The notes under the pieces were generated by a model. The model saw only the letters and a list, made by a program, of their open reading frames with translations. It did not search any database and was not told where the DNA came from. From Cryobacterium cheniae (GTDB lineage: Bacteria > Actinomycetota > Actinomycetes > Actinomycetales > Microbacteriaceae), in assembly GCF_004403395.1 (NCBI RefSeq), contig NZ_SOGN01000048.1, positions 43,301-107,300 of the forward strand: a stretch of DNA of 64,000 nt. The letters are read 5' to 3'. This document shows, piece after piece, positions 1 to 64,000 of this stretch. The stretch's first letter is position 1; every line of letters starts with the position of its first letter. A program made the position numbers and the translations under genes.

Positions 1-15
1 CGAAGGAGTCTACGC

Positions 16-978
16 GTGCGTCAGATCATCATCATCGGCTCCGGACCGGCCGGTTTCACCGCCGCGATCTATGCCGCCCGGGCGAACCTGAAGCCGCTTC
101 TGATCGCCAGTTCGGTCGAAGCCGGCGGCGAGCTGATGAACACCACGGAGGTGGAGAACTACCCGGGTTTCCCCGACGGCGTCATGGGCCCCGACCTGAT
201 GGCCAAGATGCAGGAGCAGGCCGAGCGTTTCGGCACCGAGGTCGTCTACGACGACGTCACCGAGCTGGATCTGGCCGGAGACATCAAGACCGTCACGCTG
301 GGCAGCGGTGAGAAGCATGAGGGCCTCGCCGTGATCTTCGCCACCGGCTCCGCCTACCGCAAGCTCGGCCTCGAAGACGAAGAGCGCCTCTCCGGCCGGG
401 GCGTGTCCTGGTGTGCCACCTGCGACGGGTTCTTCTTCAAAGAGAAGACCATCGCCGTCATCGGCGGCGGCGACTCCGCCATGGAAGAGGCCACCTTCCT
501 CACCCGCTTCGCCAGCAAGGTCTACGTCGTGCATCGCAAGGACACGCTGCGGGCCTCCAAGATCATGCAGGAACGTGCGTTCGCCAACCCCAAGATCGAA
601 TTCATCTGGAATTCTGAAGTCGTCGGCATCACGGGCCTGGATGCCGTCGACGGCCTGGTTCTGCGCCACACGGTCTCAGGCGACGAGACCTCGCTTCCCC
701 TCGGTGGTATCTTCGTGGCCATCGGCAACGACCCACGCACGCACCTCGTGCACAGCAAGCTCGACCTGACCCCCGAGGGCACCATCGCCGTCGCCGGCCG
801 CAGCTCAAAGACCAGCCAAACCGGTGTTTTCGCCGCCGGAGACGTGATCGACCCGACCTATCGCCAGGCCGTGACCGCCGCGGCATCCGGAACCGTTGCC
901 GCACTGGACGCAGAGCACTACCTGTCCTCTCTTCCCGAGGATCTGCTGGCCAGTGCCGGCGAACCTGCACTCGCGTAA
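16..978 (+). CDS. trxB: Thioredoxin-disulfide reductase
   Basis: A 320-residue cytosolic flavoenzyme that passes electrons from NADPH through FAD and a redox disulfide to thioredoxin. The FAD-binding glycine motif GSGPAGF lies at residues 8-14, the redox pair is in WCATCDG (C133 and C136), the NADPH site GGGDSAMEEA begins near residue 150, and the C-terminal FAD motif is GVFAAGDV. Length is normal for the low-molecular-weight bacterial class. The GTG start is set by the GAAGGAG ribosome site at 2-8. trxA follows after 44 bases on the same strand, so the two probably form one redox operon. The promoter lies outside the window. Confidence 0.97.
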   Translation: MRQIIIIGSGPAGFTAAIYAARANLKPLLIASSVEAGGELMNTTEVENYPGFPDGVMGPDLMAKMQEQAERFGTEVVYDDVTELDLAGDIKTVTLGSGEKHEGLAVIFATGSAYRKLGLEDEERLSGRGVSWCATCDGFFFKEKTIAVIGGGDSAMEEATFLTRFASKVYVVHRKDTLRASKIMQERAFANPKIEFIWNSEVVGITGLDAVDGLVLRHTVSGDETSLPLGGIFVAIGNDPRTHLVHSKLDLTPEGTIAVAGRSSKTSQTGVFAAGDVIDPTYRQAVTAAASGTVAALDAEHYLSSLPEDLLASAGEPALA

Positions 979-1022
979 ACCATCATCGAACTCACTGCAT
1001 CCCTCAATCAAGGAGTAACCAT

Positions 1023-1346
1023 ATGTCTGCACGCGCCGTCACCGACGTCACCTTCGACCAGGAAGTCATCAACAACGAGAAGACCGTTCTGGTGGACTTC
1101 TGGGCGGAATGGTGTGGCCCGTGTCGCGCCGTCAGCCCGATCCTCGACCAGATTGCCAGCGAGAACGCTGACAAGCTCGACATCGTCAAGCTGAACGTCG
1201 ACGACTTCCCGGCACTCGCCGCCAAGTACCAGATCACCTCCATCCCGGCAATGAAGGTGTTCCAGAAGGGTGAGGTCGTCAAGACGGTCATCGGCGCCAA
1301 GCCGAAGGTCGCCCTCGAGAAGGATCTGGCTGCCTACCTGGCCTGA
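1023..1346 (+). CDS. trxA: Thioredoxin
   Basis: A 107-residue thioredoxin, the cytosolic protein-disulfide reductant that TrxB recharges. The active site WCGPC is complete (C31, C34), followed by the conserved cis-proline segment TSIPAMKVF. The ATG at 1023 is preceded by AAGGAG at about 1011-1016. The gene ends just before a strong intrinsic terminator, which closes the trxB-trxA unit. Placement of trxBA close to the parAB/dnaA region is typical of actinobacterial origins. Confidence 0.97.
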   Translation: MSARAVTDVTFDQEVINNEKTVLVDFWAEWCGPCRAVSPILDQIASENADKLDIVKLNVDDFPALAAKYQITSIPAMKVFQKGEVVKTVIGAKPKVALEKDLAAYLA

Positions 1347-1372
1347 CCAGCCCTGCCTCTTCCGAGGCCCTG

Positions 1373-1403
1373 ACCCGTCCGGCTCACGCCGGGCGGGTTT
1401 TTT
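1373..1403 (+). terminator. Intrinsic terminator of trxBA
   Basis: An 11-bp stem (ACCCGTCCGGC pairing with GCCGGGCGGGT, one G-U pair) with a four-base loop is followed by a run of T. It sits 26 bases after the trxA stop, so it should end the redox operon before the aminotransferase gene. Confidence 0.85.
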
Positions 1404-1464
1404 GGGATTCGGGCCCGATGGGGCCAACCCCATACGATTGAAGCCTCACCAGATCGGAAGTGAC

Positions 1465-2784
1465 GTGACCGCACAGCGCTCCCCCCAGACCGGCAACAAC
1501 CTCGACCCGTGGTACCACCACTACGCCGAGCGCGCCGCGGGATTGCGCGCCTCCGAGGTCAGGGCCCTCTTCGCGGTGGCCTCCCGGCCCGAGGTCGTCT
1601 CCCTGGCCGGCGGCATGCCCTTCGTTGCCGCCCTACCGCCCGACCTGGTCATCAATGCCATGGACAGGGTCATGCGTCAGCAGGGCCCCGTGGCCCTCCA
1701 ATACGGCTCTGGTCAGGGAGTTCCCGTTCTGCGGGAGCAGATTCTCGAGGTCATGGCCCTTGAGGGCATCCGTGCGCACGCCGATGACGTCGTCGTGACA
1801 ACGGGGTCGCAGCATGCTCTCGAACTGGTCAGCAAGCTCTTCCTGGACCCCGGAGACGTGGTGCTTTCGGAGGGTCCCAGCTACGTCACCGCCATGGTCA
1901 TCTTCAAGTCGTACCAAGCCGAGGTCGACCACGTCCCCATGGATGAGCAGGGGCTGATCCCCGAAGCGCTCCGCCAACACATCCAGCGTCTCAAAGGCGC
2001 CGGCAAGACCATCAAGTTCCTCTACACGATCCCCAACTTCCACAACCCGGCCGGGGTGACCCTCAGCTGGGCCCGCCGTCTCGAGATCCTCGAGATCGCC
2101 CGGGAGAACGACATCCTGGTGCTGGAGGACAACCCTTACGGCCTGCTCTACTTCGACCGGCCGGCACCGGATGCGATGCGTTCGGTCGAAGAGGATGGCG
2201 TCGTCTACCTGGGCACGTTCTCCAAGACCCTCGCGCCGGGCTTCCGGGTCGGCTGGGCCCTGGCCCCGCACGCCATCCGGGAGAAGCTGGTGCTCGCCAA
2301 CGAGGCAGCGGTGCTCTCCCCCAGCTCGTTCAGCCAGCTGGTCATTTCCGAGTATTTGGCGACGGCCGATTGGAAGGGCCAGATCAACACCTTCCGCGGG
2401 GTCTACCATGAGCGCAAGAACGCACTGCTGGACGCCCTCGAGGAATACCTGCCCGATCTCACCTGGACCAATCCCAACGGCGGGTTCTACGTCTGGGTCA
2501 CTCTCCCCAAGGGTCTGGACTCCAAGGCCATGCTCCCGCGGGCGGTCAAGGAGCTCGTGGCGTACACGCCGGGCACCGCGTTCTTCGCCGACGGTGACGG
2601 GCGCCGCAACATGCGCCTCTCGTTCTGCTATCCGACGCCGGATCACATCCGGGTCGGCATCCGCCGTCTTGCGACAGTGCTCCGTGACGAACTCGACCTG
2701 CTCGAGACCTTCGCCGGCACCGGTTCCCTGAACCCGTTGCGCGAAGACGGCCGCTTCAGCTCCCCACCCGCCGACATCCTGTAG
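1465..2784 (+). CDS. PLP-dependent aminotransferase, class I/II fold
   Basis: A 439-residue fold-type I aminotransferase of the MocR/2-aminoadipate aminotransferase-like branch, without the GntR DNA-binding domain that MocR regulators carry. The PLP lysine is K254 in GTFSKTLAPGFRVGW; the preceding YTIPNFHNPAGVT and LEDNPYGLL segments are the usual PLP/substrate contacts. The open frame extends upstream into trxA, but GTG 1465 lies after the trxA terminator with GGAAG just upstream and begins the first recognisable aminotransferase sequence, so it is preferred. It sits 50 bases upstream of ddl. The substrate cannot be read from sequence; a branched, aromatic or 2-aminoadipate-type amino acid is likely. 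Confidence 0.88.
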   Translation: MTAQRSPQTGNNLDPWYHHYAERAAGLRASEVRALFAVASRPEVVSLAGGMPFVAALPPDLVINAMDRVMRQQGPVALQYGSGQGVPVLREQILEVMALEGIRAHADDVVVTTGSQHALELVSKLFLDPGDVVLSEGPSYVTAMVIFKSYQAEVDHVPMDEQGLIPEALRQHIQRLKGAGKTIKFLYTIPNFHNPAGVTLSWARRLEILEIARENDILVLEDNPYGLLYFDRPAPDAMRSVEEDGVVYLGTFSKTLAPGFRVGWALAPHAIREKLVLANEAAVLSPSSFSQLVISEYLATADWKGQINTFRGVYHERKNALLDALEEYLPDLTWTNPNGGFYVWVTLPKGLDSKAMLPRAVKELVAYTPGTAFFADGDGRRNMRLSFCYPTPDHIRVGIRRLATVLRDELDLLETFAGTGSLNPLREDGRFSSPPADIL

Positions 2785-2834
2785 TTCGACTCCCCCGGTC
2801 TCCAGAACAGACAATAGCAAGGAAAGCCCTGACC

Positions 2835-3791
2835 ATGAGCAATTTTTCGGCACTTGACATCGTTGTTCTCGCGGGCGGAATCTCGCATGAACGGGACATT
2901 TCACTGCGTTCCGGTCGCCGGGTTGCGGATGCCCTGACGAGCCTCGGCCACACCGTCACCCTGCTGGACCCCCAGGCCGGGCTGCTCGCTGATCTGACCG
3001 ATCGGAAGCCCGACGTGATCTGGCCGGTCGTGCACGGCGCCACCGGCGAAGACGGCGCACTTCTCGCCCTGCTGGAGACCACCGGGATCCCACATGTGGG
3101 ATCCCGAGGAGGCCCTGCCCGTCTGGCCTGGTCGAAGCCGATCGCCAAGGAGCTCGTGCGCCGGGCCGGCTATGCCACCCCCGACTCCATCGCACTGTCC
3201 ACCGAGACATTCCGGGATCTCGGCGCCGCCAGTGTCCTGGAGCACCTCCTCACCGCCCTGCCCACGCCCCTCGTGGTGAAGCCTGCCGAGGGCGGCTCCG
3301 CCCAGGGTGTCAGCATCATCGACACGCCCGCCGGCCTCCCACGCGCCATGGTCGATGCCTACACGTATGCCTCGGTCGCCCTCGTGGAGGAGAAGGTGGA
3401 GGGCACGGAACTCGCGGTCACCGTCATTGACATCGGTGACGGCCCCGTCGCATTGCCGGCCGTGGAGATCGTCCCGCTAAATGGTGTCTACAGCTTCGAG
3501 GCACGGTACAACGCGGGCGAAACACTGTTCTTCACGCCGGCCCGGATCGACGAGGAGGTAGCGGCCCTTGTGGCCCAGACCGCCGTTGCCATCCACAATT
3601 TGCTCGGACTACGCCACATCTCGCGAATCGACCTGATCGTGGACGCGCACGGCGTTCCCTGGTTCCTCGAAGCGAACGTGCTTCCGGGCCTGACCGAGAC
3701 CTCCCTGGTGCCCCAGAGCATCGAGGCTTCCGGGCAGTCCCTCGGCGCCGTCTACGACGCTCTCGCCCGCGCGGCCATCGCGGATTCCTAG
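2835..3791 (+). CDS. ddl: D-alanine--D-alanine ligase family protein (ATP-grasp)
   Basis: A 318-residue ATP-grasp ligase that most resembles the enzyme joining two D-alanines for peptidoglycan stem peptides. Visible are the N-terminal LAGGISHERDISLRSG motif, the HGATGEDGALLALLE segment, the ATP-binding VKPAEGGSAQGV loop and the C-terminal magnesium site in FLEANVLPGLTETSLVPQ. ATG 2835 has AAGGAAAG at 2819-2826. It follows the aminotransferase on the same strand. Many actinobacteria carry a second ddl beside murF, so this could be a paralogue with a different dipeptide product; the family call is firm, the exact substrate less so. Confidence 0.87.
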   Translation: MSNFSALDIVVLAGGISHERDISLRSGRRVADALTSLGHTVTLLDPQAGLLADLTDRKPDVIWPVVHGATGEDGALLALLETTGIPHVGSRGGPARLAWSKPIAKELVRRAGYATPDSIALSTETFRDLGAASVLEHLLTALPTPLVVKPAEGGSAQGVSIIDTPAGLPRAMVDAYTYASVALVEEKVEGTELAVTVIDIGDGPVALPAVEIVPLNGVYSFEARYNAGETLFFTPARIDEEVAALVAQTAVAIHNLLGLRHISRIDLIVDAHGVPWFLEANVLPGLTETSLVPQSIEASGQSLGAVYDALARAAIADS

Positions 3792-3800
3792 CCCACCCCA

Positions 3801-3832
3801 CGGAACCAAGTTTCACGTGAAACATGGTTCCG
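3801..3832. repeat. 32-bp near-perfect palindrome centred on parS1
   Basis: Outer arms CGGAACCA (3801-3808) and TGGTTCCG (3825-3832) are exact reverse complements and flank the parS core, so all but one of the 16 base pairs match (3809/3824 is the mismatch). It starts 9 bases after the ddl stop and could also form a hairpin in the ddl transcript, but no T run follows. Confidence 0.85.
3810..3823. promoter_or_regulatory. parS: parS site 1 (ParB/CTP loading site)
   Basis: Exact GTTTCACGTGAAAC, the conserved bacterial parS core. It is 19 bases after ddl. Confidence 0.95.
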
Positions 3833-3863
3833 CCACTCCCCCACTACCGCCACTCCCCCACTA

Positions 3864-3903
3864 CCGGTGGTCGAGCCTGTCGGTGGTCGAGCCTGGCGAG
3901 ACC
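3864..3903 (-). repeat. Dispersed GTCTCGACA-GCTCGACCACCG element, doubled
   Basis: Reads on the minus strand as two successive copies of AGGCTCGACCACCG separated by ACAGG-type sequence. Related copies occur at 4988, 5626, 5788 and 5930. Confidence 0.6.
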
Positions 3904-4172
3904 CCCTCCCAAGACAAAAAAATCATCGCAGCACCCATGGCCGTGAGGTATGTCACGGCCTCATCCACGCTGGCGACGCCCCCTCCCCACACGCCCACAT
4001 CCCACACAGCGGCCCCTCACCTGCAACCGATCCACAGCCCCTGGCCCCATGGTCGCCATGCCATATCCGCCCCTCCGCACTGTGGGTCCACACATCGAGG
4101 TGTCTGAAATTCGCATAGTTCTTCCAGGGCGCCGAACGCTCCCCCAACCCACTATGACTGGCCGCATCCACC

Positions 4173-4186
4173 GTTTCACGTGAAAC
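4173..4186. promoter_or_regulatory. parS: parS site 2
   Basis: Exact GTTTCACGTGAAAC in the gene-poor stretch, 363 bases from site 1. Confidence 0.95.
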
Positions 4187-4568
4187 AAGGACAAGAGCCG
4201 CCACACACGCGATCCGTGCTGCCACAGGCTTTGACATGGGCACCGGCCACGGCAACAGAACGAATCTGCAGGTATCTGTCTGAGCGCATCTTCGAGCGCA
4301 GGCAATCCGCCATTTTTCCCCGCCGAACGCCATGCAGGACAGGCGACAAGTCCGAGCACAGCCCGAATGATGTGCGCTTCGACCCGACGCATGCGGGACC
4401 AGGACTGAATACGCCGGACGAACGCGAAACTACCCGCACGCACACGGCGTAAACATCAGGATGAACCAAAGAGCGCGCCCAGCTGGTGCATCAGGCCGTA
4501 TTGAGCCTGTCGGGGTCTCACGCGCTCGCACTATGGCGTGATGGTTCACATCCCAGGATCCCACACGC

Positions 4569-4582
4569 GTTTCACGTGAAAC
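4569..4582. promoter_or_regulatory. parS: parS site 3
   Basis: Exact GTTTCACGTGAAAC, 396 bases from site 2. Confidence 0.95.
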
Positions 4583-4902
4583 ATATCCACCGCACCGACC
4601 GTCGCCCAGTAGTACGCTCCATTGGCTGAACCCCGGGGGCCGATCCGCAGAGCCAGGCTCGGCTTGCGTGTTTCGACACCAATCCCCCTCACCAAGGGGT
4701 CCCGCAGACCCTCCAGGATCGAATCCAGAAGCACGTCTTCGGCACTATCATTCGGTAACGTCGGGGTCAGGTCCTGACTATGAGATCCCGACCATCCGGG
4801 CCGAGTCTCCCAGTGCAGCGGAGACCAGAGCCACCCTCCCCCGCACGACACCGCGCCCGTCGATCTGATGTCGCAAAAACGGACGCGGCCGCCTTGGCTC
4901 AT

Positions 4903-4916
4903 GTTTCACGTGAAAC
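4903..4916. promoter_or_regulatory. parS: parS site 4
   Basis: Exact core within a full 16-bp palindrome TGTTTCACGTGAAACA (4902-4917), 334 bases from site 3. Confidence 0.96.
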
Positions 4917-4987
4917 ACGCGGCGAAGTCGGACCGGATCCGCCCAGCTTGTCGAGCAAGGATTCCGGTTCGAATGTGGCCCAGGTCC

Positions 4988-5010
4988 GGTCTCGACAAGC
5001 TCGACCGCCG
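4988..5010 (+). repeat. Dispersed GTCTCGACA-GCTCGACC element
   Basis: Reads GGTCTCGACAAGCTCGACC followed by GCCG. It is a near copy of the elements at 5626, 5788 and 5930, all within the parS region. Confidence 0.6.
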
Positions 5011-5625
5011 CGGATAGCCCAGCGTCCACGCGTGCCCGCCGAACAATGCGGGGCCGCCTCTCGGCACGCTCAAACACCGCGCGGGCCAACGTGCCCGACA
5101 AGTTCGGGCGGGGGCTCCGGCGGGAGTCAGGAGAGCGGCTCTCGACACGCCCGCCGGTCCTGCCCGTCACGCTCGACGTCGCCCGAATCACAAAACCGGC
5201 GCGAAGGTCTCGATCGCTCGCCCAGCAGGCGGCCCGTCGGGGTAATCCATGCTGCGGTGGTCGATCCTGTCCAGAACTCGGAGCACTGAATCGGGCGATG
5301 CTGGAGCAGGTTCTGCCAGAACGACGGGCATTGAGAACGCCCGATGGATTCGCCATGTGCACGCGCGCCGACACTCGAAATGCGAAACCGGAAATGAAGC
5401 GCGCCACGTTTTCTGAGTTTGGAGCTGCAATTCGACGAGTTTGGTCTCTGAAAGGACGGAATTCGAGAATTCTGGGAGACTTTCTCGGGGCTTACGATGC
5501 TTCCTGACGACGTCTAATCAGTCGTTTTCGGCAAGAATGACGCGATTCAGATTGCGAAGGGCGCCGTCGCCAATTCGCGTACGCGGCGCTCTGGCCGAAG
5601 ACATCGGACCCTTCGATGGTTGCCG

Positions 5626-5664
5626 GGTCTCGACACGCTCGACCACCGCCACGCTCGACCATCG
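5626..5664 (+). repeat. Dispersed GTCTCGACA-GCTCGACCACCG element with partial second copy
   Basis: Begins GGTCTCGACACGCTCGACC and is followed at once by a partial repeat, ACGCTCGACCATCG. It lies just upstream of the heptamer array. Confidence 0.6.
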
Positions 5665-5672
5665 TCAGGCAC

Positions 5673-5749
5673 GGATCTCGGGACTCGGGACTCGGATCTC
5701 GGATCTCGGATCTCGGATCTCGGATCTCGGATCTCGGATCTCGGATCTC
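5673..5749. repeat. Tandem heptamer array (11 x 7 bp)
   Basis: Eleven consecutive 7-bp units. Nine are GGATCTC and two (second and third) are GGGACTC; the last eight copies are identical. The array runs directly into a dispersed-repeat copy (TCTCGACAGGC). The period of seven keeps no codon frame, so it is not a coding repeat. Slippage-prone arrays of this kind usually vary between strains. Confidence 0.92.
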
Positions 5750-5787
5750 GACAGGCTTGACCTACCGATAGGCCCGGGTCGGGACTT

Positions 5788-5810
5788 GGTCTCGACACGC
5801 TCTACCACCG
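5788..5810 (+). repeat. Dispersed GTCTCGACA-GCTCTACCACCG element
   Basis: GGTCTCGACACGCTCTACC then ACCG; one base from the core seen at 5626. Confidence 0.6.
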
Positions 5811-5823
5811 ATAGGATCAACCA

Positions 5824-5855
5824 CCGACAGGCCCGATCGCCGACAGGCCCGATCG
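5824..5855 (+). repeat. 16-bp direct repeat, two exact copies
   Basis: CCGACAGGCCCGATCG occurs twice back to back (5824-5839 and 5840-5855), followed by a partial third copy CCGAC. Confidence 0.85.
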
Positions 5856-5896
5856 CCGACGAAGGAAGCGAGCCGGCAGGATAGAGACGGGAGCGT

Positions 5897-5910
5897 GTTT
5901 CACGTGAAAC
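5897..5910. promoter_or_regulatory. parS: parS site 5
   Basis: Exact core within a full TGTTTCACGTGAAACA palindrome (5896-5911), about 90 bases beyond the parB stop. Confidence 0.96.
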
Positions 5911-5929
5911 ACGAGGCTTCGGTGTATCG

Positions 5930-5952
5930 GGTTTCGACAGGCTCGACCACCG
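5930..5952 (+). repeat. Dispersed GTTTCGACA-GCTCGACCACCG element
   Basis: GGTTTCGACAGGCTCGACC then ACCG, the cleanest copy in the window, placed between parS site 5 and the parB stop. Confidence 0.6.
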
Positions 5953-6001
5953 GGGCGCGGTCGACCAACAACAGACCGCGACCGGGGCCGCCGGAGTGGG
6001 G

Positions 6002-6952
6002 CTAGCTGACTCCGAAACCGGGCTCGCCGAGCACCCCAAGAATGCGGTTCAAGTCGCCGATGGTAGCGAAATCCACTGTGATCTGGCCTTTTCTTGCGCC
6101 AAGGTGAATCTTCACGCGAGTGTCGAGGCGATCCCCCAGGTGTTCCGCGATCTCGTCGAGGTGTCCCTGACGGCGTCCGCCCGTGGGTTTGACGGGTTCG
6201 ACGCGCGGCTGCGTCGCGGCTGCGGCCTCCGCTGCTCGCACGGAGAGGTCCTCATTGACGATCTTGTCGGCCAGCTTGAGCATGCCTGCCGGGTCTCCCA
6301 CGGAAAGAATCGCACGCGCGTGCCCGGCGGACAGGATGCCGGCAGCAACGCGCAGCTGCACGGACTCGGGGAGCTTCAGAAGACGGATGGTGTTCGTGAT
6401 CTGCGGACGCGACCGACCGATCTTCTTGGCGAGCTCTTCCTGGGTGATGCCGAAATCGGCGAGCAGCTGTTGATACGCCGACGCCTCCTCCAGCGGGTTC
6501 AGCTGCGCACGGTGGAGGTTCTCCAGCAGGGCGTCGCGCAGCATATCGACATCCGCTGTTTCGCGGATGATCGCCGGAATGGTGGTCAATCCGGCTTCCT
6601 TCGTGGCCCGAAGCCGCCGCTCCCCCATCACCAGCTCGTATTTGCCGGGCCTCTCCACGATGGAGCGCACCACGATGGGCTGCAGCACTCCGACTTCCTT
6701 GATGCTGTGCACCAACTCGGCCAGGTCGGACTCATCGAAATTGTTCCGCGGTTGAACGTGGTTGGGAACGATGTCGGTGGGATTGAGATGCGCGAGCCGT
6801 GCACCGGGAACCGGGAGCAGCCCCTCGTCCTCGTTGGGGCGCACCGCATCGGCATAGGGGAAGAACACATCGACTGGACGAGCCTGCGTCGGGTCATCCT
6901 GAATGGGGATGAGTGCGCCGATCCCCCGGCCGAGCCCAGTCCTCTTTGCCAT
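6002..6952 (-). CDS. parB: Chromosome-partitioning protein ParB (CTP-dependent clamp)
   Basis: A 316-residue ParB/Spo0J protein that loads at parS, hydrolyses CTP and slides to spread over the origin region. The N-terminal TGLGRGIGAL is the ParA-stimulating peptide; the CTPase motif GERRLRA is at residues 110-116, ENLHR at 144-148, the parS-reading helix-turn-helix at about 169-191, and a C-terminal dimer domain ends the protein. Its ATG shares one base with the parA stop (TAATG), so translation is coupled. Six exact parS cores lie within 2 kb, which fits its role. Function is certain from motifs and context. Confidence 0.98.
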   Translation of the reverse strand: MAKRTGLGRGIGALIPIQDDPTQARPVDVFFPYADAVRPNEDEGLLPVPGARLAHLNPTDIVPNHVQPRNNFDESDLAELVHSIKEVGVLQPIVVRSIVERPGKYELVMGERRLRATKEAGLTTIPAIIRETADVDMLRDALLENLHRAQLNPLEEASAYQQLLADFGITQEELAKKIGRSRPQITNTIRLLKLPESVQLRVAAGILSAGHARAILSVGDPAGMLKLADKIVNEDLSVRAAEAAAATQPRVEPVKPTGGRRQGHLDEIAEHLGDRLDTRVKIHLGARKGQITVDFATIGDLNRILGVLGEPGFGVS

Positions 6953-7890
6953 TACTCTGTGACTCCTGACTTGGGTGCGCCCCGACGGGCGATCTCTGCT
7001 GCTGCCTCGAGGTATGAAAGTGATCCGGCGGAGTTGAGGTCGTAGCTGATGACGCTCTGACCGTAGCTCGGAGCCTCAGAAACGCGCACGGAACGCGGAA
7101 TGAGGGTGTTCAGCACCTGCTTGGGGAAATGTTCGCGCACATCCTGGGCTACATGATTAGCCAGATTGGTGCGGCTGTCGTACATCGTGAGCAGAATCGT
7201 GGACACCGCGAGCTCCGGATTGAGGTGCTTTTCGATCAGTTCGATGTTCTTCAGCAGCTGACTCAGGCCTTCGAGTGCGTAGTACTCGCACTGGATCGGA
7301 ATGAGCACTTCGCGGGCGGCGACGAAGGCGTTGATCGTCAAGAGCCCCAGAGACGGCGGGCAGTCGATGAAGACGTAATCATAAGGATCATCCATCGTCT
7401 TCAGATGCACTTCGAGGGCCCGGTTGAGCCGCTGCTCGCGGGCGACCAGGGAGACGAGCTCAATTTCCGCACCCGCGAGGTGGATCGTTGCCGGCACGCA
7501 GAACAGAGATCCGAACTCGGGGCTGGCCTGAACGACCGCCGCCATCTCCAGATCGTTGACGATCACGTCATAGACACTGGGGGTTTCTGCTCGGTGCTCG
7601 ACGCCCAGCGCCGTGGACGCATTTCCCTGGGGGTCCAGATCGATCACCAGCACGCGCGCTCCCTGCCGGGCCAGCGCCGCCGCCAGGTTGACCGCAGTCG
7701 TGGTCTTTCCGACGCCGCCCTTCTGGTTCGAGATGGTGATGACGCGCGTTTTCTCCGGCTTCGGAAGCGTGTCGGAGGCAATCCGCTGCCGGCGCCGCGT
7801 CAGGTCAGAAATCTCACGCGCAAGCGGAGTCGTGTTGTCAAACACCGCGGTTGTCTTGCTTGATTGCTGGTCTTCGCCAGGTTGTTTCAC
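6952..7890 (-). CDS. parA: Chromosome-partitioning ATPase ParA/Soj
   Basis: A 312-residue deviant-Walker ATPase that binds DNA as an ATP dimer and moves ParB-parS complexes apart. The motif KGGVGKTT is at residues 57-64 with the signature lysine K57, followed by DLDPQGNAST and FIDCPPSLGLL. The GTG start lies inside parS site 6, with GAAGG six bases upstream, so ParB binding at the site would cover both the start codon and the ribosome site. The gene follows rsmG by 87 bases and overlaps parB by one base. A start further downstream would remove N-terminal residues only, since the Walker motif begins at residue 57. Confidence 0.97.
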   Translation of the reverse strand: MKQPGEDQQSSKTTAVFDNTTPLAREISDLTRRRQRIASDTLPKPEKTRVITISNQKGGVGKTTTAVNLAAALARQGARVLVIDLDPQGNASTALGVEHRAETPSVYDVIVNDLEMAAVVQASPEFGSLFCVPATIHLAGAEIELVSLVAREQRLNRALEVHLKTMDDPYDYVFIDCPPSLGLLTINAFVAAREVLIPIQCEYYALEGLSQLLKNIELIEKHLNPELAVSTILLTMYDSRTNLANHVAQDVREHFPKQVLNTLIPRSVRVSEAPSYGQSVISYDLNSAGSLSYLEAAAEIARRGAPKSGVTE

Positions 7891-7897
7891 GTGAAAC
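7884..7897. promoter_or_regulatory. parS: parS site 6, overlapping the parA start codon
   Basis: Exact GTTTCACGTGAAAC. On the minus strand the GTG in the centre of the palindrome is the predicted parA start codon, and GAAGG lies immediately upstream of the site. Confidence 0.95.
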
Positions 7898-7977
7898 CTT
7901 CGCGTTCGACGATTGATGAGCCATCCCGCAGGGACTCCGGTTGTGTCTCAGCACCGACAAAAAGCAGACACCGGGGA

Positions 7978-8607
7978 CTAATCCACTGTAGCCCTTATCA
8001 CCCGAGTCACGTCCTGCAGCACACCCTCACCGAGGGTGATCACCTCAACATCGTGGAGTCGGAACTTACGGATGGCCTTCGCCGCGGCTTCGACCTCACC
8101 CGGGGCCCCGGCACCCTTCATCAGGACAAGCTCTCCGCCGGGCCTCAAAAGGGGAGCCGTCAGCGGGATCAGTGTTCGAAAGGCGCTCACGGCACGCGCG
8201 GTGACCTGGTCCAGCCGCTGGGGAAGGCGGACGTCCTCCGCCCGCGCCCGCAGCACGGTCGCATTGGTGAGACCGAGCGCGGCCACCTGACCGGTGAGCC
8301 ACGCAACCCGGCGCTCCATGGGCTCGATCAGCACGAACGTGACATCCGGCCGGGCGATGGCCAGAACCAGGCCCGGCAGCCCGGCACCAGACCCGACATC
8401 ACCGACGAGACCCGGCCGTAGCAACGGTGCCACGATGGCACAGTTGAGGATATGTCGACTCCACAGTCGTGGCAGTTCGAGCGGACCGATCAGGCCGAGC
8501 TCCTCACCCTGGGCGGCGAGGTTCCTCACGAATGCGCGCGCGACCGCGATCTGGTCTCCGAAAAGCTCTGCGGCAGCAGCAGGCTCCGCCTCAAGGGTTT
8601 CAGTCAC
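7978..8607 (-). CDS. rsmG: 16S rRNA (guanine527-N7)-methyltransferase RsmG
   Basis: A 209-residue SAM-dependent methyltransferase (GidB) that modifies G527 of 16S rRNA; its loss gives low-level streptomycin resistance in other bacteria. The family motif DVGSGAGLPGLVLAIARP and the downstream LIEPMERRVAWL segment are intact, and WSRHILNC is the usual RsmG N-terminal signature. The GTG start is 14 bases after the jag stop, so it belongs to the rpmH-yidC-jag run. parA follows 87 bases later, and that gap contains a parS. Confidence 0.95.
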   Translation of the reverse strand: MTETLEAEPAAAAELFGDQIAVARAFVRNLAAQGEELGLIGPLELPRLWSRHILNCAIVAPLLRPGLVGDVGSGAGLPGLVLAIARPDVTFVLIEPMERRVAWLTGQVAALGLTNATVLRARAEDVRLPQRLDQVTARAVSAFRTLIPLTAPLLRPGGELVLMKGAGAPGEVEAAAKAIRKFRLHDVEVITLGEGVLQDVTRVIRATVD

Positions 8608-8621
8608 AGTGGCTGGGCGGG

Positions 8622-9137
8622 CTACGCGGCGGAGATGACCGTGTGACGGTCCCGGCCCTCGCCCTTGGACTCGGACACGAAACCCGTTTCCGAGACCAGG
8701 TCGTGCACGAGCTTGCGTTCGTAGGACGACATGGGTGGCAGGGCCGCCTCCGCGGCGCCGGCCTGGATGCGCTCCACGGCTCGGGCCACCAACGAGGCCA
8801 GCTCCGCCTGTCGGGCGTCGCGCGACCCGCCGATGTCGAGGATCAACCGGGAGAAGGACCCGGTCTTGTTCTGCACCGCCAGTCGCGTCAGTTCCTGGAG
8901 GGCGTTCACCGTCTCCGGCTTGGAGAGCAGGCGCAGGTTCGCGACATCCGAGGAATTGACGGACAAGTACGCCCGTCCATTGCGTGCGTCAATGTCGATG
9001 TCCCCGTCGAGGTCGCAGATATCGAGGAACTCCTCGATGTAGTCCGCGGCGATATCCCCCTCCTGCTCGAGCTGGTCGAGCGTGGGGGAATCGTCTGCCG
9101 GTCCAGGCGCGGCGATCACATCAGTGTTCTCAGTCAC
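8622..9137 (-). CDS. jag: Jag/KhpB-like RNA-binding protein (KH-R3H)
   Basis: A 171-residue protein of the SpoIIIJ-associated family. A KH-like domain spans the middle (LDGDIDIDARNGRAYLSV onward) and an R3H-like region (SSYERKLVHDLVSETG) is near the C-terminus. The frame is open further upstream into yidC, but GTG 9137 begins 13 bases after the yidC stop and has AAGAAGAGA before it, so it is chosen. Jag/KhpB proteins bind RNA and affect cell elongation in firmicutes; the role in actinobacteria is less clear. The neighbourhood yidC-jag-rsmG is conserved. Confidence 0.9.
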   Translation of the reverse strand: MTENTDVIAAPGPADDSPTLDQLEQEGDIAADYIEEFLDICDLDGDIDIDARNGRAYLSVNSSDVANLRLLSKPETVNALQELTRLAVQNKTGSFSRLILDIGGSRDARQAELASLVARAVERIQAGAAEAALPPMSSYERKLVHDLVSETGFVSESKGEGRDRHTVISAA

Positions 9138-9150
9138 GTTGGGTCTCTTC

Positions 9151-10122
9151 TTACTTCTTGGGGCCGGATTGCTTCTTGGCACGATTCTTTGCGACCGGCT
9201 GCTGACGCTGCGGCTTCTTGGGTTCTTCGACCACAATCACGTCACCATCCGTGGCGATGAGTTTACCCTTGCGGGCGAGGCGCTCTTCGCGGGCCTTGGC
9301 GGCCTCGCTGCCGGGCGTGGGCATGTTCCGGATGACCAGGAACTGCTGGATCATCGTCCAGATGTTCGAGGTGAGCCAGTAGAACATCACGCCGAGGGGG
9401 AAGGCCACACCCGAGAAGGCGAAGACGAGGGGCAGCAGGTAGAGCATGATGCGCTGCTGCTTGAACATGGGGCTGGCCTTGGTCTCCGGAGACATGTTCT
9501 TGGAAACGATCTGCAGCTGGGTGATGAACTGCGAAGCGGTCATCAGCACCACCATGATGGCCGCGATCCACATGACCACCGCATTGAAGTCCTGACCAGC
9601 GACCATTTTTGACCACTGGGAGGCGAAGGAGTCGTGAAGGGGCGCGTCGCCGAAGAGGGTGGCGTTGCCGAAGCTCTTGGCCAGATCATCGTTGAGCGGG
9701 CCGACCCCGGCCTGGCTGCGCTGCGCGTCGTTCAACACGGAGAACAGGGCGAAGAAGATCGGCATTTGCAGGAGCAGGGGCAGGCAGGAGCTCAGCGGGT
9801 TGGTGCCCGTGCGCTTGTAGAGATCCATGGTCTCGCGGGACATGGCCTCGCGGGAGAACTGGTCCTTCTTGCCCTTGTACTTGTCCTGGATCTTCTTCAG
9901 CTGCGGGGCAACCTCGAGCATCTTGCGCTGGCTCTTGATCTGCCGCACGAAGATGGGGATCAGGGCGGCCCGCACGACGATCACGAGACCGACGATCGAC
10001 AGCACCCAGGTCAGACCCCCGTTGTAATCCATCCCGAGGACGGAGAAGAGCGAGTGGAAGGCGACGAGCAGAGCCTCGACGACCCATTTCAGTGGCCAGA
10101 GAATCGTACCTAGGAGGTCCAT
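9151..10122 (-). CDS. yidC: Membrane protein insertase YidC/Oxa1
   Basis: A 323-residue polytopic insertase that places Sec-dependent and independent proteins into the cytoplasmic membrane. Hydrophobic segments appear near residues 10-30, 35-60, 115-135, 190-215 and 240-270; a long charged cytoplasmic loop (QIKSQRKMLEVAPQLKKIQDK) follows the second. The C-terminus is rich in Lys/Arg (KNRAKKQSGPKK), as in ribosome-contacting Oxa1 proteins. ATG 10122 (MDLLGTILWPL) lies 7 bases after the yidD stop and has GGAAAGGG upstream; the alternative start at 10167 would overlap yidD and add an implausible polar leader. Confidence 0.95.
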   Translation of the reverse strand: MDLLGTILWPLKWVVEALLVAFHSLFSVLGMDYNGGLTWVLSIVGLVIVVRAALIPIFVRQIKSQRKMLEVAPQLKKIQDKYKGKKDQFSREAMSRETMDLYKRTGTNPLSSCLPLLLQMPIFFALFSVLNDAQRSQAGVGPLNDDLAKSFGNATLFGDAPLHDSFASQWSKMVAGQDFNAVVMWIAAIMVVLMTASQFITQLQIVSKNMSPETKASPMFKQQRIMLYLLPLVFAFSGVAFPLGVMFYWLTSNIWTMIQQFLVIRNMPTPGSEAAKAREERLARKGKLIATDGDVIVVEEPKKPQRQQPVAKNRAKKQSGPKK

Positions 10123-10129
10123 CTTTGCG

Positions 10130-10441
10130 TCAGCCCTTTCCGTGGCTCGCTGCGATAACAAAACCAAACGGCGTCACGGTGTAGCGACGCTTCCGTTTGT
10201 GGGGAACGTCATCAATCCCGCCTGCGGCCCACGGATGGCATCGGCCCAGCCGCAGCGCGGCTCGAGCTGATCCCACGACCAGTCCGTACTCCTGAACGGC
10301 GCCGAGTGCATACGCCGAACAGGAGGGGTAGTACCGGCAAACATCACCGTAGAGCGGGGAAATCACGGCCCGGTAGGCACGCAGGACCAGAACCCCCGCA
10401 TTGCGCGGAAGGAGGAGAAGCGTTGTCAGAAACCTGATCAT
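10130..10441 (-). CDS. yidD: Membrane protein insertion efficiency factor YidD
   Basis: A 103-residue member of the small YidD family, with the diagnostic RYYPSCSAYA motif and an amphipathic N-terminus. It assists YidC-mediated insertion. The rnpA stop TGA is followed at once by TTG and ATG in the same frame (TGATTGATG); the ATG at 10441 is chosen and the TTG three bases earlier is possible. Order rpmH-rnpA-yidD-yidC matches most bacteria. Confidence 0.93.
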   Translation of the reverse strand: MIRFLTTLLLLPRNAGVLVLRAYRAVISPLYGDVCRYYPSCSAYALGAVQEYGLVVGSARAALRLGRCHPWAAGGIDDVPHKRKRRYTVTPFGFVIAASHGKG

Positions 10442-10444
10442 CAA

Positions 10445-10834
10445 TCATCGATCCAATCGGATCGTGGCCTGATTCTTCCCGGCACCGGATGGACCCGAAG
10501 TACGTTGGAACTTCTCCAGCGCGTCGGACAGTTCCGCATGCAGGATCGACCAGGGAGCATCCGTCGACGACGGCAGCGCGCGGATGACGACATCCGTGCC
10601 GGGCCGCGTGCTTCCGAGTAAAGCGAAGCTCGCCGCCTTCAAACGACGTCGAACTCGATTGCGCCGCACGGCACCGCCAATGCTTTTCGCCACAATGAAC
10701 CCGAACCGTGCCGGAGCCTTTTCGGGGTTCCGGCGCAGATAGGTCACAAGGTGTGGACCCACTATTCGCACACCCCGGCGCACAACCAACTTGTAGTCGT
10801 CACCGGCGGTGATGCGATGGGCCCCCGCGAGCAC
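10445..10834 (-). CDS. rnpA: Ribonuclease P protein component
   Basis: A 129-residue basic protein that assists the RNase P ribozyme in maturing tRNA 5' ends. The RNR motif is seen in SIGGAVRRNRVRRRLKAA, and RFGFIVAKSIGG precedes it. The frame continues upstream through rpmH, but GTG 10834 gives the normal family start (LAGAHRITAGDDYKLVVRRG) and lies 8 bases after the rpmH stop. There is no strong ribosome site, so translational coupling to rpmH is likely. Confidence 0.94.
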   Translation of the reverse strand: MLAGAHRITAGDDYKLVVRRGVRIVGPHLVTYLRRNPEKAPARFGFIVAKSIGGAVRRNRVRRRLKAASFALLGSTRPGTDVVIRALPSSTDAPWSILHAELSDALEKFQRTSGPSGAGKNQATIRLDR

Positions 10835-10842
10835 GAGTGGGC

Positions 10843-10980
10843 TTAAGCGGAGAGTTCGATGCGACCCTTGCGACGGCGGGCACCGAGAATCGCGCGGCCG
10901 GCACGGGTCTTCATGCGAAGGCGGAAGCCGTGCACTTTGGCGCGACGGCGATTGTTCGGCTGAAACGTTCTCTTGCTCAT
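10843..10980 (-). CDS. rpmH: 50S ribosomal protein L34
   Basis: A 45-residue protein starting [20 protein letters not shown] and ending in the Arg/Lys-rich tail [11 protein letters not shown], which is diagnostic for L34. It is the first gene of the rpmH-rnpA-yidD-yidC-jag-rsmG run and lies divergent from dnaA, the classic bacterial origin arrangement. Confidence 0.98.
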
Positions 10981-11069
10981 TGTTCTGTCTCCACGTGTTA
11001 AATCTCCGTAGGCCAAACTGAGCGGCCGGGAAAGAGTGAGGTAGCCCTCGGGCTGGGGTCAACTGATTA

Positions 11070-11098
11070 AAACTACGGCTTTGGCAGGTGTGGGTCAA
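11070..11098 (-). promoter_or_regulatory. Promoter of the rpmH operon
   Basis: On the minus strand TTGACC (-35) and TAGTTT (-10) are separated by exactly 17 bases. The -10 lies 90 bases upstream of the rpmH start. It is the best sigma-70-like pair in the rpmH-dnaA spacer. Confidence 0.7.
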
Positions 11099-11218
11099 AC
11101 TCGACCTCCAGAAATCGTCGTTCCTACACACAAATTTGCCCATTCCGAGCATCGACACGCGCACGAAATGCGAACGAATTTGGCCGGACTGGCGCTGATT
11201 GACTACCGTGAGAACAAG

Positions 11219-11281
11219 TTATCCACAGGTTTTCAACAAACCCTGTGAATTGGGGCTTTTTTACCCACAGGCGGTGGATAA
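11219..11281. promoter_or_regulatory. DnaA boxes upstream of dnaA
   Basis: One exact DnaA box, TTATCCACA (11219-11227), with near matches TTACCCACA (11261-11269) and GGTGGATAA (11273-11281). The group lies about 100-160 bases upstream of the dnaA start and is likely the autoregulatory or accessory origin part. The rest of the 400-base rpmH-dnaA spacer shows only the rpmH promoter. Confidence 0.8.
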
Positions 11282-11381
11282 CCTTGTGGATGCTTTGGCT
11301 GGACCACGCGTTCAGAGACGGGCCCTGTCCTCGATCTCCGTCGTTGTAGAAGGCAACAACGAGAGAAAAGCGGAGAACACC

Positions 11382-12800
11382 ATGGCCACCGAAGAACAGC
11401 CCATTGCGGAGACCTGGCGGTCCGTCTTGACCAGCCTGGAATCCGACGACAGCATCACGCCAATGCTGTACGGCTTTCTCAATCTGGTCGAACCCAAGGG
11501 CATCGCCGCCGGGACGTTCTACCTCGAGGTCCCCAACGAGTTCACGGCCAGCATGCTCAATCAACGGATGCGCGTGCCTCTCCTCACCGCGATGGGCCAC
11601 CTGGAAGAGGCGTCCGCGGTGTCCACCTTCTATGTGGTCGTCAATCCCGAGCTGGAAAAGGAATCCATCCGTCCGGTACACGAGTCGAGCTCACCCCCCG
11701 ATGTGGAAACCCCGGCCACACCCCAGTCGGTTTTCGAAAGCAGCTCGCCCGAGCGGCCTCATGACACCCGGTTGAACTCGAAGTACAGCTTCGACAATTT
11801 CGTGATCGGCCAGTCCAATCGCTTCGCGCATGCGGCCGCGGTGGCTGTGGCCGAGGCGCCGGCGAAGGCCTACAACCCCCTTTTCGTCTACGGCTCGTCC
11901 GGTCTCGGCAAGACCCACCTTCTGCACGCCATCGGCCACTACGCCATGAGCCTGTACCCCGGCATTCGTGTGCGTTATGTCAGCTCCGAGGAATTCACCA
12001 ACGATTTCATCAACTCGATCGCCAACAATCGCGGTTCTGCTTTCCAGTCGCGCTACCGCAATATCGACATCCTGATGATCGACGACATCCAGTTTCTGCA
12101 GGGCAAGGCCGAGACGCAGGAAGCCTTCTTCCACACCTTCAACACCCTGCACGACCACAACAAGCAGGTTGTCATCACGAGCGACCTGCCGCCGAAGCAC
12201 CTCACCGGTTTCGAGGACCGCATGCGGTCGCGCTTCGAGTGGGGCCTGATCACGGATGTCCAGGCACCCGACCTGGAGACGCGCATCGCGATTCTGCGCA
12301 AGAAGGCGCAGAGCGAGAAACTGCAGGTTCCGCACGACATTCTCGAGTTCATGGCCTCGAAGGTCTCCTCGAACATCCGAGAACTCGAGGGCACACTCAT
12401 CCGGGTGACGGCCTTCGCGAGTCTCAACCGCACCCCGGTCGATATGGATCTCGTGCAGACGGTATTGAAAGATCTGATCACCCTCGACGAGGACAACGTA
12501 ATCGCGCCGGTGGACATCATCACCAACACTGCGGACTACTTCAAGCTTTCTGTGGACGACCTCTACGGTTCATCACGCTCACAGGCGATCGCCACGGCGC
12601 GCCAGATAGCGATGTACCTGTGCCGGGAGCTGACCAACCTCTCCCTGCCCAAGATCGGCCAATTGTTCGGCAACCGGGACCACACCACGGTGATGTACGC
12701 CAACAAAAAAATCAGTGAGTTGATGAAGGAGCGCCGGTCCATCTACAACCAGGTGACCGAGCTGACGAACCGCATCAAGCAGAACCACCGCTACAAATAG
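11382..12800 (+). CDS. dnaA: Chromosomal replication initiator DnaA
   Basis: A 472-residue AAA+ initiator that binds DnaA boxes and melts oriC. Domain I (helicase/partner binding) covers roughly residues 1-85, a variable linker about 90-135, the ATPase domain starts at [10 protein letters not shown] with Walker A GSSGLGKT (K177) and Walker [11 protein letters not shown], and domain IV ends with the DNA-binding signature [11 protein letters not shown]. The frame is open upstream to 11199, but ATG 11382 with GCGGAGA before it gives the normal start [12 protein letters not shown]. An intrinsic terminator overlaps its stop codon. Confidence 0.98.
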
Positions 12801-12808
12801 CGGTTTTT
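12787..12808 (+). terminator. Intrinsic terminator overlapping the dnaA stop
   Basis: Perfect 7-bp stem ACCGCTA/TAGCGGT with a CAAA loop, then TTTT. The TAG stop codon of dnaA forms the start of the second arm. It would stop transcription from entering oriC. Confidence 0.75.
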
Positions 12809-13162
12809 CTTCAGTTTTCACACCTGTGGATAACCCTGTGGAAATTGTTTATACAACTGGGCACAACCTGTAGAAACTCCTCTCCGGGTTGTGCAAACTC
12901 TCACCACCCCGAACCGGGCGCGGCACGGTAGTTCGATTACCACTCACAGGCTGCCAACAAGTTACAGGTTTGTAGTTCCCAGTCGTTCAGCGGGATCCAA
13001 ATAGTTATCCACAGTTTCCACACCGGTTAAGAAGATTAACAATTAACTTCTATCTCTCTCCATCCGACAACCTTCAGTGCACGGCGGTTGCAAAAAGTTG
13101 CTCCGTGAAACACGACTAGCATTGAGGCCGTATCAGGTCTCTAACCGAACAGGAGTGACTTC
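12809..13162. promoter_or_regulatory. oriC: Probable origin of replication (oriC) between dnaA and dnaN
   Basis: This 354-base spacer has no gene. It has two exact DnaA boxes in opposite orientation, TGTGGATAA (12825-12833) and TTATCCACA (13005-13013), with weaker ones at 12837-12845 (TGTGGAAAT) and 13014-13022 (GTTTCCACA). An AT-rich stretch at about 13027-13053, far poorer in GC than its surroundings, lies next to the second pair and is the candidate unwinding element. Location between dnaA and dnaN is the usual actinobacterial oriC position. Confidence 0.85.
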
Positions 13163-14311
13163 GTGAGATTTCAGGCCAACCGGGACGTTTTCAGCGAAGC
13201 CGTCTCTTTCGCTGTCAAGCTCCTCCCCCAGCGCACGACGCTGCCCATTCTGAGCGGTGTACTGATCGAGGCGACGGCAACCGGCTTGATCCTCTCCTCG
13301 TTCGACTACGAGGTCTCCGCGCAGACCGAGATCGCCGCCGACGTCGAAGAAATCGGCAAAGTTCTCGTATCCGGTCGACTTCTCGCCGACATTGCGAGCA
13401 GGATGCCCAATGCACCGGTGCGATTCTCGACCAACGAATCCCGGATCACGGTCAGCTGTGGCAGTGCGAGTTTTACACTCCTGTCCATGCCTGTCGAGGA
13501 ATACCCGAGCATCCCGCAGGTCAGCGCACAGTCCGGTCTCGTGCCGGCCGAGGACTTCTCGGCCGCCGTCGCGCAGGTCGCCGTCGCCGCTTCTCGTGAC
13601 GACGTCACCCCCGTGATCACCGGTGTTCAGCTCCAGATCACCGAGAACAGCCTCAGCCTTGTGGCCACGGACCGCTACCGCGTCGCCGTCCGCGAGATCG
13701 ACTGGGACAAGGGCAGCACGACAACCACTGACACCATCACCGCTCTCGTCCCGGCTCGCACCCTCCAGGAAGTCGGCAAGACGTTCGGCCACAGCGGCAC
13801 GATTTCGATCGCCATCACCAACACCGACGACCGTGAGCTCATCGCGTTCACCGCCGATAAGAAAACCGTTACTTCTCTACTGATCAAGGGCAACTATCCG
13901 CCCGTACGACGTCTCTTCCCCGAGAACGTGGACAACTACGCGGTCATGAACACCGCCGACCTGATCGAGGCCACTCGCCGCGTGCAGCTGGTCCTCGAGC
14001 GCGAGGCAGCCCTGCGCTTCACCTTCACCGCCGACGGTCTCACTCTCGAAGCGGTGGGGTCGGAGCAGGCCCAGGCCTCCGAGACGATCGACGCGATCCT
14101 CTCCGGAACGGACACGGTCGTTTCGTTGAAACCACAGTTCTTGCTCGATGGCCTCGGTGCGGTGCACTCGGAATTCGTGCGGATCTCGTTCACGAAGACC
14201 GAGAATCCCAACAAGCCGGGCCCGGTTCTGATCACGAGTCAGACCTCGCGGGACCAGCCGGGTGCCGACAGCTTCAAGTACCTGCTCCAGCCCAACCTGC
14301 TGTTGCGCTAG
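13163..14311 (+). CDS. dnaN: DNA polymerase III beta subunit (sliding clamp)
   Basis: A 382-residue clamp subunit that encircles DNA as a dimer and tethers polymerase III. The N-terminus MRFQANRDVFSEAVSFAVKLLPQRTTLPILSG and the central ATDRYRVAVREI segment are typical of the three-domain bacterial clamp. GTG 13163 is preceded by CAGGAGTGACTTC. A TAGCAT -10-like hexamer is at 13117-13122. gnd follows 21 bases later. Confidence 0.97.
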   Translation: MRFQANRDVFSEAVSFAVKLLPQRTTLPILSGVLIEATATGLILSSFDYEVSAQTEIAADVEEIGKVLVSGRLLADIASRMPNAPVRFSTNESRITVSCGSASFTLLSMPVEEYPSIPQVSAQSGLVPAEDFSAAVAQVAVAASRDDVTPVITGVQLQITENSLSLVATDRYRVAVREIDWDKGSTTTTDTITALVPARTLQEVGKTFGHSGTISIAITNTDDRELIAFTADKKTVTSLLIKGNYPPVRRLFPENVDNYAVMNTADLIEATRRVQLVLEREAALRFTFTADGLTLEAVGSEQAQASETIDAILSGTDTVVSLKPQFLLDGLGAVHSEFVRISFTKTENPNKPGPVLITSQTSRDQPGADSFKYLLQPNLLLR

Positions 14312-14332
14312 AACAGTCTCGGAAGGACAGCA

Positions 14333-15220
14333 ATGCATATCGGCCTCATCGGCTTGGGAAAGATGGGCGCGAACATGCGCGATCGTCTTCGGGCCAACGG
14401 CATCGGGGTCACGGGTTACGACCGGAACCTCGAGATTTCGGATGTTGCCGGCATCGGTGAGCTGATAGCAGCCCTGCCTGCCCCCCGGCTCGTCTGGGTC
14501 ATGGTGCCCGCCGGCGCCGTGACGGATGCCGTGATCGCCGAACTGGCCACCGTGCTGTCCGCCGGCGACCTCGTGATTGACGGCGGAAACTCGAGGTACA
14601 CCGACGATTTCTCCCACTCCGCGTTGCTGGCGACAACGGGCGTGCACTACATCGACGCCGGTGTTTCCGGTGGCGTGTGGGGCCTGACCAATGGGTTCGG
14701 TCTGATGGTCGGCGGTTCAGCCGACCAGGTCGAACGGGCGATGCCCGTCTTCGACGGCCTGCGACCCGAAGGCCCGCGTGAGGAGAGTTTCGTACATGCC
14801 GGAGCGGTCGGCGCCGGGCACTACGCGAAGATGGTACATAACGGAATCGAATATGCGCTCATGCAGTCATACGCCGAAGGCTATGAACTGCTGGAGAAAC
14901 GCAGCGACCTGATCACCAACGTTCCCGGCGTATTCAAGGCCTGGCAGCGCGGCACCGTGGTGCGGTCCTGGCTGCTGGAATTGCTCGTGCGTGCCCTGGC
15001 TGAGGACCCCGAACTCCAGAATATCGATGGCTTCGTCGAGGATTCCGGCGAGGGGCGCTGGACCATCGAAGAGGCCATCGACAACGCTGTTCCCGTCCCC
15101 GCCATCAGCGCCGCCATCTTCGCGCGTTTCGTCTCCCGTCAGGACGACTCTCCCGCGATGAAGGCGGTCGCTGCCCTGCGCAATCAGTTCGGCGGCCACG
15201 CCGTCAAAACGGCCGACTGA
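14333..15220 (+). CDS. gnd: 6-phosphogluconate dehydrogenase, decarboxylating (short form)
   Basis: A 295-residue oxidative decarboxylase giving ribulose 5-phosphate, CO2 and a reduced nicotinamide. Visible are the Rossmann start MHIGLIGLGKMGANM, the substrate motif IDGGNSRYTD, GVSGGVWGLTNGFGLMVGG and the catalytic HYAKMVHNGIEYALM. The length matches the short YqeC/GndA-type class rather than the 470-residue form. The insertion of gnd between dnaN and recF is characteristic of actinobacteria. recF starts 6 bases after its stop. Confidence 0.93.
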   Translation: MHIGLIGLGKMGANMRDRLRANGIGVTGYDRNLEISDVAGIGELIAALPAPRLVWVMVPAGAVTDAVIAELATVLSAGDLVIDGGNSRYTDDFSHSALLATTGVHYIDAGVSGGVWGLTNGFGLMVGGSADQVERAMPVFDGLRPEGPREESFVHAGAVGAGHYAKMVHNGIEYALMQSYAEGYELLEKRSDLITNVPGVFKAWQRGTVVRSWLLELLVRALAEDPELQNIDGFVEDSGEGRWTIEEAIDNAVPVPAISAAIFARFVSRQDDSPAMKAVAALRNQFGGHAVKTAD

Positions 15221-15226
15221 CCCCGG

Positions 15227-16396
15227 GTGCGGGTCACACACCTCTCCCTGACCGACTTTCGCAATTATGCGCAGGTCGAGGTGTCGTTCGCGCCGGGACC
15301 CAATCTGATCGTGGGCCGCAACGGCCAGGGCAAGACCAATCTCGTCGAGGCCCTGGGATTTCTGAGCACCCTCAGCTCGCACCGGGTCTCCAACACCTCG
15401 GCCATGATCAGGGCCGGCCGGGACGCCGGTATCATCCGAGCCAGACTCGAGTACAACGGGCGGGAGATCCTGACCGAGGTGCAGATCAACCGCTCGGGTC
15501 TGAACCGGGCCCAAGTCAACCGGTCTGTGATCAAGACCCGAGAGCTGACGCGATTCTTCTCCAGTGTTCTTTTCGCCCCGGAAGACCTGGCCCTGGTTCG
15601 CGGCGACCCGTCCGGGCGCCGTCGCTTCCTCGACCAGCTGCTCGTGCTGCGTGTTCCGCGCCTTGCCGGCGTTCTGGCCGATTACGACCGGGTGCTGCGT
15701 CAGCGCAATACGCTGCTGAAGTCGGCGCGGGCGTCGGGCCTGCGCACCACCGCGCTCGGAACCCTCGAGATCTGGGACGACCGGCTCGTGGCGCTCGGAT
15801 CCGAGATCATCGATGAGCGGGCCGATCTCGTTCGCCTGCTCGGGGACCCGCTGGGCGCCGCGTACGAGGCGGTCGCCGGAGAAGACCACGGGCCGATGCT
15901 GGTTTCGTCGCTCAGTATCCTGGGTGCCGACGAGGACGCCGCGCTCGAGTCGGAACCCTTGAGATCGGGGACGACCGGCTCGGTTTCTATCGGACCAACC
16001 ACCGGGGACTCTTTCCGCGCTGCGCTGGCCGGTCTGCGGCGGAAGGAACTCGACCGGGGAATGACCCTGGTCGGGCCTCACCGGGACGACCTGGTTTTCG
16101 TGCTCAATTCTTTGCCGGCCAAGGGATACGCCAGTCACGGTGAATCGTGGTCGTTCGCCCTCGCCCTGAAACTCGCCTCGGCCGAGCTATTGCGCCGGGA
16201 TTCCACGACGGGCGATCCGGTCCTGATTCTGGACGACGTCTTCGCCGAGCTGGACCTCAGCCGTCGGCGTCGCCTGGCTGCGGCCGTCTCCGGTTTCGAA
16301 CAGGTTCTGATCACCGCCGCGGTGCTCGAAGACGTGCCCGACGGACTCGCCGCGCACACCATCCGCATCCACGCCGGGGCGGTCGTCGATGGCTGA
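15227..16396 (+). CDS. recF: DNA replication and repair protein RecF
   Basis: A 389-residue SMC-like ATPase that helps load RecA at single-strand gaps. Walker A GRNGQGKT lies near residue 30, and the signature/Walker B region ends LILDDVFAELDLSRRRRLA. MRVTHLSLTDFRNYAQVEV is a typical RecF start. The GTG start is 6 bases from the gnd stop, and the 3' end overlaps dciA by 8 bases, so the genes are co-translated. Confidence 0.97.
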   Translation: MRVTHLSLTDFRNYAQVEVSFAPGPNLIVGRNGQGKTNLVEALGFLSTLSSHRVSNTSAMIRAGRDAGIIRARLEYNGREILTEVQINRSGLNRAQVNRSVIKTRELTRFFSSVLFAPEDLALVRGDPSGRRRFLDQLLVLRVPRLAGVLADYDRVLRQRNTLLKSARASGLRTTALGTLEIWDDRLVALGSEIIDERADLVRLLGDPLGAAYEAVAGEDHGPMLVSSLSILGADEDAALESEPLRSGTTGSVSIGPTTGDSFRAALAGLRRKELDRGMTLVGPHRDDLVFVLNSLPAKGYASHGESWSFALALKLASAELLRRDSTTGDPVLILDDVFAELDLSRRRRLAAAVSGFEQVLITAAVLEDVPDGLAAHTIRIHAGAVVDG

Positions 16397-16877
16397 ACCG
16401 AGCGAGGCCTCTCGCGTTTACCTGCGCTTCAAAGACGTGTTCGGTGACCCGAATGCGAAGCGCATCCGCGCCAGGCGGCGTCCGGGCACGGAAATCGGTT
16501 CGAGCGTGCCTTTTGGCGCGGGGCGGGACCCGCGGGGACTGGGCGACACGATCGACTCGCTCACCCTGCAGCTGGGCTGGAACTCTCCGTTGGCCCAATC
16601 AGAATTGCTGGCCTCCTGGATCGAGCTGGCCGGTGAGGAGACGTCGAAACACTCGACTCCGGCGGGAATCGACGAGGGTGTCCTGACGGTGCAGTGCGAG
16701 TCGACGGCCTGGGCGACGCAGCTGCGCATGATGAGGGTGGAGATCATGACGCACATCGCCGTGAAATATCCGGATGCCGGCATTGAGTCGATCCGTTTTC
16801 AGGGGCCCAACGCTCCCTCCTGGAAAAAGGGTCCCAGATCAATTCCAGGGCGCGGTCCACGCGATACCTACGGGTAA
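16389..16877 (+). CDS. dciA: DciA-like helicase loader (DUF721)
   Basis: A 162-residue protein of the DUF721 family. Members called DciA load or activate the replicative helicase DnaB in bacteria that lack DnaC/DnaI. The DUF721 core (W-ELAGEETSKHSTPAGI, LTVQCESTAWATQLRMM) covers about residues 65-145, after a basic N-terminal segment. It overlaps recF and precedes gyrB, the same place as the Mycobacterium gene of this family. Assignment rests on family and position. Confidence 0.85.
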   Translation: MAEPSEASRVYLRFKDVFGDPNAKRIRARRRPGTEIGSSVPFGAGRDPRGLGDTIDSLTLQLGWNSPLAQSELLASWIELAGEETSKHSTPAGIDEGVLTVQCESTAWATQLRMMRVEIMTHIAVKYPDAGIESIRFQGPNAPSWKKGPRSIPGRGPRDTYG

Positions 16878-16998
16878 CTGGCCAAAACAGGTCAACCCGG
16901 TGCCTTAAACGCCGCAGATGACCGATTTGGCCCTCAGTGCTTGGAGCATTTGGTAGGCTAAAGGGTCGCCCGCGCGACGGTCAGGAGCCCCATTACAG

Positions 16999-18975
16999 AT
17001 GTCAGTTGACCCACAGATCGAGCCGGAGCACGGATACGGTGCCGATGATATCCAGGTTCTCGAGGGACTTGAAGCCGTACGCAAGCGACCCGGAATGTAT
17101 ATCGGGTCCACCGGCCCTCGCGGCCTTCACCACCTCGTCTACGAGATCGTCGACAACTCCGTCGACGAGGCCCTCGCCGGTCATTGCGACACCATCGACA
17201 TTAGGATCCTGGCGGATGGCGCGGTTCGCGTCACCGACAACGGCCGCGGAATTCCGGTCGACATTCACAAGGCGGAGGGCCGCTCGACCGTCGAGGTCGT
17301 GCTCACCGTGCTGCACGCCGGCGGCAAGTTCGGCGGCGGCGGTTACTCCGTGTCCGGCGGACTGCACGGGGTGGGCAGCTCGGTCGTCAACGCGTTGTCG
17401 AGCCGCCTCGACGTCGAGGTGCGCCGCCAGGGCCACGTGTGGCGCCAGAGCTTCCACGACGGCGTGCCCACCGCTCCCCTCACCATGGACGAGGTGTCCG
17501 ACGAAACCGGCACCACCATCACCTTCTGGCCGAGCGCGGAGACCTTCGAGACCACGGTCTTCGATTTCGAGACCCTCCGGGCCCGCTTCCAGCAGATGGG
17601 CTTCCTGAACAAGGGACTCAGCCTCACGCTCACCGACGAGCGACCGGAGAACCTCGACGACGAGGGTAAGCCGGTCACGAAGAACTTCCTCTACGAGAAC
17701 GGCCTCGTCGACTACGTCGAATACCTCAACAAGGCCAAAAAGGCCGACCTGGTCAACGATGAGATCATCTCGTTCGAGTGGGAAGACCACGAACGCAAAA
17801 TGGCGCTCGAAGTGGCCATGCAGTGGACCACCGCGTACACCGAGAGTGTGCACACCTACGCGAACACCATCAACACACACGAGGGTGGCACGCACGAGGA
17901 GGGTTTCCGCGCCGCGCTCACCACGCTCGTCAACAAATACGCCCGGGAAAAGGGCATCCTCAAGGAAAAGGATGACAACCTCACCGGTGACGACGTTCGC
18001 GAGGGTCTGACCGCCGTGGTCTCGATCAAGCTCGCCGAACCGCAGTTCGAGGGCCAGACGAAGACCAAGTTGGGCAATACCGAGGCGAAGTCCTTCGTGC
18101 AGAAGGTCGCCAACGACCAGCTCTCCGACTGGTTCAACCGCAACCCCAACCCGGCGCGGGAGATCATCCGCAAGGCGCTCCAGGCATCGAACGCCCGGAT
18201 GGCCGCCCGGAAGGCGCGCGAGACCGCCCGGCGCAAGGGACTCCTCGAGGGTGGCGGCATGCCCGGCAAGCTCAAGGACTGCCAGAGCAAGGACCCGTCC
18301 CTCTCCGAGATCTTCATCGTGGAGGGCGACTCGGCCGGCGGCTCCGCCGTGCAGGGCCGCAACCCCGAGTTCCAGGCGATTCTGCCGCTGCGCGGAAAGA
18401 TCCTGAACGTGGAAAAGGCCCGGCTCGACCGCGCCCTCGGCAACGCCGAGGTTCAGGCCATGATCACGGCGTTCGGCGCCGGTATGGGCGAAGAGTTCAA
18501 CCCCGACAAGGTGCGGTACCACAAGATCGTCTTGATGGCCGACGCCGATGTCGACGGCCAGCACATCACGACCCTGCTGCTCACATTGCTCTTCCGGTAT
18601 ATGCGTCCCCTGATCGATCTGGGGTACGTCTACCTGGCCCAACCGCCGCTCTACCGCCTCAAGTGGGCGAACTCCGCACACGAGTACGTCTACTCCGACC
18701 GGGAACGCGACGCGCTCCTGGAAGACGGTGCCGCGGCCGGCAAGCGCATCCCGAAGGACAACGGGATCCAGCGCTACAAGGGTCTGGGCGAGATGGACTA
18801 CAAGGAACTGTGGGAAACCACGATGGCTCCCGAATCCCGCACCCTGCTGCAGGTCACCCTCGACGACGCTGCCGCCGCCGACGAAATCTTCTCCACCCTG
18901 ATGGGCGAGGACGTCGAGTCCCGCCGTAACTTCATCCAGAAAAACGCGAAGGACGTGCGTTTCCTTGACATCTGA
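16999..18975 (+). CDS. gyrB: DNA gyrase subunit B
   Basis: The 658-residue ATPase subunit of gyrase. The GHKL ATP site is seen in [16 protein letters not shown] and [11 protein letters not shown] with [15 protein letters not shown]; the TOPRIM domain has [22 protein letters not shown] and the DADVDG metal site. The actinobacterial start [19 protein letters not shown] is intact. It begins 121 bases after dciA and probably has its own promoter (TAGGCT -10-like at 16954-16959). Its end overlaps gyrA by 11 bases. Confidence 0.98.
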
Positions 18976-21583
18976 CGACACCAACACCGGCGGAACCACG
19001 GGCGAGGGCACCGACGGGACCGAGGTCGACGCCGCTTCCCTGGCCGCCGACACCGCGGCCAAGGCCGCGCACCTCGTGCAGCACGGCAAGATCGACCAGG
19101 TCGACCTGCAGCTGGAAATGCAGCGCTCGTACCTCGACTATGCGATGAGCGTCATCGTCGGGCGCGCGCTGCCCGATGTGCGCGACGGCATGAAGCCCGT
19201 GCACCGCCGCGTCATCTATGCCATGTTCGACGGCGGCTACCGACCGGACAAGGCGTTCTCCAAGTGCGCCCGCGTCGTCGGCGACGTGATGGGCCAGTTC
19301 CACCCCCACGGCGACTCTTCGATCTACGACGCGCTCGTGCGCCTGGTCCAGCCCTGGAGCCTGCGATACCCGTTGGCCCTCGGCCAGGGCAACTTCGGCT
19401 CCCCCGGCAACGACGGCGCCGCCGCCCCGCGGTACACCGAGACGAAGATGGCCCCGCTCGCCCTCGAGATGGTGCGCGACATCGATGAGGACACCGTCGA
19501 CTTCCAGGACAACTATGACGGCCGCACGCTCGAGCCCACCGTGCTGCCCTCCCGTTTCCCGAACCTGCTGGTCAACGGTTCGGTCGGAATCGCCGTGGGT
19601 ATGGCCACGAACATCCCGCCGCACAACCTGCGTGAGGTCTCCGCCGGCGCCCTGTGGTACCTGCAGAACCCCGACGCGACTCGTGATGAGCTGCTCGAAG
19701 CACTGATCCAGCGCATCAAAGGCCCCGACTTCCCCACCGGTGCGCAGATCCTCGGCGTCAAGGGCATCCAGGACGCCTACCGCACGGGGCGTGGATCCAT
19801 CACCATGCGTGCCGTGGTCAGCATCGAGGAGCTCCAGGGCCGCACCTGCCTGGTGATCACCGAACTTCCGTACCAGGTCAACCCCGACAACCTCGCGATC
19901 AAAATCGCCGATCTGGTCAAGGACGCCAAGATCGGCGGCATCGCCGACATCAGGGACGAAACGTCCGGCCGCACGGGCCAGCGCCTCGTAATCGTGCTCA
20001 AGCGTGACGCTGTGGCGAAGGTCGTGCTGAACAACCTCTACAAGCACACCCAGCTGCAGGAGAACTTCGGCGCGAACATGCTGGCGATCGTCGACGGGGT
20101 GCCGCGCACCCTGTCCCTCGACGGTTTCATCTCCGCCTGGGTGGCGCACCAGATCGAGGTCATCGTGCGGCGCACCCAGTTCCGCCTGAGGAAGGCCGAA
20201 GCGGATGCGCACATCCTGCGCGGGTACCTGAAGGCCCTCGACGCCCTCGATGAGGTGATCGCCCTCATCCGTCGCTCCCCCACCGTCGACGACGCCCGCA
20301 CTGGCCTGATGGACCTGCTCGATGTCGACAAGCTCCAGGCGGATGCGATCCTGACCATGCAGCTGCGCCGCCTGGCCGCTCTGGAACGGCAGAAGATCAT
20401 CGACCAGGCTGCCGAGTTGGAACTGCTGATCGTCGAGTTCCAGTCGATCCTGGCCAGCCCGGAGCGCCAGCGCACCATCATCAGCGATGAGCTCACCGAA
20501 ATCACCGACAAGTTCGGCGACGACCGGCGCACCGAGATCATGTTCGGCTTTGACGGCGACATGTCGATCGAAGACCTCATCCCCGAAGAGGAGATGGTGG
20601 TCACGGTCACCCGCGGCGGCTACATCAAGCGCACCCGCAGCGACAACTACCGCAACCAGCACCGCGGCGGAAAGGGCGTCAAGGGAGCCCAGTTGCGGGC
20701 GGACGACGTGGTCGAGCACTTCTTCGTCACGACCACTCACCACTGGCTGCTGTTCTTCACGAACACGGGGCGCGTCTACCGGGCCAAGGCCTACGAGGCG
20801 CAGGAATCCGGCCGCGACGCGAAGGGCCAGCACGTCGCCAATCTGCTCGCACTGCAGCCGGGCGAGGAGATCGCCCAGATCCTGGACATCCGCGACTACG
20901 GCGTCGCCCAGTACTTGACGCTCGCCACCCGCGACGGCCTGATCAAGAAGACCGCACTCCGGGAATACGACACGAACCGCACCGGCGGCATCATCGCGAT
21001 CAAGCTGCGCGAAGGCGACGAACTCGTCTCGGCACTGCTGGTCGAAAACGACTCCGACCTTCTGCTCGTCTCCAAAAAGGGAATGTCGATCCGGTTCACG
21101 GCGTCGGATGAGGCGTTGCGCCCGATGGGACGCAGCACCTCTGGCGTGATCGGCATGCACTTCCGCGGCGAGGACAGCCTGCTGGACGCATCCGTGGTCG
21201 CGGACGACGGTTACGTGTTCGTCGTGACCGAGGGGGGCTACGCCAAACGCACCGCCGCCGACCAGTATCGCCTGCAGAACCGCGGCGGCCTGGGCATCAA
21301 GGTCGCCAAACTCAACGACGACCGCGGCGACCTGGTGGGTTCACTGATCGTCGAGGAGGAAGACGAAGTGCTCGTGGTCCTTGCCAGCGGCAAGGTGGTA
21401 CGCTCTGACGTCTCCGAAGTCCCGGCCAAGGGCCGAGACACCATGGGCGTTGTTTTCGCCAAGTTCGCGGAACAAGACAGAATCATCGCCATTGCGAAAA
21501 ACACCGAACGCAATCTGGTGGCCGAGATCCTCGCGGCCGAACCCGAAAGCGCCCTTGGAGAGGAAGAGCCTGTAAATGAGTAG
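18965..21583 (+). CDS. gyrA: DNA gyrase subunit A
   Basis: The 872-residue breakage-reunion subunit. The catalytic tyrosine is Y157 in [11 protein letters not shown]. The quinolone region reads [14 protein letters not shown] with Ser and Asp at the positions equivalent to E. coli S83 and D87, that is the sensitive form. Six C-terminal beta-pinwheel blades follow, with the gyrase box in RGGKGVKG. The TTG start lies inside the gyrB end. An acidic/Thr-rich N-terminal extension of about 35 residues precedes the usual start. DUF3566 overlaps the 3' end by 8 bases. Confidence 0.97.
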
Positions 21584-21983
21584 TGTCGCCGAAAAGCTCG
21601 CCAAGAAATCCAGCCGTAAGCCGGCCGCGACCAAGCAGGTGCGGCTCAAGCTCGTCTACGTTGATTTCTGGTCGGCCGTCAAGCTGTCGTTCCTGATCGC
21701 CCTGTGCCTGGGAATCGTCACGATCGTGGCCACCTTCCTGATCTTCACGATCCTGAACGGAACCGGCATCTTCGGCAAGGTCGACGACCTGTACACCGAT
21801 ATCGCCGGCGCCTCGTCGGACCTGGCCAGCATCCTGTCGATCGGGAACGTCATGGGCTTCGCCTTCGTGGTGGCCATCTTGAACACCGTCGTCATCACCG
21901 CACTGGGAGCCGTCTACGCGGTTCTGTACAATCTGAGCGTGAAAATCACCGGCGGTTTGCTCGTCGGATTCACCAACAACTAG
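21576..21983 (+). CDS. DUF3566 transmembrane protein
   Basis: A 135-residue protein with a basic N-terminal tail of about 30 residues and two hydrophobic helices (about 35-60 and 90-120). It matches the DUF3566 family found directly downstream of gyrA across Actinobacteria. The start overlaps gyrA by 8 bases. The function is not established; related actinobacterial proteins next to gyrA have been linked to envelope or division tasks, which is only suggestive. Confidence 0.85.
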
Positions 21984-22021
21984 TCGACGGATTCTTCCGA
22001 TCGGGTCGCTTTGTGGCTCGA

Positions 22022-22051
22022 TTGGGAGAATCCCGCCGCATCGGGTAGTCT
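22022..22051 (+). promoter_or_regulatory. Promoter of tRNA-Ile/tRNA-Ala
   Basis: TTGGGA (22022-22027) and TAGTCT (22046-22051), 18 bases apart, end 16 bases before the tRNA-Ile 5' end. An imperfect inverted repeat (21989-22003 with 22019-22033) overlaps the -35. Confidence 0.5.
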
Positions 22052-22067
22052 CAAACCTGCCCATTCG

Positions 22068-22141
22068 GGGGATATAGCTCAGTTGGTTAGAGCGCTTCGC
22101 TGATAACGAAGAGGTCCCAGGTTCAAATCCCGGTATCCCCA
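22068..22141 (+). tRNA. tRNA-Ile (GAT)
   Basis: A 74-base cloverleaf with acceptor GGGGATA/TATCCCC, anticodon stem CTTCG/CGAAG around loop CTGATAA (anticodon GAT), T-arm GGTTCAAAT and discriminator A. CCA is not encoded. Confidence 0.97.
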
Positions 22142-22201
22142 CGCACGAAATGTTTCAACACCTAGTTTCACCACTTCAGCACACACTCCCCGTGATTATG
22201 C

Positions 22202-22274
22202 GGGGCCATAGCTCAATTGGTAGAGCGCCTGCTTTGCAAGCAGGAGGTCCGGGGTTCGATTCCCCGTGGCTCCA
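22202..22274 (+). tRNA. tRNA-Ala (TGC)
   Basis: A 73-base cloverleaf with acceptor GGGGCCA/TGGCTCC, anticodon stem CCTGC/GCAGG around TTTGCAA (anticodon TGC) and T-arm GGTTCGATT. It is 60 bases after tRNA-Ile, with no rRNA between or after them. Confidence 0.97.
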
Positions 22275-22275
22275 C

Positions 22276-22324
22276 AAATGAAGAACGCCCGGCCTCGCTT
22301 TTTGGGGCCGGGCGTTCTTCATTT
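22276..22324. terminator. Strong bidirectional-type hairpin after tRNA-Ala
   Basis: A perfect 19-bp inverted repeat: the arm at 22276-22294 starts AAATGAAGAACGCCCGGCC and its exact complement is at 22306-22324, with an 11-base loop. The arm ends in ATTT after the stem on the plus strand. It starts two bases after the mature tRNA. Confidence 0.85.
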
Positions 22325-22538
22325 AATAGAACACCGCGAATCGCACGCGCAGTGAGCGACCAAGGAGCGAACGGAGGGGCTCCCCGTGGTTCGGAGGCGC
22401 GGAGCGCCTCCACAAGCCGTTCCCGGCAACCCAGCCACAACTTATCGCCCCCAGCCCCCCACGGCCCCTGAGCGGGCACAGGCGCTCTCATCGGCCCACA
22501 GCCTCCCTACAGCGTCCCCAAACCTCGGCCCAGCACGA
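22325..22538. other. Spacer with no gene seen
   Basis: Between two strong hairpins. The only structure noticed is a short GGAGGCG/CGCCTCC inverted repeat near 22400. No promoter or coding signal is convincing. Confidence 0.5.
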
Positions 22539-22585
22539 AAAAAGGGGAGGGCCCGCATCCACTGGATGCGGGCCCTCCCCTTTTT
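22539..22585. terminator. Bidirectional terminator
   Basis: A perfect 22-bp inverted repeat (22539-22560 and 22564-22585) around an ACT loop; the outer five pairs are A-T, so both strands end in a T run. It lies 11 bases after the stop of the minus-strand gene at 22597-23136 and should end that transcript. Confidence 0.9.
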
Positions 22586-22596
22586 AGTGCTGAACT

Positions 22597-23136
22597 CTAG
22601 TTCTCGACCGACGTGGCCTCGGCGGGCTCATCTTCAGCAACCCACAGCTCGTCGTCGGCGCGGAAAGTCTGCCAGACGGCGTAAGCGACGCCTGCAACGG
22701 CGGCCAGGGCAACACCGACGGCGATGTATGTTCCGGCGCCGGGACCCTTCTTCTCGATTACGACGGGCTTCTGGAACCGCACGCGGGCCAACGCCGCGCG
22801 GACGCGGGCATCGCGGGCGATGTCACCGACGCTCATCACGGAGCCGATTGCCGTGCCGATGCCGCCGCCGATACCGGGCAGAACCCTGTCGACGACCTGA
22901 TGGCGGACACCTTCGGCGAGGTCCTGAGTGGCCCGTACTCCGGGACGCACGAGGTGCTCGTAGCTTTCACGCACACGGGGCGCTACTTCTTCGCGGGTAA
23001 GGATGCCGGCTTGACGGCTGGCCTCGCGTGCAATGGCGTTTGCGCGCTCAAGCACTTCCTGCTGGTTGTTCCATAATTCGTCTGCGCTCTTACGCAGCCG
23101 AGTAAGTTCCTTGCGGCGCTTGCGTGACAGGCTCAT
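22597..23136 (-). CDS. Unknown protein with predicted coiled coil and one membrane helix
   Basis: I do not recognise a named family. The 179-residue protein starts with a basic, helical segment (MSLSRKRRKELTRLRKSADELWNNQQEVLERANAIARE) that looks like a coiled coil, has a glycine-rich stretch (GIGGGIGTAIGSVMSVGDIARD) at about 88-110, one hydrophobic helix at about 135-160 (GTYIAVGVALAAVAGVAYAVW) and a short acidic C-terminus. The arrangement suggests a membrane-anchored cytoplasmic protein. It is divergent from the cyclophilin gene and has its own terminator. Similar proteins occur near the origin in related actinobacteria, to my knowledge without an assigned function. Confidence 0.75.
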   Translation of the reverse strand: MSLSRKRRKELTRLRKSADELWNNQQEVLERANAIAREASRQAGILTREEVAPRVRESYEHLVRPGVRATQDLAEGVRHQVVDRVLPGIGGGIGTAIGSVMSVGDIARDARVRAALARVRFQKPVVIEKKGPGAGTYIAVGVALAAVAGVAYAVWQTFRADDELWVAEDEPAEATSVEN

Positions 23137-23260
23137 CTGGACCCTCCATCGATGTCATGTGCGAACACTGTCCATCTTGCCACGCAATCGTCTGGGAGGA
23201 CTCTGGGTAGAGCCAGTGTCGATCTGAATCGAGCAATCCGGCTGTGCAAGAATTGTGTCC

Positions 23261-23800
23261 ATGTCTAAGCACACTGCTGTCGCAACGCTCAATACCACCC
23301 TGGGACCGATCAAGGTCAACCTCTTCGGCAATCACGCCCCGAAGACCGTCAAGAACTTCGTCGGTCTCGCAACCGGCGAGATCGAGTGGAAGCACCCGGC
23401 CACCGGTCAGACCTCCAACGCTCCTCTTTACGACGGTACGGTCTTCCACCGCATCATCAAGGACTTCATGATCCAGGCCGGCGACCCGCTCGGCCAGGGC
23501 ACCGGCGGACCGGGCTACCAGTTCGACGATGAAATCAACCCCGACCTCGACTTCACGCAGCCGTACGTGCTGGCCATGGCGAACGCCGGCATCCAGGGCG
23601 GACGCGGAACGAACGGTTCGCAGTTCTTTATCACCGTCGTGCCGACCACGTGGCTGCAGGGCAAGCACACCATCTTCGGCGCCGTCGAAGACGAAGACTC
23701 CCGCGCCATCGTCGCGAAGCTCGCGACCGTGCCCACCGATGGCCGCGACCGTCCTCTGACCGAAGTTGTCATCGAGAGCGTCACCGTCGAGCAGGTCTAG
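23261..23800 (+). CDS. ppiA: Cyclophilin-type peptidyl-prolyl cis-trans isomerase
   Basis: A 179-residue single-domain cyclophilin speeding proline isomerisation during folding. The active-site series is complete: FHRIIKDFMIQAGDP, GGPGYQFDDE, AMANAG, GTNGSQFFIT and W/H in WLQGKHTIFG. No signal peptide, so it is cytosolic. GTG 23255 and ATG 23261 are both possible starts; ATG is preferred because it gives the usual MSKHTAVATL start. The rhomboid gene begins 12 bases after the stop, so the two are probably cotranscribed. This pair near gyrA is common in actinobacteria. Confidence 0.95.
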   Translation: MSKHTAVATLNTTLGPIKVNLFGNHAPKTVKNFVGLATGEIEWKHPATGQTSNAPLYDGTVFHRIIKDFMIQAGDPLGQGTGGPGYQFDDEINPDLDFTQPYVLAMANAGIQGGRGTNGSQFFITVVPTTWLQGKHTIFGAVEDEDSRAIVAKLATVPTDGRDRPLTEVVIESVTVEQV

Positions 23801-23812
23801 GCTCCGTTCCCG

Positions 23813-24643
23813 ATGACAGACCTGCCCGGAACCGCCGCGAATTACTGCTACCGGCATCCGGGCAGGCAGAGCTTCATCCTCTGCCAGCGCTGCGGCCGCA
23901 CGATCTGCCCGGACTGCCAGACACAGGGCGCCGTTGGCGTGATCTGCCCCGAGTGCATGGCGGAGCAGCGCAAGAATGCCCCGCGCACCAAGCCGGCCGT
24001 CCTGACCCGGCTGACGCGCAGCTCTCACCCGGTGACGACGTCGATCGTCGTTCTCACGATGGCGGTGTACCTGCTGCAGTTCATCCTGGGCGACGGTCTC
24101 ACCAGCCTTCTCTGGTACGCGGGCGTCTACTCCTATCCCGGGAGCTTCGAGCCGTGGCGCATGCTGACGAGCGTGCTCGTGCACGGCTCCATCTTCCACG
24201 TGCTGCTGAACATGTACACGCTCTGGATCTTCGGGCAGATCCTGGAGGGCATGCTGGGCCGCGGCCGTTTCCTCACCCTCTACCTGCTGAGCGGTCTCGC
24301 CGGCTCCCTGGGCGTCTTGTTCCTGTCCGATCCGCAGGTCCCCGTCGTCGGCGCGTCCGGTGCCATCTTCGGCCTGATGGGCGCTTTCCTGGTCATTCAG
24401 CGACGTCTGGGAGGCAACGCGACCCAATTGCTGATCCTGGTCGGCATCAACCTGGTGATTGGATTCCTGCCCGGTCTGAACGTGGCCTGGCAGGCGCACG
24501 TGGGCGGTCTGATCGCCGGCGCGGTGATCGGGCTGATCTTCGTGCAAACCCGCAGCATCAAGCAGCAGCGGCTGCAAACAGTGCTGATCGCGGCCTTCGG
24601 AGCCGTTCTAGTGGTTCTCAGTGCGGCGAAGCTCCTGATCTAG
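23813..24643 (+). CDS. Rhomboid-family intramembrane serine protease with N-terminal zinc finger
   Basis: A 276-residue membrane protease that cuts substrates inside the lipid bilayer. The catalytic serine is S182 in GASGAIFG and the histidine is H229 in AWQAHVGG; HGSIFHVLLNMYTLW is the conserved HxxxN helix. About six membrane helices follow residue 70. The first 55 residues carry a B-box-like zinc-binding pattern (YCYRHP, CQRCGR, CPDC, CPECM). Its stop codon overlaps the stop of the convergent glycosyltransferase gene (shared CTAG). Confidence 0.93.
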   Translation: MTDLPGTAANYCYRHPGRQSFILCQRCGRTICPDCQTQGAVGVICPECMAEQRKNAPRTKPAVLTRLTRSSHPVTTSIVVLTMAVYLLQFILGDGLTSLLWYAGVYSYPGSFEPWRMLTSVLVHGSIFHVLLNMYTLWIFGQILEGMLGRGRFLTLYLLSGLAGSLGVLFLSDPQVPVVGASGAIFGLMGAFLVIQRRLGGNATQLLILVGINLVIGFLPGLNVAWQAHVGGLIAGAVIGLIFVQTRSIKQQRLQTVLIAAFGAVLVVLSAAKLLI

Positions 24644-25356
24644 GGAGCGAGAACCACCTGATCGCGCAGATAGCCGGCGAATCCCGCCGGAGTCCGCCCG
24701 GCCAGCCGGCCGGAAGTGAGCACGGGGATCAGTGCGGTGCGAACCTCGCTCACCCTGAGACCGCGCAAGGCCGAGACCAGCCGAACGTCCTCCTGCCCGT
24801 CGACGGGAGCGAATTCTCCCGCGTGAAGGTATCGGTCCGCACGAACTCCGAGGTTCGCGCCGTGAACATGCGTGTGCCCCTCGACCAGCCGGTGCTGGGC
24901 ATCCCACCGTTCCCGGACTCCGTCGGACAACCCGTCGTCGGGAACCACGGTTCCCAGCACGAGATCGACAGCGTTGCGGGCGAACCCGAGCTGCACGGAT
25001 AACCAGTTCGGCGGCACGGCGGAATCGGCATCCGTGGAAGCGATCCACGTCGCCGCGGTGAACCGGTCAGGCGTCGGCAGCAGGTGACGCACCCCGGCGC
25101 GGCGGGCAGCACCCACGGCGCCACCGTTCGTGCTGATGCTCGAGAACATCGGCCAGTGCGAGGCGACGCCGGCCGTGCCATCGCTGCACCGGTCGAGCAC
25201 GACCACGACGTCGATGACAGGCGACACCCGGCCGGCCACGCCGCCGACCTCCCCGATGGCCACGGCCAACGCAGACAGGCATCGGGGCAGCAGCTCCTCC
25301 TCGTTGCGGGCCGGGATGACGACGATGACCCTGTCAACCCCGCTGCGCCCGGTCAC
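24640..25356 (-). CDS. Family 2 glycosyltransferase
   Basis: A 238-residue GT-A-fold enzyme. Nucleotide-sugar motifs are VVIPARNEEELLPRCLSAL near the start, VVVLDRCSDGT, and the metal-binding STDADSAVPPNWL. There is no membrane helix, so it should be cytosolic or peripheral. It is the third gene of a minus-strand operon: its ATG overlaps the stop of the deacetylase-methyltransferase gene by four bases (ATGA). The acceptor and sugar are unknown; the partners suggest an amino-sugar product. Confidence 0.87.
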   Translation of the reverse strand: MTGRSGVDRVIVVIPARNEEELLPRCLSALAVAIGEVGGVAGRVSPVIDVVVVLDRCSDGTAGVASHWPMFSSISTNGGAVGAARRAGVRHLLPTPDRFTAATWIASTDADSAVPPNWLSVQLGFARNAVDLVLGTVVPDDGLSDGVRERWDAQHRLVEGHTHVHGANLGVRADRYLHAGEFAPVDGQEDVRLVSALRGLRVSEVRTALIPVLTSGRLAGRTPAGFAGYLRDQVVLAP

Positions 25357-26729
25357 GGCACCAGTCCTTCGCGTTGCGCGACAGAACGAGCCGGCGTTGC
25401 TTCGAACACCTCGAGCAGGAAGTCACGTTCCCGATGCTCCACCGTGCGCTCGAACCCGGCCAGCCGGCCGAGCTCTGCGTGCACCCGGTCGCCGGTCAAC
25501 GGATATTCCGGCACCGGATGCCTCCAGTGGCAGGCAACGATAACGCCGTCGGCAGTGAGACTGTCGCGGCATCGGCCGAGTACCTCCCGCAATTCCTCCG
25601 CCGAGAAGTAGTAACCGACCTCGGACAACACGATCAGGTCGAAGGAGCCCTCCGGCCATTCGGCCGGCAGGGTGCTTCGTTCGAAAGTGACGCCGGGGCG
25701 TTCGGCCAGACGGGCACGAGCCACCAGGAGCGGTTGCTCCGCGATGTCAACAGCGTGGACCGTATCGCAGGTGTCGGCCAGGTCGGACGTCAGCACACCG
25801 ATCGAGCAGCCCAACTCCAGCGCCGCCCGGAAACGTTGGCGCGGCAGTGCCGCCAGGGTCAGGATCCGTTTGCGCTCCTCGTACCATCGGGTCTCGAAAC
25901 CCCAGGGGTCCCGGGTTCCGGCGTAGAACTCCTCAAAGAAGTCACCGGCCAGGCTCGGTGTCAGCGCCGTGTCCGTCTCCGTGTCGATTTCGATGTAGGT
26001 CTCGTAGTCGCGTTCGAAGTGCGCACTGAAGCTCGCCTGGATGATCGGTTCGTCGCCGGGCAGTCCGGAGAGCGGCTGAATCTGGCTGCGGTGCAGGGCC
26101 ATGGCCTGGGCTTTGCGCCGACGGTCGTCGGGGGCCAGATCCAGGTTCCGCAACATGCCGTCGGGCCAGACCGAGTCCTCAGGGGTGGACCAGTGCCAGG
26201 CCCAGATCGGGAATTCGAAGAGGGTGACACTTCGGTCGCGGGCAGCGTCGCGGGCGGCCGCGGCCGCGGCCGCATGGTCCGGATGGCTATCGAGGCTCCA
26301 GGGGGAGACCAGCCAGGTTCCCGGACCACCGGGGCCGATCTCGTCGGAAATCGCGCGGGAGGCCTCCGCCAGACGTTCGGTGAGGGTTCCGTCAGGGAGG
26401 TCGAGCAGGCGCACCTGCCCCGCAGGCGCCAGGGCAGCTACGGCGGCCGTCACCTCGACCCGGCGCAGAGCCGCGAGCCGGGCAGGGTCGTGCGTGGTGG
26501 ACCCGGGGTGGGAGGCCTCACCATTGGTGAGAACCACAACCGTCACTGGAACGCCGGCCCGCCCGGCCCGGGCGATCAGCCCGCCGGCACCGAGGGTCTC
26601 GTCGTCGGGATGGGCGGCGACCACGACGAGCCGGCGCAACTCGTCGATGCGGAGAGCCTGAACGGGCTTACGCTGCGCGGCCCACACGGTCTCGGCCGTA
26701 CCGGTAGCTGTGTGGCTGAAACTCACCAT
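25353..26729 (-). CDS. Bifunctional PIG-L deacetylase / NodS-like SAM methyltransferase
   Basis: A 458-residue fusion. Residues about 32-215 are a zinc-dependent PIG-L/LmbE deacetylase with VVAAHPDDETLGAGG (H40, D42, D43) and the second metal pair in DSHPDH (H149, H152), the family of MshB, which removes acetyl from GlcNAc-inositol. Residues about 265-445 are a class I methyltransferase: DPWGFETRWYEERKR resembles the NodS N-methyltransferase start, and LELGCSIGVLTSDLA (304-318) is the SAM loop. Adjacent deacetylation and N-methylation of an amino sugar is a reasonable inference. It overlaps the upstream flavoprotein by 7 bases and the downstream GT2 by 4. Confidence 0.88.
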   Translation of the reverse strand: MVSFSHTATGTAETVWAAQRKPVQALRIDELRRLVVVAAHPDDETLGAGGLIARAGRAGVPVTVVVLTNGEASHPGSTTHDPARLAALRRVEVTAAVAALAPAGQVRLLDLPDGTLTERLAEASRAISDEIGPGGPGTWLVSPWSLDSHPDHAAAAAAARDAARDRSVTLFEFPIWAWHWSTPEDSVWPDGMLRNLDLAPDDRRRKAQAMALHRSQIQPLSGLPGDEPIIQASFSAHFERDYETYIEIDTETDTALTPSLAGDFFEEFYAGTRDPWGFETRWYEERKRILTLAALPRQRFRAALELGCSIGVLTSDLADTCDTVHAVDIAEQPLLVARARLAERPGVTFERSTLPAEWPEGSFDLIVLSEVGYYFSAEELREVLGRCRDSLTADGVIVACHWRHPVPEYPLTGDRVHAELGRLAGFERTVEHRERDFLLEVFEATPARSVAQREGLVP

Positions 26730-27799
26730 GGGGAGACGCCGGCGTCGCGGAGTCGACGGCCGAGCGCCGCGTCGTCCCGCTCGGCGTGGTGTTGGCGAAC
26801 GTACAGCTGCAGGTCGGAAACTCGCCCGGCATGCCGCGCGTCGAAGGCGAGCGGCGCGGGGCCGAGCGCGTGGCCCGTGCGGGTGAGCACCTCGTCGACC
26901 GTGCGCGCGACCTGACCTCGCACCCGAGCCGCGAGGAGTGCTCCCTGATCACCGACGGCGGTGCCGTCATCGATCGCCGCGGCGGCGGCAGCCAGGGAGG
27001 TCCCGGTCGCGGTCAGCGCAAGGTCGAGGGCGCCCAGGTGCGCGAGCGCGATCTGATCCGGCTCCCGCTCGAGCACTGCTTCCCAGACCCGCCTGGCCAG
27101 TCCGACGGCCCCGCCCCACCAACAGGCGGCGACGCCGATCCCACCCCAGGCGAAGCCGGGTCTGCGGAGGTACCAGCCGTCGTCCCCGACCGGCCGGGCC
27201 GTAATGCTGCGGAACTCGACCGGTCCGCTCGGTACGGAGGTGAGCCCACGGCTCACCCAGGTGTCCGTGCGTGCGGTGATCCCGGGGTCGGCCAAATCGA
27301 CCACGAACAACCGCCGTGTGGTGGCCGAGGTGTGCGCCGTGACGAGGGCGTGGCTGAGCGAACCTGCGAGCGAACACCAGGGTTTTGTGCCGTCGAGCCG
27401 CCAGAGTTCGGCGCCGGCCGGTCTCGCGTCGAGACGGGTCTCCGCGCCTTCGGCGGCGAAGACGCCCCAGCTCGCGTCCGGACTGCCGCCCGGGACGAGC
27501 CCGGTCGGATCCAGGGCGGCCTGGTCAAGGATCGAGAGCGCGTCCAGGTGCGCCTCGGCCACCCGAGCCGCCGTGAGGTCGGCGGCGGCCAGGGAAGCCA
27601 GGGTTTCAAACAGCCGGAGCGTCTGCCCCGACCCCGGCCGGGGAACGGAACCGCCGAGGGCGCGGGAAAGGGCCAGCGCCCGCCCGGCGTCTCCGTTCAC
27701 GGCGAAGGCGGCCGTCGCCGCCTGGCGCAGGCTGGATTTCGCCGTGCGTTTCTCCGGTACGGTCAGCCAGACCGGCTCCGAACTCTCGATTCGCGTCAA
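26723..27799 (-). CDS. Acyl-CoA dehydrogenase-like flavoprotein
   Basis: About 358 residues with acyl-CoA dehydrogenase architecture: helical N-domain (TLRLFETLASLAAADLTAARVAE), beta domain with DGTKPWCSLAGSLSHALVTA, and a C-terminal helical bundle with RVWEAVLEREPDQIALAHLG. The usual catalytic glutamate is not obvious. The frame is open to 28039 but overlaps dps on the same strand; TTG 27799, with AGGA seven bases upstream, is the first start after the dps stop, so the start is tentative. Some proteins of this fold are N-oxygenases of amino sugars, which would suit the neighbours. First gene of the operon with the PIG-L fusion and GT2. Confidence 0.75.
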   Translation of the reverse strand: MTRIESSEPVWLTVPEKRTAKSSLRQAATAAFAVNGDAGRALALSRALGGSVPRPGSGQTLRLFETLASLAAADLTAARVAEAHLDALSILDQAALDPTGLVPGGSPDASWGVFAAEGAETRLDARPAGAELWRLDGTKPWCSLAGSLSHALVTAHTSATTRRLFVVDLADPGITARTDTWVSRGLTSVPSGPVEFRSITARPVGDDGWYLRRPGFAWGGIGVAACWWGGAVGLARRVWEAVLEREPDQIALAHLGALDLALTATGTSLAAAAAAIDDGTAVGDQGALLAARVRGQVARTVDEVLTRTGHALGPAPLAFDARHAGRVSDLQLYVRQHHAERDDAALGRRLRDAGVSPW

Positions 27800-27875
27800 A
27801 CCGACGTCCTGGTTTGGTGCCGAGCGCGCCAGGGCCCGCTTGCCGGCCCGTCGGACAGGAGCCGAAGCTCCCGGC

Positions 27876-28370
27876 TCAAGCCTTACCGGCCGGCTTGGTC
27901 GGGGACTTGGACGTGGGCTTGCGGGGGGTGCGGTTCTCGGCGCTGACCATCCAGGCGTACTGTTCCAGCTTCTCGATGAAGCCGTGCAGGAGGTCGGCGC
28001 TCGTCGGGTCTTCCTCGTCGACCGCGTCGTGAACGGCACGGATGTTGTCGACGGTCGCGTTGAGGCGGGTGGTGACCAGGTCGACGGTCTCTGTGGTGTC
28101 GACCTCCCCGTCCGGGAACTTGGGCAGGTGGGTGGTCGCGGTCACGGTCTCGCTTCGGCCGTCCGGCAAGGCGTCGAGGGCACGCATCCGCTCCGCCAGC
28201 TCGTCGGAGAACAGCCGGGCGTCGTCGATGATCTCGTCGAGCTGCAGGTGCAGGTCTCGGAAGTTCTTGCCAACGACGCTCCAGTGCGCCTGCTTGCCCT
28301 GGACGTGCAGCTCGATCAGGTCGACGAGGACGGACTGCAGGTTGGAGCCCAGTTCTGCTGATGCCTTCAT
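27876..28370 (-). CDS. dps: Dps-family ferritin-like DNA-protection protein
   Basis: A 164-residue mini-ferritin that forms 12-mers, oxidises Fe(II) and protects DNA under starvation or peroxide. The intersubunit ferroxidase set has exactly the E. coli Dps spacing: H29, H41, D45, D56 and E60, in HWSVVGKNFRDLHLQLDEIIDD. The C-terminal tail is Lys/Pro/Ser-rich (RTPRKPTSKSPTKPAGKA), suited to DNA binding. ATG 28370 has AGAAGAGGCG upstream; an open frame to 28451 lacks such a site. A triple DnaA-box cluster lies about 150 bases upstream of the start. Confidence 0.95.
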   Translation of the reverse strand: MKASAELGSNLQSVLVDLIELHVQGKQAHWSVVGKNFRDLHLQLDEIIDDARLFSDELAERMRALDALPDGRSETVTATTHLPKFPDGEVDTTETVDLVTTRLNATVDNIRAVHDAVDEEDPTSADLLHGFIEKLEQYAWMVSAENRTPRKPTSKSPTKPAGKA

Positions 28371-28520
28371 TGTGTTGCGCCTCTTCTCGCCCGGCGGAAA
28401 CGCGTCTCGGCCGCGTCTCGGCCGGTGCCCCCGCTTGGATTCACACAGCACCCTAGCAGGTGCGAATCCGCGGTCGTCGGGCCGGGGTTCAGTGAGTTGC
28501 CGGGGCTGACGACGGGAAAG

Positions 28521-28550
28521 TTATCCACAGGCTTGTCCACATGGGGATAA
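28521..28550. promoter_or_regulatory. Triple DnaA-box cluster upstream of dps
   Basis: Within 30 bases: TTATCCACA (28521-28529, exact consensus), TTGTCCACA (28533-28541, the form favoured in Streptomyces) and TGGGGATAA (28542-28550, one mismatch on the other strand). It is about 15.5 kb from oriC, between the crgA stop and dps. Confidence 0.75.
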
Positions 28551-28631
28551 TTACACGGCTGTCATTATCCCGGCGGTGGGGAGCAGAACAGGTCCAGGCA
28601 GGCTCGATCATCGGGCCGGTCAGGGGCCGGA

Positions 28632-28877
28632 TCAGCGCCAGCGGGTGGTCATCAGGAACCCCACGAAGGCGATCCCGAAACCGACCAGAATGTTCCACGA
28701 ACCGAAGCCGGCGACGGGCAACGTTCCCTGGCTCACGTAGAAAACGATGATCCAGGCCAGCCCGATGAGCATGAAACCGAACATCACCGGCTTGAACCAG
28801 ACGGCGTTCGGCCCGGCCTCTCCGGAGCGGGCGACCTCGGTGCGGGCGGGCTTGCTGCGGGGATTCGTGCGTGACAT
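28632..28877 (-). CDS. crgA: Cell-division protein CrgA
   Basis: An 81-residue protein with a basic cytoplasmic N-terminus (MSRTNPRSKPARTE) and two membrane helices at about 30-50 and 58-77, ending TTRWR. This is the actinobacterial CrgA family, which binds FtsZ and penicillin-binding proteins at the septum and near new poles. ATG 28877 is chosen; the frame is open much further upstream, but that would run through the divergent sortase gene. It lies beside the sortase and the pkn/pbp operon, as in mycobacteria and streptomycetes. Confidence 0.93.
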   Translation of the reverse strand: MSRTNPRSKPARTEVARSGEAGPNAVWFKPVMFGFMLIGLAWIIVFYVSQGTLPVAGFGSWNILVGFGIAFVGFLMTTRWR

Positions 28878-28958
28878 GCCTGCGATTCTAGCGTCATTGG
28901 CTGGAACCACCCGCAGGCGCTCGGTAGGGGACGTACCGCCCCGGTTAGAATTGAAACC

Positions 28959-29786
28959 ATGTCCGTGCGAGCCGATCAGCCTCTCAGCGAGGAGACCCGC
29001 TGCGCGCATCGCCGCAAGCGTCGGCCGCGGCTCAACGTCGTGGGGATCTTCGGCGAGCTGCTGATCACCGCCGGCATCCTCGTGCTCGCCTTTCTGGGCT
29101 GGCAGCTCTGGTGGAACGACATGATCATGGCCGGCCAGCAGTCCAGGGCTGCGGCCGAGATCAGCCAGACCTGGATCGATGACGACCTGTCCAGCAACGA
29201 GCCGGCCCCCGCCGCCCCGGAGGCCAGCGCGACGGTGGAGCCGGCCCCGGTGGACTTCGGTGAACCGGTCGTCCGTGAGGCACCCTCCAACGCTGAAACT
29301 TTTGCCGTGCTCTACGTGCCGCGATTCGGGGAGGACTATCACCGGTCCATCGCTGAAGGGATCGGCAGCGAGGTACTCAACAGCTCGCGGTCGGGGATCG
29401 GCCACTATCCTGACACCCAGATGCCCGGTGAGGTCGGCAACTTCGCCGTGGCTGCGCACCGCAGTGCCAACGGCGGCGGCATGCACCTGATCAACGAACT
29501 ACAGCTCGGTGACGCGATCTACGTGCAGACCGCCGACGGCTACTACACCTATCGGTTCCGTGACCTCGAGTACGTCGCCCCGACCGCGGTAGACGTGATC
29601 GCCCCGGTACCGCACAACCCGGATGCCGTCCCCGCGGACCGCTTCATCACGCTCACCAGCTGCAATCCACTGCTGTCCACTGCCGAGCGCATCATCGCGT
29701 ACGGTGTCCTCGAGGCGTGGCAGCCGACATCCGCCGGCCCCCCGGCCGAAGTCGCGACCGTTATCAACGCCCAGGCCCAGGGCTAG
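28959..29786 (+). CDS. srtE: Class E sortase
   Basis: A 275-residue transpeptidase that anchors surface proteins to peptidoglycan by cutting an LAxTG signal. A basic cytoplasmic start is followed by one membrane helix (about 28-50), an acidic Pro/Ala linker (about 75-112) and the sortase barrel. The catalytic residues are visible: H167 in AAHRSANG, C235 in TLTSCNP and R244 in AERIIAYG. It is divergent from crgA. A plausible substrate with LARTG is encoded at 47004-47792. Confidence 0.94.
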   Translation: MSVRADQPLSEETRCAHRRKRRPRLNVVGIFGELLITAGILVLAFLGWQLWWNDMIMAGQQSRAAAEISQTWIDDDLSSNEPAPAAPEASATVEPAPVDFGEPVVREAPSNAETFAVLYVPRFGEDYHRSIAEGIGSEVLNSSRSGIGHYPDTQMPGEVGNFAVAAHRSANGGGMHLINELQLGDAIYVQTADGYYTYRFRDLEYVAPTAVDVIAPVPHNPDAVPADRFITLTSCNPLLSTAERIIAYGVLEAWQPTSAGPPAEVATVINAQAQG

Positions 29787-29795
29787 GAGACTCCA

Positions 29796-29957
29796 ATGTA
29801 CGCTGCGCTCTGGCGGGTTCTGCCCGGTCCGGTCTGGCTCCGGATCCTTCTGGTGTTCGTGTTGCTGGCCGCCGTGCTGTTCGCACTTGCCACCTGGGTG
29901 TTCCCCTGGGTGGATTCCATTGTCAACAACCAGGAAGTCACGGTGGGAAGCCCTTGA
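29796..29957 (+). CDS. 53-residue single-helix membrane protein
   Basis: A short gene with ATG 29796 preceded by TAGGAGA, directly after the sortase stop. The product starts MYAALWRVLPGPVWLRIL, has one hydrophobic helix (about 14-38) and a short outer tail ending NNQEVTVGSP. Its stop overlaps the TTG start of the next gene (TTGA), so the three genes are translationally linked. Small membrane proteins at this place between sortase and the trpG-like gene occur in other actinobacteria; no function is known to me. Confidence 0.8.
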   Translation: MYAALWRVLPGPVWLRILLVFVLLAAVLFALATWVFPWVDSIVNNQEVTVGSP

Positions 29958-30634
29958 CCCGGATCCTCGTCATCGATAACTACGACAGTTTCGTCTATAC
30001 GCTCAACGGCTATCTGATGGAGCTCGGCGCTGAAACGGTCGTGCTGCGCAACGACGCCTTCGAGCCGGAGGACGCCGCCGCCCGCATCGCGGAATTCGAC
30101 GGTGTGCTCATCTCGCCCGGCCCCGGCAAGCCGTCCGACGCCGGCGTCTCCATTGCGATCGTGCGGGCCGCACTCGAGTCCGGTCTCCCCTTGTTCGGTG
30201 TCTGCCTGGGGCACCAGGCGATCGCGGAGTCCTTCGGTGCCACGGTCACCAACGCCGAGGAACTCATGCACGGTAAGACCAGTCTGATCACGCACGATGG
30301 CAGCGACTTCTACGCCGGAGTGCCGCAGCCGTTCACGGCCACGCGGTACCACTCGCTCGCCGTCGTCGACGGCACGGTACCCAGCGACCTGATCGTCACC
30401 TCGCGCACGCAGGGCGGCGTGATTATGGGGCTCCGTCACGCGAGCGCGCCCATTCTCGGCGTGCAGTTCCACCCCGAATCGGTGCTGACCGAGGGCGGCT
30501 ACCTGATGGTGGCCAACTGGCTGGCGCTGGCCGGCCTGCCCGAAGCACGGGAGACGGCCAAGGGCCTCACGCCCATGCTGAAGCTCACCCGAGTCGGGTC
30601 CGTTCCGGAAGCCGGGTCTCAGCCGGTGCAGTAG
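29954..30634 (+). CDS. pabA: Glutamine amidotransferase of anthranilate/aminodeoxychorismate synthase
   Basis: A 226-residue class I glutaminase that supplies ammonia to a chorismate enzyme (TrpE for tryptophan or PabB for folate). The catalytic triad is C84 in GVCLGHQAI with H173 and E175 in QFHPES; SPGPGKPSDAG forms the oxyanion region. TTG 29954 overlaps the stop of the 53-residue gene. The partner TrpE/PabB is not here, so trpG and pabA cannot be separated; the locus next to pknB matches the actinobacterial gene annotated trpG/pabA. Its 3' end overlaps the pknB 3' end by 16 bases (convergent). Confidence 0.9.
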   Translation: MTRILVIDNYDSFVYTLNGYLMELGAETVVLRNDAFEPEDAAARIAEFDGVLISPGPGKPSDAGVSIAIVRAALESGLPLFGVCLGHQAIAESFGATVTNAEELMHGKTSLITHDGSDFYAGVPQPFTATRYHSLAVVDGTVPSDLIVTSRTQGGVIMGLRHASAPILGVQFHPESVLTEGGYLMVANWLALAGLPEARETAKGLTPMLKLTRVGSVPEAGSQPVQ

Positions 30635-32316
30635 ACGAGCGTGACCTCGGACCTCTGGGGCACGTCGCCCGGAGCCAGGGACTGCTGGGTCACCGGTGAG
30701 CCCGGCTGCAGCGGACAGGTGTCGTCTGGTGTGGGGATCGGAATCAGCTGCACTTCGGAAGCGGCGAGCATGTCGATCGCCGCGCTCAGAAGCTGACCCT
30801 CCAGGTCGGGAAGAGCGACGAGGCCGCTGGAGACGATGAAATTGACCGTGACGCCGGTCTTCTCGGTCGTAGCGGCAGCGGGGTCGGTGCGCAGCACCAG
30901 GCCGGCGGCGATGCTCGGAGAGTTCTCTCGAGTGACCGAGCCGGGGATGAGCCCAAGGTCCGCAACCGCGGTCTGGGCGTCGGCGAGGGGCTGGTTCGTG
31001 ACATCTGGCACGTCGACCGGTTGGGCGCCCGTTGAGACATAGACCTCGATCAGGTCGGTCGGCTGGGCGATCGTTCCCGATGGGGGGTCTGTGCGGATTA
31101 CCCGGTCCTTGGGGATCGTTGCGCTGGCCTCCTCGGCCCGGATCGCTGCGAGATCCTGGTCCAGGAGTGACTCCTGGGCCTTCTCGTAGGTGAATCCGGT
31201 GAGCGAGGGCACCCGGCGCGAGTTGTCGGGCAGGTCACTGCTCGGGGTGAGGCTGAAAGCCCAGATCATGACCGAGAGCACGATGACGACGACGCTGAGG
31301 ATGCCGGCCCAGATCCAGATCACGGGTGGGCGGCGCTGCGTGCGCACCATGGTTTCGTCTTCGGAAAGCTGCTTGAGGGCGAGCTCGGACCCGGATGCCG
31401 CCGGCTGGGGCGCGGCGAACAGCCCGGCGCTGGAATCGTCGGCCGCGTGGTAGTCCGGGATCTGTCCTGACCCGGCCAGCTCGACGTCGGTGCGGAACTC
31501 GACGGCGCTCTGGTACCGCTCGAAGCGGTCCTTTGCCAGGGAGTGCAGCACGACGGCGTCGAGTGCGGGGGACACCGTGGCGTTGATCGAGCTCGGTTTG
31601 ACCGGGGACTCACTGACGTGCTGGTAAGCCACGGCCACGGCGGAGTCACCGCGGAACGGTGGGCGTCCGGCAAGCATCTCGAACAGGACCACACCCGTGG
31701 AGTAGAGGTCGGTGCGGGCATCCACCGATTCGCCCTTGGCCTGCTCGGGGGAGAAGTAGGAGGCCGTGCCCAGGATGGCCGTGGTTTGCGCCACGGTCGT
31801 CGAGGAGTCGGAGATGGCTCGGGCGATGCCGAAGTCCATCACCTTGACCTGACCGGTCCTGGTGATCATGATGTTGCCCGGCTTGATATCGCGGTGCACG
31901 ACACCGGCCCGGTGCGAGTATTCGAGGGCTGTGAGAACGCCGTCGATGATGCGCACGGCCTCGTCGGCCTGCACCGGGCCCTCGCGGATGATGTCCTTGA
32001 GTAGGCGCCCGTCGACGTGTTCCATCACGATGAACGGGATCTGCGATTCGCGGCCGCCGTCTTCGGCGACGGACTCCTCGCCCGCATCGAAGACGCGCAC
32101 GATGGTGGGGTGTGCCATCCGGGCGGCAGCCTGCGCCTCCTGGCGAAAGCGGGTGCGGAATGCCGGGTCGGCGGCGAGCGAGGACTTGAGCAGCTTGATC
32201 GCGACCGTGCGTCCCAGCCGGGAATCGGTGCCGATGTGCACGTCGGACATACCGCCCCGCCCGATCAGAGCGCCCACCCGGTAACGACCAGCGAGCAGAC
32301 GGCCTTCATCAGTCAA
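30619..32316 (-). CDS. pknB: Ser/Thr protein kinase PknB with three PASTA domains
   Basis: A 565-residue receptor kinase that senses muropeptides/lipid II and controls growth and division. The kinase domain has K41, HRDIKPGN (141-148) and DFG (161-163); one membrane helix lies at about 331-355, and three PASTA repeats fill the outside (about 368-431, 432-501, 502-563). The juxtamembrane SEDETMVRTQRR has threonines suited to FHA binding. The TTG start has GGGAG upstream. It is the last gene of the fhaA-fhaB-pstP-rodA-pbpA-pknA-pknB operon, 63 bases after pknA. Confidence 0.96.
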   Translation of the reverse strand: MTDEGRLLAGRYRVGALIGRGGMSDVHIGTDSRLGRTVAIKLLKSSLAADPAFRTRFRQEAQAAARMAHPTIVRVFDAGEESVAEDGGRESQIPFIVMEHVDGRLLKDIIREGPVQADEAVRIIDGVLTALEYSHRAGVVHRDIKPGNIMITRTGQVKVMDFGIARAISDSSTTVAQTTAILGTASYFSPEQAKGESVDARTDLYSTGVVLFEMLAGRPPFRGDSAVAVAYQHVSESPVKPSSINATVSPALDAVVLHSLAKDRFERYQSAVEFRTDVELAGSGQIPDYHAADDSSAGLFAAPQPAASGSELALKQLSEDETMVRTQRRPPVIWIWAGILSVVVIVLSVMIWAFSLTPSSDLPDNSRRVPSLTGFTYEKAQESLLDQDLAAIRAEEASATIPKDRVIRTDPPSGTIAQPTDLIEVYVSTGAQPVDVPDVTNQPLADAQTAVADLGLIPGSVTRENSPSIAAGLVLRTDPAAATTEKTGVTVNFIVSSGLVALPDLEGQLLSAAIDMLAASEVQLIPIPTPDDTCPLQPGSPVTQQSLAPGDVPQRSEVTLVYCTG

Positions 32317-32379
32317 AGCATTACTCCCAGTTCGCGCATACAGTTATCCGTATTTTAGCCGTTACTCCTGGAGGTGCCG

Positions 32380-34095
32380 TTACGGCGCCGGGGTGACGGT
32401 GACCGGGGTTGAGGAAATCGAGTACGCGGATTCGGCCTGGCCGCAGAAGTAGCGGAACTTGACCGTGAAGGTGCCAACGTCGGGACCCGCGGTGATGTCC
32501 GCCGAAGTGGCGTCCGGGCCGACCGGGCCGGGTGACGCGGCAGCGCCGTCCGCCACGACCTCGTAGCCGGAGAGGGTCTGGCCGCTGGGACAGGATTGCT
32601 TTGCCCAGGTGGCCGTCACCGTACCGCCGGCGGGAATGGTTGCCGGAGCGACGGTGGGCGCGGCGGTCGGGTCGTCGGGGGTGACGGCGGGGGCGTATAC
32701 CGTGACCGTGATCGTGGAGCCTTTCGTCACCGGGCCGGTGGGGTTCACGTCGTAGACGGTGTCGGCGATCTGGTCCGGAGTGGTGACTGCGTTGCCGGTC
32801 TGGACATCAGCTACGAAGCCCTGGGCGGCCAGCATATCGCGGGCCTCCGTGCTGGTCTTTCCCTGGAAATTGGCCAGGGAGATTTCGACGGTTTCACTCG
32901 TCGGAGCCGGGGCCGGTGTCGGTGCGGTGGTCTCCGATGGGGTGGGTGCCGTGCTCGGGGTCGGCTTCACCGATGCCGGTGCCGACGCCGATGTGGTCGG
33001 CGACGGGGTCGGCGTGGTGTTGTCCTGGGTGAACAGGGCGATCAGGGTGCCGGTGAGCACGAGCGCGAGCAGGGCGATCAGGCCGATCAGAGGCCAGGTC
33101 CACGGGCTGCGCTTCTTCTGTTCGGGTTCCGCCACCGTGGAGGTACCTGTCGCGGGCGCGCCGGTGGGCAGCACGGTCGTGGCCTGCATTCCGCCGGCGC
33201 CGGGCATCAGCATGGTCGCGGAGGTGGGCGTGACGCCGTTCAGGATGGCGGGGACGGATGCCGCAGCCGCTTCGATGTCGCCGCGGCGGAGGGCGGCGGC
33301 GGCCCGGGAGAGGTGGGCGGCCGAGGCCGGACGGTCCGCGGGGTTTTTGGCCAGGCAGGAGATCACCAGGTTGCGCACCGGCTCCGACACCGTTGCGGGC
33401 AGGTCGGGGGCTGTCTCGTTGATCTGCGCCATGGCGATCGCGACCTGGGACTCACCCGTGAACGGGCGGCGGCCGGCGAGGCTTTCATAGGCGACGATGC
33501 CGAGGGAGTAGATGTCCGTGGTCGGCGAGGCGGGGCGTCCGCTGGCCTGCTCGGGGGAGAGGTACTGCACGGTGCCCATGACCTGGCCGGTCGCGGTGAG
33601 CGGCACCTGATCGGCGATTCGGGCAATGCCGAAGTCGGTGATTTTGACGCGGCCTTCGGGCGTGATCAGAAGGTTGCCCGGCTTGATGTCGCGGTGCACG
33701 AGTCCGGCGGCGTGCGCGGCGTGCAGCGCGGCGGCCGTCTGCGAGACGATGTCCAGCACCTTGTCGGCGGGGAGGACATGGTCGCGTTCGAGGATGGTGG
33801 AGAGCGCCTCCCCGGGTACGAGTTCCATCACGAGGAAGGCGCTGCCGTCTTCTTCGCCGTAGTCGAACACGTTGGCGATGCCTTCGTGGTTGACGAGTGC
33901 GGCGTGACGGGCCTCGGCGCGGAAGCGCTCGAGGAACCCGGGGTCACCGAGGTACTCGTCCTTGAGGATCTTGATGGCGACCGTGCGGCCGATTACGAGG
34001 TCGACGGACTTCCAAACCTCGCCCATTCCGCCAATGGCGATCCGCGACTGCAGTTCGTATCGTCCCCCGAAGGTGAGCCCTGATGTGGGTCTCAT
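32380..34095 (-). CDS. pknA: Ser/Thr protein kinase PknA with extracellular PASTA-like and C-terminal domains
   Basis: A 571-residue transmembrane kinase. K42, HRDIKPGN (134-141) and DFG (154-156) are intact; the membrane helix is at about 331-355. The outer part starts with a Thr/Pro/Ser linker (360-402), then one PASTA-like repeat (about 404-470) and a C-terminal beta-rich domain (475-571) with two cysteines that could pair (SCPSG and YFCGQ). Mycobacterial PknA lacks such an ectodomain, so this kinase may sense a ligand. Its ATG overlaps the pbpA stop (ATGA). Confidence 0.94.
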   Translation of the reverse strand: MRPTSGLTFGGRYELQSRIAIGGMGEVWKSVDLVIGRTVAIKILKDEYLGDPGFLERFRAEARHAALVNHEGIANVFDYGEEDGSAFLVMELVPGEALSTILERDHVLPADKVLDIVSQTAAALHAAHAAGLVHRDIKPGNLLITPEGRVKITDFGIARIADQVPLTATGQVMGTVQYLSPEQASGRPASPTTDIYSLGIVAYESLAGRRPFTGESQVAIAMAQINETAPDLPATVSEPVRNLVISCLAKNPADRPASAAHLSRAAAALRRGDIEAAAASVPAILNGVTPTSATMLMPGAGGMQATTVLPTGAPATGTSTVAEPEQKKRSPWTWPLIGLIALLALVLTGTLIALFTQDNTTPTPSPTTSASAPASVKPTPSTAPTPSETTAPTPAPAPTSETVEISLANFQGKTSTEARDMLAAQGFVADVQTGNAVTTPDQIADTVYDVNPTGPVTKGSTITVTVYAPAVTPDDPTAAPTVAPATIPAGGTVTATWAKQSCPSGQTLSGYEVVADGAAASPGPVGPDATSADITAGPDVGTFTVKFRYFCGQAESAYSISSTPVTVTPAP

Positions 34096-35543
34096 TTGTT
34101 CAGCACCGCCTCTAATACTTGCTTTGCAATCGGTGCGGCAAGCAAATTGCCGTACCCCGTCTGGCCGAGTCCCCCGCCATCTTCAACGAGAACGGTGATC
34201 GCATATTTCGGATCCTCCGCAGGAGCGAATCCCGTGAACCACAACGTGTACGGCTCGTCCTCGGCGTTCTCCGCCGTGCCCGTTTTACCTGCCACGTTGA
34301 CCCCGTCTATTCTTGCATTGCTGGCGGCGCCATCCTGGACTCCATTGACCATCATTTGGGTCAGAGTCGCCGCCGTTTCGGGACTCATCACCCGTTCCAT
34401 CGTCTCTGGCTCGAAGACTTGAATCGGACTCAGATTGGGGGCGGTCACCTTGTCGACGAGGTTGGGCGTCATCAGCTGGCCGCCGTTGGCGATGGCGGCC
34501 GAAACCATCGCCATCTGCAGGGTCGTCGCGCGGACATCCGTCTGGCCGAAGGCCGACAATGCGGTCTGCGCGTCGTCGAGAACCGTGGGATACACGCTCT
34601 GGGACACGTCGAGCGGAGTCGAGTAGTCGCTGTTGAAACCGAACTTCTCGGCCGTTTCGCGGATGGCGTCGTCGCCCAACTGCAGGCCGAGTTCGGCCAG
34701 CGGAATATTGCAGGACTGCTTCAAAGCGGTGGCGATGGTCACGGTGTCGCCACCGCCGCAGGTGCCGCCGCCCGAGTTGATGACGACCGCCGACGACCCG
34801 GGCAGCTGGAATGTGGCCGGGTTGGGGAAGGTGCTTTCCGGGGTGAACTTGCCCGATTCCAGGGCGGCCGTCACCACGACCAGCTTGAACACCGATCCGG
34901 GCGGGTTGAGGGCGCCGATGCCGCGGTTGATCAGCGGGTCACCCTCGTCGTTCAGCAGTGACTGATAGCTGTCGGTGACCTGCTGGTTGTCGTGCACGGT
35001 GAGCAGATTCGGGTCGTAGCTGGGCTTGGAGACCATGGCGAGGATGCGACCGGTCGCCGGCTCGGAGACGACAACGGAACCGGTGAGGTCTCCGAGGGCA
35101 TCCCATGCGGCCTGCTGAGCGGCCGGATCGATGGTGACCTCCACGGTGGCTCCAGTGGGGTTCTGGCCTGTGATCAGGGCATTCATCTTATCGAAAAACT
35201 GGGCGTCGGAGGTTCCGCTGAGCTCACGGTTGAGGGCATGCTCGAGTCCGGTCGGCGCGCCGTTGAGCGGGATGAAGCCGGTGATCGGTGCGTAGAGCGG
35301 CCCATTGCTGTAGGTGCGCTGGAACTTGTATTCATCGTCGGCGGGCACCGACAGGGCGATCGGCTCGCCCGCGACGAGGATCGGGCCGCGTTCGACGGAG
35401 TAGCTGTCGTAGAGGGTGCGGGTGTTGCGGGCATCCGCGGACAGGCTGTCCGCCTGGAAGACCTGCACGATTGTCGTCGAGGCGAGCAGGGCCACGAACA
35501 TGAGCAGCACCACGATGCTGACTCGTTTGAGTTCACGATTCAT
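34092..35543 (-). CDS. pbpA: Class B penicillin-binding protein (PbpA/FtsI-like transpeptidase)
   Basis: A 483-residue D,D-transpeptidase that cross-links peptidoglycan. An N-terminal membrane helix (about 8-30) is followed by a pedestal domain and the transpeptidase, with active-site serine S217 in GSVFK (S217-K220), SCN at 277-279 and KTGTA at 420-424. ATG 35543 shares one base with the rodA stop (TGATG); the open frame upstream would run through rodA. It pairs with RodA as the glycan polymerase. Confidence 0.95.
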   Translation of the reverse strand: MNRELKRVSIVVLLMFVALLASTTIVQVFQADSLSADARNTRTLYDSYSVERGPILVAGEPIALSVPADDEYKFQRTYSNGPLYAPITGFIPLNGAPTGLEHALNRELSGTSDAQFFDKMNALITGQNPTGATVEVTIDPAAQQAAWDALGDLTGSVVVSEPATGRILAMVSKPSYDPNLLTVHDNQQVTDSYQSLLNDEGDPLINRGIGALNPPGSVFKLVVVTAALESGKFTPESTFPNPATFQLPGSSAVVINSGGGTCGGGDTVTIATALKQSCNIPLAELGLQLGDDAIRETAEKFGFNSDYSTPLDVSQSVYPTVLDDAQTALSAFGQTDVRATTLQMAMVSAAIANGGQLMTPNLVDKVTAPNLSPIQVFEPETMERVMSPETAATLTQMMVNGVQDGAASNARIDGVNVAGKTGTAENAEDEPYTLWFTGFAPAEDPKYAITVLVEDGGGLGQTGYGNLLAAPIAKQVLEAVLNK

Positions 35544-36949
35544 CAGACCACCAGCCTGGGTTGGTTGCGCACCGTGTCGGAAAGGCGGAGGAGTACGGCC
35601 ACGATAATCCAGTTCGCAATCAGGGAAGACCCGCCGGCGGCGAGGAAGGGTGTGGTCAGCCCGGTGAGGGGAATCACCCGGGTGACACCGCCGATCACGA
35701 TGAAGCACTGCAGGGCGATGACGAAGGAGAGCCCCACGCCGAGAAGCTTGCCGAAGTCGTCATTGCCGGCGAAGCCGATGCGAAAGCCGCGCGCGACGAG
35801 GAGGAGGTAGAGCGCGAGGATCGCGAAGATGCCAGCCAGACCGAGTTCCTCGCCGAGGCTGGCGATGATGTAGTCGCTCTGTGGAACCGGGGTGATCTCC
35901 GGACGGCCTTGGCCCAGGCCTGTGCCGATGAGCCCGCCCTTGGCGAGGCCGAAGAGGCCCTGCACCAGCTGGTAGCTGCCGCCGTCGGCCCCGTAGACAT
36001 CCGGGTTGAGCGCGTCGAGCCAGTTCTGGAACCGGCCGTTGACGTAGTCCAGGGTCTGGCTGGCGATGAGGGCGCCGCCGAGGAAGAGGGACATGCCCAG
36101 CAGTACCCAGCTGAGGCGGCCGGTGGCCAGGTAGAGCATGACCAGGAACAGGCCGAAGTAGAGCAGGGCGGTGCCGAGGTCGCGCTGGAAGATGATCACG
36201 GACATGGACAGCGCCCAGACCACGAGGATCGGGCCGAGGTCGCGGAGGCGCGGAAAACGCATCCAGAGGATTTTCTTGCCCACCATGGAGAGGCTGTCCC
36301 GGTTGCGCACCAGGTAGCCGGCGAAGAAGACGGCGAGGGCGATCTTCGCGATCTCGCCGGGCTGGAAGGTGGCGAACGAGCCGACGCCGATCCACACGCG
36401 CGCCCCGCTGACCTCGCGGCCGAGGCCGGGCACGAGCGGCAGCAACAGCAGGGCCACACCGACGAAACCGGCGACGTAGGTATAGCGGAACAGCACCCGG
36501 TGGTTGCGGATGATCAGGATGACCGCGATCGCGCAGCCGATGGCCAGGGCGCTCCAGGCGGTCTGGCGCACCGATGCGCTGGCCCAGCCGTACTCTTCGT
36601 TGGCCAGGTCGATGCGGTAGATCATGGCGATGCCGAGGCCATTGAGCAGGGTGGCGATGGGCAGGATGAACGGGTCGGCCTCGCGGGCGACGACCCGCAA
36701 CACCACATGCAGTGCCAGGACCAGCACCGACAGTCCGGCGCCGAGCAGAACCAGCGTGGTGTCGATCCGGCCGAGCGCACCGAGCTGAACGAGCACGACG
36801 GTGGCTGCGTTGATGCCGCAGGCGAGGAGCAGCAGGAACAACTCGAGGTTGCGCAGCTTCTGGGGCAGGTGCAGGCGGCGAACGCGACCTGTGCCGAGCG
36901 GGCGCTCGGGCGCATCCGTCGTTGTGGACCGGTTACTGGATGCGGGCAT
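35543..36949 (-). CDS. rodA: SEDS peptidoglycan glycosyltransferase RodA/FtsW
   Basis: A 468-residue polytopic SEDS protein polymerising lipid II into glycan strands together with its class B PBP. About ten to twelve hydrophobic helices are visible. Conserved elements include GARVWIGVGSFATFQPGEIAKIALAVF, SVIIFQRDLGTALLYFG, and QSDYIIASLGEELGLAG. The catalytic aspartate lies in the large loop region typical of SEDS proteins. It overlaps pstP by 17 bases and pbpA by one. The operon position favours RodA over the septal FtsW. Confidence 0.95.
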   Translation of the reverse strand: MPASSNRSTTTDAPERPLGTGRVRRLHLPQKLRNLELFLLLLACGINAATVVLVQLGALGRIDTTLVLLGAGLSVLVLALHVVLRVVAREADPFILPIATLLNGLGIAMIYRIDLANEEYGWASASVRQTAWSALAIGCAIAVILIIRNHRVLFRYTYVAGFVGVALLLLPLVPGLGREVSGARVWIGVGSFATFQPGEIAKIALAVFFAGYLVRNRDSLSMVGKKILWMRFPRLRDLGPILVVWALSMSVIIFQRDLGTALLYFGLFLVMLYLATGRLSWVLLGMSLFLGGALIASQTLDYVNGRFQNWLDALNPDVYGADGGSYQLVQGLFGLAKGGLIGTGLGQGRPEITPVPQSDYIIASLGEELGLAGIFAILALYLLLVARGFRIGFAGNDDFGKLLGVGLSFVIALQCFIVIGGVTRVIPLTGLTTPFLAAGGSSLIANWIIVAVLLRLSDTVRNQPRLVV

Positions 36950-38162
36950 CGTGGAGCCGTTCGACGATGAGCAACGCGTCCGCGAGGGAGGTTGCGCTGA
37001 TGGTTTGTTCCACTTGTTGCCGGTCGTAGACGCGCAATTCGGATACTTCCAGGTTGGTGTCCTCGAAAACGGAGGACAGGGAGATGGGGCCGAGGTCCTG
37101 CTGCACGCCCTGGAAGATGGCGACGGTGCTGCCCTCCACCCCCACGTAGTAGCGGGACTGGGTCCACCGGTAGCCGAGGAAGCCGGCGCCGACGATGGCC
37201 AGGACCAGCAGGATGATGCCGACCAGCCAGGTGATCTTACGGCGGCGGGCGCGGCGGTTGTCTTCCTCGATCAGCTCGGAGAGGTAGTCCTGGGAGTCGG
37301 GCTCGAAATGCGTTTCCCGCACGGGGTGTAGGCGCAGGCTGGACATGCGCAGCGCCCGGCCGCGGTTGGGTTCTTCACCGAAGGCGAGGGGAGCGGATGC
37401 GGACCCGACCACGGTCGGCATGTCGGTGCGTTCGGCGGGCGAGCCGATATCGACGACGACGATGGTGACATTGTCGGGGGCCCCGCCGTCGAGGCTTTCC
37501 TTGACCAGGCGGTCGGCGACTCCCTGCGCGTCGAGGGGGCTGAGGAGGGCCGCGGCGATGCCCGTATTGGAGACCACGCCGCTGAGGCCGTCGGAGCAGA
37601 TCAGCCAGCGGTCACCGGGAAAGGTCGCGAGGATGGAGGTGTCGATCTCCGGCGCCGATTCGACGTCGCCGAGCACGCGCATGAGCACGGAACGGCGCGG
37701 ATGCACCATGGCTTCCGCCTCTGTGATGCGGCCGCTGTCGACGAGTCGCTGCACGAAGGTGTGGTCGATGGTGATCTGAGACAACTCGCCCTCGCGGAGC
37801 AGGTAGATGCGCGAGTCGCCGATGTGCGCGATTGCCACCTCGTCTTCCAGCACGATGAGCGCGCTGACGGTGGTGCCCATGCCGGTGAGTTCGGCGTGCT
37901 CGTACACGGTCTCGGCGAGCTGCGAATTCGCGGCGATCAGAGCCGCCTGCAGGGCGAATTCGGCGTCCTGCGGGGACGGGAAGTCCCGGTCAGCCTCCAT
38001 GATGCGCTTGGTGGCGATCGCCGAGGCGACGTCGCCGCCGGCGTGGCCGCCCATGCCGTCGGCTACCAGGAAGAGATGGCGCCCGGAGTAGCCGGAGTCC
38101 TGGTTGTTGGACCGAATCTTTCCAACGTGGGACGTGGCCGCGCTGTGACTGACTGTCGCCAT
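36933..38162 (-). CDS. pstP: PP2C-family protein phosphatase PstP
   Basis: A 409-residue metal-dependent Ser/Thr phosphatase opposing PknA/PknB. The PP2C metal motifs are DGMGGHAGG, GTTVSALIV, HIGDSRIYLL, CSDGLSG and GGAPDNVTIVVVD. After a cytoplasmic linker with many acidic residues comes one membrane helix (about 310-332) and an outer C-terminal domain of about 75 residues. It starts four bases after fhaB and overlaps rodA by 17 bases. Confidence 0.96.
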   Translation of the reverse strand: MATVSHSAATSHVGKIRSNNQDSGYSGRHLFLVADGMGGHAGGDVASAIATKRIMEADRDFPSPQDAEFALQAALIAANSQLAETVYEHAELTGMGTTVSALIVLEDEVAIAHIGDSRIYLLREGELSQITIDHTFVQRLVDSGRITEAEAMVHPRRSVLMRVLGDVESAPEIDTSILATFPGDRWLICSDGLSGVVSNTGIAAALLSPLDAQGVADRLVKESLDGGAPDNVTIVVVDIGSPAERTDMPTVVGSASAPLAFGEEPNRGRALRMSSLRLHPVRETHFEPDSQDYLSELIEEDNRRARRRKITWLVGIILLVLAIVGAGFLGYRWTQSRYYVGVEGSTVAIFQGVQQDLGPISLSSVFEDTNLEVSELRVYDRQQVEQTISATSLADALLIVERLHDARIQ

Positions 38163-38166
38163 GCAG

Positions 38167-38736
38167 CTACCGCCGGAGCTCGAAGCTGGTCGCGCCGATT
38201 TTGACGGTGGTGTTCAGGGGGACCGGGGTCGGCACGGTCAGGCGGTTGCCCGCGAGGAAGGTGCCGTTGGTGGAATCGAGATCCTGGATCATCCACTTGT
38301 CATGCCAGAGCATCAGACGTGCGTGGTGGGTGGATGTGTAGTCGTCACGGATGACCAGGCTCGAGTCGCCCGATCGACCGATCGTGACCGAGTCGCCGGT
38401 GAGCGGGAACTCGGTGCCGGCCTTCGAGCCGGAGGTGATCACGAGGCGGGTCGCGTTCTGGCTGGTGGCCTTGTCGTCCGCGGCGGCGTTCGCCGGGCTC
38501 GGCCGGGCCGTGAACTGCTCCGTCGGCGCGGAGGCCGATGATGCGGGCGGCAGGGTGACGGCGCTCGGGAACGCGGCGGGCGCGCCGACGGGGGCCGCGG
38601 CATCCGCCTGCATCTTGCGCGCGCGTTGGCCGAAGAGGTCGCTGCGCAGGGCGTAGACGATGCCGAAGATGAAGAGCCACAGAACGAGAAGGAATCCGAG
38701 GCGGAGCACCAGGAGGGTGAGCTCGCTGACGCTCAT
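38167..38736 (-). CDS. fhaB: FHA-domain protein FhaB/FipA
   Basis: A 189-residue protein with an N-terminal membrane helix (about 6-30, LTLLVLRLGFLLVLWLFIFG) and a C-terminal FHA phosphothreonine-binding domain (about 95-188) carrying SGDSSLVIRDDYTSTHHARL and DLDSTNGTF. FhaB/FipA links PknA/PknB phosphorylation to septum and wall enzymes. The middle linker is Ala/Ser-rich. Overlaps fhaA by four bases. Confidence 0.94.
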   Translation of the reverse strand: MSVSELTLLVLRLGFLLVLWLFIFGIVYALRSDLFGQRARKMQADAAAPVGAPAAFPSAVTLPPASSASAPTEQFTARPSPANAAADDKATSQNATRLVITSGSKAGTEFPLTGDSVTIGRSGDSSLVIRDDYTSTHHARLMLWHDKWMIQDLDSTNGTFLAGNRLTVPTPVPLNTTVKIGATSFELRR

Positions 38737-39485
38737 GCGGTGGGCCCCCAGAATCCGTCCATGTCGCGTCGCTCGCGGCCGCCGTCGCGGCGACGCTCGG
38801 TCACGGGCTCGGACGACGAGGAGGCCTGCGCGATGACCCGGAAGACGATGCGGGTTCGGCCGATGGTGACGACGGAGTCGGGCTCGAGGATGGCCTGCTT
38901 CACCGGCGAGCCGTTGAGCTGTGAACCGTTGGTCGAGCCGAGGTCGCGCACCTGGGCGCGGGAGCCGTCCCAGAGGATCTCGACGTGACGGCGGGAGGTT
39001 CCGGAGTCGTCGATGGTGATGTCGGCATCGCTGCCGCGGCCGATGACGGTGTGCGATTGCGTGAGGGGGTAACGCTTGCCGTTGACCTCGACCACAGGGA
39101 TCCAGGAGACGCTGCCCTTGATGGTGCTGGAGTCAATCTGGACCATGCCCTCGCTCAGGCCGCGGTCCGCGGACAGGGTGATCGAGACGCCGCCGGCGAA
39201 CTGGTAGCGCTGTTCGCGGCCGTGCTGCTGCACGAGTTCGGTGAGTTCGTCGAGGAGGGTCTGGCCGAGCGCCGACATGCGCTGGAAGTCGGCGTGGCTC
39301 ATCCGCACCGTAAAGCGATTGGGCGCGAGGATGCGATCGCGGGACACGACCGCTGCTTTTGTGTCGAGCTCGCGACGCAGCGCTGAGGTGATCTCCACCG
39401 GCTGCAGTCCCGACTTGAAGGTCTTGGCGAACGCACCGTTGACGGCGCGCTCGAGACCCTTTTCAAAACTATCCAGAATGCCCAC
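38733..39485 (-). CDS. fhaA: FHA-domain protein FhaA (DUF3662-FHA)
   Basis: A 250-residue cytosolic protein with an N-terminal DUF3662 domain (about 1-115) and a C-terminal FHA domain (about 140-220) with VIGRGSDADI, SRRHVEI and DLGSTNGS. In mycobacteria FhaA is the partner of the lipid-II flippase regulator MviN and a substrate of PknB. GTG 39485 has GGGAG upstream. It is the first gene of the kinase-wall operon. Confidence 0.94.
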   Translation of the reverse strand: MGILDSFEKGLERAVNGAFAKTFKSGLQPVEITSALRRELDTKAAVVSRDRILAPNRFTVRMSHADFQRMSALGQTLLDELTELVQQHGREQRYQFAGGVSITLSADRGLSEGMVQIDSSTIKGSVSWIPVVEVNGKRYPLTQSHTVIGRGSDADITIDDSGTSRRHVEILWDGSRAQVRDLGSTNGSQLNGSPVKQAILEPDSVVTIGRTRIVFRVIAQASSSSEPVTERRRDGGRERRDMDGFWGPTA

Positions 39486-39724
39486 AGGTCTCCCGATCCG
39501 ATCCTTTCGGCTATGAGCATGTTACTTGTCTCAAGTGTTAACTCACCCGCCGGGCGATACCCGGCAAGGGTTGTCATCCTACGGGAGGGAGCCCGTGTCG
39601 CGATTTCGGGCGATAATCCTGTGGGTGTTCAGGATGTTCGCCACGCCGCGCGGGCCCGTGTTTGCGGGGCCTGCCCGGCTCGAATGGCGGAGTGCCCTCG
39701 GAAAGTGCTAATCTTCCTAAGTTC

Positions 39725-39808
39725 GCGCGAGTGGCGGAATTGGCAGACGCGCTGGCTTCAGGTGCCAGTGTTCGAAAGGACGTGGGGGTTCAAGTCCCCC
39801 CTCGCGCA
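39725..39808 (+). tRNA. tRNA-Leu (CAG)
   Basis: An 84-base class II tRNA with acceptor GCGCGAG/CTCGCGC, anticodon stem CTGGC/GCCAG around TTCAGGT (anticodon CAG), a variable arm and T-arm GGTTCAAGT. A TAATCT -10 hexamer at 39709-39714 lies 10 bases upstream. Confidence 0.96.
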
Positions 39809-39850
39809 CAGTGGACAAGATGGGTTGATTGCCTACGACCCAGTCGGACG

Positions 39851-39880
39851 GAGAGGCCCCCGAGCAATCGGGGGCCTCTC
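39851..39880. terminator. Hairpin after tRNA-Leu
   Basis: A perfect 13-bp stem GAGAGGCCCCCGA/TCGGGGGCCTCTC with a GCAA loop. No clean T run follows (GTCGTT), so it is a weaker or Rho-independent-like terminator; it also shields the convergent DUF222 remnant. Confidence 0.6.
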
Positions 39881-39900
39881 GTCGTTAATGAGCGCAGGAT

Positions 39901-40668
39901 CTAGAGCTCCGCGCTCTTGCTCGGGAGTGCGATCAACTTCTGTTCCGGGTCGACCTCCACCGGTGGCCGAAGCCAGTACTCCGTCCCGGTCCGGATGATC
40001 GCCCAGTGTTGGTTATGTAGTAGCAGGTGGTGTGGATGGCAGAGGAGTACTCCGTCGGCGGCGATCTGATCCGTGGTGCGCGGGTCGTCCTGGATGCGCT
40101 TCGCCCAGGCAGCCTCCTCCTTGTCGACGAAACGGACGCCTCCGCGGCGGGGTGCGGTGATGGAGTCGAGGACGGAGAGCACGAACTCGCCGTCTTCCGG
40201 GGCGAACAGCCCGTTCAGGCGCACGATGCCGTTGCTGAGCCGGAAGGCCTTCAGGTAGCGGTCGCCGTGGGCCTGCTTCTCCCGGGCGGCGATGCCGGCC
40301 TCGTCGAGCCTGTCGCGCTGGCGCCTCGCGCGTTTGAAGACCTGGTCTGCGTTCAATGACCGCGCCTCGGCGAGGAGGGATTCGAGCGCCTCAGCCAGCT
40401 TGTCGGAGGTGACGGCGGCATCGATCTGGCCGAGCCCGGAACGAATCGACTCGGCCGCACACGACGCTGCTCTCGGTACTGCGCGGGCGGTCCTGGCCCG
40501 ACCTCGCGACCGTGGCCCGGCTCGAGAACGGCCTGGGCGTCGACCTGTGGCCCGGGCGCCTCCACCCAGGAATAGGAACGGCGGTCGACCGGCATGGTTC
40601 GTAGCGCCCATTGACACGCGCCACCGAACGTCCGTCGAAGATACGTCTATCCACAGGCCTGTGGACAA
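39901..40668 (-). pseudogene. Decayed DUF222/HNH-endonuclease gene
   Basis: Homology to the DUF222-HNH family starts abruptly near 40455 (AESIRSGLGQIDAAVT), continues through LNADQVFKRARRQRDRLDEAG and ends TTDQIAAD, then jumps straight to GVLLCHPHHLLLHNQHWAIIRT, the last part of the HNH domain. The section between, including most of the HNH start, is missing, and the N-terminal half of DUF222 is lost or out of frame (residues before about 72 look unrelated). The usual CxxHH end motif is altered to CHPHH. These genes are abundant in Microbacteriaceae and may be mobile; this copy is a relic. Confidence 0.8.
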
Positions 40669-40735
40669 GTCTGTGGACAGAAGGGTGATAACTCTCTGTT
40701 ACCCGCTCAATTGCTGGCAAGTAAGCTGTGGATAA
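40647..40735. promoter_or_regulatory. DnaA-box cluster 28 kb from oriC
   Basis: Four boxes in 89 bases: CTATCCACA (40647-40655), TGTGGACAA (40660-40668, exact TTGTCCACA on the minus strand), TGTGGACAG (40672-40680) and TGTGGATAA (40727-40735, exact TTATCCACA on the minus strand). The first two form a CCACAGGCCTGTGG palindrome. The 175 bases between the DUF222 remnant and mvaA otherwise show no gene. Confidence 0.75.
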
Positions 40736-40843
40736 CTTCCGACCATTCCGGTGCACGGTGCCCGAATCCGGCGCTTTCCACCCCGGCCATCAATAGGATG
40801 CCCGGCTGCGCATACCTCGAATGCACGTTCAAAATGCCGGTGG

Positions 40844-43213
40844 TCAGCGGATCTCGGTGAGGTACGTGGTGTAGCCGGCGCTGCGCATCGCGCTGATGAT
40901 CGGGTCGGTTCCGCCGGGTTCGGCGATGGCGATCATGGCGCCGCCGCCCCCACCGCCGGTCAGCTTAGCCCCGAGGGCGCCGGCCCGCCGGGCGATCGCC
41001 ACCAGCGCCTCGATCTCCGGGCTCGACACCTGCAGGGCGTTGAGCAGTCCCTGGTTGATGTTCATCAGTTCGCCGAGCTCGGCGATATCGCCGCGGCGGA
41101 GCGCGTCGACGCCGGCCAGCACCAGCCCGTCGATCTGGCTGAAGATGGCGTCGTAGCGGGCGGGGTTGCGCTGCCAGGCGCTGCGCACCAGGCCCACGGT
41201 CTGCGCGGTGAGGGACTGCACCCCGGACAGGCCGATCACGATGGGGATCGGATGGGGAGTGAAGATGTCGCGGATCGTGTGGCCGCCGGGGGCATCCGTC
41301 TTCTGGAACAGAACCGACCGGCCGAAGGTGGCGACGGTGTTGTCGATGCCCGACGGGGTGCCGTGCACGATCTGTTCGCATTCGAAGGCGAGGCTGGAGA
41401 CCTCGGCGTCGCTGATCGTGATCTGAAAGCTGTCGGCGACTGCGCGGATCAGGGCCACGGCGAACGCGGCGGAGGCACCCAGGCCGCTGGCGCGCGGCAG
41501 GTGCGAGAAGACGTCGACCCGGAGGCCGGCGGCGGATACTCCGAGGCGGGCGGCGATCAGCGCCGCCACCCGGTGCGACAGGTCCGCGCGGATCGGTTCG
41601 CGCACCGAGCCGTCGACGTCCCAGTCGGCGATGACCGGTTCGCGGAGCGACGCCTGCCGGGTGACCTGCGCCCGCACCGACAGCCCGATCGGGGCGGCGA
41701 TCGCGTGGTAGCCGTAGACGACGGAATGCTCGCCCATCAGGATGATCTTGCCGTAGCCGAGGTGGGCATCCGGACCGGGGGCGCTGGGTGCGGGGGCAGG
41801 GGCAGCACTGTGCGTGGGGGTGGCCGCAGCCGCGGGTTCGGAGAGAGGTACAGACGAGGTGACGGATGCCGCGGCGCCGGACCCGGCATCCGTGGCGCCC
41901 GGACCGGTGGCCCGGTCGCCGTCGCTGCCCTCGTCGAGGGCCTGCATGATCTGGCGCGCCTTCCACACCTTGATTTCGCCGTCGGCGATGAGCTTCTCCA
42001 CGACCTCCTCGAACCGGGTTCCGCCGGCGCCGGCGGCGGCGGCCACGGCCCGCGCGTGCAGGCGCATGTGGCCGTGCTGGATGCCGTTGGTCGACAGCGC
42101 CTTGAGGGCGGCCAGGTTCTGGGCCAGCCCCACGGCGGCCATCACCTCGGCCAGCTCGGCGGCCGAGGACACCCCGAGGATGGTGTGGGCGAGGCGCACG
42201 GCGGGGTTCGACTCGACCTGGCCGCCGACCGTGCCGACCTTCAGCGGGATGGTCAGTTCGCCGACGAGATCGCCGGTGTTGTTCACGCTCCAGGTGGTGA
42301 GCGGGCCGTAGCCGTCCCCGCGCCCGGCGTAGGCGTGGGCCGCCGCCTCGATCGCCCGCCAGTCGTTGCCGGTGGCGAGGGCGACGGCGTCGATGCCGTT
42401 CATGATGCCCTTGTTGTGCGTGGTGGCCCGGTAGGGGTCCATCGCCGCGAACTCGTTCGCGAGCACGATGCCGTCGCGCACCCGAACGCCTGGGAAATCG
42501 GCGGTCTCGAGCAGCGCGTGCGGGATCACGGCACTGGCGCGCACCAGGGCCCGGTCGGTGAGGTTGGAGAGGATGCGCAGGAACACGCGGCCGCCGCTGA
42601 TCTCCTCGACCAGCGGGGCGAGCCGTTCGCACATCGAGTTGACGAGGTTGGCGCCCATCGCGTCGCGGGTATCGACGAGCAGGTGCACGACGAGAAGCTC
42701 GCCGTTCTCGGCCGTCGCGCCGCGCAGGAACACCTCGACACCACGGGCTCCGCCGCCGCGCGCCACCATGTTCGGATGCCCGCTGTTGGCCAGTTGCACG
42801 AGTTCCTCGCCGCGCGCGAGCAGGTCGGCCCGGGCCCGCACTGGGTCGATAAGGTCGACGACCTGGATCTGGCCGATCAGCAGGGGGTCGTCGGCGACGC
42901 TCGTGAACCCGCCGGCCTGGCGCACCAGCCGGGCTGTGGAACTGACCGCGGCGACGATGGAGGGCTCTTCGACCACCATCGGCACCAGATAGTCCCGGTC
43001 GTTGATCTGGAAGTTCAGGCCGAGCCCCATCGGCATCGAGAACACGCCGATCACGTTCTCGATCAACCGGTCGGCGGCCACCACGTCGAGGGCGGAGGTT
43101 CCGGCGGACAGGGCGGCCGCGGCATCCGGTGTCAGAACGCCGCGTTGCTGCAGGAGAGCGATGCGCTCACCGACCGACAGCTGGTAGAAGCGGGGGATGC
43201 GGGACCGGCTCAT
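40844..43213 (-). CDS. mvaA-mvaK1: Fused class II HMG-CoA reductase - mevalonate kinase
   Basis: A 789-residue two-enzyme fusion. Residues 1 to about 428 are a class II (degradative-type) HMG-CoA reductase: SIENV-type IENVIGVFSMPMGLGLNF, E83 region VVEEPS, DAMGANLVN (184-192), K268 in THNKGIMNGI, and H380/H382 near the end (GIQHGHMRLHAR). A linker of about 55 residues rich in Ala/Pro/Ser (430-484) leads to a GHMP kinase, with YGKIILMGEHSVVYG, the ATP loop PRASGLGASAAFAVAL and GAKLTGGGGGGAMIA. It would turn HMG-CoA into mevalonate and then 5-phosphomevalonate. The ATG overlap with mvaK2 is four bases. Confidence 0.92.
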   Translation of the reverse strand: MSRSRIPRFYQLSVGERIALLQQRGVLTPDAAAALSAGTSALDVVAADRLIENVIGVFSMPMGLGLNFQINDRDYLVPMVVEEPSIVAAVSSTARLVRQAGGFTSVADDPLLIGQIQVVDLIDPVRARADLLARGEELVQLANSGHPNMVARGGGARGVEVFLRGATAENGELLVVHLLVDTRDAMGANLVNSMCERLAPLVEEISGGRVFLRILSNLTDRALVRASAVIPHALLETADFPGVRVRDGIVLANEFAAMDPYRATTHNKGIMNGIDAVALATGNDWRAIEAAAHAYAGRGDGYGPLTTWSVNNTGDLVGELTIPLKVGTVGGQVESNPAVRLAHTILGVSSAAELAEVMAAVGLAQNLAALKALSTNGIQHGHMRLHARAVAAAAGAGGTRFEEVVEKLIADGEIKVWKARQIMQALDEGSDGDRATGPGATDAGSGAAASVTSSVPLSEPAAAATPTHSAAPAPAPSAPGPDAHLGYGKIILMGEHSVVYGYHAIAAPIGLSVRAQVTRQASLREPVIADWDVDGSVREPIRADLSHRVAALIAARLGVSAAGLRVDVFSHLPRASGLGASAAFAVALIRAVADSFQITISDAEVSSLAFECEQIVHGTPSGIDNTVATFGRSVLFQKTDAPGGHTIRDIFTPHPIPIVIGLSGVQSLTAQTVGLVRSAWQRNPARYDAIFSQIDGLVLAGVDALRRGDIAELGELMNINQGLLNALQVSSPEIEALVAIARRAGALGAKLTGGGGGGAMIAIAEPGGTDPIISAMRSAGYTTYLTEIR

Positions 43214-44274
43214 GACGCGGTGCCTCCCTGTAGGCCGGCGGCGAAGAAGCCGAGCGGGACGATGGCGGCCCCGGCCCGGGCGAGTGCCCCGGCAAGTCGC
43301 TCGGTGGGTTCTCCACTGTAGCTAAAGGCCAGGCCGACGTCTCCGCCGCCGGCCCCGCTGGTCTTGAAGACTCCGCCCTCGCTCCGGGCGAGGTCGTGCA
43401 GTTCGCGGTGCCGCTCGCTCACGATGCCGGCCTGGGCATGGTCATCCAGTTCGGTCAGGGCCGTGAAGTAGTCGGAGGCCAGGTGCAGGAAGTCGGCCGG
43501 GCTGGTCAGGGCAGACTCGGCCTGTTCGGCGAGGCGCTTCAGCCGGTCGAGGTCGAGCCGGTGCTGGGCGGGGTTCTCGGCGGCGTAGTCGGCCACGCGG
43601 CCCACCAGGCGGGTGGTCAGCGAGCCCTCACCCGTGACGACGGCCGAGATGCGGAGTTCCTCGGGCCAGTGGAGCGGCACGGGATCGATGCCCGGGGTAT
43701 ACCGGATAAGCCCGCCGTGCACGCTGGCGGCCACGTCGCCTCCGCTGCCGGCGCCGTTCTGCGCGCTCCGGTGGGCGGCGTGGGCCAGGCGGAACAGCCG
43801 GCCCTGATCGAGGGGCAGGTGCAGTGACTGGGCGAGGGCGGCGGTCAGGGCGGCAGCGGTCGCGGCGCTGGAGCCGAGGCCCAGCTTGTGGCCGCCCCGG
43901 GACAGCGCGCTGCTGTCGATGGAGATCGCGAGCGGGGTGGAAGTGCGGGGGGACCGGGTCAGTGGCGGGGACTGTGCCCGCAGCGCCGCGGCCTGCACGG
44001 CGGCACGCACCTCGTCGAAGACGCGGAGGTGGGCGCGCTGCTGGTCGGTCAGGCCGGCCGGGAGGGCGCCATCCGTGCCGAGCGCCAGGTTCCGGATGCC
44101 CAGATTGGGCGCGCTGACTTGCCAGAATCCCGTGGGGGACTCGTCGATTGTCACCTCCACCCGCCGGTCGACGGCGGCCAGCAGCGCCGGTGCGCCCTCG
44201 AGCACGGCATACTCGCCCAGCAGGAAAAGCTTGCCGGGCGCGGACGCCCGGATCGTCGGCATCGCCATGCTCAT
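43210..44274 (-). CDS. mvaK2: Phosphomevalonate kinase
   Basis: A 354-residue GHMP kinase phosphorylating 5-phosphomevalonate. The N-terminal APGKLFLLGEYAVLEG, the ATP motif KLGLGSSAATAAALTAAL and the C-terminal KTSGAGGGDVGLAFS are the three GHMP motifs. Its neighbours (mvaD four bases overlapping upstream, the HMGR-kinase fusion overlapping downstream) define it within the mevalonate operon. Other GHMP kinases are possible by motif alone, but the gap in the pathway fits only this step. Confidence 0.9.
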   Translation of the reverse strand: MSMAMPTIRASAPGKLFLLGEYAVLEGAPALLAAVDRRVEVTIDESPTGFWQVSAPNLGIRNLALGTDGALPAGLTDQQRAHLRVFDEVRAAVQAAALRAQSPPLTRSPRTSTPLAISIDSSALSRGGHKLGLGSSAATAAALTAALAQSLHLPLDQGRLFRLAHAAHRSAQNGAGSGGDVAASVHGGLIRYTPGIDPVPLHWPEELRISAVVTGEGSLTTRLVGRVADYAAENPAQHRLDLDRLKRLAEQAESALTSPADFLHLASDYFTALTELDDHAQAGIVSERHRELHDLARSEGGVFKTSGAGGGDVGLAFSYSGEPTERLAGALARAGAAIVPLGFFAAGLQGGTAS

Positions 44275-45281
44275 TCCAGCCGGTGGGCGGCCGGGCCGAG
44301 CCCGCTGATTCGCGCCTCGTGCACCCCGGGCACGAGCGCCATCGCCCGCTGCACCGTAGCGGCGTCGCCCGGCAGGCAGAGCACCTTGACCTGCGGACCG
44401 GCGTCGATGGTGAAGTAGGCCGGCACGCCCCGGGCGCGCAAGGCCTGCACGGCGTGCATCGCGGCGACGGTGGCGGCGTTCCAGTAGATCAGGGCCGGCC
44501 GGGTCGTGAGCATCAAAGAGTGCAGTTTGAGGCAGTTGTACTCGGAGAGCTCCCCGAGCCGCGCGAAATCCCGGTCACGGATGGCGGCGCGCATGTCCGC
44601 GAGGTCGTCGTCGGCCGAGTCGAGCCAGGCCCCATAGAACGGAGAGGTGGCCTTGCTTTCGTTCATGCCGACGGTGGAATTTATCGATTTCTCGCCGTGC
44701 TCGGTGATCGCCACGACGACCGCCAGGGGCCAGGCGCCGCGATCGAGCAACTCCTCCGCATAGGCGTCCGATCCGTCGACGGCTGTGCCGGCGTGCATCT
44801 CGGCGAAACCGCCGAAGATCGAACGGGCGGCTGAGCCGGAGCCGTGCCGAGCCAGGATCGACAGCTCCCGGCCGTTCAGGGCGAGGCCGGCGGCGCCGGC
44901 CGCGGCCACCGCGAGGGCGGCGAAGCCGGAGGCCGACGAGGCGAGTCCGGCACCCGTCGGAAAGTTGTTCGTCGACGTCACGATGGCGTTCAGCCCGGCA
45001 GCCGGAAGACCCATGCTGGCGGCATGCCCACGTACCAGGTCGAGAACGTGGCTGATACGGGTGACCGGATTGCGGCATCCGGCCAGCCAGAATTCGTCGG
45101 CGACCAGGCCGGACAGGAACGTGACGCGTGTGTCGGTGTAGAGAGCGTCGAGCGTCACCGAGATGGAGCCGACCGCGGGCGTGTTCAGTGCGGCGTCTCG
45201 TTTGCCCCAGTATTTGACGAGGGCGATGTTGCTGTGCGCGCGGGCCATGGCGGTGGCGCCACCATCGATGGTCTGGTCCAC
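44271..45281 (-). CDS. mvaD: Diphosphomevalonate decarboxylase
   Basis: A 336-residue GHMP-family enzyme giving isopentenyl diphosphate. Diagnostic are AHSNIALVKYWGKRD, TSTNNFPTGAGLASSASGFAALA, RHGSGSAARSIFGGFAE and the INSTVGMNESKATSPFY active-site region. GTG 45281 is chosen because GGAG lies seven bases upstream; ATG 45248 (MARAHSNIAL) is an alternative that removes 11 residues. It is the first gene of the mvaD-mvaK2-mvaA/K1 operon and is divergent from mvaS across 188 bases. Confidence 0.93.
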   Translation of the reverse strand: MDQTIDGGATAMARAHSNIALVKYWGKRDAALNTPAVGSISVTLDALYTDTRVTFLSGLVADEFWLAGCRNPVTRISHVLDLVRGHAASMGLPAAGLNAIVTSTNNFPTGAGLASSASGFAALAVAAAGAAGLALNGRELSILARHGSGSAARSIFGGFAEMHAGTAVDGSDAYAEELLDRGAWPLAVVVAITEHGEKSINSTVGMNESKATSPFYGAWLDSADDDLADMRAAIRDRDFARLGELSEYNCLKLHSLMLTTRPALIYWNAATVAAMHAVQALRARGVPAYFTIDAGPQVKVLCLPGDAATVQRAMALVPGVHEARISGLGPAAHRLE

Positions 45282-45469
45282 AGTGGTGCTCCGATCGGTT
45301 CCCTCGATTTTAGTCGTTCCGCGGGGCGCCGCACCTCTCGGCTCGCCTGGGTCCCGCCTTCCGATTTGCTCCTGGTCACCACTTTCCCAAACCGATCCGA
45401 TGATAATGGAGTGGTGCGTTTGAGACCCGATGTGGGTGAACAACCACGCCGAACCTGAAGTGGGAACTG

Positions 45470-46951
45470 TTGACGCCTGGAATTAGTGGATTCTCCCTGT
45501 TCGTGCCGCCCTACCGGGTGCAGCTCGAGGACTGGTGCGCCTGGAACGACCAGCCGTGGGGCAAGGTCAAAAACGTCGTCGGTCGCAGCTTCCGCATGCG
45601 CGGTCCGGGCCAGAGCGTGTACACGCTTGCGGCGAACGCGGTGTGGCGCTTGATCCGCGACTATGACATCGACCCCGGTCAGGTCGGCCTCCTGGCTCTC
45701 GGCACCGAGTCCAGCAGCGACAACTCGGCCGGCGCGGTCATCGTCAAGGGAATGGTCAACGACGCCCTCAGCGCCCACAACATGCCGCTGCTCGCGCGCG
45801 ACTGCGAGGTGCCCGAATTCAAACAGGCCTGCCTCGCCGGCGTCTACGGCATCAAGTCCGCCCTGCGCTACCTGGCGACGGATGGCGTGGGCCGCCAGGC
45901 GATCGTCGTCTCCGCCGACATCGCCGAGTACGCCCGCGGCGGGAGCGGCGAGCCCACCCAGGGTGCCGGCGCCGTCGCCGTTCTCCTGGAGAGCGAGGCC
46001 CGGTTGCTGGAGGTCAATCTGGCCGGCTCCGGCAGCGACTCCGACTACCGGGTGGCGGATTTCCGCAAGCCGTTCGCGCGCTTCCGCGGGCAGCCGCCTC
46101 GCGACGACGGGCAGATGCAGGACCTGCCCGTGTTCAACGGCCGGTACTCGACCAGCTGCTACATCGACGCCACCCACCACGCGATGACGGCCATGCTGGG
46201 CAAGCGCCCCGGCAATGCCCTCGACTACTTCGACGAGGTCGACCGGGTGTTCATGCACCGCCCGTACCACCAGATGCCGGCGACCGGCTGGGTGATGGCC
46301 TACCTGTTCACCCTCGCGGCCGACGAGGAATCGGGACGGGACCAGCTGCGTGCTCACTGCGCGGATGCCGGAATCGACGCCGACCTCCTGCTCGCCGAGC
46401 TGATCGCACCATCGCCGTTCCACGGCAACGGGGCCGACATCGGCGAGATCACCGGCGACGTCTTCCCGTTGTCCCGCCGCCTTCGCCAGCACCTGCGCAG
46501 CACCGAGCTGTGGAACACCCTGGTCAGCGAGAAGCTCGGCCTCGGCTCCGACGCCATGCGCGACCTGGGCAACCTCTACACGGCGGCCCTGCCGGCGTGG
46601 CTCGCATCCGGTCTGAAGCACGCGCTGGCGGCGGGCCTCGAGCTCGCCGGGCAGGAATGGCTGGCGCTCGGTTACGGCAGCGGCGACGCCGCCGAGGCCC
46701 TTCCGATGCGGGTCACCGCGGGCTGGCAGACCGCCGCCGCCCTGATCAACTTCGAGACCGCGCTACAGGAACCCGTCGACCTGACCGAGGCGCAGTACAT
46801 CGCGCTGCACGAGGGACGCCCGGGCGACCTCGTGCCGGCCCCGGCCGACGACCAGTTCGTCGTCGACCATCTCGGAACGTCGAACGGGCCGGAGTTCTAC
46901 GACCAGGGCATCGAGTACTACCGCTACGTCCCGCCGGTCACGGAGGCCTGA
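45470..46951 (+). CDS. mvaS: Hydroxymethylglutaryl-CoA synthase family protein
   Basis: A 493-residue thiolase-fold enzyme condensing acetyl-CoA with acetoacetyl-CoA. The catalytic cysteine should be C121 in EFKQACLAGVYGIKSAL, the general acid E80 in LGTESSSDNSAGAV, and the histidine lies in VFMHRPYHQMP (H263/H267). SCYIDATHHAM also fits the family. It is longer than the usual 390-420 residue bacterial MvaS because of a C-terminal region of about 70 residues. The TTG start at 45470 is tentative, with a weak GGGA site. It is divergent from the other mevalonate genes and completes the pathway. Confidence 0.85.
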   Translation: MTPGISGFSLFVPPYRVQLEDWCAWNDQPWGKVKNVVGRSFRMRGPGQSVYTLAANAVWRLIRDYDIDPGQVGLLALGTESSSDNSAGAVIVKGMVNDALSAHNMPLLARDCEVPEFKQACLAGVYGIKSALRYLATDGVGRQAIVVSADIAEYARGGSGEPTQGAGAVAVLLESEARLLEVNLAGSGSDSDYRVADFRKPFARFRGQPPRDDGQMQDLPVFNGRYSTSCYIDATHHAMTAMLGKRPGNALDYFDEVDRVFMHRPYHQMPATGWVMAYLFTLAADEESGRDQLRAHCADAGIDADLLLAELIAPSPFHGNGADIGEITGDVFPLSRRLRQHLRSTELWNTLVSEKLGLGSDAMRDLGNLYTAALPAWLASGLKHALAAGLELAGQEWLALGYGSGDAAEALPMRVTAGWQTAAALINFETALQEPVDLTEAQYIALHEGRPGDLVPAPADDQFVVDHLGTSNGPEFYDQGIEYYRYVPPVTEA

Positions 46952-46960
46952 GGCAACGAG

Positions 46961-46993
46961 AAACGGCCCGGACTGTGAAGTCCGGGCCGTTTT
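46961..46993. terminator. Bidirectional terminator between mvaS and the LARTG protein gene
   Basis: A perfect 14-bp stem (AAACGGCCCGGACT and its complement) with a GTGA loop, then T. The A-T base pairs at the foot give a short T run on both strands, so it can serve mvaS and the convergent surface-protein gene. Confidence 0.85.
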
Positions 46994-47003
46994 GCTCACT
47001 GGG

Positions 47004-47792
47004 TCAGGCGCGTCGGCGACGGATGGTCAGGGCCGCGCCTGCGAGCATCATGGCCGCGGCCATGACCGATGCGAGAGTGGTCCACGAGGCCACTCCGGTG
47101 CGGGCAAGCACCTGGCTCTTGGCGACGGGTGCCGCTTTGACCTGTTCCGTTGCGACGGGTGCCGTTGCGACGGGTGCCGTTGCGACGGGTGCGGCTGCCG
47201 CCGGCACCGCTGCGACGGGAACTGCTGCGACGGGAACTGCGACAGGCGGTACGACGACCGGTTCGACTGGGGGAACGATGACGGGCGGTTCGACTGGGGG
47301 AACGATGACGGGCGGTTCGACTGGGGGAACGATGACGGGCGGTTCGACTGGGGGAACGATGACGGGCGGTTTGACTGGGGGAACGATGACGGGCGGTTCG
47401 ACCGGGACGACCACGACGGGCGGTTTGACTGGGGGAACGATGACGGGCGGTTCGACCGGGACGACCACGACGGGCGGTTCAACGGGGGGAACGACGACGG
47501 GGGGAACGACGACGGGGGGCTCGACGACGACGGGCGGTTCGACCGGCGGCGTAACCACGGTCGCGTCCGGGCAGCCGCCGGCGGGCGCGGGGATCAGGTC
47601 GTCTTCGTGGCCCAGGTGCCCGGCGTACTTCACCGAGTCAGCGTCCACAATGATCGTGACGAACGGGTTTGTTGCGCTGCCGGTGGCGTGGCAGATGGTG
47701 ACGGGCGTATGCCCCTGGGTCGCAAAAGCGGGAGTCACCCCGGTCAGGGTCAGCGCGCCCGCGGCGAGCAGGCCTATGAGTACCTTATTCAA
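47004..47792 (-). CDS. Secreted wall-anchored protein with Pro-Val repeats and LARTG sorting signal
   Basis: A 262-residue surface protein. A signal peptide (1 to about 25, cut near AFA-TQ) is followed by a small domain of about 50 residues with two cysteines (TICHATGSATNPF, GGCPDA), then about 110 residues of PPVEPPVIV-type nonapeptides that would span the wall, Ala/Val-rich repeats (PVATA), and a sorting signal: LARTG at 229-233, a hydrophobic helix and RRRRA. LAxTG is the class E sortase motif, so the sortase at 28959 is its probable anchor enzyme. TTG 47792 has GGAGA eight bases upstream. The biological role is unknown. Confidence 0.88.
   Translation of the reverse strand: MNKVLIGLLAAGALTLTGVTPAFATQGHTPVTICHATGSATNPFVTIIVDADSVKYAGHLGHEDDLIPAPAGGCPDATVVTPPVEPPVVVEPPVVVPPVVVPPVEPPVVVVPVEPPVIVPPVKPPVVVVPVEPPVIVPPVKPPVIVPPVEPPVIVPPVEPPVIVPPVEPPVIVPPVEPVVVPPVAVPVAAVPVAAVPAAAAPVATAPVATAPVATEQVKAAPVAKSQVLARTGVASWTTLASVMAAAMMLAGAALTIRRRRA
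47260..47475. repeat. 27-bp coding tandem repeat (8 units)
   Basis: Eight 27-bp units starting GGTTCGACTGGGGGAACGAT, several identical at the base level, each encoding one PPV[EK]PPV[IV]V nonapeptide in the surface-protein gene. Degenerate shorter copies continue to about 47550. Confidence 0.9.
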
Positions 47793-48149
47793 TTTTTTTT
47801 CTCCAGTCGTCTAACATTTCGGGCTGTACACGCCGGTGGGGTAAGTCACCGGGGCTGGTGAACGGTCCGCGTGTGGGTTCGCATGACCGTTTCGTGTAGG
47901 CATCGAATCGAACTCCTCGCAGAGCCGAGGAGGGGTATTCGATTAATGCCTGTCCCCCATTATGCGGACACGGAAACCACGGATCGCCCGATGCCGCTTA
48001 CCCCAGATGTGGGCACATGAGGCCCTAAAACGGGGTACACGCGGACCCGGTCGCCCGTTCGCGCCCTGGACGAGGCGCGGCGTTGACCGGGGCAAATCCG
48101 CTCCGCCCCGCTCTTCTCAAGCACCATCGGGCGGGAGTAGGGTCGGGCC
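47793..48149. other. Spacer upstream of the divergent surface-protein and esterase genes
   Basis: About 357 bases without a gene. It should hold both promoters; no clear -35/-10 pair, operator or RNA was recognised. Confidence 0.5.
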
Positions 48150-48941
48150 ATGAAACCACGCATCCGCTTCATGTCCTGCGTCGTCGCCGTAGTCCTTTCC
48201 GCCTCGGGGGTTGCCGTCGGCGCCCTGCCCGCCGGCGCCCTGCCCGCCTCCCCGACGAACAAGTACGTCGCCCTGGGCGATTCCTACGCCGCCGGCCAGG
48301 GCGGCGGAGACTACCTGAACGACTGCCTGCAGAGCCCGAGCGGCTACCCAGCCCTCCTCGATGCCGTGAAGGGCACGAACCTGCTTCGGAACGCCAGTTG
48401 CAGTCTGGCCACGACCGATGACGTCACCGACACACAACTGTCCGCCCTGAACCGTGGAACAACCCTGGTGACACTGACCGTGGGCGGCAACGACCTGAAC
48501 GTTGCCGGGATCGCGGCCGTCTGCCTTTCACCCGACCTGGCCGCCTGTCAGCAGGCCATCAGTGATGCCACCTTCTTCGTGTTCTCAGGCCAGCTGAGCG
48601 CTTCACTGGTCGACACCTACACGAAGATCGACGCGGCGGCTCCTCGGGCCCACACGATCGTCACCGGCTACCCGTACCTGTTTGAACCGTCGGCGATAGA
48701 CCCGCGGATCACACAGCTCAACATGGCGACAACACTGCTGAACCAGGCTATTCAGGGCGCCGTGGTCCAGGCTCAGCTCGCGGGCGCGAGCATCGAGTAC
48801 GTCGACGTTTCCGGGGCCTTCTCCGGCCACGGGATCGGCAGCCTGGACCCCTGGATCTACATGCCCCCCGTGCCGGATGCCTTCCACCCCACCCCCGCCG
48901 GCTACGAGGCTTACGCGACGGCCATCCAGGCCGCGCTCTAG
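48150..48941 (+). CDS. Secreted SGNH/GDSL-family esterase
   Basis: A 263-residue extracellular hydrolase. A signal peptide covers about residues 1-33 (cut near ALPA-SPT). The four SGNH blocks are present: ALGDSYAAGQGGG with the nucleophile serine, the block II glycine, VGGNDLN in block III, and DAFHPTPAGYEAYA with the Asp/His pair. Cysteines at CLQS/SCSL and CLSP/AACQQ suggest disulfides, as in Streptomyces lipases of this type. The substrate is probably a short-chain ester or lipid. Confidence 0.93.
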   Translation: MKPRIRFMSCVVAVVLSASGVAVGALPAGALPASPTNKYVALGDSYAAGQGGGDYLNDCLQSPSGYPALLDAVKGTNLLRNASCSLATTDDVTDTQLSALNRGTTLVTLTVGGNDLNVAGIAAVCLSPDLAACQQAISDATFFVFSGQLSASLVDTYTKIDAAAPRAHTIVTGYPYLFEPSAIDPRITQLNMATTLLNQAIQGAVVQAQLAGASIEYVDVSGAFSGHGIGSLDPWIYMPPVPDAFHPTPAGYEAYATAIQAAL

Positions 48942-48988
48942 CTCCTCAGCAACCCGCGCAACCGCTCACCCCGCCGAGGTTCCTGGGA

Positions 48989-51496
48989 CTAGTCGTTCGG
49001 CTCCAGGAACTCGGCGCTGTGGGCGATCGTCGGGATCGACGACGTGATGACGGTGCCGTCGGCCCGTCGCCCGCCCTCGACCAGCGTCCGCGAGGGTGAG
49101 CCGGAGTCGCGCGGGCCCTGGTGGGCCAGCGGAACCGTGACGGGCAGGCCCATCCGCACGATGACGGAGACGCCGCGCACGGCCAGCATGACGTCGACGC
49201 CCTCTTCGACCGTGAGGTTGACCTCGGTCTGGCGCACGTCCACGCGCAGCCGGGTTCCCCGAAGCGTGATGCGGAAGGTCAGCGCCTCCCAGGTCTCGGG
49301 CAGGCGCGGGTCGAGGGTGATTTTTCCGCCGTGGTCGCGCATACCGCCGAAGCCGTAGACGAGCGCGCTCCAGACACCGCCGGCGGATGCCACGTGCACG
49401 CCGTCCGCTGCGTTGTGGTGCAGATCGGCGAGGTCGACGAACAGACCCGACGTGAAGTACTTGAGCGCGAGCTCGTGGTAGCCCACCTCGGCCGCGATGA
49501 TCGACTGCACGACGTCGGACAGCGTCGAGTCACCCGTGGTGATCGGGTCGTAGTAGTCGAAGTCGGCGCGTTTCTGCTCCGCCGTGAACTCGTCGCCCTG
49601 CAGCAGGAGGGCGAGCACGACATCCGCCTGCTTGAGCACCTGGAAGCGGTAGATCACGAGGGGGTGGTAGTGCAACAGCAGCGGGCGGTTGGCCGGCGGG
49701 GTCTGCGAGAGGTCCCAGCGTTCCTTTTCGAGGAACTGCGCGTCCTGCGGGTGGATGCCCAGGGTCTCGTCGAAGGGGATGTGCATCGCTTCCGCGGCGA
49801 ACGACCACTCGATGATCTCGGCCTCGTCGAGTCCGAGGCGGGCGACCATGAAGTCGTAGGACGCGATGTCGACCTCGCGCAGCCGCCGCACTCCCTTGAC
49901 CGCGGCCCGCAGGTTCGAGCGGGCCATGATGTTCGTGTACAGGTTGTCGTTGACGACCGTCGTGTACTCGTCGGGCCCGGTGACGCCGTGGATGTGGAAG
50001 ACGTCGTTGCCGTTGCCGCGCCAGAAGCCGAGGTCCGCCCACATGCGAGCCGTCTCCACCAGGATGTCGATGGCCTCGCGGGAGAGGAAGTCCTCGTCGC
50101 CGGTGGCCGACACGTACTGGCTGAGCGCATAAGAGATGTCAGCGTCGATGTGGTACTGCGCGGTGCCGGCGGCGTAGTACGCCGACGACTCCAGGCCGTT
50201 GATTGTGCGCCACGGGAACAGTGCACCGAGCTGGTTCAGCTCGGTGGCCCGGGCCCGGGCGTGATCGAGCATTGCATGCCGGAACCGCAGCGCGTTGCGT
50301 GCCGCGTTCGGCGACGTGTAGGTCAGGAACGGGAGCACGTAGACTTCCGTGTCCCAGAAGTAGTGGCCGCCGTAGCCGGAACCGGACACGCCCTTCGCGG
50401 ACACACCCTGACCGTCGGCCCGCATGGAGGCCTGCGCGAGCTGGAAGAAGTTCCACCGGGTGGCCTGCTGGAGGGCGGGCTGGCCGACGATTTCGACATC
50501 CGTACGCGCCCAGAAGGCGGTGAGCCAGTCGCGCTGCTCGGCGACGTAGTGCTCGGTCCCGGCCTCGACGGCGCGGTCGAGCGTGCGGTCGCACCGGTCG
50601 GCGAGCTCGTGCGTGGGCACGCCGGTGGAGGTGTGGTAGCTCAGGGTCTTGGTCAGCCGGATGGACTGGCCCTGCTTGGCCTTGATGCGGTAGACGTGCT
50701 TGGCGATGTCGTCGCCGATGTGCGAGGCCTCGTCGTACTCGTTGATCGTCTCGAGCTGGTGGTCGGCCGCGCAGGCGATGGTCATACCCGAGTTCGTGCA
50801 GCGGAAGCCGAGGATGTAGCGGCCGTCGGCTGCCCGCTTGAAGCGGGGGCGTAGCACCCGGTCGGTGAACGACTCCGCTTTGCGCGGGTCGAAATCCTTG
50901 CCGTTGGTGGGCTTGGGGGCGTCGTACTCGCCGATGCCGTCCTGGCGGTTGAGGATCTGGCTGGAGATGACGACCGACGCGTCGGCGTCGAGCATGGTCA
51001 CCTCGTACTCGATGATCGCGAGGTGGCGTTCGGTGAACGACACCAGGCGGCGCGACTGGATCAACACGCGCTTGCCCGAGGGCGTGCGCCATTCGAGGGA
51101 CCGGGAGAGGATGCCGCCGGCGAAGTCGAGGCGGCGCTCGTAGCTGAGCAGGTCCGCGAGGGTCAGGACGAGCGGCTCGTCGTCCACGTAGATGCGGATG
51201 ATCTTGGCGTCCGGCGCGTTGACGATCGTCTGCCCGACGCGCGCGAAGCCGAAGGCCTCTTCCGCGTGCCGGATCGGCCAGGTCTCGTGGAACCCATTGA
51301 TGAAGGTGCCGTGGGCGTGGCCGTCCCGGCCCTCGTCCACGTTGCCGCGCAGGCCGAGGTAGCCATTGCCGACGGCGAACAGCGTCTCGGTGCGACCCAT
51401 GTCGTCGCCGGAGAAATCCTTCTCGACCAGGGCCCACTCGTCGATCGGGAACCGGTTGCGGTCGAGGGGGTCGGTTGTGTCGGTGTTCCGGTTCAT
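48989..51496 (-). CDS. Glycoside hydrolase family 65 protein (disaccharide phosphorylase)
   Basis: An 835-residue protein of the maltose/trehalose/kojibiose phosphorylase family, which splits an alpha-glucoside with phosphate to give beta-glucose 1-phosphate. The N-terminal domain begins with TLFAVGNGYLGLRGN; the general acid is E510 in VTGPDEYTTVVNDN; GYGGHYFWDTEVYVLPF and HYHPLVIYRFQVLKQADV are typical substrate/phosphate-site segments. The ATG overlaps the pgmB stop by four bases, so the phosphorylase and mutase are co-translated. The exact disaccharide is undetermined. Confidence 0.92.
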   Translation of the reverse strand: MNRNTDTTDPLDRNRFPIDEWALVEKDFSGDDMGRTETLFAVGNGYLGLRGNVDEGRDGHAHGTFINGFHETWPIRHAEEAFGFARVGQTIVNAPDAKIIRIYVDDEPLVLTLADLLSYERRLDFAGGILSRSLEWRTPSGKRVLIQSRRLVSFTERHLAIIEYEVTMLDADASVVISSQILNRQDGIGEYDAPKPTNGKDFDPRKAESFTDRVLRPRFKRAADGRYILGFRCTNSGMTIACAADHQLETINEYDEASHIGDDIAKHVYRIKAKQGQSIRLTKTLSYHTSTGVPTHELADRCDRTLDRAVEAGTEHYVAEQRDWLTAFWARTDVEIVGQPALQQATRWNFFQLAQASMRADGQGVSAKGVSGSGYGGHYFWDTEVYVLPFLTYTSPNAARNALRFRHAMLDHARARATELNQLGALFPWRTINGLESSAYYAAGTAQYHIDADISYALSQYVSATGDEDFLSREAIDILVETARMWADLGFWRGNGNDVFHIHGVTGPDEYTTVVNDNLYTNIMARSNLRAAVKGVRRLREVDIASYDFMVARLGLDEAEIIEWSFAAEAMHIPFDETLGIHPQDAQFLEKERWDLSQTPPANRPLLLHYHPLVIYRFQVLKQADVVLALLLQGDEFTAEQKRADFDYYDPITTGDSTLSDVVQSIIAAEVGYHELALKYFTSGLFVDLADLHHNAADGVHVASAGGVWSALVYGFGGMRDHGGKITLDPRLPETWEALTFRITLRGTRLRVDVRQTEVNLTVEEGVDVMLAVRGVSVIVRMGLPVTVPLAHQGPRDSGSPSRTLVEGGRRADGTVITSSIPTIAHSAEFLEPND

Positions 51497-52272
51497 ACGC
51501 CGGCCTCCGTTTCGGCGTGGGGGAGCAGGTCGTGGAGGTCGGGGACGACGACGTCGGCGCCGGCTCCGAGGAGGGTCTGCGCACCCACGCCGCGGTCCAC
51601 TCCGAGCACGAGGCCGAAGTTGCCGGCGCGCCCGGCCTGGATGCCCGAGTGCGCGTCTTCGACGACGACGCACTGGGCGGCCGTGAGTCCGAGCAGCTGG
51701 GCGCCGAGCTCATAGGTGTCGGGGGCCGGCTTGCCGGCCAGGCCGCGCTCGGCGGAGAGCAGGCCGTCGACGACGATTTCAAAGCGGCCACGGATGCCGG
51801 CGGCCGCGAGGGTCTTCTCCCCGTTGCGTGAGCTGGTGACGACGGCCACGGCCAGGCCGGCGGACACGACATAGTCGAGGAACTCGATGGAACCCGGGTA
51901 CGGGGTCACGCCGTCTTCGGCGAGGGTCTCGCTGAAGGCCTCATTCTTGCGGTTGCCGAGGCCGCAGACGGTGTTCAGCTCGGGGGCATCCGTCGGGTCG
52001 CCATCGGGCAGCTGGAGGCCGCGGGAAGCGAGCAGCGACCGCACGCCGTCATAGCGGGGCTTGCCGTCGATGTACTGGAAGTAGTCGGCGTCGCTGTAGG
52101 CGGGGCTCGCTCCCTGTTCCTCGAGGAACGGGGTGAACAGGCGCGACCAGGCGGCCATGTGGACATCGGCGGTGGGCGTGAGCACCCCGTCGAGGTCGAA
52201 GAGCACGCCGCGCAGGGTCAGGAGCCGGTCGCGCGTTTCTGCGCGCGACAGGGGGGATCGCGTAGAAGTCAT
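51493..52272 (-). CDS. pgmB: Beta-phosphoglucomutase (HAD superfamily)
   Basis: A 259-residue HAD enzyme turning beta-glucose 1-phosphate into glucose 6-phosphate. The nucleophile and acid are D26 and D28 in GVLFDLDGVLT; VVTSSRNG, GLAGKPAPD and VVEDAHSGIQAG are motifs II-IV. ATG 52272 has AAGG eight bases upstream and gives a normal length; longer frames from 52326 or 52371 lack a ribosome site. It is the first gene of a two-gene operon with the GH65 phosphorylase. Confidence 0.92.
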   Translation of the reverse strand: MTSTRSPLSRAETRDRLLTLRGVLFDLDGVLTPTADVHMAAWSRLFTPFLEEQGASPAYSDADYFQYIDGKPRYDGVRSLLASRGLQLPDGDPTDAPELNTVCGLGNRKNEAFSETLAEDGVTPYPGSIEFLDYVVSAGLAVAVVTSSRNGEKTLAAAGIRGRFEIVVDGLLSAERGLAGKPAPDTYELGAQLLGLTAAQCVVVEDAHSGIQAGRAGNFGLVLGVDRGVGAQTLLGAGADVVVPDLHDLLPHAETEAGV

Positions 52273-52538
52273 AACTGGTGCCTTGCTCGGTAGGTCCTCA
52301 GACAGGGGTCTGATCAAATCGGTCATGGGGTCACGATCTCGATCAGGGTGGATCGACGTGAGGTGCGCCAACGCGGCGAGAACGCGATTGACGACGATGC
52401 GGACAGGTCAAGGACTGCATGCGCCTGAGTACACAAACGATCCTATGCCCCCGAGGCCGGTGCGCCGATTCCCCCGGTTGCGCCACCGGGGAGCCCCGGA
52501 CTCCTGTTGCCCGGATCCCGCCCGGTACGATTGACCGG

Positions 52539-53990
52539 ATGAACCGCGAACCGAGCGCGTACCCGGTTGCCCCCGCGCCGGAGGCGGCCGCGCGCCCCGC
52601 TCGGTGGCCCGGCCGCCGCTTCCTGGTCGCGATCGCGGTGCTCGTTCTGCTGGTGGCGGGCCTCGCTGCGGCGAACTTCAGCCAGGGTCCCCGCCTGGCC
52701 TCCGCCGAGATCAACCTCGGCGCCTCCGTCCTCCGCGGAAACCCCCGTCTGCTGCTCACTGCGAACCAGGCCCTGGCCGAGGTCGCGGCCTCCCAGGTCA
52801 CTGTGTCCCCGGCAATAGAGGTCTCCACGACCGTCACCGACCGTGAGCTCACGGTTCGGTTCGTCGGCATCCTGCGCTACAACACCCGGTATACGGTGAC
52901 GGTGACGGATGTCGCGAGCACCACCCGGGACGCCACCTCGACCCTGGAGCACGAGTTCACGACCCCGGACAGTGACATCTATGCGCTGCAGCGAGATAGC
53001 CGGGTGGACGATGCCGGCGCGAAGCGGCCCGACACCGTGCGCCGCACGACCCTGCAGGGCCGGGGTGACGGCGACATTGTGTTCGGCGCCCCGCGAATCC
53101 AGCAGTATGCCGTCCTGGAGAACCACCTCGCCGCCGTCACGCTCGCCGATGACGACACGGCCGGCCTCGAGGTGGTCTCGTTCGCGGGCGGAGCGAACGT
53201 GCAGGTGCCCGTGCCGGGCGCGGGCGCCATCGAGAACCTGGTGTCCTCCCCGTCGAAATACCTGATCGCTTACGCCTTCACCAGTGCTCCGGGGGCGGAG
53301 GGTCGACGTTACGACCGCACGCCCTTCGTCTACGACCTGACGGAGCATTCGGGCCTCCCGGCCGAGGTCACCGGGGTGGGTGGCCTGCCGATGACGGTGA
53401 TGGACCTGGCGTTCGTGCCGGACAGCGCCACCCTGGTCGTGCAGAACGACGGGCAGTCACTGTTTCTGGTCGATCCGCGCGGGGACGCCGAGCTGACCCC
53501 GCTGGGCGAGCATGCAGCGATGCGCGGATTCGTGCCCGGCACTCGCGCGCTCGTCGTCGCCGACCCCGACCAGCTCTCGACGATCGACCTCGTCGACGGG
53601 GCCGGGACCACCCTCGACCTCGCGCCCAGCCTGCTCGACGGGAGCGCCGATCCCGGCAAGCTCGTGCTCCTCTCCGAACAGGGGCGCTATGCCCGCCTGT
53701 TCCTGCAGGGCACCGTCGACATCGACCAGCCGGCCTCCCTGATCGCCGTCACCGACGCCGACGACTCGGGCGTCGCGTTCACACCCGCGTCGGAGTCGTC
53801 GCGGGTGCGGGATTTCTGCGTCTCCCCGAACGGCCAATACCTGGCGGTGGAGACGATCCCGGCAGCCGCCCTCGGTGACGGCTACCCGACCCTGCCCGCG
53901 TTCTCGGGCATGACGACCACCCTGATCGATCTCGACCGCGGCACCAGCAATCGCAGCGTGTCCGGTTTCCTTCCGCATTGGTGCGGTTAG
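52539..53990 (+). CDS. Orphan membrane-anchored extracellular protein, possible beta-propeller
   Basis: No named family is recognised. The 483-residue protein has a cytoplasmic Arg/Pro start, one membrane helix (about 28-47, RFLVAIAVLVLLVAGLAAA), an Ig-like region about 55-145 (PRLLLTANQALAEV, LRYNTRYTVTVTDVAS) and a long beta-rich rest with repeating units such as AVLENHLAAVTLAD, LAFVPDSATLVVQND, and CVSPNGQYLAVET that resembles a beta-propeller of about six blades. It probably sits outside the membrane. ATG 52539 follows a GTACGATTGACCG leader without a strong ribosome site. It is divergent from pgmB. Confidence 0.75.
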   Translation: MNREPSAYPVAPAPEAAARPARWPGRRFLVAIAVLVLLVAGLAAANFSQGPRLASAEINLGASVLRGNPRLLLTANQALAEVAASQVTVSPAIEVSTTVTDRELTVRFVGILRYNTRYTVTVTDVASTTRDATSTLEHEFTTPDSDIYALQRDSRVDDAGAKRPDTVRRTTLQGRGDGDIVFGAPRIQQYAVLENHLAAVTLADDDTAGLEVVSFAGGANVQVPVPGAGAIENLVSSPSKYLIAYAFTSAPGAEGRRYDRTPFVYDLTEHSGLPAEVTGVGGLPMTVMDLAFVPDSATLVVQNDGQSLFLVDPRGDAELTPLGEHAAMRGFVPGTRALVVADPDQLSTIDLVDGAGTTLDLAPSLLDGSADPGKLVLLSEQGRYARLFLQGTVDIDQPASLIAVTDADDSGVAFTPASESSRVRDFCVSPNGQYLAVETIPAAALGDGYPTLPAFSGMTTTLIDLDRGTSNRSVSGFLPHWCG

Positions 53991-54066
53991 AAGGCGGATG
54001 CGCCCGGTTCCACCACGTGCGCCGGGGCACCGGACGGGCTCGACCACGGGCCCGCCGACCGACCGA

Positions 54067-56505
54067 TCAGGCGGCCGAGGCCTCCTCGGGATCGGTGCCG
54101 GTGTCATCCGTGCCGAAGTGATTGCTGCCTGCGGTGACGCCTGCGAGGCGTAGCCAGGTGTCGACCACGGTGTCGGGGTTCAGCGACACGGAGTCGATGC
54201 CCTCGGCGACGAGCCACTCGGCGAAGTCCGGGTGGTCGCTGGGGCCCTGGCCGCAGATGCCCACGTACTTGCCGCGGGCCTTGCAGGCCGCGATCGCCAT
54301 GCTGAGCAGCTTCTTCACGGCCGGGTTGCGCTCGTCGAAGCCGCCGGCCACGATCGCCGAGTCACGGTCGAGGCCGAGCGTCAGCTGTGTCATATCGTTG
54401 GAACCGATGGAGAAGCCGTCGAAGTAGTCCAGGAATTCGTCGGCAAGCAGCGCGTTGGCCGGCAGCTCGCACATCATCACGATCTCGAGGCCGTTCTCCC
54501 CGCGGCGCAGCCCGTTCTCGGCGAGAAGTTCGATGACGCCCGCGGCTTCGTCCAGGGTGCGCACGAAGGGGATCATCAGCTTGACGTTGGTCAGCCCCAT
54601 CTCGTTGCGTACGAACGACAGCGCCTCGCATTCGAGGTCGAAGCAGTCCCGGAATGAGGGCTCGAGGTAGCGGGACGCCCCGCGGAACCCGAGCATCGGG
54701 TTCTCCTCGTGCGGCTCGTAGGCCGGTCCGCCGATCAGGTTGGCGTACTCGTTGGACTTGAAGTCGCTCATCCGCACGATCACGGTCTCCGGCGCGAACG
54801 CGGCCGCGATCGTCGACACGCCCTCGGCCAGGCGCTTGATGTAGTACTCCCGCGGGGAGCCGTAGGCGGCGATGCGGGTGTTGATCTCCCGGGCCACGTC
54901 GGCCGGCTGGTCGGCCAGATTCAGCAGGGCCTTGGGGTGGATGCCGATCTGCCGGTTGATGATGAATTCGAGCCGGGCGAGGCCGACGCCGTGGTTGGGC
55001 AGTTGGGCGAACGTGAACGCCTGCTCCGGGGTCCCGACATTCATCATGACCTTCACCGGCGCCGGCGGCAGGGTGGTGAGCGCGGTCTCTTCGACTCCGA
55101 AGTCGAGGAGGCCCTCGTAGATCAGGCCCGCCTCACCCTCGGCGCAGGACACCGTGACCTCGAGGCCGTCGGAGAGGATGTCGGTGGCGGTCCCGGTCCC
55201 GACGACCGCGGGAATGCCGAGTTCGCGGGCGATGATCGCGGCGTGGCAGGTGCGGCCGCCGCGGTTGGTCACGATGGCGCTGGCGCGCTTCATGATCGGT
55301 TCCCAGTCGGGGTCGGTCATGTCCGCGACGAGCACGTCGCCGGTGGCGAAGCTCGCCATCTGGTCGATGGAGGAGAGGATGCGCACACGTCCGGCGCCGA
55401 TCCGCTGGCCGATGGCGCGACCCTCGACCAGGACCTTGCCGGTCTCGTTCATCCTGAATCGGCTCTGGGAGACCGCGGTCGTCCGCGACTGCACGGTCTC
55501 CGGGCGGGCCTGCAGGATGTAGATGCCACCGTCGACGCCGTCTTTGCCCCACTCGATGTCCATCGGGCGCCCGTAGTGCGCCTCGATCGAGAGGGCGTGG
55601 CGAGCCAGCTCCTCCACGTCGTCGTCGGTGATGCTGAACAGGTTGCGGAGGTCGACGTCCACGGGCACGAAGTCGATCGTGCGGCCGATCTCGCGGTTCT
55701 GCGTGAAGGTCATCTGCAACGCCTTCTCGCCGAGGGTGCGCTTCAGGATGGCGGGACGGCCGGCCTCGAGCGCCGGCTTGTAGACGTAGAACTCGTCGGG
55801 GTTGACGGCGCCCTGAACTACGGCCTCGCCCAGGCCGTAGGACGAGGTGATGAAGACCGCGTCGCGGAAACCGGATTCGGTGTCCATCGTGAACATGACC
55901 CCGGAGGAGCCGATGTCCGAGCGCACCATTCGCTGGATTCCGGCCGACAGCGCCACCTCGGCGTGCTCGAAGTTGTGGTGCACCCGGTAGGCGATCGCCC
56001 GGTCGTTGTAGAGCGAGGCGAAGACATCCTTGATGGCCGGCAGGATGTTCTCGATCCCGCGCACATTCAGGAACGTCTCCTGCTGGCCGGCGAAGGACGC
56101 ATCCGGAAGGTCCTCGGCCGTGGCGCTGGATCGCACCGCCCAGGAGATGTCGTCGGAGCCGCCGTGTTTCTCGACCAGGGCCGCGTAGGCCGCGCGGATC
56201 TGGGACTCGAACTCGGGCAGGAAGGGCGTGCCGCGCATCAGGCCGCGGATTTCCTTGCCGGCCGCTGCCAGCTCGGTGACGTCGTCGATGTCGAGGCCGC
56301 GCAGTCGCTCGATGATCCGCTGGTCCAACCCGGAATCGGAGAGGAAGCGGCGGTAGGAGTCAGCGGTCGTGGCGAAGCCGTCGGGCACTTTGACGCCGGC
56401 CGACGTCAGGTTCTGCACCATCTCGCCCAGGGAGGCGTTCTTGCCGCCGACCCGGTCCAGGTCCGTGAGTCCGATTTCCGAAAACCAGAGGATGTCTGTC
56501 GTCAT
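54067..56505 (-). CDS. ppsA: Phosphoenolpyruvate synthase (pyruvate, water dikinase)
   Basis: An 812-residue three-domain enzyme making PEP from pyruvate and ATP for gluconeogenesis. The N-terminal ATP-grasp starts [14 protein letters not shown], and [21 protein letters not shown] is the ATP site. The phosphohistidine domain carries [15 protein letters not shown] with H421, the same number as the E. coli catalytic histidine. The C-terminal TIM barrel ends with [12 protein letters not shown] containing the catalytic cysteine. ATG 56505 has AAGGGAGC upstream. The regulator gene lies 104 bases upstream on the same strand. Confidence 0.96.
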
Positions 56506-56609
56506 GTGTTCTGCTCCCTTGCAGTGTGCGACCCGAGGTTCGGCCGCGGCGGTGGAGCGGCTCGTCTCGTGGATGAGCGCCCGGTTCCATAGTGTCAGGT
56601 CTATCCGGT

Positions 56610-57428
56610 TCAGCGTTTGAGATGCATCTGCTGCAGAATCATGGCCGACATCTCCTCCACGGACATGCTGGCCGAGTTGAGGAACGGGATTCCGTGGGAG
56701 GCGTAGAGCCGTTCCGCGCTGCGCAGCTCGAATCCGCACTGCCGCAGGGAGGCGTAGGGCGAACCCTCCCGGCGCTGGGTGCGCACCTGGCTCAGCCGCA
56801 GGGGATTGGTGGTGAGCCCGAAACACTTGTCCACGAACGGCCGCAGCGGCTTGGGGAGGCCCTCCCGCTCGAAGTCCTCGTCGACCAGCGGGAAGTTCGC
56901 GGCGAAGATGCCGTGCTGCAGTGCCAGGTACATCGTGGTCGGCGTCTTGCCGCAGCGGGACGGGGCCACCAGGATCAGTTGTGCCTTCTCGAGCGCGCGC
57001 AGGCTCTGACCGTCATCGTGCTCCATCGCGTACTCGACCGCCGTCATGCGGGACTGGTACCGGGCGGCGTTGCCGAGGCCGTGAGCGCGCCCGGGTTCGT
57101 TGCTGGCCTGGGTTCCCAGGGTCTCCTCGAGCTCGCCGAGGTAGGTTCCGAGCAGGTCGATCAGGGTGGCTTTGCAGGTGCCCAGGGTGTGACGGATGTC
57201 GCTGGTCACGGCCGTGGAGAACACGATCGGTTTCTGCCCGCGTTCCACCAGGCCGTCGATCTGATCGACCACGGATTGGGCCTGGTCCACGTTCAGGATG
57301 AACGGAATCGTCGTGCGGTCGAACTCCAGGGTGGGGAACTGGGACAACAGGGTGCTCCCGAGCGTTTCCGCCGTGATACCGGTGCTATCCGAGAGAAAGA
57401 AAACCGGGCATGGTTCGTCGTTGGCCAT
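56610..57428 (-). CDS. ppsR: PEP synthase regulatory kinase/phosphorylase (DUF299)
   Basis: A 272-residue bifunctional regulator that inactivates PEP synthase or PPDK by ADP-dependent phosphorylation of a threonine near the catalytic histidine and reactivates it by phosphorolysis. [15 protein letters not shown] at the start and the P-loop-like [16 protein letters not shown] are diagnostic. It is just upstream of ppsA on the same strand, so they are likely an operon. The target threonine would be in GGRTCHAA of PpsA. Confidence 0.93.
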
Positions 57429-57538
57429 GATTCATTGTGCACCTCCCGGTCGGCGAGTTGCCGTCGTCGCATCGCGCGCAGCAGACTTGAGTTCAGGGTT
57501 GCGACCGATTCGTCTGCCCGGTAGCGAAGGAACCCACC

Positions 57539-58573
57539 ATGACTGAACCGAACGACGCACGCGTCGGCCTCTACATCGACTTCGACAACATCGTCATCTC
57601 GCGCTATCAGCAACTGCACGGTCGCAATGCCTTCCAGCGCGATGGCATCCGCAACTTCGACCGGGCCAGCGCGGACGCCGACCCCGTCGTCGCGGCGAGG
57701 CTGAACGCCGCCACCGTCGATTTCAACGCCATCATCGATTTCGCCGCGTCATTCGGCACGTTGGTCGTCAACCGTGCCTACGCCGACTGGTCGGTGCCCG
57801 TCAATGCGAGCTACCAGCGCCAGCTCATGTCTCGCGCCGTCGACCTCACCCAGCTGTTCACCACGACCACGAGAGGCACGAAGAACGGAGCGGACATCCG
57901 TCTCGCCGTCGACGTGGTCGAAGACCTCTTCCGGCTGCCCGACCTCACCCACGTCATCATCATCGCCGGCGACTCCGACTACATCGCCCTGGCCCAGAAG
58001 TCGAAACGGCTCGGTCGCTTCGTCGTCGGGATCGGAGTCGCCGGGTCGACCAGCACCTCCCTCGCGGCCGCCTGCGACGAATTCGAGGACTACGACTCCC
58101 TCCCCGGAATTGCCAAGGTCACCCCCAGCACTCCTGCGGCCGCGGAGACTGCGGAGAAGGCCAAGTCGAGCAGGAAGGCCACCGGATCCGCTGTCGCGGT
58201 CGCGGTTGCGGAGCTCGAGACGCCCCCCATCACGGCCCGCAATTTGACGATGGTTCCGATGTTCTCGCACACCGTGGAGTCGTCATTCGATGAACCGGAA
58301 CCGGTCGAGGACATCGACCCGCAGACAATCGCGACGGAACTCCTCGTGCGCGCCCTGAAGATCGCTCACGCCAAGGGCGACGACGACGAGTGGCTGAACA
58401 CCGGATCGGTGAAGAACCAGATGCGCCGGATGGACCCCTCGTTCAATGAGAAGCCGCTCGGCTTCCGTTCCTTCACCGATTTTCTCTCCTCCCGCGGCGA
58501 CGTCGCCGAACTACAGGAGGATGGCCCCCATCGGCTCATCCGGTTGCGCCCGGAGGCGAACGCCGCCCTCTGA
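57539..58573 (+). CDS. NYN-domain protein with C-terminal LOTUS/OST-HTH-like domain
   Basis: A 344-residue putative RNase. The N-terminal PIN-like NYN domain (about 8-190) has the acidic set in LYIDFDNI, GADIRLAVDVVEDL and IIAGDSDYIAL. After an Ala/Lys-rich linker (about 200-255) comes a C-terminal domain (about 262-340) with WLNTGSVKNQMRRMDPSFNEKPLGFRSF, resembling the OST-HTH/LOTUS RNA-binding fold. Such proteins are thought to process RNA in the cytoplasm; the target is unknown. It is divergent from ppsR. Confidence 0.87.
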   Translation: MTEPNDARVGLYIDFDNIVISRYQQLHGRNAFQRDGIRNFDRASADADPVVAARLNAATVDFNAIIDFAASFGTLVVNRAYADWSVPVNASYQRQLMSRAVDLTQLFTTTTRGTKNGADIRLAVDVVEDLFRLPDLTHVIIIAGDSDYIALAQKSKRLGRFVVGIGVAGSTSTSLAAACDEFEDYDSLPGIAKVTPSTPAAAETAEKAKSSRKATGSAVAVAVAELETPPITARNLTMVPMFSHTVESSFDEPEPVEDIDPQTIATELLVRALKIAHAKGDDDEWLNTGSVKNQMRRMDPSFNEKPLGFRSFTDFLSSRGDVAELQEDGPHRLIRLRPEANAAL

Positions 58574-58679
58574 CTCGCGGTCAGGCGCCGATCAGGACCA
58601 ACGCGTTGTCGACGACGAAGGCCGGCCGGAAGAAGAAGCCCCACGGCCCGTCCCGCCGTCGGTGAAGCCCAGCGGCGGC

Positions 58680-58913
58680 TCAGACCAGCTGGTAGCCGGC
58701 CGCGGTGACGGCCGATCCGACGGTGGCCCGGTCCAGGGCGGCGGCGCTGGTGACTCGCACGGTGGAGGCACCGCCGCTGGTCAGATCTACCGTGACGGCC
58801 TCCACCGAGTCGAGTCCGCCGAGTGCGGTGACGACGCTGCCGACACAGTGCTGGCAGGTCATGCCGGTGACGAGGAACTCCTCGGTGAGGCTGGACGGGG
58901 TCGGGGTCGTCAT
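58680..58913 (-). CDS. copZ: Heavy-metal-associated copper chaperone (CopZ-like)
   Basis: A 77-residue HMA-fold protein with the metal-binding MTCQHC (C20, C23), which should bind Cu(I) and pass it to an exporter. ATG 58913 is chosen because it gives the normal family length; the frame is open to 59003 across the shared operator. It is divergent from the P-type ATPase gene around a CsoR-like site. Confidence 0.92.
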   Translation of the reverse strand: MTTPTPSSLTEEFLVTGMTCQHCVGSVVTALGGLDSVEAVTVDLTSGGASTVRVTSAAALDRATVGSAVTAAGYQLV

Positions 58914-58973
58914 GGGGATTCCTAACGTTTTGGTGCTGCGCGGTCGTGCGGTGCTGCTCTGACCCTTGCTAGC

Positions 58974-58990
58974 ATACCCCTGGGGGGTAT
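58974..58990. promoter_or_regulatory. CsoR-type copper operator between copZ and copB
   Basis: A perfect inverted repeat, ATACCCC (58974-58980) and GGGGTAT (58984-58990) with a TGG spacer, matching the known CsoR operator pattern. It overlaps candidate -10 hexamers for both genes: TAGCAT (58970-58975) on the plus strand and TATGCT on the minus strand. Confidence 0.85.
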
Positions 58991-59001
58991 ACCGTGTCCG
59001 C

Positions 59002-61065
59002 ATGGACCACGCACACGGCGCGATGGATCAATCCGGTCACGCGGGCCACGGCGACCACGTGGCCCGGTTCCGGCGACTGTTCTGGGTGATGCTGGCCCTC
59101 ACGGTGCCGGTCGTCGCTTTCAGCCCCCTGTTCGCCATGCTCCTCGGCTATGACCTGCCTGATCTGCCCGGAATCCAGTGGATCTCACCCGTGCTGGGCA
59201 CGGTCATGTACGTCTGGGGTGGGCAGCCCTTCCTCAGCGGGGCGGCCAGGGAGCTCCGGGTGCGGAAGCCGGGCATGATGCTCCTGATCGGGCTCGCGAT
59301 CACGGTCGCGTTCGTGTCCTCGTGGGGGGCGAGCCTGGGCATCCTGGCCCCCGAACTCGACTTCTGGTGGGAGCTGGCGCTGCTGATCACGATCATGCTG
59401 CTGGGCCACTGGATCGAGATGCGGTCGCTCGCCCAGACCTCGACGGCGCTCGAGTCGCTGGCCGCGCTGCTGCCCGATGAGGCGGAGCGGGTCGAGGGCG
59501 GCGAGGTGCGGGTGGTGGCCCCGACCGAGCTGCGGGTGGGCGACCTCGTCATCGTGCGCCCCGGCGGCCGGGTGCCGGCCGACGGGCAGGTCGCCGAGGG
59601 CACCGCCGAGGTCGACGAGTCGATGATCACGGGCGAGTCGCGGTCGGTGCGCCGGGGGCCGGGCGACCAGGTCGTGGCGGGCACCGTGGCCACGGACACG
59701 GCGCTGCGGGTGCGGGTCACCGCGGTCGGTGACGACACGGCCCTGGCCGGCATCCAGCGGCTCGTGGCGGAGGCACAGGCGTCGTCCTCCCACGCGCAGC
59801 GCCTCGCCGACCGGGCCGCCGGCTGGCTGTTCTGGTTCGCGCTCGGCACCGCGGTGCTCACCGCGGTCGTCTGGTCGGTGCTGCTCGGCGTGCCGGAGAT
59901 CGCCGTCGTGCGCACCATGACCGTGCTCGTGATCGCCTGCCCGCACGCGCTCGGACTCGCGATCCCGCTGGTGGTCTCGATCGCCACCGAGCGGGCCGCG
60001 AAGGGGGGTGTGCTGGTGAAGGACCGGCTGGCTCTGGAGAGCATGCGCACGGTCGACGCGGTGCTGTTCGACAAGACCGGCACCCTGACCATGGGCGCGC
60101 CCACCGTCACGCACCTCGCGGCGACGGATGCGGCGGGCGAGCCGGTCGCGGATGCGGCGGAGGCGGAAGGCGAGCTGCTGGCCCTGTCGGCGGCCGTGGA
60201 AGCCGACAGCGAGCATCCGCTGGCCAGGGCCATCGTGGCGGCGGCGCGCGAACGCCGGGTGAGCGTGCCGCGGGCGACGGGGTTCCAGGCGTCCGCGGCC
60301 GTGGGCGTCACGGGCGCGGTCGACGGGCGGCGGGTGAGCGTCGGCGGCCCCGGACTGCTCCGGGAACACGGTGCGCGGCCACTGCCGGTGACCGAGTCGT
60401 GGGCCGCCGAGGGCGCCATTGTGCTGCACGTGCTGAGCGGAGACACGGTGATCGGCGCGATCGGCCTGGCCGACGCCGTGCGACCGGAATCCCGGCAGGC
60501 CGTCGACGCGTTGCACGCACGGGGTATCCAGGTGGTCATGATCACCGGCGACGCCGAGCCGGTGGCCCGGTCGGTCGCCGGTGAACTCGGCATCGACCGC
60601 GTGTTCGCCGGCGTGCGCCCGGAGCACAAGGCCGCGAAGGTGGCCGAGCTGCAGGCCGAGGGCCGGAAGGTCGCCATGGTCGGCGACGGCGTCAATGACG
60701 CGCCCGCGCTGGCCCAGGCCGACGTCGGCATCGCCATCGGGGCCGGCACGGATGTCGCGATCGCCTCCGCGGGGGTCATCCTCGCCAGCGACGACCCGCG
60801 CTCAGTGCTCTCGGTGATCGAGCTGTCCCGAGCGAGCTATCGCAAAATGACCCAGAACCTGTGGTGGGCCGCGGGCTACAACCTCCTGGCCGTGCCGCTC
60901 GCTGCGGGCGTGCTGGCCCCGATCGGCTTCGTGCTGCCGATGGAGGTCGGGGCGCTGCTCATGTCGGCGTCGACGGTGGTCGTCGCGCTGAACGCGCAGC
61001 TGCTGCGGCGGCTCGACCTGCGCCCGGAAAGCAGCGCTCTTTCGGTGGTCTCCGGGCGGGCATAA
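59002..61065 (+). CDS. copB: CPH-type P1B copper-transporting ATPase (CopB-like)
   Basis: A 687-residue heavy-metal ATPase. The N-terminus is His-rich (MDHAHGAMDQSGHAGHGDH) and lacks a CxxC metal domain. The transmembrane metal site is C313-P314-H315 in IACPHALGLAIPLV, which defines the P1B-3/CopB class; the phosphorylated aspartate is D357 in DKTGT, and TGES, HP and GDGVNDAPAL are present. ATG 59002 is 11 bases from the CsoR operator, so the leader is very short. The decarboxylase gene follows after 9 bases. Confidence 0.94.
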   Translation: MDHAHGAMDQSGHAGHGDHVARFRRLFWVMLALTVPVVAFSPLFAMLLGYDLPDLPGIQWISPVLGTVMYVWGGQPFLSGAARELRVRKPGMMLLIGLAITVAFVSSWGASLGILAPELDFWWELALLITIMLLGHWIEMRSLAQTSTALESLAALLPDEAERVEGGEVRVVAPTELRVGDLVIVRPGGRVPADGQVAEGTAEVDESMITGESRSVRRGPGDQVVAGTVATDTALRVRVTAVGDDTALAGIQRLVAEAQASSSHAQRLADRAAGWLFWFALGTAVLTAVVWSVLLGVPEIAVVRTMTVLVIACPHALGLAIPLVVSIATERAAKGGVLVKDRLALESMRTVDAVLFDKTGTLTMGAPTVTHLAATDAAGEPVADAAEAEGELLALSAAVEADSEHPLARAIVAAARERRVSVPRATGFQASAAVGVTGAVDGRRVSVGGPGLLREHGARPLPVTESWAAEGAIVLHVLSGDTVIGAIGLADAVRPESRQAVDALHARGIQVVMITGDAEPVARSVAGELGIDRVFAGVRPEHKAAKVAELQAEGRKVAMVGDGVNDAPALAQADVGIAIGAGTDVAIASAGVILASDDPRSVLSVIELSRASYRKMTQNLWWAAGYNLLAVPLAAGVLAPIGFVLPMEVGALLMSASTVVVALNAQLLRRLDLRPESSALSVVSGRA

Positions 61066-61074
61066 AATCTCAGC

Positions 61075-62487
61075 ATGTCTGCTGACCCTGAGGACTATCG
61101 CCCGGCGCTGGAGCGAGCCAGGGTCCATGCCCTGGACTGGCTCTCCTCCCTGCCCACCCGCCCGGTGGGGCCGCGGGCCAACGCCGACACACTCGCCACG
61201 GGCTTCGCAGCGCCCCTGCCTCTGCAGCCGACGGACCCGGCAACCGTGATCGACGAACTCGCCCGGCTGGCCGAGCCGGGCCTGATGGCCATGCCGTCCG
61301 GTCGTTTCTTCGGCTGGGTGATCGGTGGCACGCTGCCGGCGGCCCTGGCCGCCGACTGGCTGGTCAGCGCCTGGGACCAGAACGCCGGCATGCGCTTCGC
61401 CACGCCGGCGACCGCGGCCGCCGAGGAGGCTGCCGGCGGCTGGATCCTCGACCTCCTGGGCTTGCCGGCGGGCGCCGACGTGGGCTTCACCACCGGGGCC
61501 ACCATGGCCAACTTCGTGGGGCTGGCCGCCGGCCGGGATCACGTTCTCGGTCAGGTGGGCTGGGATGTCGCCGAAAAGGGGCTGTCCGGGTCGCCGCGCG
61601 TTTCCGTGCTGGTGGGCGAGGAACGACACGCGGTGATCGACCTCGCCCTCCGCTACCTGGGTCTCGGTGCCCCCATCGTCGTGGCGGCCGACGACCAGGG
61701 CCGGATGCTCCCTGACGACTGTGCGGCGGTGCTCGCCGGGTGCGAGGGTCCCACGATCGTCTGCCTGCAAGCCGGCAACCTGCACTCCGGCGCCTTCGAC
61801 CCGGTGGGCGAACTCACCGAACTCGCCCACCGGCACGGCGCGTGGGTTCACGTCGACGGCGCCTTCGGCCTCTGGGCGGCCGCCAGTCCGCGCTACCGTG
61901 AGCGGCTGGCGGGCCTCGATTTGGCCGATTCCTGGGCCACCGACGCGCACAAGACCCTCAACGTCCCCTACGACTGCGGCATCGCCATCGTTGCCCGGCC
62001 CGCCGAGGTGCGCTCCACCTTCGGGGTGCACACCAGCTACCTCGTCGCCGACGAGACCGGGCCCGGAGACCCGTATGAGAAGGTTCCCGAGCTGTCACGC
62101 CGGGCGCGCGGTGTACCGGTCTGGGCGGCGCTGCGCTCCCTGGGTCGGTCCGGCACGGTGGCGCTGGTGGAACGCCTGGCCGATCAGGCCCGGGCCATCG
62201 CCGACGGGCTCGCACGTATCCCGGGCGCCGAAGTGCTGAACGAGGTGGTCTTCACCCAGGTCTGCGTCAGCTTCGGCGACGACGAACGCACCCGGCGGGT
62301 GACCGAGGCGCTGCTCGCCGGGGGGACTGCCTGGATGTCGGGCTCGCGGTGGCGGAACCGGGACGTGCTGCGGGTGTCTGTGAGCAACTGGTCGACGGAT
62401 GCGGCGGACGTCATCGCTTCCGTGGCCGCCGTCGAACGCGCCTGCGCCACCGTCTCGCGCGACCACCCGACGGAATATGCAGATTAG
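61075..62487 (+). CDS. PLP-dependent group II decarboxylase family protein
   Basis: A 470-residue fold-type I enzyme of the aromatic/glutamate decarboxylase group. The PLP lysine is K293 in TDAHKTLNVPYDCG; HVDGAFGLWAA supplies the aspartate that contacts the pyridine nitrogen and FTTGATMANFVGLAAGRD is the cofactor phosphate region. ATG 61075 lies 9 bases after copB, so cotranscription is possible though no functional link is clear. Substrate unknown; annotations of related proteins range from L-2,4-diaminobutyrate to tyrosine decarboxylase. Confidence 0.87.
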   Translation: MSADPEDYRPALERARVHALDWLSSLPTRPVGPRANADTLATGFAAPLPLQPTDPATVIDELARLAEPGLMAMPSGRFFGWVIGGTLPAALAADWLVSAWDQNAGMRFATPATAAAEEAAGGWILDLLGLPAGADVGFTTGATMANFVGLAAGRDHVLGQVGWDVAEKGLSGSPRVSVLVGEERHAVIDLALRYLGLGAPIVVAADDQGRMLPDDCAAVLAGCEGPTIVCLQAGNLHSGAFDPVGELTELAHRHGAWVHVDGAFGLWAAASPRYRERLAGLDLADSWATDAHKTLNVPYDCGIAIVARPAEVRSTFGVHTSYLVADETGPGDPYEKVPELSRRARGVPVWAALRSLGRSGTVALVERLADQARAIADGLARIPGAEVLNEVVFTQVCVSFGDDERTRRVTEALLAGGTAWMSGSRWRNRDVLRVSVSNWSTDAADVIASVAAVERACATVSRDHPTEYAD

Positions 62488-62682
62488 AGAATATAACCCG
62501 AATTCGGTCAGATTTACATCATGATCGGGGCCCGGTCCGGGCGGCGATTCGGTCGTTGATCGGCGGCCGCCGCCGATGTTCCGTGAAAACCTGCCGGAGC
62601 CGACGGTCGTAGGATCAAAGCAACAAGGATTGCCACAGGTTGCCGGTTGCGCCGGATTCACCGGCAACTGGAGGAATATACA

Positions 62683-64000
62683 GTGCTCGCACAACCACGG
62701 GTCGTCATCGTCGGCGGCGGAATCAGCGGATTGGCGACAGCACACTACCTGCATCGCCGGCTCGGCGACCGAGTGCACCTCACTCTGGTCGAGGGCGGGG
62801 CGCGGCTCGGAGGCAAGATTTCCACCGAGCAGATCGGCGGTCACCTCGTCGACGTGGGGCCTGACGCGCTGATGGTGCGCGCACCCGTGACGGCAACCCT
62901 CATCGAAGACCTCGGCCTCAGCGCCCTCGTCGTTTCCCCGGCCGGGTCCGGTGCCCGGATCTGGTCGCGCGGCAGTCTTCGCCGCCTCCCCGCCGGCACC
63001 CTCTTCGGCATCCCCGATCGCCTGCTTCCCCTGATGAAATCCCGCCTCCTGTCGCCGCTCGGCCTGGCCCGCGCTGCTTTGGACCTGGTCAAACCGGCCC
63101 CGGTCGGGCTGCCCGACGACCCCACGATCGCGGAACTCGTGCGACCGCGAATGGGTGCGCAGGTGTTCGACCGGCTCGTCGACCCGCTGCTCGGAGGTGT
63201 ACACGCCGGTCGGGCGGACGAGCTCAGCGCCCGCAGCACGGCCCCCGACATCGAGGCGCTCGCCCGCGGCAATCGCAGCCTCTACCTCGGGCTGCGCGGT
63301 CGGCGTAAGAACGCCGCGGCGAAGCCCGGCGGTGCCGGCGGTGCGGCCCTCGTCACGCTCCGTGGGGGGCTGGCCCGGTTGATCGACGCGCTGGCCACCC
63401 GCGTCGAGGGCGACGATGTGCGCCTCGGCTCGGCGGTCGTCGCCGTCGCGCGCGGAACTGGCGGCTACGAGGTGACCCTGAGCGATGGCACGGTCCTCGA
63501 GGCGGACGCGGTGGTGCTCGCCATCCCCGCGTTCGGTGCGGCGGCCATGGTGCGCGCGGAGGCCCCCGACCTGGCCGCCGCGCTGGCCGGCATCCCGTAC
63601 GTCGATGTCGCCACGATCTGCCTGGCCTACCCGCGCGCCGCCGTCGGCCACGACCTGGACGGAACGGGGTTCCTGGTGCCGCCGGAGGAAGGCAAACTCA
63701 TCGTCGGCTGCACCTGGTCCAGCGCAAAGTGGCCGCACCTCGCCGACACCAACACCGTGCTCATCCGCTGCATGGTGGGCCGGCGCCGGGACCAGCGCTG
63801 GGTCGACCTCGACGAGGACACCCTGGTCAGCCAGGTCCACGCCGAGCTCGTGGAGGCCATGGGCCTGACCGGGCGCCCGACCGAGCATCACATCGAGCGC
63901 TGGATGCAGGGGATGCCCCAATACATCGTGGGTCATCGGGGCCGGCTGGAGGCCGCGGAGGAAGCACTGGGGCGGCTGCCGGGGCTCTACCTGACCGGTT
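62683..64000 (+). CDS. hemY: Protoporphyrinogen/coproporphyrinogen oxidase (5' part)
   Basis: The first 439 codons of a flavoenzyme oxidising a porphyrinogen in haem synthesis; in Gram-positive bacteria this family (HemY/CgoX) acts on coproporphyrinogen III. The FAD motif VVIVGGGISGLATAHYL, LVEGGARLGGKISTEQ, DVGPDALMVR and VFDRLVDPLLGGVHAG are characteristic. GTG 62683 has GGAGGA at 62670-62675. The frame is open to the window edge, so the C-terminal FAD-binding end is missing only because the window stops. Haem biosynthesis genes probably follow. Confidence 0.93.
   Translation, partial: MLAQPRVVIVGGGISGLATAHYLHRRLGDRVHLTLVEGGARLGGKISTEQIGGHLVDVGPDALMVRAPVTATLIEDLGLSALVVSPAGSGARIWSRGSLRRLPAGTLFGIPDRLLPLMKSRLLSPLGLARAALDLVKPAPVGLPDDPTIAELVRPRMGAQVFDRLVDPLLGGVHAGRADELSARSTAPDIEALARGNRSLYLGLRGRRKNAAAKPGGAGGAALVTLRGGLARLIDALATRVEGDDVRLGSAVVAVARGTGGYEVTLSDGTVLEADAVVLAIPAFGAAAMVRAEAPDLAAALAGIPYVDVATICLAYPRAAVGHDLDGTGFLVPPEEGKLIVGCTWSSAKWPHLADTNTVLIRCMVGRRRDQRWVDLDEDTLVSQVHAELVEAMGLTGRPTEHHIERWMQGMPQYIVGHRGRLEAAEEALGRLPGLYLTG

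What the first reader, a model, noticed from the sequence alone, without database searches (positions are those of the whole stretch)
24640..27799. Three-gene operon: ACAD-like flavoprotein, PIG-L/NodS-like fusion and GT2 (candidate undescribed amino-sugar pathway)
Seen: three overlapping minus-strand genes. The middle protein has intact zinc-deacetylase motifs (AHPDDE, HPDH) and a methyltransferase whose DPWGFETRWYEERKR segment resembles NodS. The others are a GT2 and an acyl-CoA-dehydrogenase-like protein. Known: PIG-L enzymes deacetylate GlcNAc derivatives (MshB); NodS N-methylates a deacetylated GlcNAc; some ACAD-fold flavoproteins are amino-sugar N-oxygenases. Inference: a GT2 transfers an N-acetyl sugar, the fusion deacetylates and N-methylates it, and the flavoprotein oxidises the product. 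This would be a small analogue of Nod-factor or mycothiol chemistry. The link to dps just upstream may be oxidative-stress related.
Basis: partly seen in the sequence, partly recalled or inferred. Interest (0 to 1): 0.7.

Follow-up and report, generated by a model that had tools for sequence, protein, structure and literature searches.

The report
Widespread stress-linked amino-sugar tailoring operon
Many unrelated bacteria share a small gene cluster, often beside stress-protection genes, that probably builds an N-methylated amino sugar with enzymes related to those that make the nodulation signals of root-nodule bacteria, and no function for it was found in the papers searched.

Summary
In detail: three overlapping minus-strand genes (window 27799-24640) encode an ACAD-fold flavoprotein, a PIG-L deacetylase/NodS-like methyltransferase fusion and a GT2, 76 bp behind dps. 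The unit is widespread. In even draws of 149 genomes (own phylum) and 249 (Pseudomonadota), all 31 genomes with a strong operon-type methyltransferase match have the ACAD-like gene on the same strand within 1 kb (the two draw centres are among the 31). Similar clusters occur in Deinococcota and Cyanobacteriota.

The methyltransferase groups with NodS against 12 other class I methyltransferases. In 7 drawn genomes a NodB-like deacetylase replaces PIG-L, which supports an N-deacetylation step. The ACAD-like protein has Gln where dehydrogenases have their J-K-loop glutamate (101 of 101 rows) and resembles ACAD-fold monooxygenases and dehydrogenases alike. Catalase, trehalose, Dps or ferritin-like genes recur nearby in a minority of loci; in A. 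baumannii the operon falls 31-62-fold together with a catalase and otsAB in published data.

Best reading: a soluble, stress-linked pathway that deacetylates, N-methylates and probably oxidises an amino-sugar glycoside. N-oxygenation and the product are unproven.

The parts
27876..28370 (-). dps-type ferritin-like gene directly upstream, same strand, 76 bp before the ACAD-like start; possibly co-transcribed
   Evidence: PF00210 75 bits; same place and strand in 7 of 14 fetched relatives, and beside an ACAD-like gene without methyltransferase in L147; no T-tailed terminator pattern found between the genes
26723..27799 (-). ACAD-fold flavoprotein of a distinct subfamily, without the J-K-loop catalytic Glu of acyl-CoA dehydrogenases
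   Evidence: PF02770 31.2 bits, under cut-off; AlphaFold2 pLDDT 87, pTM 0.85; Foldseek TdsC, DszC, KijD3, MsuC mixed with dehydrogenases; Gln at the Glu column in 62 of 62 rows and 101 of 101 rows
25995..26729 (-). PIG-L type zinc N-deacetylase half of the fusion (Pfam core about 26627-26244)
   Evidence: PF02585 90 bits; nearest solved family diacetylchitobiose deacetylase, 80 bits; motif columns conserved in 31 aligned sequences
25356..25979 (-). NodS-like SAM-dependent methyltransferase half of the fusion, probably N-methylating (Pfam NodS core about 25916-25533)
   Evidence: PF05401 43 bits; NodS next solved relative after 4isc; one clade with NodS in a 44-row tree, 96/86
24640..25356 (-). 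small soluble GT2 glycosyltransferase (GT-A fold)
   Evidence: PF00535 44.5 bits; AlphaFold2 pLDDT 94; GT-A matches in Foldseek; strongest 19-residue hydropathy 1.51

Best explanation
A conserved cytosolic pathway with four activities makes a modified amino-sugar glycoside in connection with stress survival. Inferred route: the GT2 transfers an N-acetyl-hexosamine to a small soluble acceptor; the PIG-L half (in another lineage a NodB-like CE4 deacetylase) removes the acetyl group; the NodS-like half N-methylates the freed amine with SAM; the ACAD-fold flavoprotein, which lacks the usual acyl-CoA dehydrogenase base, oxidises the product or an intermediate, perhaps as a two-component monooxygenase fed by the ferredoxin-NAD reductase-like protein that accompanies it in one lineage. 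Shown here by computation: conserved linkage, family assignments, intact deacetylase motif, NodS kinship, missing J-K-loop Glu, recurrent stress neighbours. Inferred: substrates, order of steps, oxidation chemistry, protective role. Separate estimates: functional unit 0.97; deacetylation plus N-methylation of an amino sugar 0.7; flavoprotein not an acyl-CoA dehydrogenase 0.8 (lowered from 0.85 on re-checking, because the alternative helix-G site was only partly examined); specifically an amine N-oxygenase 0.35; stress role 0.7.
For: Linkage: 14 of 14 methyltransferase-positive genomes among 149 of the own phylum, window genome included, and 17 of 17 ACAD-positive genomes among 249 Pseudomonadota, centre genome included, have both genes within 1 kb on one strand; 63 of 80 ACAD-scan loci have all four parts. 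Named examples with four genes: Acinetobacter, Comamonas, Kitasatospora, Pandoraea, Sphingomonas, Legionella lytica, Sulfitobacter, Novosphingobium, Paracoccus. Deacetylation: intact PIG-L motif and a NodB-like CE4 enzyme in its place in 7 drawn genomes. N-methylation: NodS the nearest characterised family. Separate trifunctional GT/NodS-like/polysaccharide-deacetylase proteins combine the same activities. Flavoprotein: no Glu in columns 334-338 in 101 rows; DszC, TdsC, MsuC, KijD3, ORF36 and DnmZ among solved relatives; reductase-like gene beside it in one lineage. Stress: catalase in 13 of 91 loci; co-regulation with a catalase and otsAB in A. baumannii (PMC5660220).
Against: No product, substrate or phenotype is known. 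The ACAD-like protein also matches dehydrogenase-type chains (2dvl, butyryl-CoA dehydrogenase), and in helix G some divergent rows carry Glu (column 213, 12 of 101) or Asp (column 219, 8 of 101), so an alternative base is not excluded for them; the window protein has neither. The methyltransferase is far below the NodS equivalog cut-off (57.5 of 300). 17 of 80 scan loci lack at least one part (4 of these lack room). Partners can be missing: Deinococcus proteolyticus has the methyltransferase without adjacent ACAD or PIG-L, G188 has a second methyltransferase with a CE4 gene but no ACAD (L148), relative L159 has the fusion only, G041 and G154 have the ACAD without the methyltransferase, a Methylobacterium relative is ACAD only, and 3 of 17 Pseudomonadota loci show neither PIG-L nor the queried CE4 proteins. 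Six methyltransferase rows print stop codons inside the match, though my stop-to-stop scans found open frames in those stretches. Most loci show no catalase, and the A. baumannii data come from lpxC- or lpxA-altered mutants, not from a stress experiment.
Confidence: 0.57

Rival explanations
1. Cell-envelope decoration: the GT2 loads the amino sugar on a polyprenyl phosphate, the deacetylase and methyltransferase act on the lipid-linked sugar (as ArnC and ArnD do in the Ara4N pathway, recalled), and the sugar is then transferred to a surface polymer.
For: PcManGT, ArnC and dolichol-phosphate mannose synthase are the best sequence-profile relatives of the GT2; the replacement deacetylase is a CE4 enzyme, the type of ArnD (recalled); the trifunctional relatives sit among polysaccharide genes; Novosphingobium has extra glycosyltransferases.
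Against: No flippase or ArnT-like product name in the annotated operon loci read; no transmembrane-strength segment in the eight proteins examined; by fold, WrtF, AvpGT and TarP rank above ArnC.
Confidence: 0.2
2. Ordinary lipid or secondary metabolism: the ACAD-like enzyme is a dehydrogenase acting on an acyl chain, and the deacetylase removes an N-acyl group from a non-sugar or antibiotic-like substrate.
For: Annotation as acyl-CoA dehydrogenase; dehydrogenases among fold neighbours; PIG-L enzymes also act on glycopeptide pseudoaglycones (2x9l, 3dfi); a second, long acyl-CoA dehydrogenase lies near the Kitasatospora locus and an AMP-binding protein near the Methylobacterium ACAD-only locus.
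Against: Gln in place of the J-K-loop Glu in 101 of 101 rows; no N- or C-terminal ACAD Pfam domain in the window protein; no NRPS or PKS product names in the annotated operon loci read.
Confidence: 0.13
3. Genuine amino-sugar pathway, but the ACAD-like protein is a non-redox relic and the stress neighbours only reflect hitch-hiking in accessory islands and plasmids.
For: Many loci lie on plasmids; Dps and catalase are near only a minority of loci.
Against: His84, Phe216, Gly229, Arg294, Gly313 and Gln336 are invariant across 101 rows, unlike a relic; the ACAD-like gene is a constant partner in the even draws and sometimes stays when others are not found; co-expression with a catalase and otsAB in A. 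baumannii.
Confidence: 0.1

Closest known systems
Nod-factor core and NodS (nodB, nodC, nodS)
   Same: GT2 + N-deacetylase + NodS-type methyltransferase; methyltransferases in one clade; in one lineage the deacetylase is NodB-like
   Different: No NodA or NodIJ names in the annotated operon loci read; PIG-L instead of NodB in most; extra flavoprotein; stress neighbours and non-symbiotic hosts; scores far under the NodS cut-off
Trifunctional glycosyltransferase/SAM-methyltransferase/polysaccharide deacetylase (NCBI product name)
   Same: Same three activities in one protein, NodS-type domain
   Different: CE4 not PIG-L; no ACAD partner seen in the four loci looked at (two annotated; two by profile only); polysaccharide neighbours
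Mycothiol/bacillithiol GlcN-glycoside pathways (MshB, BshB)
   Same: GT plus PIG-L deacetylase making a GlcN glycoside
   Different: Low equivalog scores (MshB 29.6 of 224.35; BshB1 47.9 of 182.5); GT2 here, whereas MshA and BshA are GT4 (recalled); methyltransferase and flavoprotein added
ACAD-fold group D monooxygenases and nitrososynthases (DszC, MsuC, KijD3, ORF36, DnmZ)
   Same: Fold and distant sequence relation; no J-K-loop dehydrogenase Glu
   Different: No equivalog membership for the window protein; own set of invariant residues; substrate unknown

Membership tests
PIG-L (CE14) deacetylase | Pfam PF02585 over cut-off and zinc motif (A)HPDDE ... HPDH | tested here: met
   90 bits, cut-off 28.2; motif columns conserved in 31 aligned sequences, D42 and H152 in most
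MshB / BshB | NCBIfam equivalog cut-off | tested here: not met
   MshB 29.6 of 224.35; BshB1 47.9 of 182.5; BshB2 48.7 of 195.25
NodS (Pfam level) | PF05401 over cut-off | tested here: met
   43.4, cut-off 24
NodS (nodulation equivalog) | NF041650 cut-off and nodABC context | tested here: not met
   57.5 of 300; no nod gene names in the annotated operon loci read
NodS lineage | One clade with NodS against other class I methyltransferases | tested here: met
   22 operon, 6 NodS, 4 trifunctional rows on one side of a branch from 12 others, 96/86; 98/94 in a 38-row set. NodS inside or beside the operon rows unresolved: operon alone as a clade AU p 0.25 and 0.29; operon plus trifunctional without NodS AU p 0.09
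N-methyltransferase acting on an amino sugar | Methyl transfer to a sugar amine | not testable with these tools
   Needs an enzyme assay
Acyl-CoA dehydrogenase | Catalytic Glu in the J-K loop | tested here: not met
   Gln in 62 of 62 rows against 4 own-genome dehydrogenases and 101 of 101 rows; no Glu in columns 334-338 of any row
Acyl-CoA dehydrogenase | Alternative catalytic Glu in helix G (site recalled) | tested here: inconclusive
   No Glu in this stretch of the window protein or the 5 family rows printed; among 101 rows column 213 has Glu in 12 and column 219 Asp in 8; the exact site was not mapped
Acyl-CoA dehydrogenase fold | N-terminal helices, beta domain, C-terminal helical bundle | tested here: met
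   Model pLDDT 87; query TM-scores 0.57-0.77 to the 50 ACAD-fold chains listed
Group D monooxygenase / amino-sugar nitrososynthase | Closer to DszC/KijD3/ORF36 than to dehydrogenases; flavin reductase partner | tested here: inconclusive
   Best hits mixed; reductase-like gene in 7 of 15 drawn stretches and 2 of 91 loci
GT2 glycosyltransferase | PF00535 over cut-off and GT-A fold | tested here: met
   44.5, cut-off 23.3; model and Foldseek

The most novel reading that the evidence does not exclude
A previously undescribed class of bacterial stress metabolite, an N-methylated and N-oxygenated (hydroxylamine or nitrone) hexosamine glycoside, is made by this operon in at least four phyla, works beside catalase, trehalose and Dps, and its methyltransferase lineage is the source from which rhizobial NodS was recruited for Nod-factor signalling.
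Probability: 0.17. Interest if true: 0.87.

Novelty: new variant of a known kind. Interest (0 to 1): 0.62.

Why it matters
A gene set this constant across four phyla, repeatedly beside catalase, trehalose and Dps genes, points to a metabolite that many environmental and some clinical bacteria may make under stress and that I found no report of. Its chemistry looks like Nod-factor tailoring outside symbiosis, so it may show where NodS came from. It also gives a testable function to an ACAD-fold subfamily that databases annotate, probably wrongly, as acyl-CoA dehydrogenase.

Tried and rejected
Mycothiol-like pathway: rejected as membership, equivalog scores far under cut-off. Standard acyl-CoA dehydrogenase function: disfavoured by the missing J-K-loop Glu; the helix-G alternative is only partly checked. 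A specific GT2 subfamily: no assignment; the NCBIfam GT hits are far under cut-off and fold hits are generic. NodS nested inside the operon methyltransferases: seen in the tree, but operon monophyly is not rejected (AU p 0.25 with 44 rows, 0.29 with 38 rows), so not claimed as shown. Five own-genome methyltransferases (L183, L185, L193, L194, L196) were dropped before the tree because my motif search did not find their SAM motif, the window's own copy (L189) was skipped as a duplicate, and six rows were left out of the second tree. The 22 operon rows are my selection from those at hand.

Literature: ten searches, of which one search was about flavin monooxygenases only. Only PMC5660220 (passages) and PMC6240043 (one passage) were seen to name the gene set, as table rows or neighbours, without function. 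Opened and not seen to name it: PMC13232832 (outline, abstract, passages), PMC6181384, PMC10325922, PMC12742793, PMC4694148 (passages), PMC8092242 (outline, abstract, passages). Other papers: listings only. M. smegmatis MSMEG_1097 (a SigF-dependent GT2) could not be tied to this operon and is not used. A T-tailed terminator between dps and the ACAD gene was not found by pattern, which is weak evidence.
Full report
WHAT IS THERE. On the minus strand the window holds dps (28370-27876), then an ACAD-like gene (27799-26723, TTG start), a 458-aa fusion (26729-25353) and a GT2 gene (25356-24640), with overlapping stop and start codons at the last two junctions. Pfam gives PIG-L at 90 bits, several class I methyltransferase families plus NodS at 43 bits, GT2 at 44.5 bits, and for the ACAD-like protein only the middle ACAD domain at 31.2 bits, slightly under the cut-off. 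No NCBIfam model reaches its cut-off for any of the three; the best for the fusion is NodS, 57.5 bits of 300.

IS IT A UNIT? Of these 80, 63 have PIG-L, methyltransferase and GT on the same strand within 4 kb of the ACAD and 70 have at least two of the three; 11 of the 80 have less than 4 kb on one side. Even draws avoid the ranking bias. In 149 genomes of the window's phylum (window genome included) the ACAD family is in 16 and the methyltransferase in 14; all 14 lie within the 16 and all 14 are adjacent (gap under 0.9 kb, same strand). G041 and G154 have the ACAD without the methyltransferase at that threshold, and G188 has a second methyltransferase place without ACAD. In 249 Pseudomonadota (the centre G060 included) the ACAD is in 17 and all 17 have the methyltransferase within 1 kb on the same strand; 7 more genomes have weaker methyltransferase matches (E 1e-29 to 1e-38), six of them in frames of 880-1131 aa, the size of the trifunctional proteins, and short frames of about 200-240 aa in three. 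Gaps were read off the printed coordinates. Of the 17 Pseudomonadota loci, fetched, 14 show PIG-L and 13 a recognised GT (in L173 on the other strand); L172, L174 and L178 show neither PIG-L nor a match to the queried CE4 proteins.

Named examples with the four genes are Acinetobacter johnsonii, Comamonas endophytica, Kitasatospora, Pandoraea, Sphingomonas, Legionella lytica, Sulfitobacter, Novosphingobium and Paracoccus (GT in Kitasatospora and Pandoraea by profile). In Cupriavidus basilensis ACAD, methyltransferase and GT are together and a PIG-L lies beyond a catalase. Deinococcus radiophilus and Nostoc have ACAD, PIG-L and methyltransferase in a row with a GT on the other strand; D. wulumuqiensis has the three with a TnpB gene in between and no GT found; D. 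proteolyticus has the methyltransferase with a GT but no adjacent ACAD or PIG-L. The PIG-L/methyltransferase fusion is mainly a feature of the window's relatives: 27 loci have both halves in one open frame, 25 of them the window and its genome relatives, and 70 have separate frames.

THE DEACETYLASE AND METHYLTRANSFERASE. The closest solved relatives of 31 PIG-L sequences are diacetylchitobiose deacetylases (80 bits) and TT1542 (79), then BshB1 (56) and MshB (50). Of 15 stretches fetched from the own-phylum draw, 7 (L134-L138, L140, L142) have the order polysaccharide deacetylase, ACAD, methyltransferase, FAD oxidoreductase, GT with no PIG-L found; L139, L141, L144, L145 and L146 have PIG-L; L143 has neither; L147 has the ACAD with only a weak PIG-L match; L148 has methyltransferase and CE4 without ACAD. 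The CE4 protein was classified in L116 only, the same record as L138: PF01522, best NCBIfam model NodB, 113 bits of 240; the other six are its tblastn relatives. An unrelated enzyme family in the same place suggests that N-deacetylation of an N-acetyl sugar is the required step. For 40 operon methyltransferases, after the functionally unnamed 4isc (222 bits), NodS is the next solved relative (106 bits), then phosphoethanolamine N-methyltransferases (62 bits and less); O-methyltransferases follow at about 41 bits. On plasmids the annotated relatives beyond the operon are largely rhizobial nodS (60 of 150 records listed as a spread). In a 44-row tree, 22 operon, 6 NodS and 4 trifunctional sequences form one side of a branch against 12 other class I methyltransferases (96/86; 98/94 in a set of 38). 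NodS and the trifunctional proteins fall among the operon sequences, but operon monophyly is not rejected (AU p 0.25 and 0.29), nor is operon plus trifunctional without NodS (AU p 0.09). Trifunctional GT/NodS-like/CE4 proteins combine the same activities by another route.

THE FLAVOPROTEIN. The model is a complete ACAD fold. Solved relatives are a mixture: 5gj7/5z8t (putative ACAD, flavin-containing monooxygenase), TdsC, DszC and MsuC lead the profile search, KijD3, ORF36 and DnmZ are present, and so are dehydrogenases. Four dehydrogenases of the same genome have the Glu of their EGT motif in a column where all 62 family members of one alignment have Gln; in a wider set 101 of 101 rows have this Gln, and no row has Glu in the five columns 334-338. 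The alternative helix-G base (recalled) was only partly checked: the window protein and the five rows printed have no Glu there, but among the 101 rows column 213 has Glu in 12 and column 219 Asp in 8. The standard dehydrogenase mechanism is therefore unlikely for the window protein, not excluded for every divergent member. His84, Phe216, Gly229, Arg294, Gly313 and Gln336 are invariant in the 101 rows. A ferredoxin-NAD reductase-like gene (best NCBIfam models AndAa and HcaD, under cut-off, for L116 and L082) is part of the NodB-like architecture and lies beside L082. This fits, but does not prove, a two-component monooxygenase.

STRESS LINK. dps lies directly upstream on the same strand in 7 of 14 fetched relatives, and beside the ACAD-like gene of L147; within 91 other loci a Dps match was found in 3 (window included) and a ferritin-like one in 5. 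Catalase matches lie in 13 of 91 loci: seven mycobacterial, the others Antrihabitans, Actinospica, Kitasatospora, Acinetobacter, Cupriavidus and Sphingomonas. In the even draws it is 1 of 15 fetched stretches (L146) and 2 of 17 (L173, and L172 cut at the edge); L128, L130 and L155 are further cases. As a rough control, 60 drawn genomes hold 17 catalase matches in 14 genomes, about 0.1 per megabase by my sum of the listed sizes, or roughly 0.002 per 17-kb stretch; the control is not matched for genus, and the larger actinobacterial genomes in it hold more. otsA and otsB lie in or beside the operon in Comamonas, Acinetobacter, L167 and L169, otsB in Legionella lytica. In A. baumannii the four genes (ACICU_02432-02435, marked as one operon) fall 31-62-fold in two colistin-dependent mutants together with otsAB (12-50-fold) and a catalase with its operon partner (12-31-fold) (PMC5660220, passages of Table 2; that this catalase is KatE is my inference). 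An A. baumannii record carries the full set in order (L202). PMC6240043 (one passage) names the same kinds of genes as neighbours of blsA. The mutants were lipid A mutants, not stressed cells, so the link is correlative.

VERDICT. An apparently undescribed, widespread pathway for a modified amino-sugar glycoside with Nod-factor-type chemistry and a repurposed ACAD-fold flavoprotein, associated with stress genes. The eight proteins examined have no transmembrane-strength segment, which favours a soluble product over an envelope sugar; the envelope rival stays open because the GT2's best profile relatives are polyprenyl-phosphate-type transferases. That no function is in print rests on ten searches of an open-access library, so work in subscription journals may have been missed.

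Noticed in passing
L134-L138, L140, L142 (L138 taken as the same record as L116): Second architecture: NodB-like CE4 deacetylase - ACAD - NodS-like methyltransferase - ferredoxin-NAD reductase-like - GT, no PIG-L found.
   Followed up: yes
L126:5393-8473, L127:5378-8380, L180, L181: Trifunctional GT2 / NodS-like methyltransferase / polysaccharide deacetylase proteins of about 1000 aa (L180 and L181 judged by frame length and tree place) whose methyltransferase domain groups with NodS.
   Followed up: partly
L062, L076, L077, L083: ACAD-like gene alone, the other three parts not found within 4 kb (L077 lacks room); three of the four loci are mycobacterial.
   Followed up: partly
L204:3698-5947, L031:4104-6476: Deinococcus ACAD-like proteins of 750-790 aa carry about 400 extra N-terminal residues without a Pfam match at E 0.001.
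   Followed up: partly
L165:9808-10620: A second PIG-L-type gene after the operon.
   Followed up: no
L147:7105-8445: ACAD-like gene directly behind dps, matched in three pieces over most of the model (inserts), with no methyltransferase found; first called a remnant by me, but its frame is open.
   Followed up: partly
window 27880-27850, minus strand: GGAGC-TTCG-GCTCC hairpin just after the dps stop codon, without a T tail; might tune read-through into the operon (seen by eye).
   Followed up: no
L062:8995-9753, L062:7176-7772 and relatives: In 14 of 91 loci, all mycobacterial, an endonuclease/phosphatase-like gene and a nucleotidyltransferase-like gene (both named by eye) recur around the ACAD or the operon.
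   Followed up: partly
L114, L076, L078, L075, L101, L063, L085, L094; L141, L146: DNA topoisomerase IB genes recur within some kilobases of the operon (8 of 91 loci; 2 of 15 stretches).
   Followed up: no
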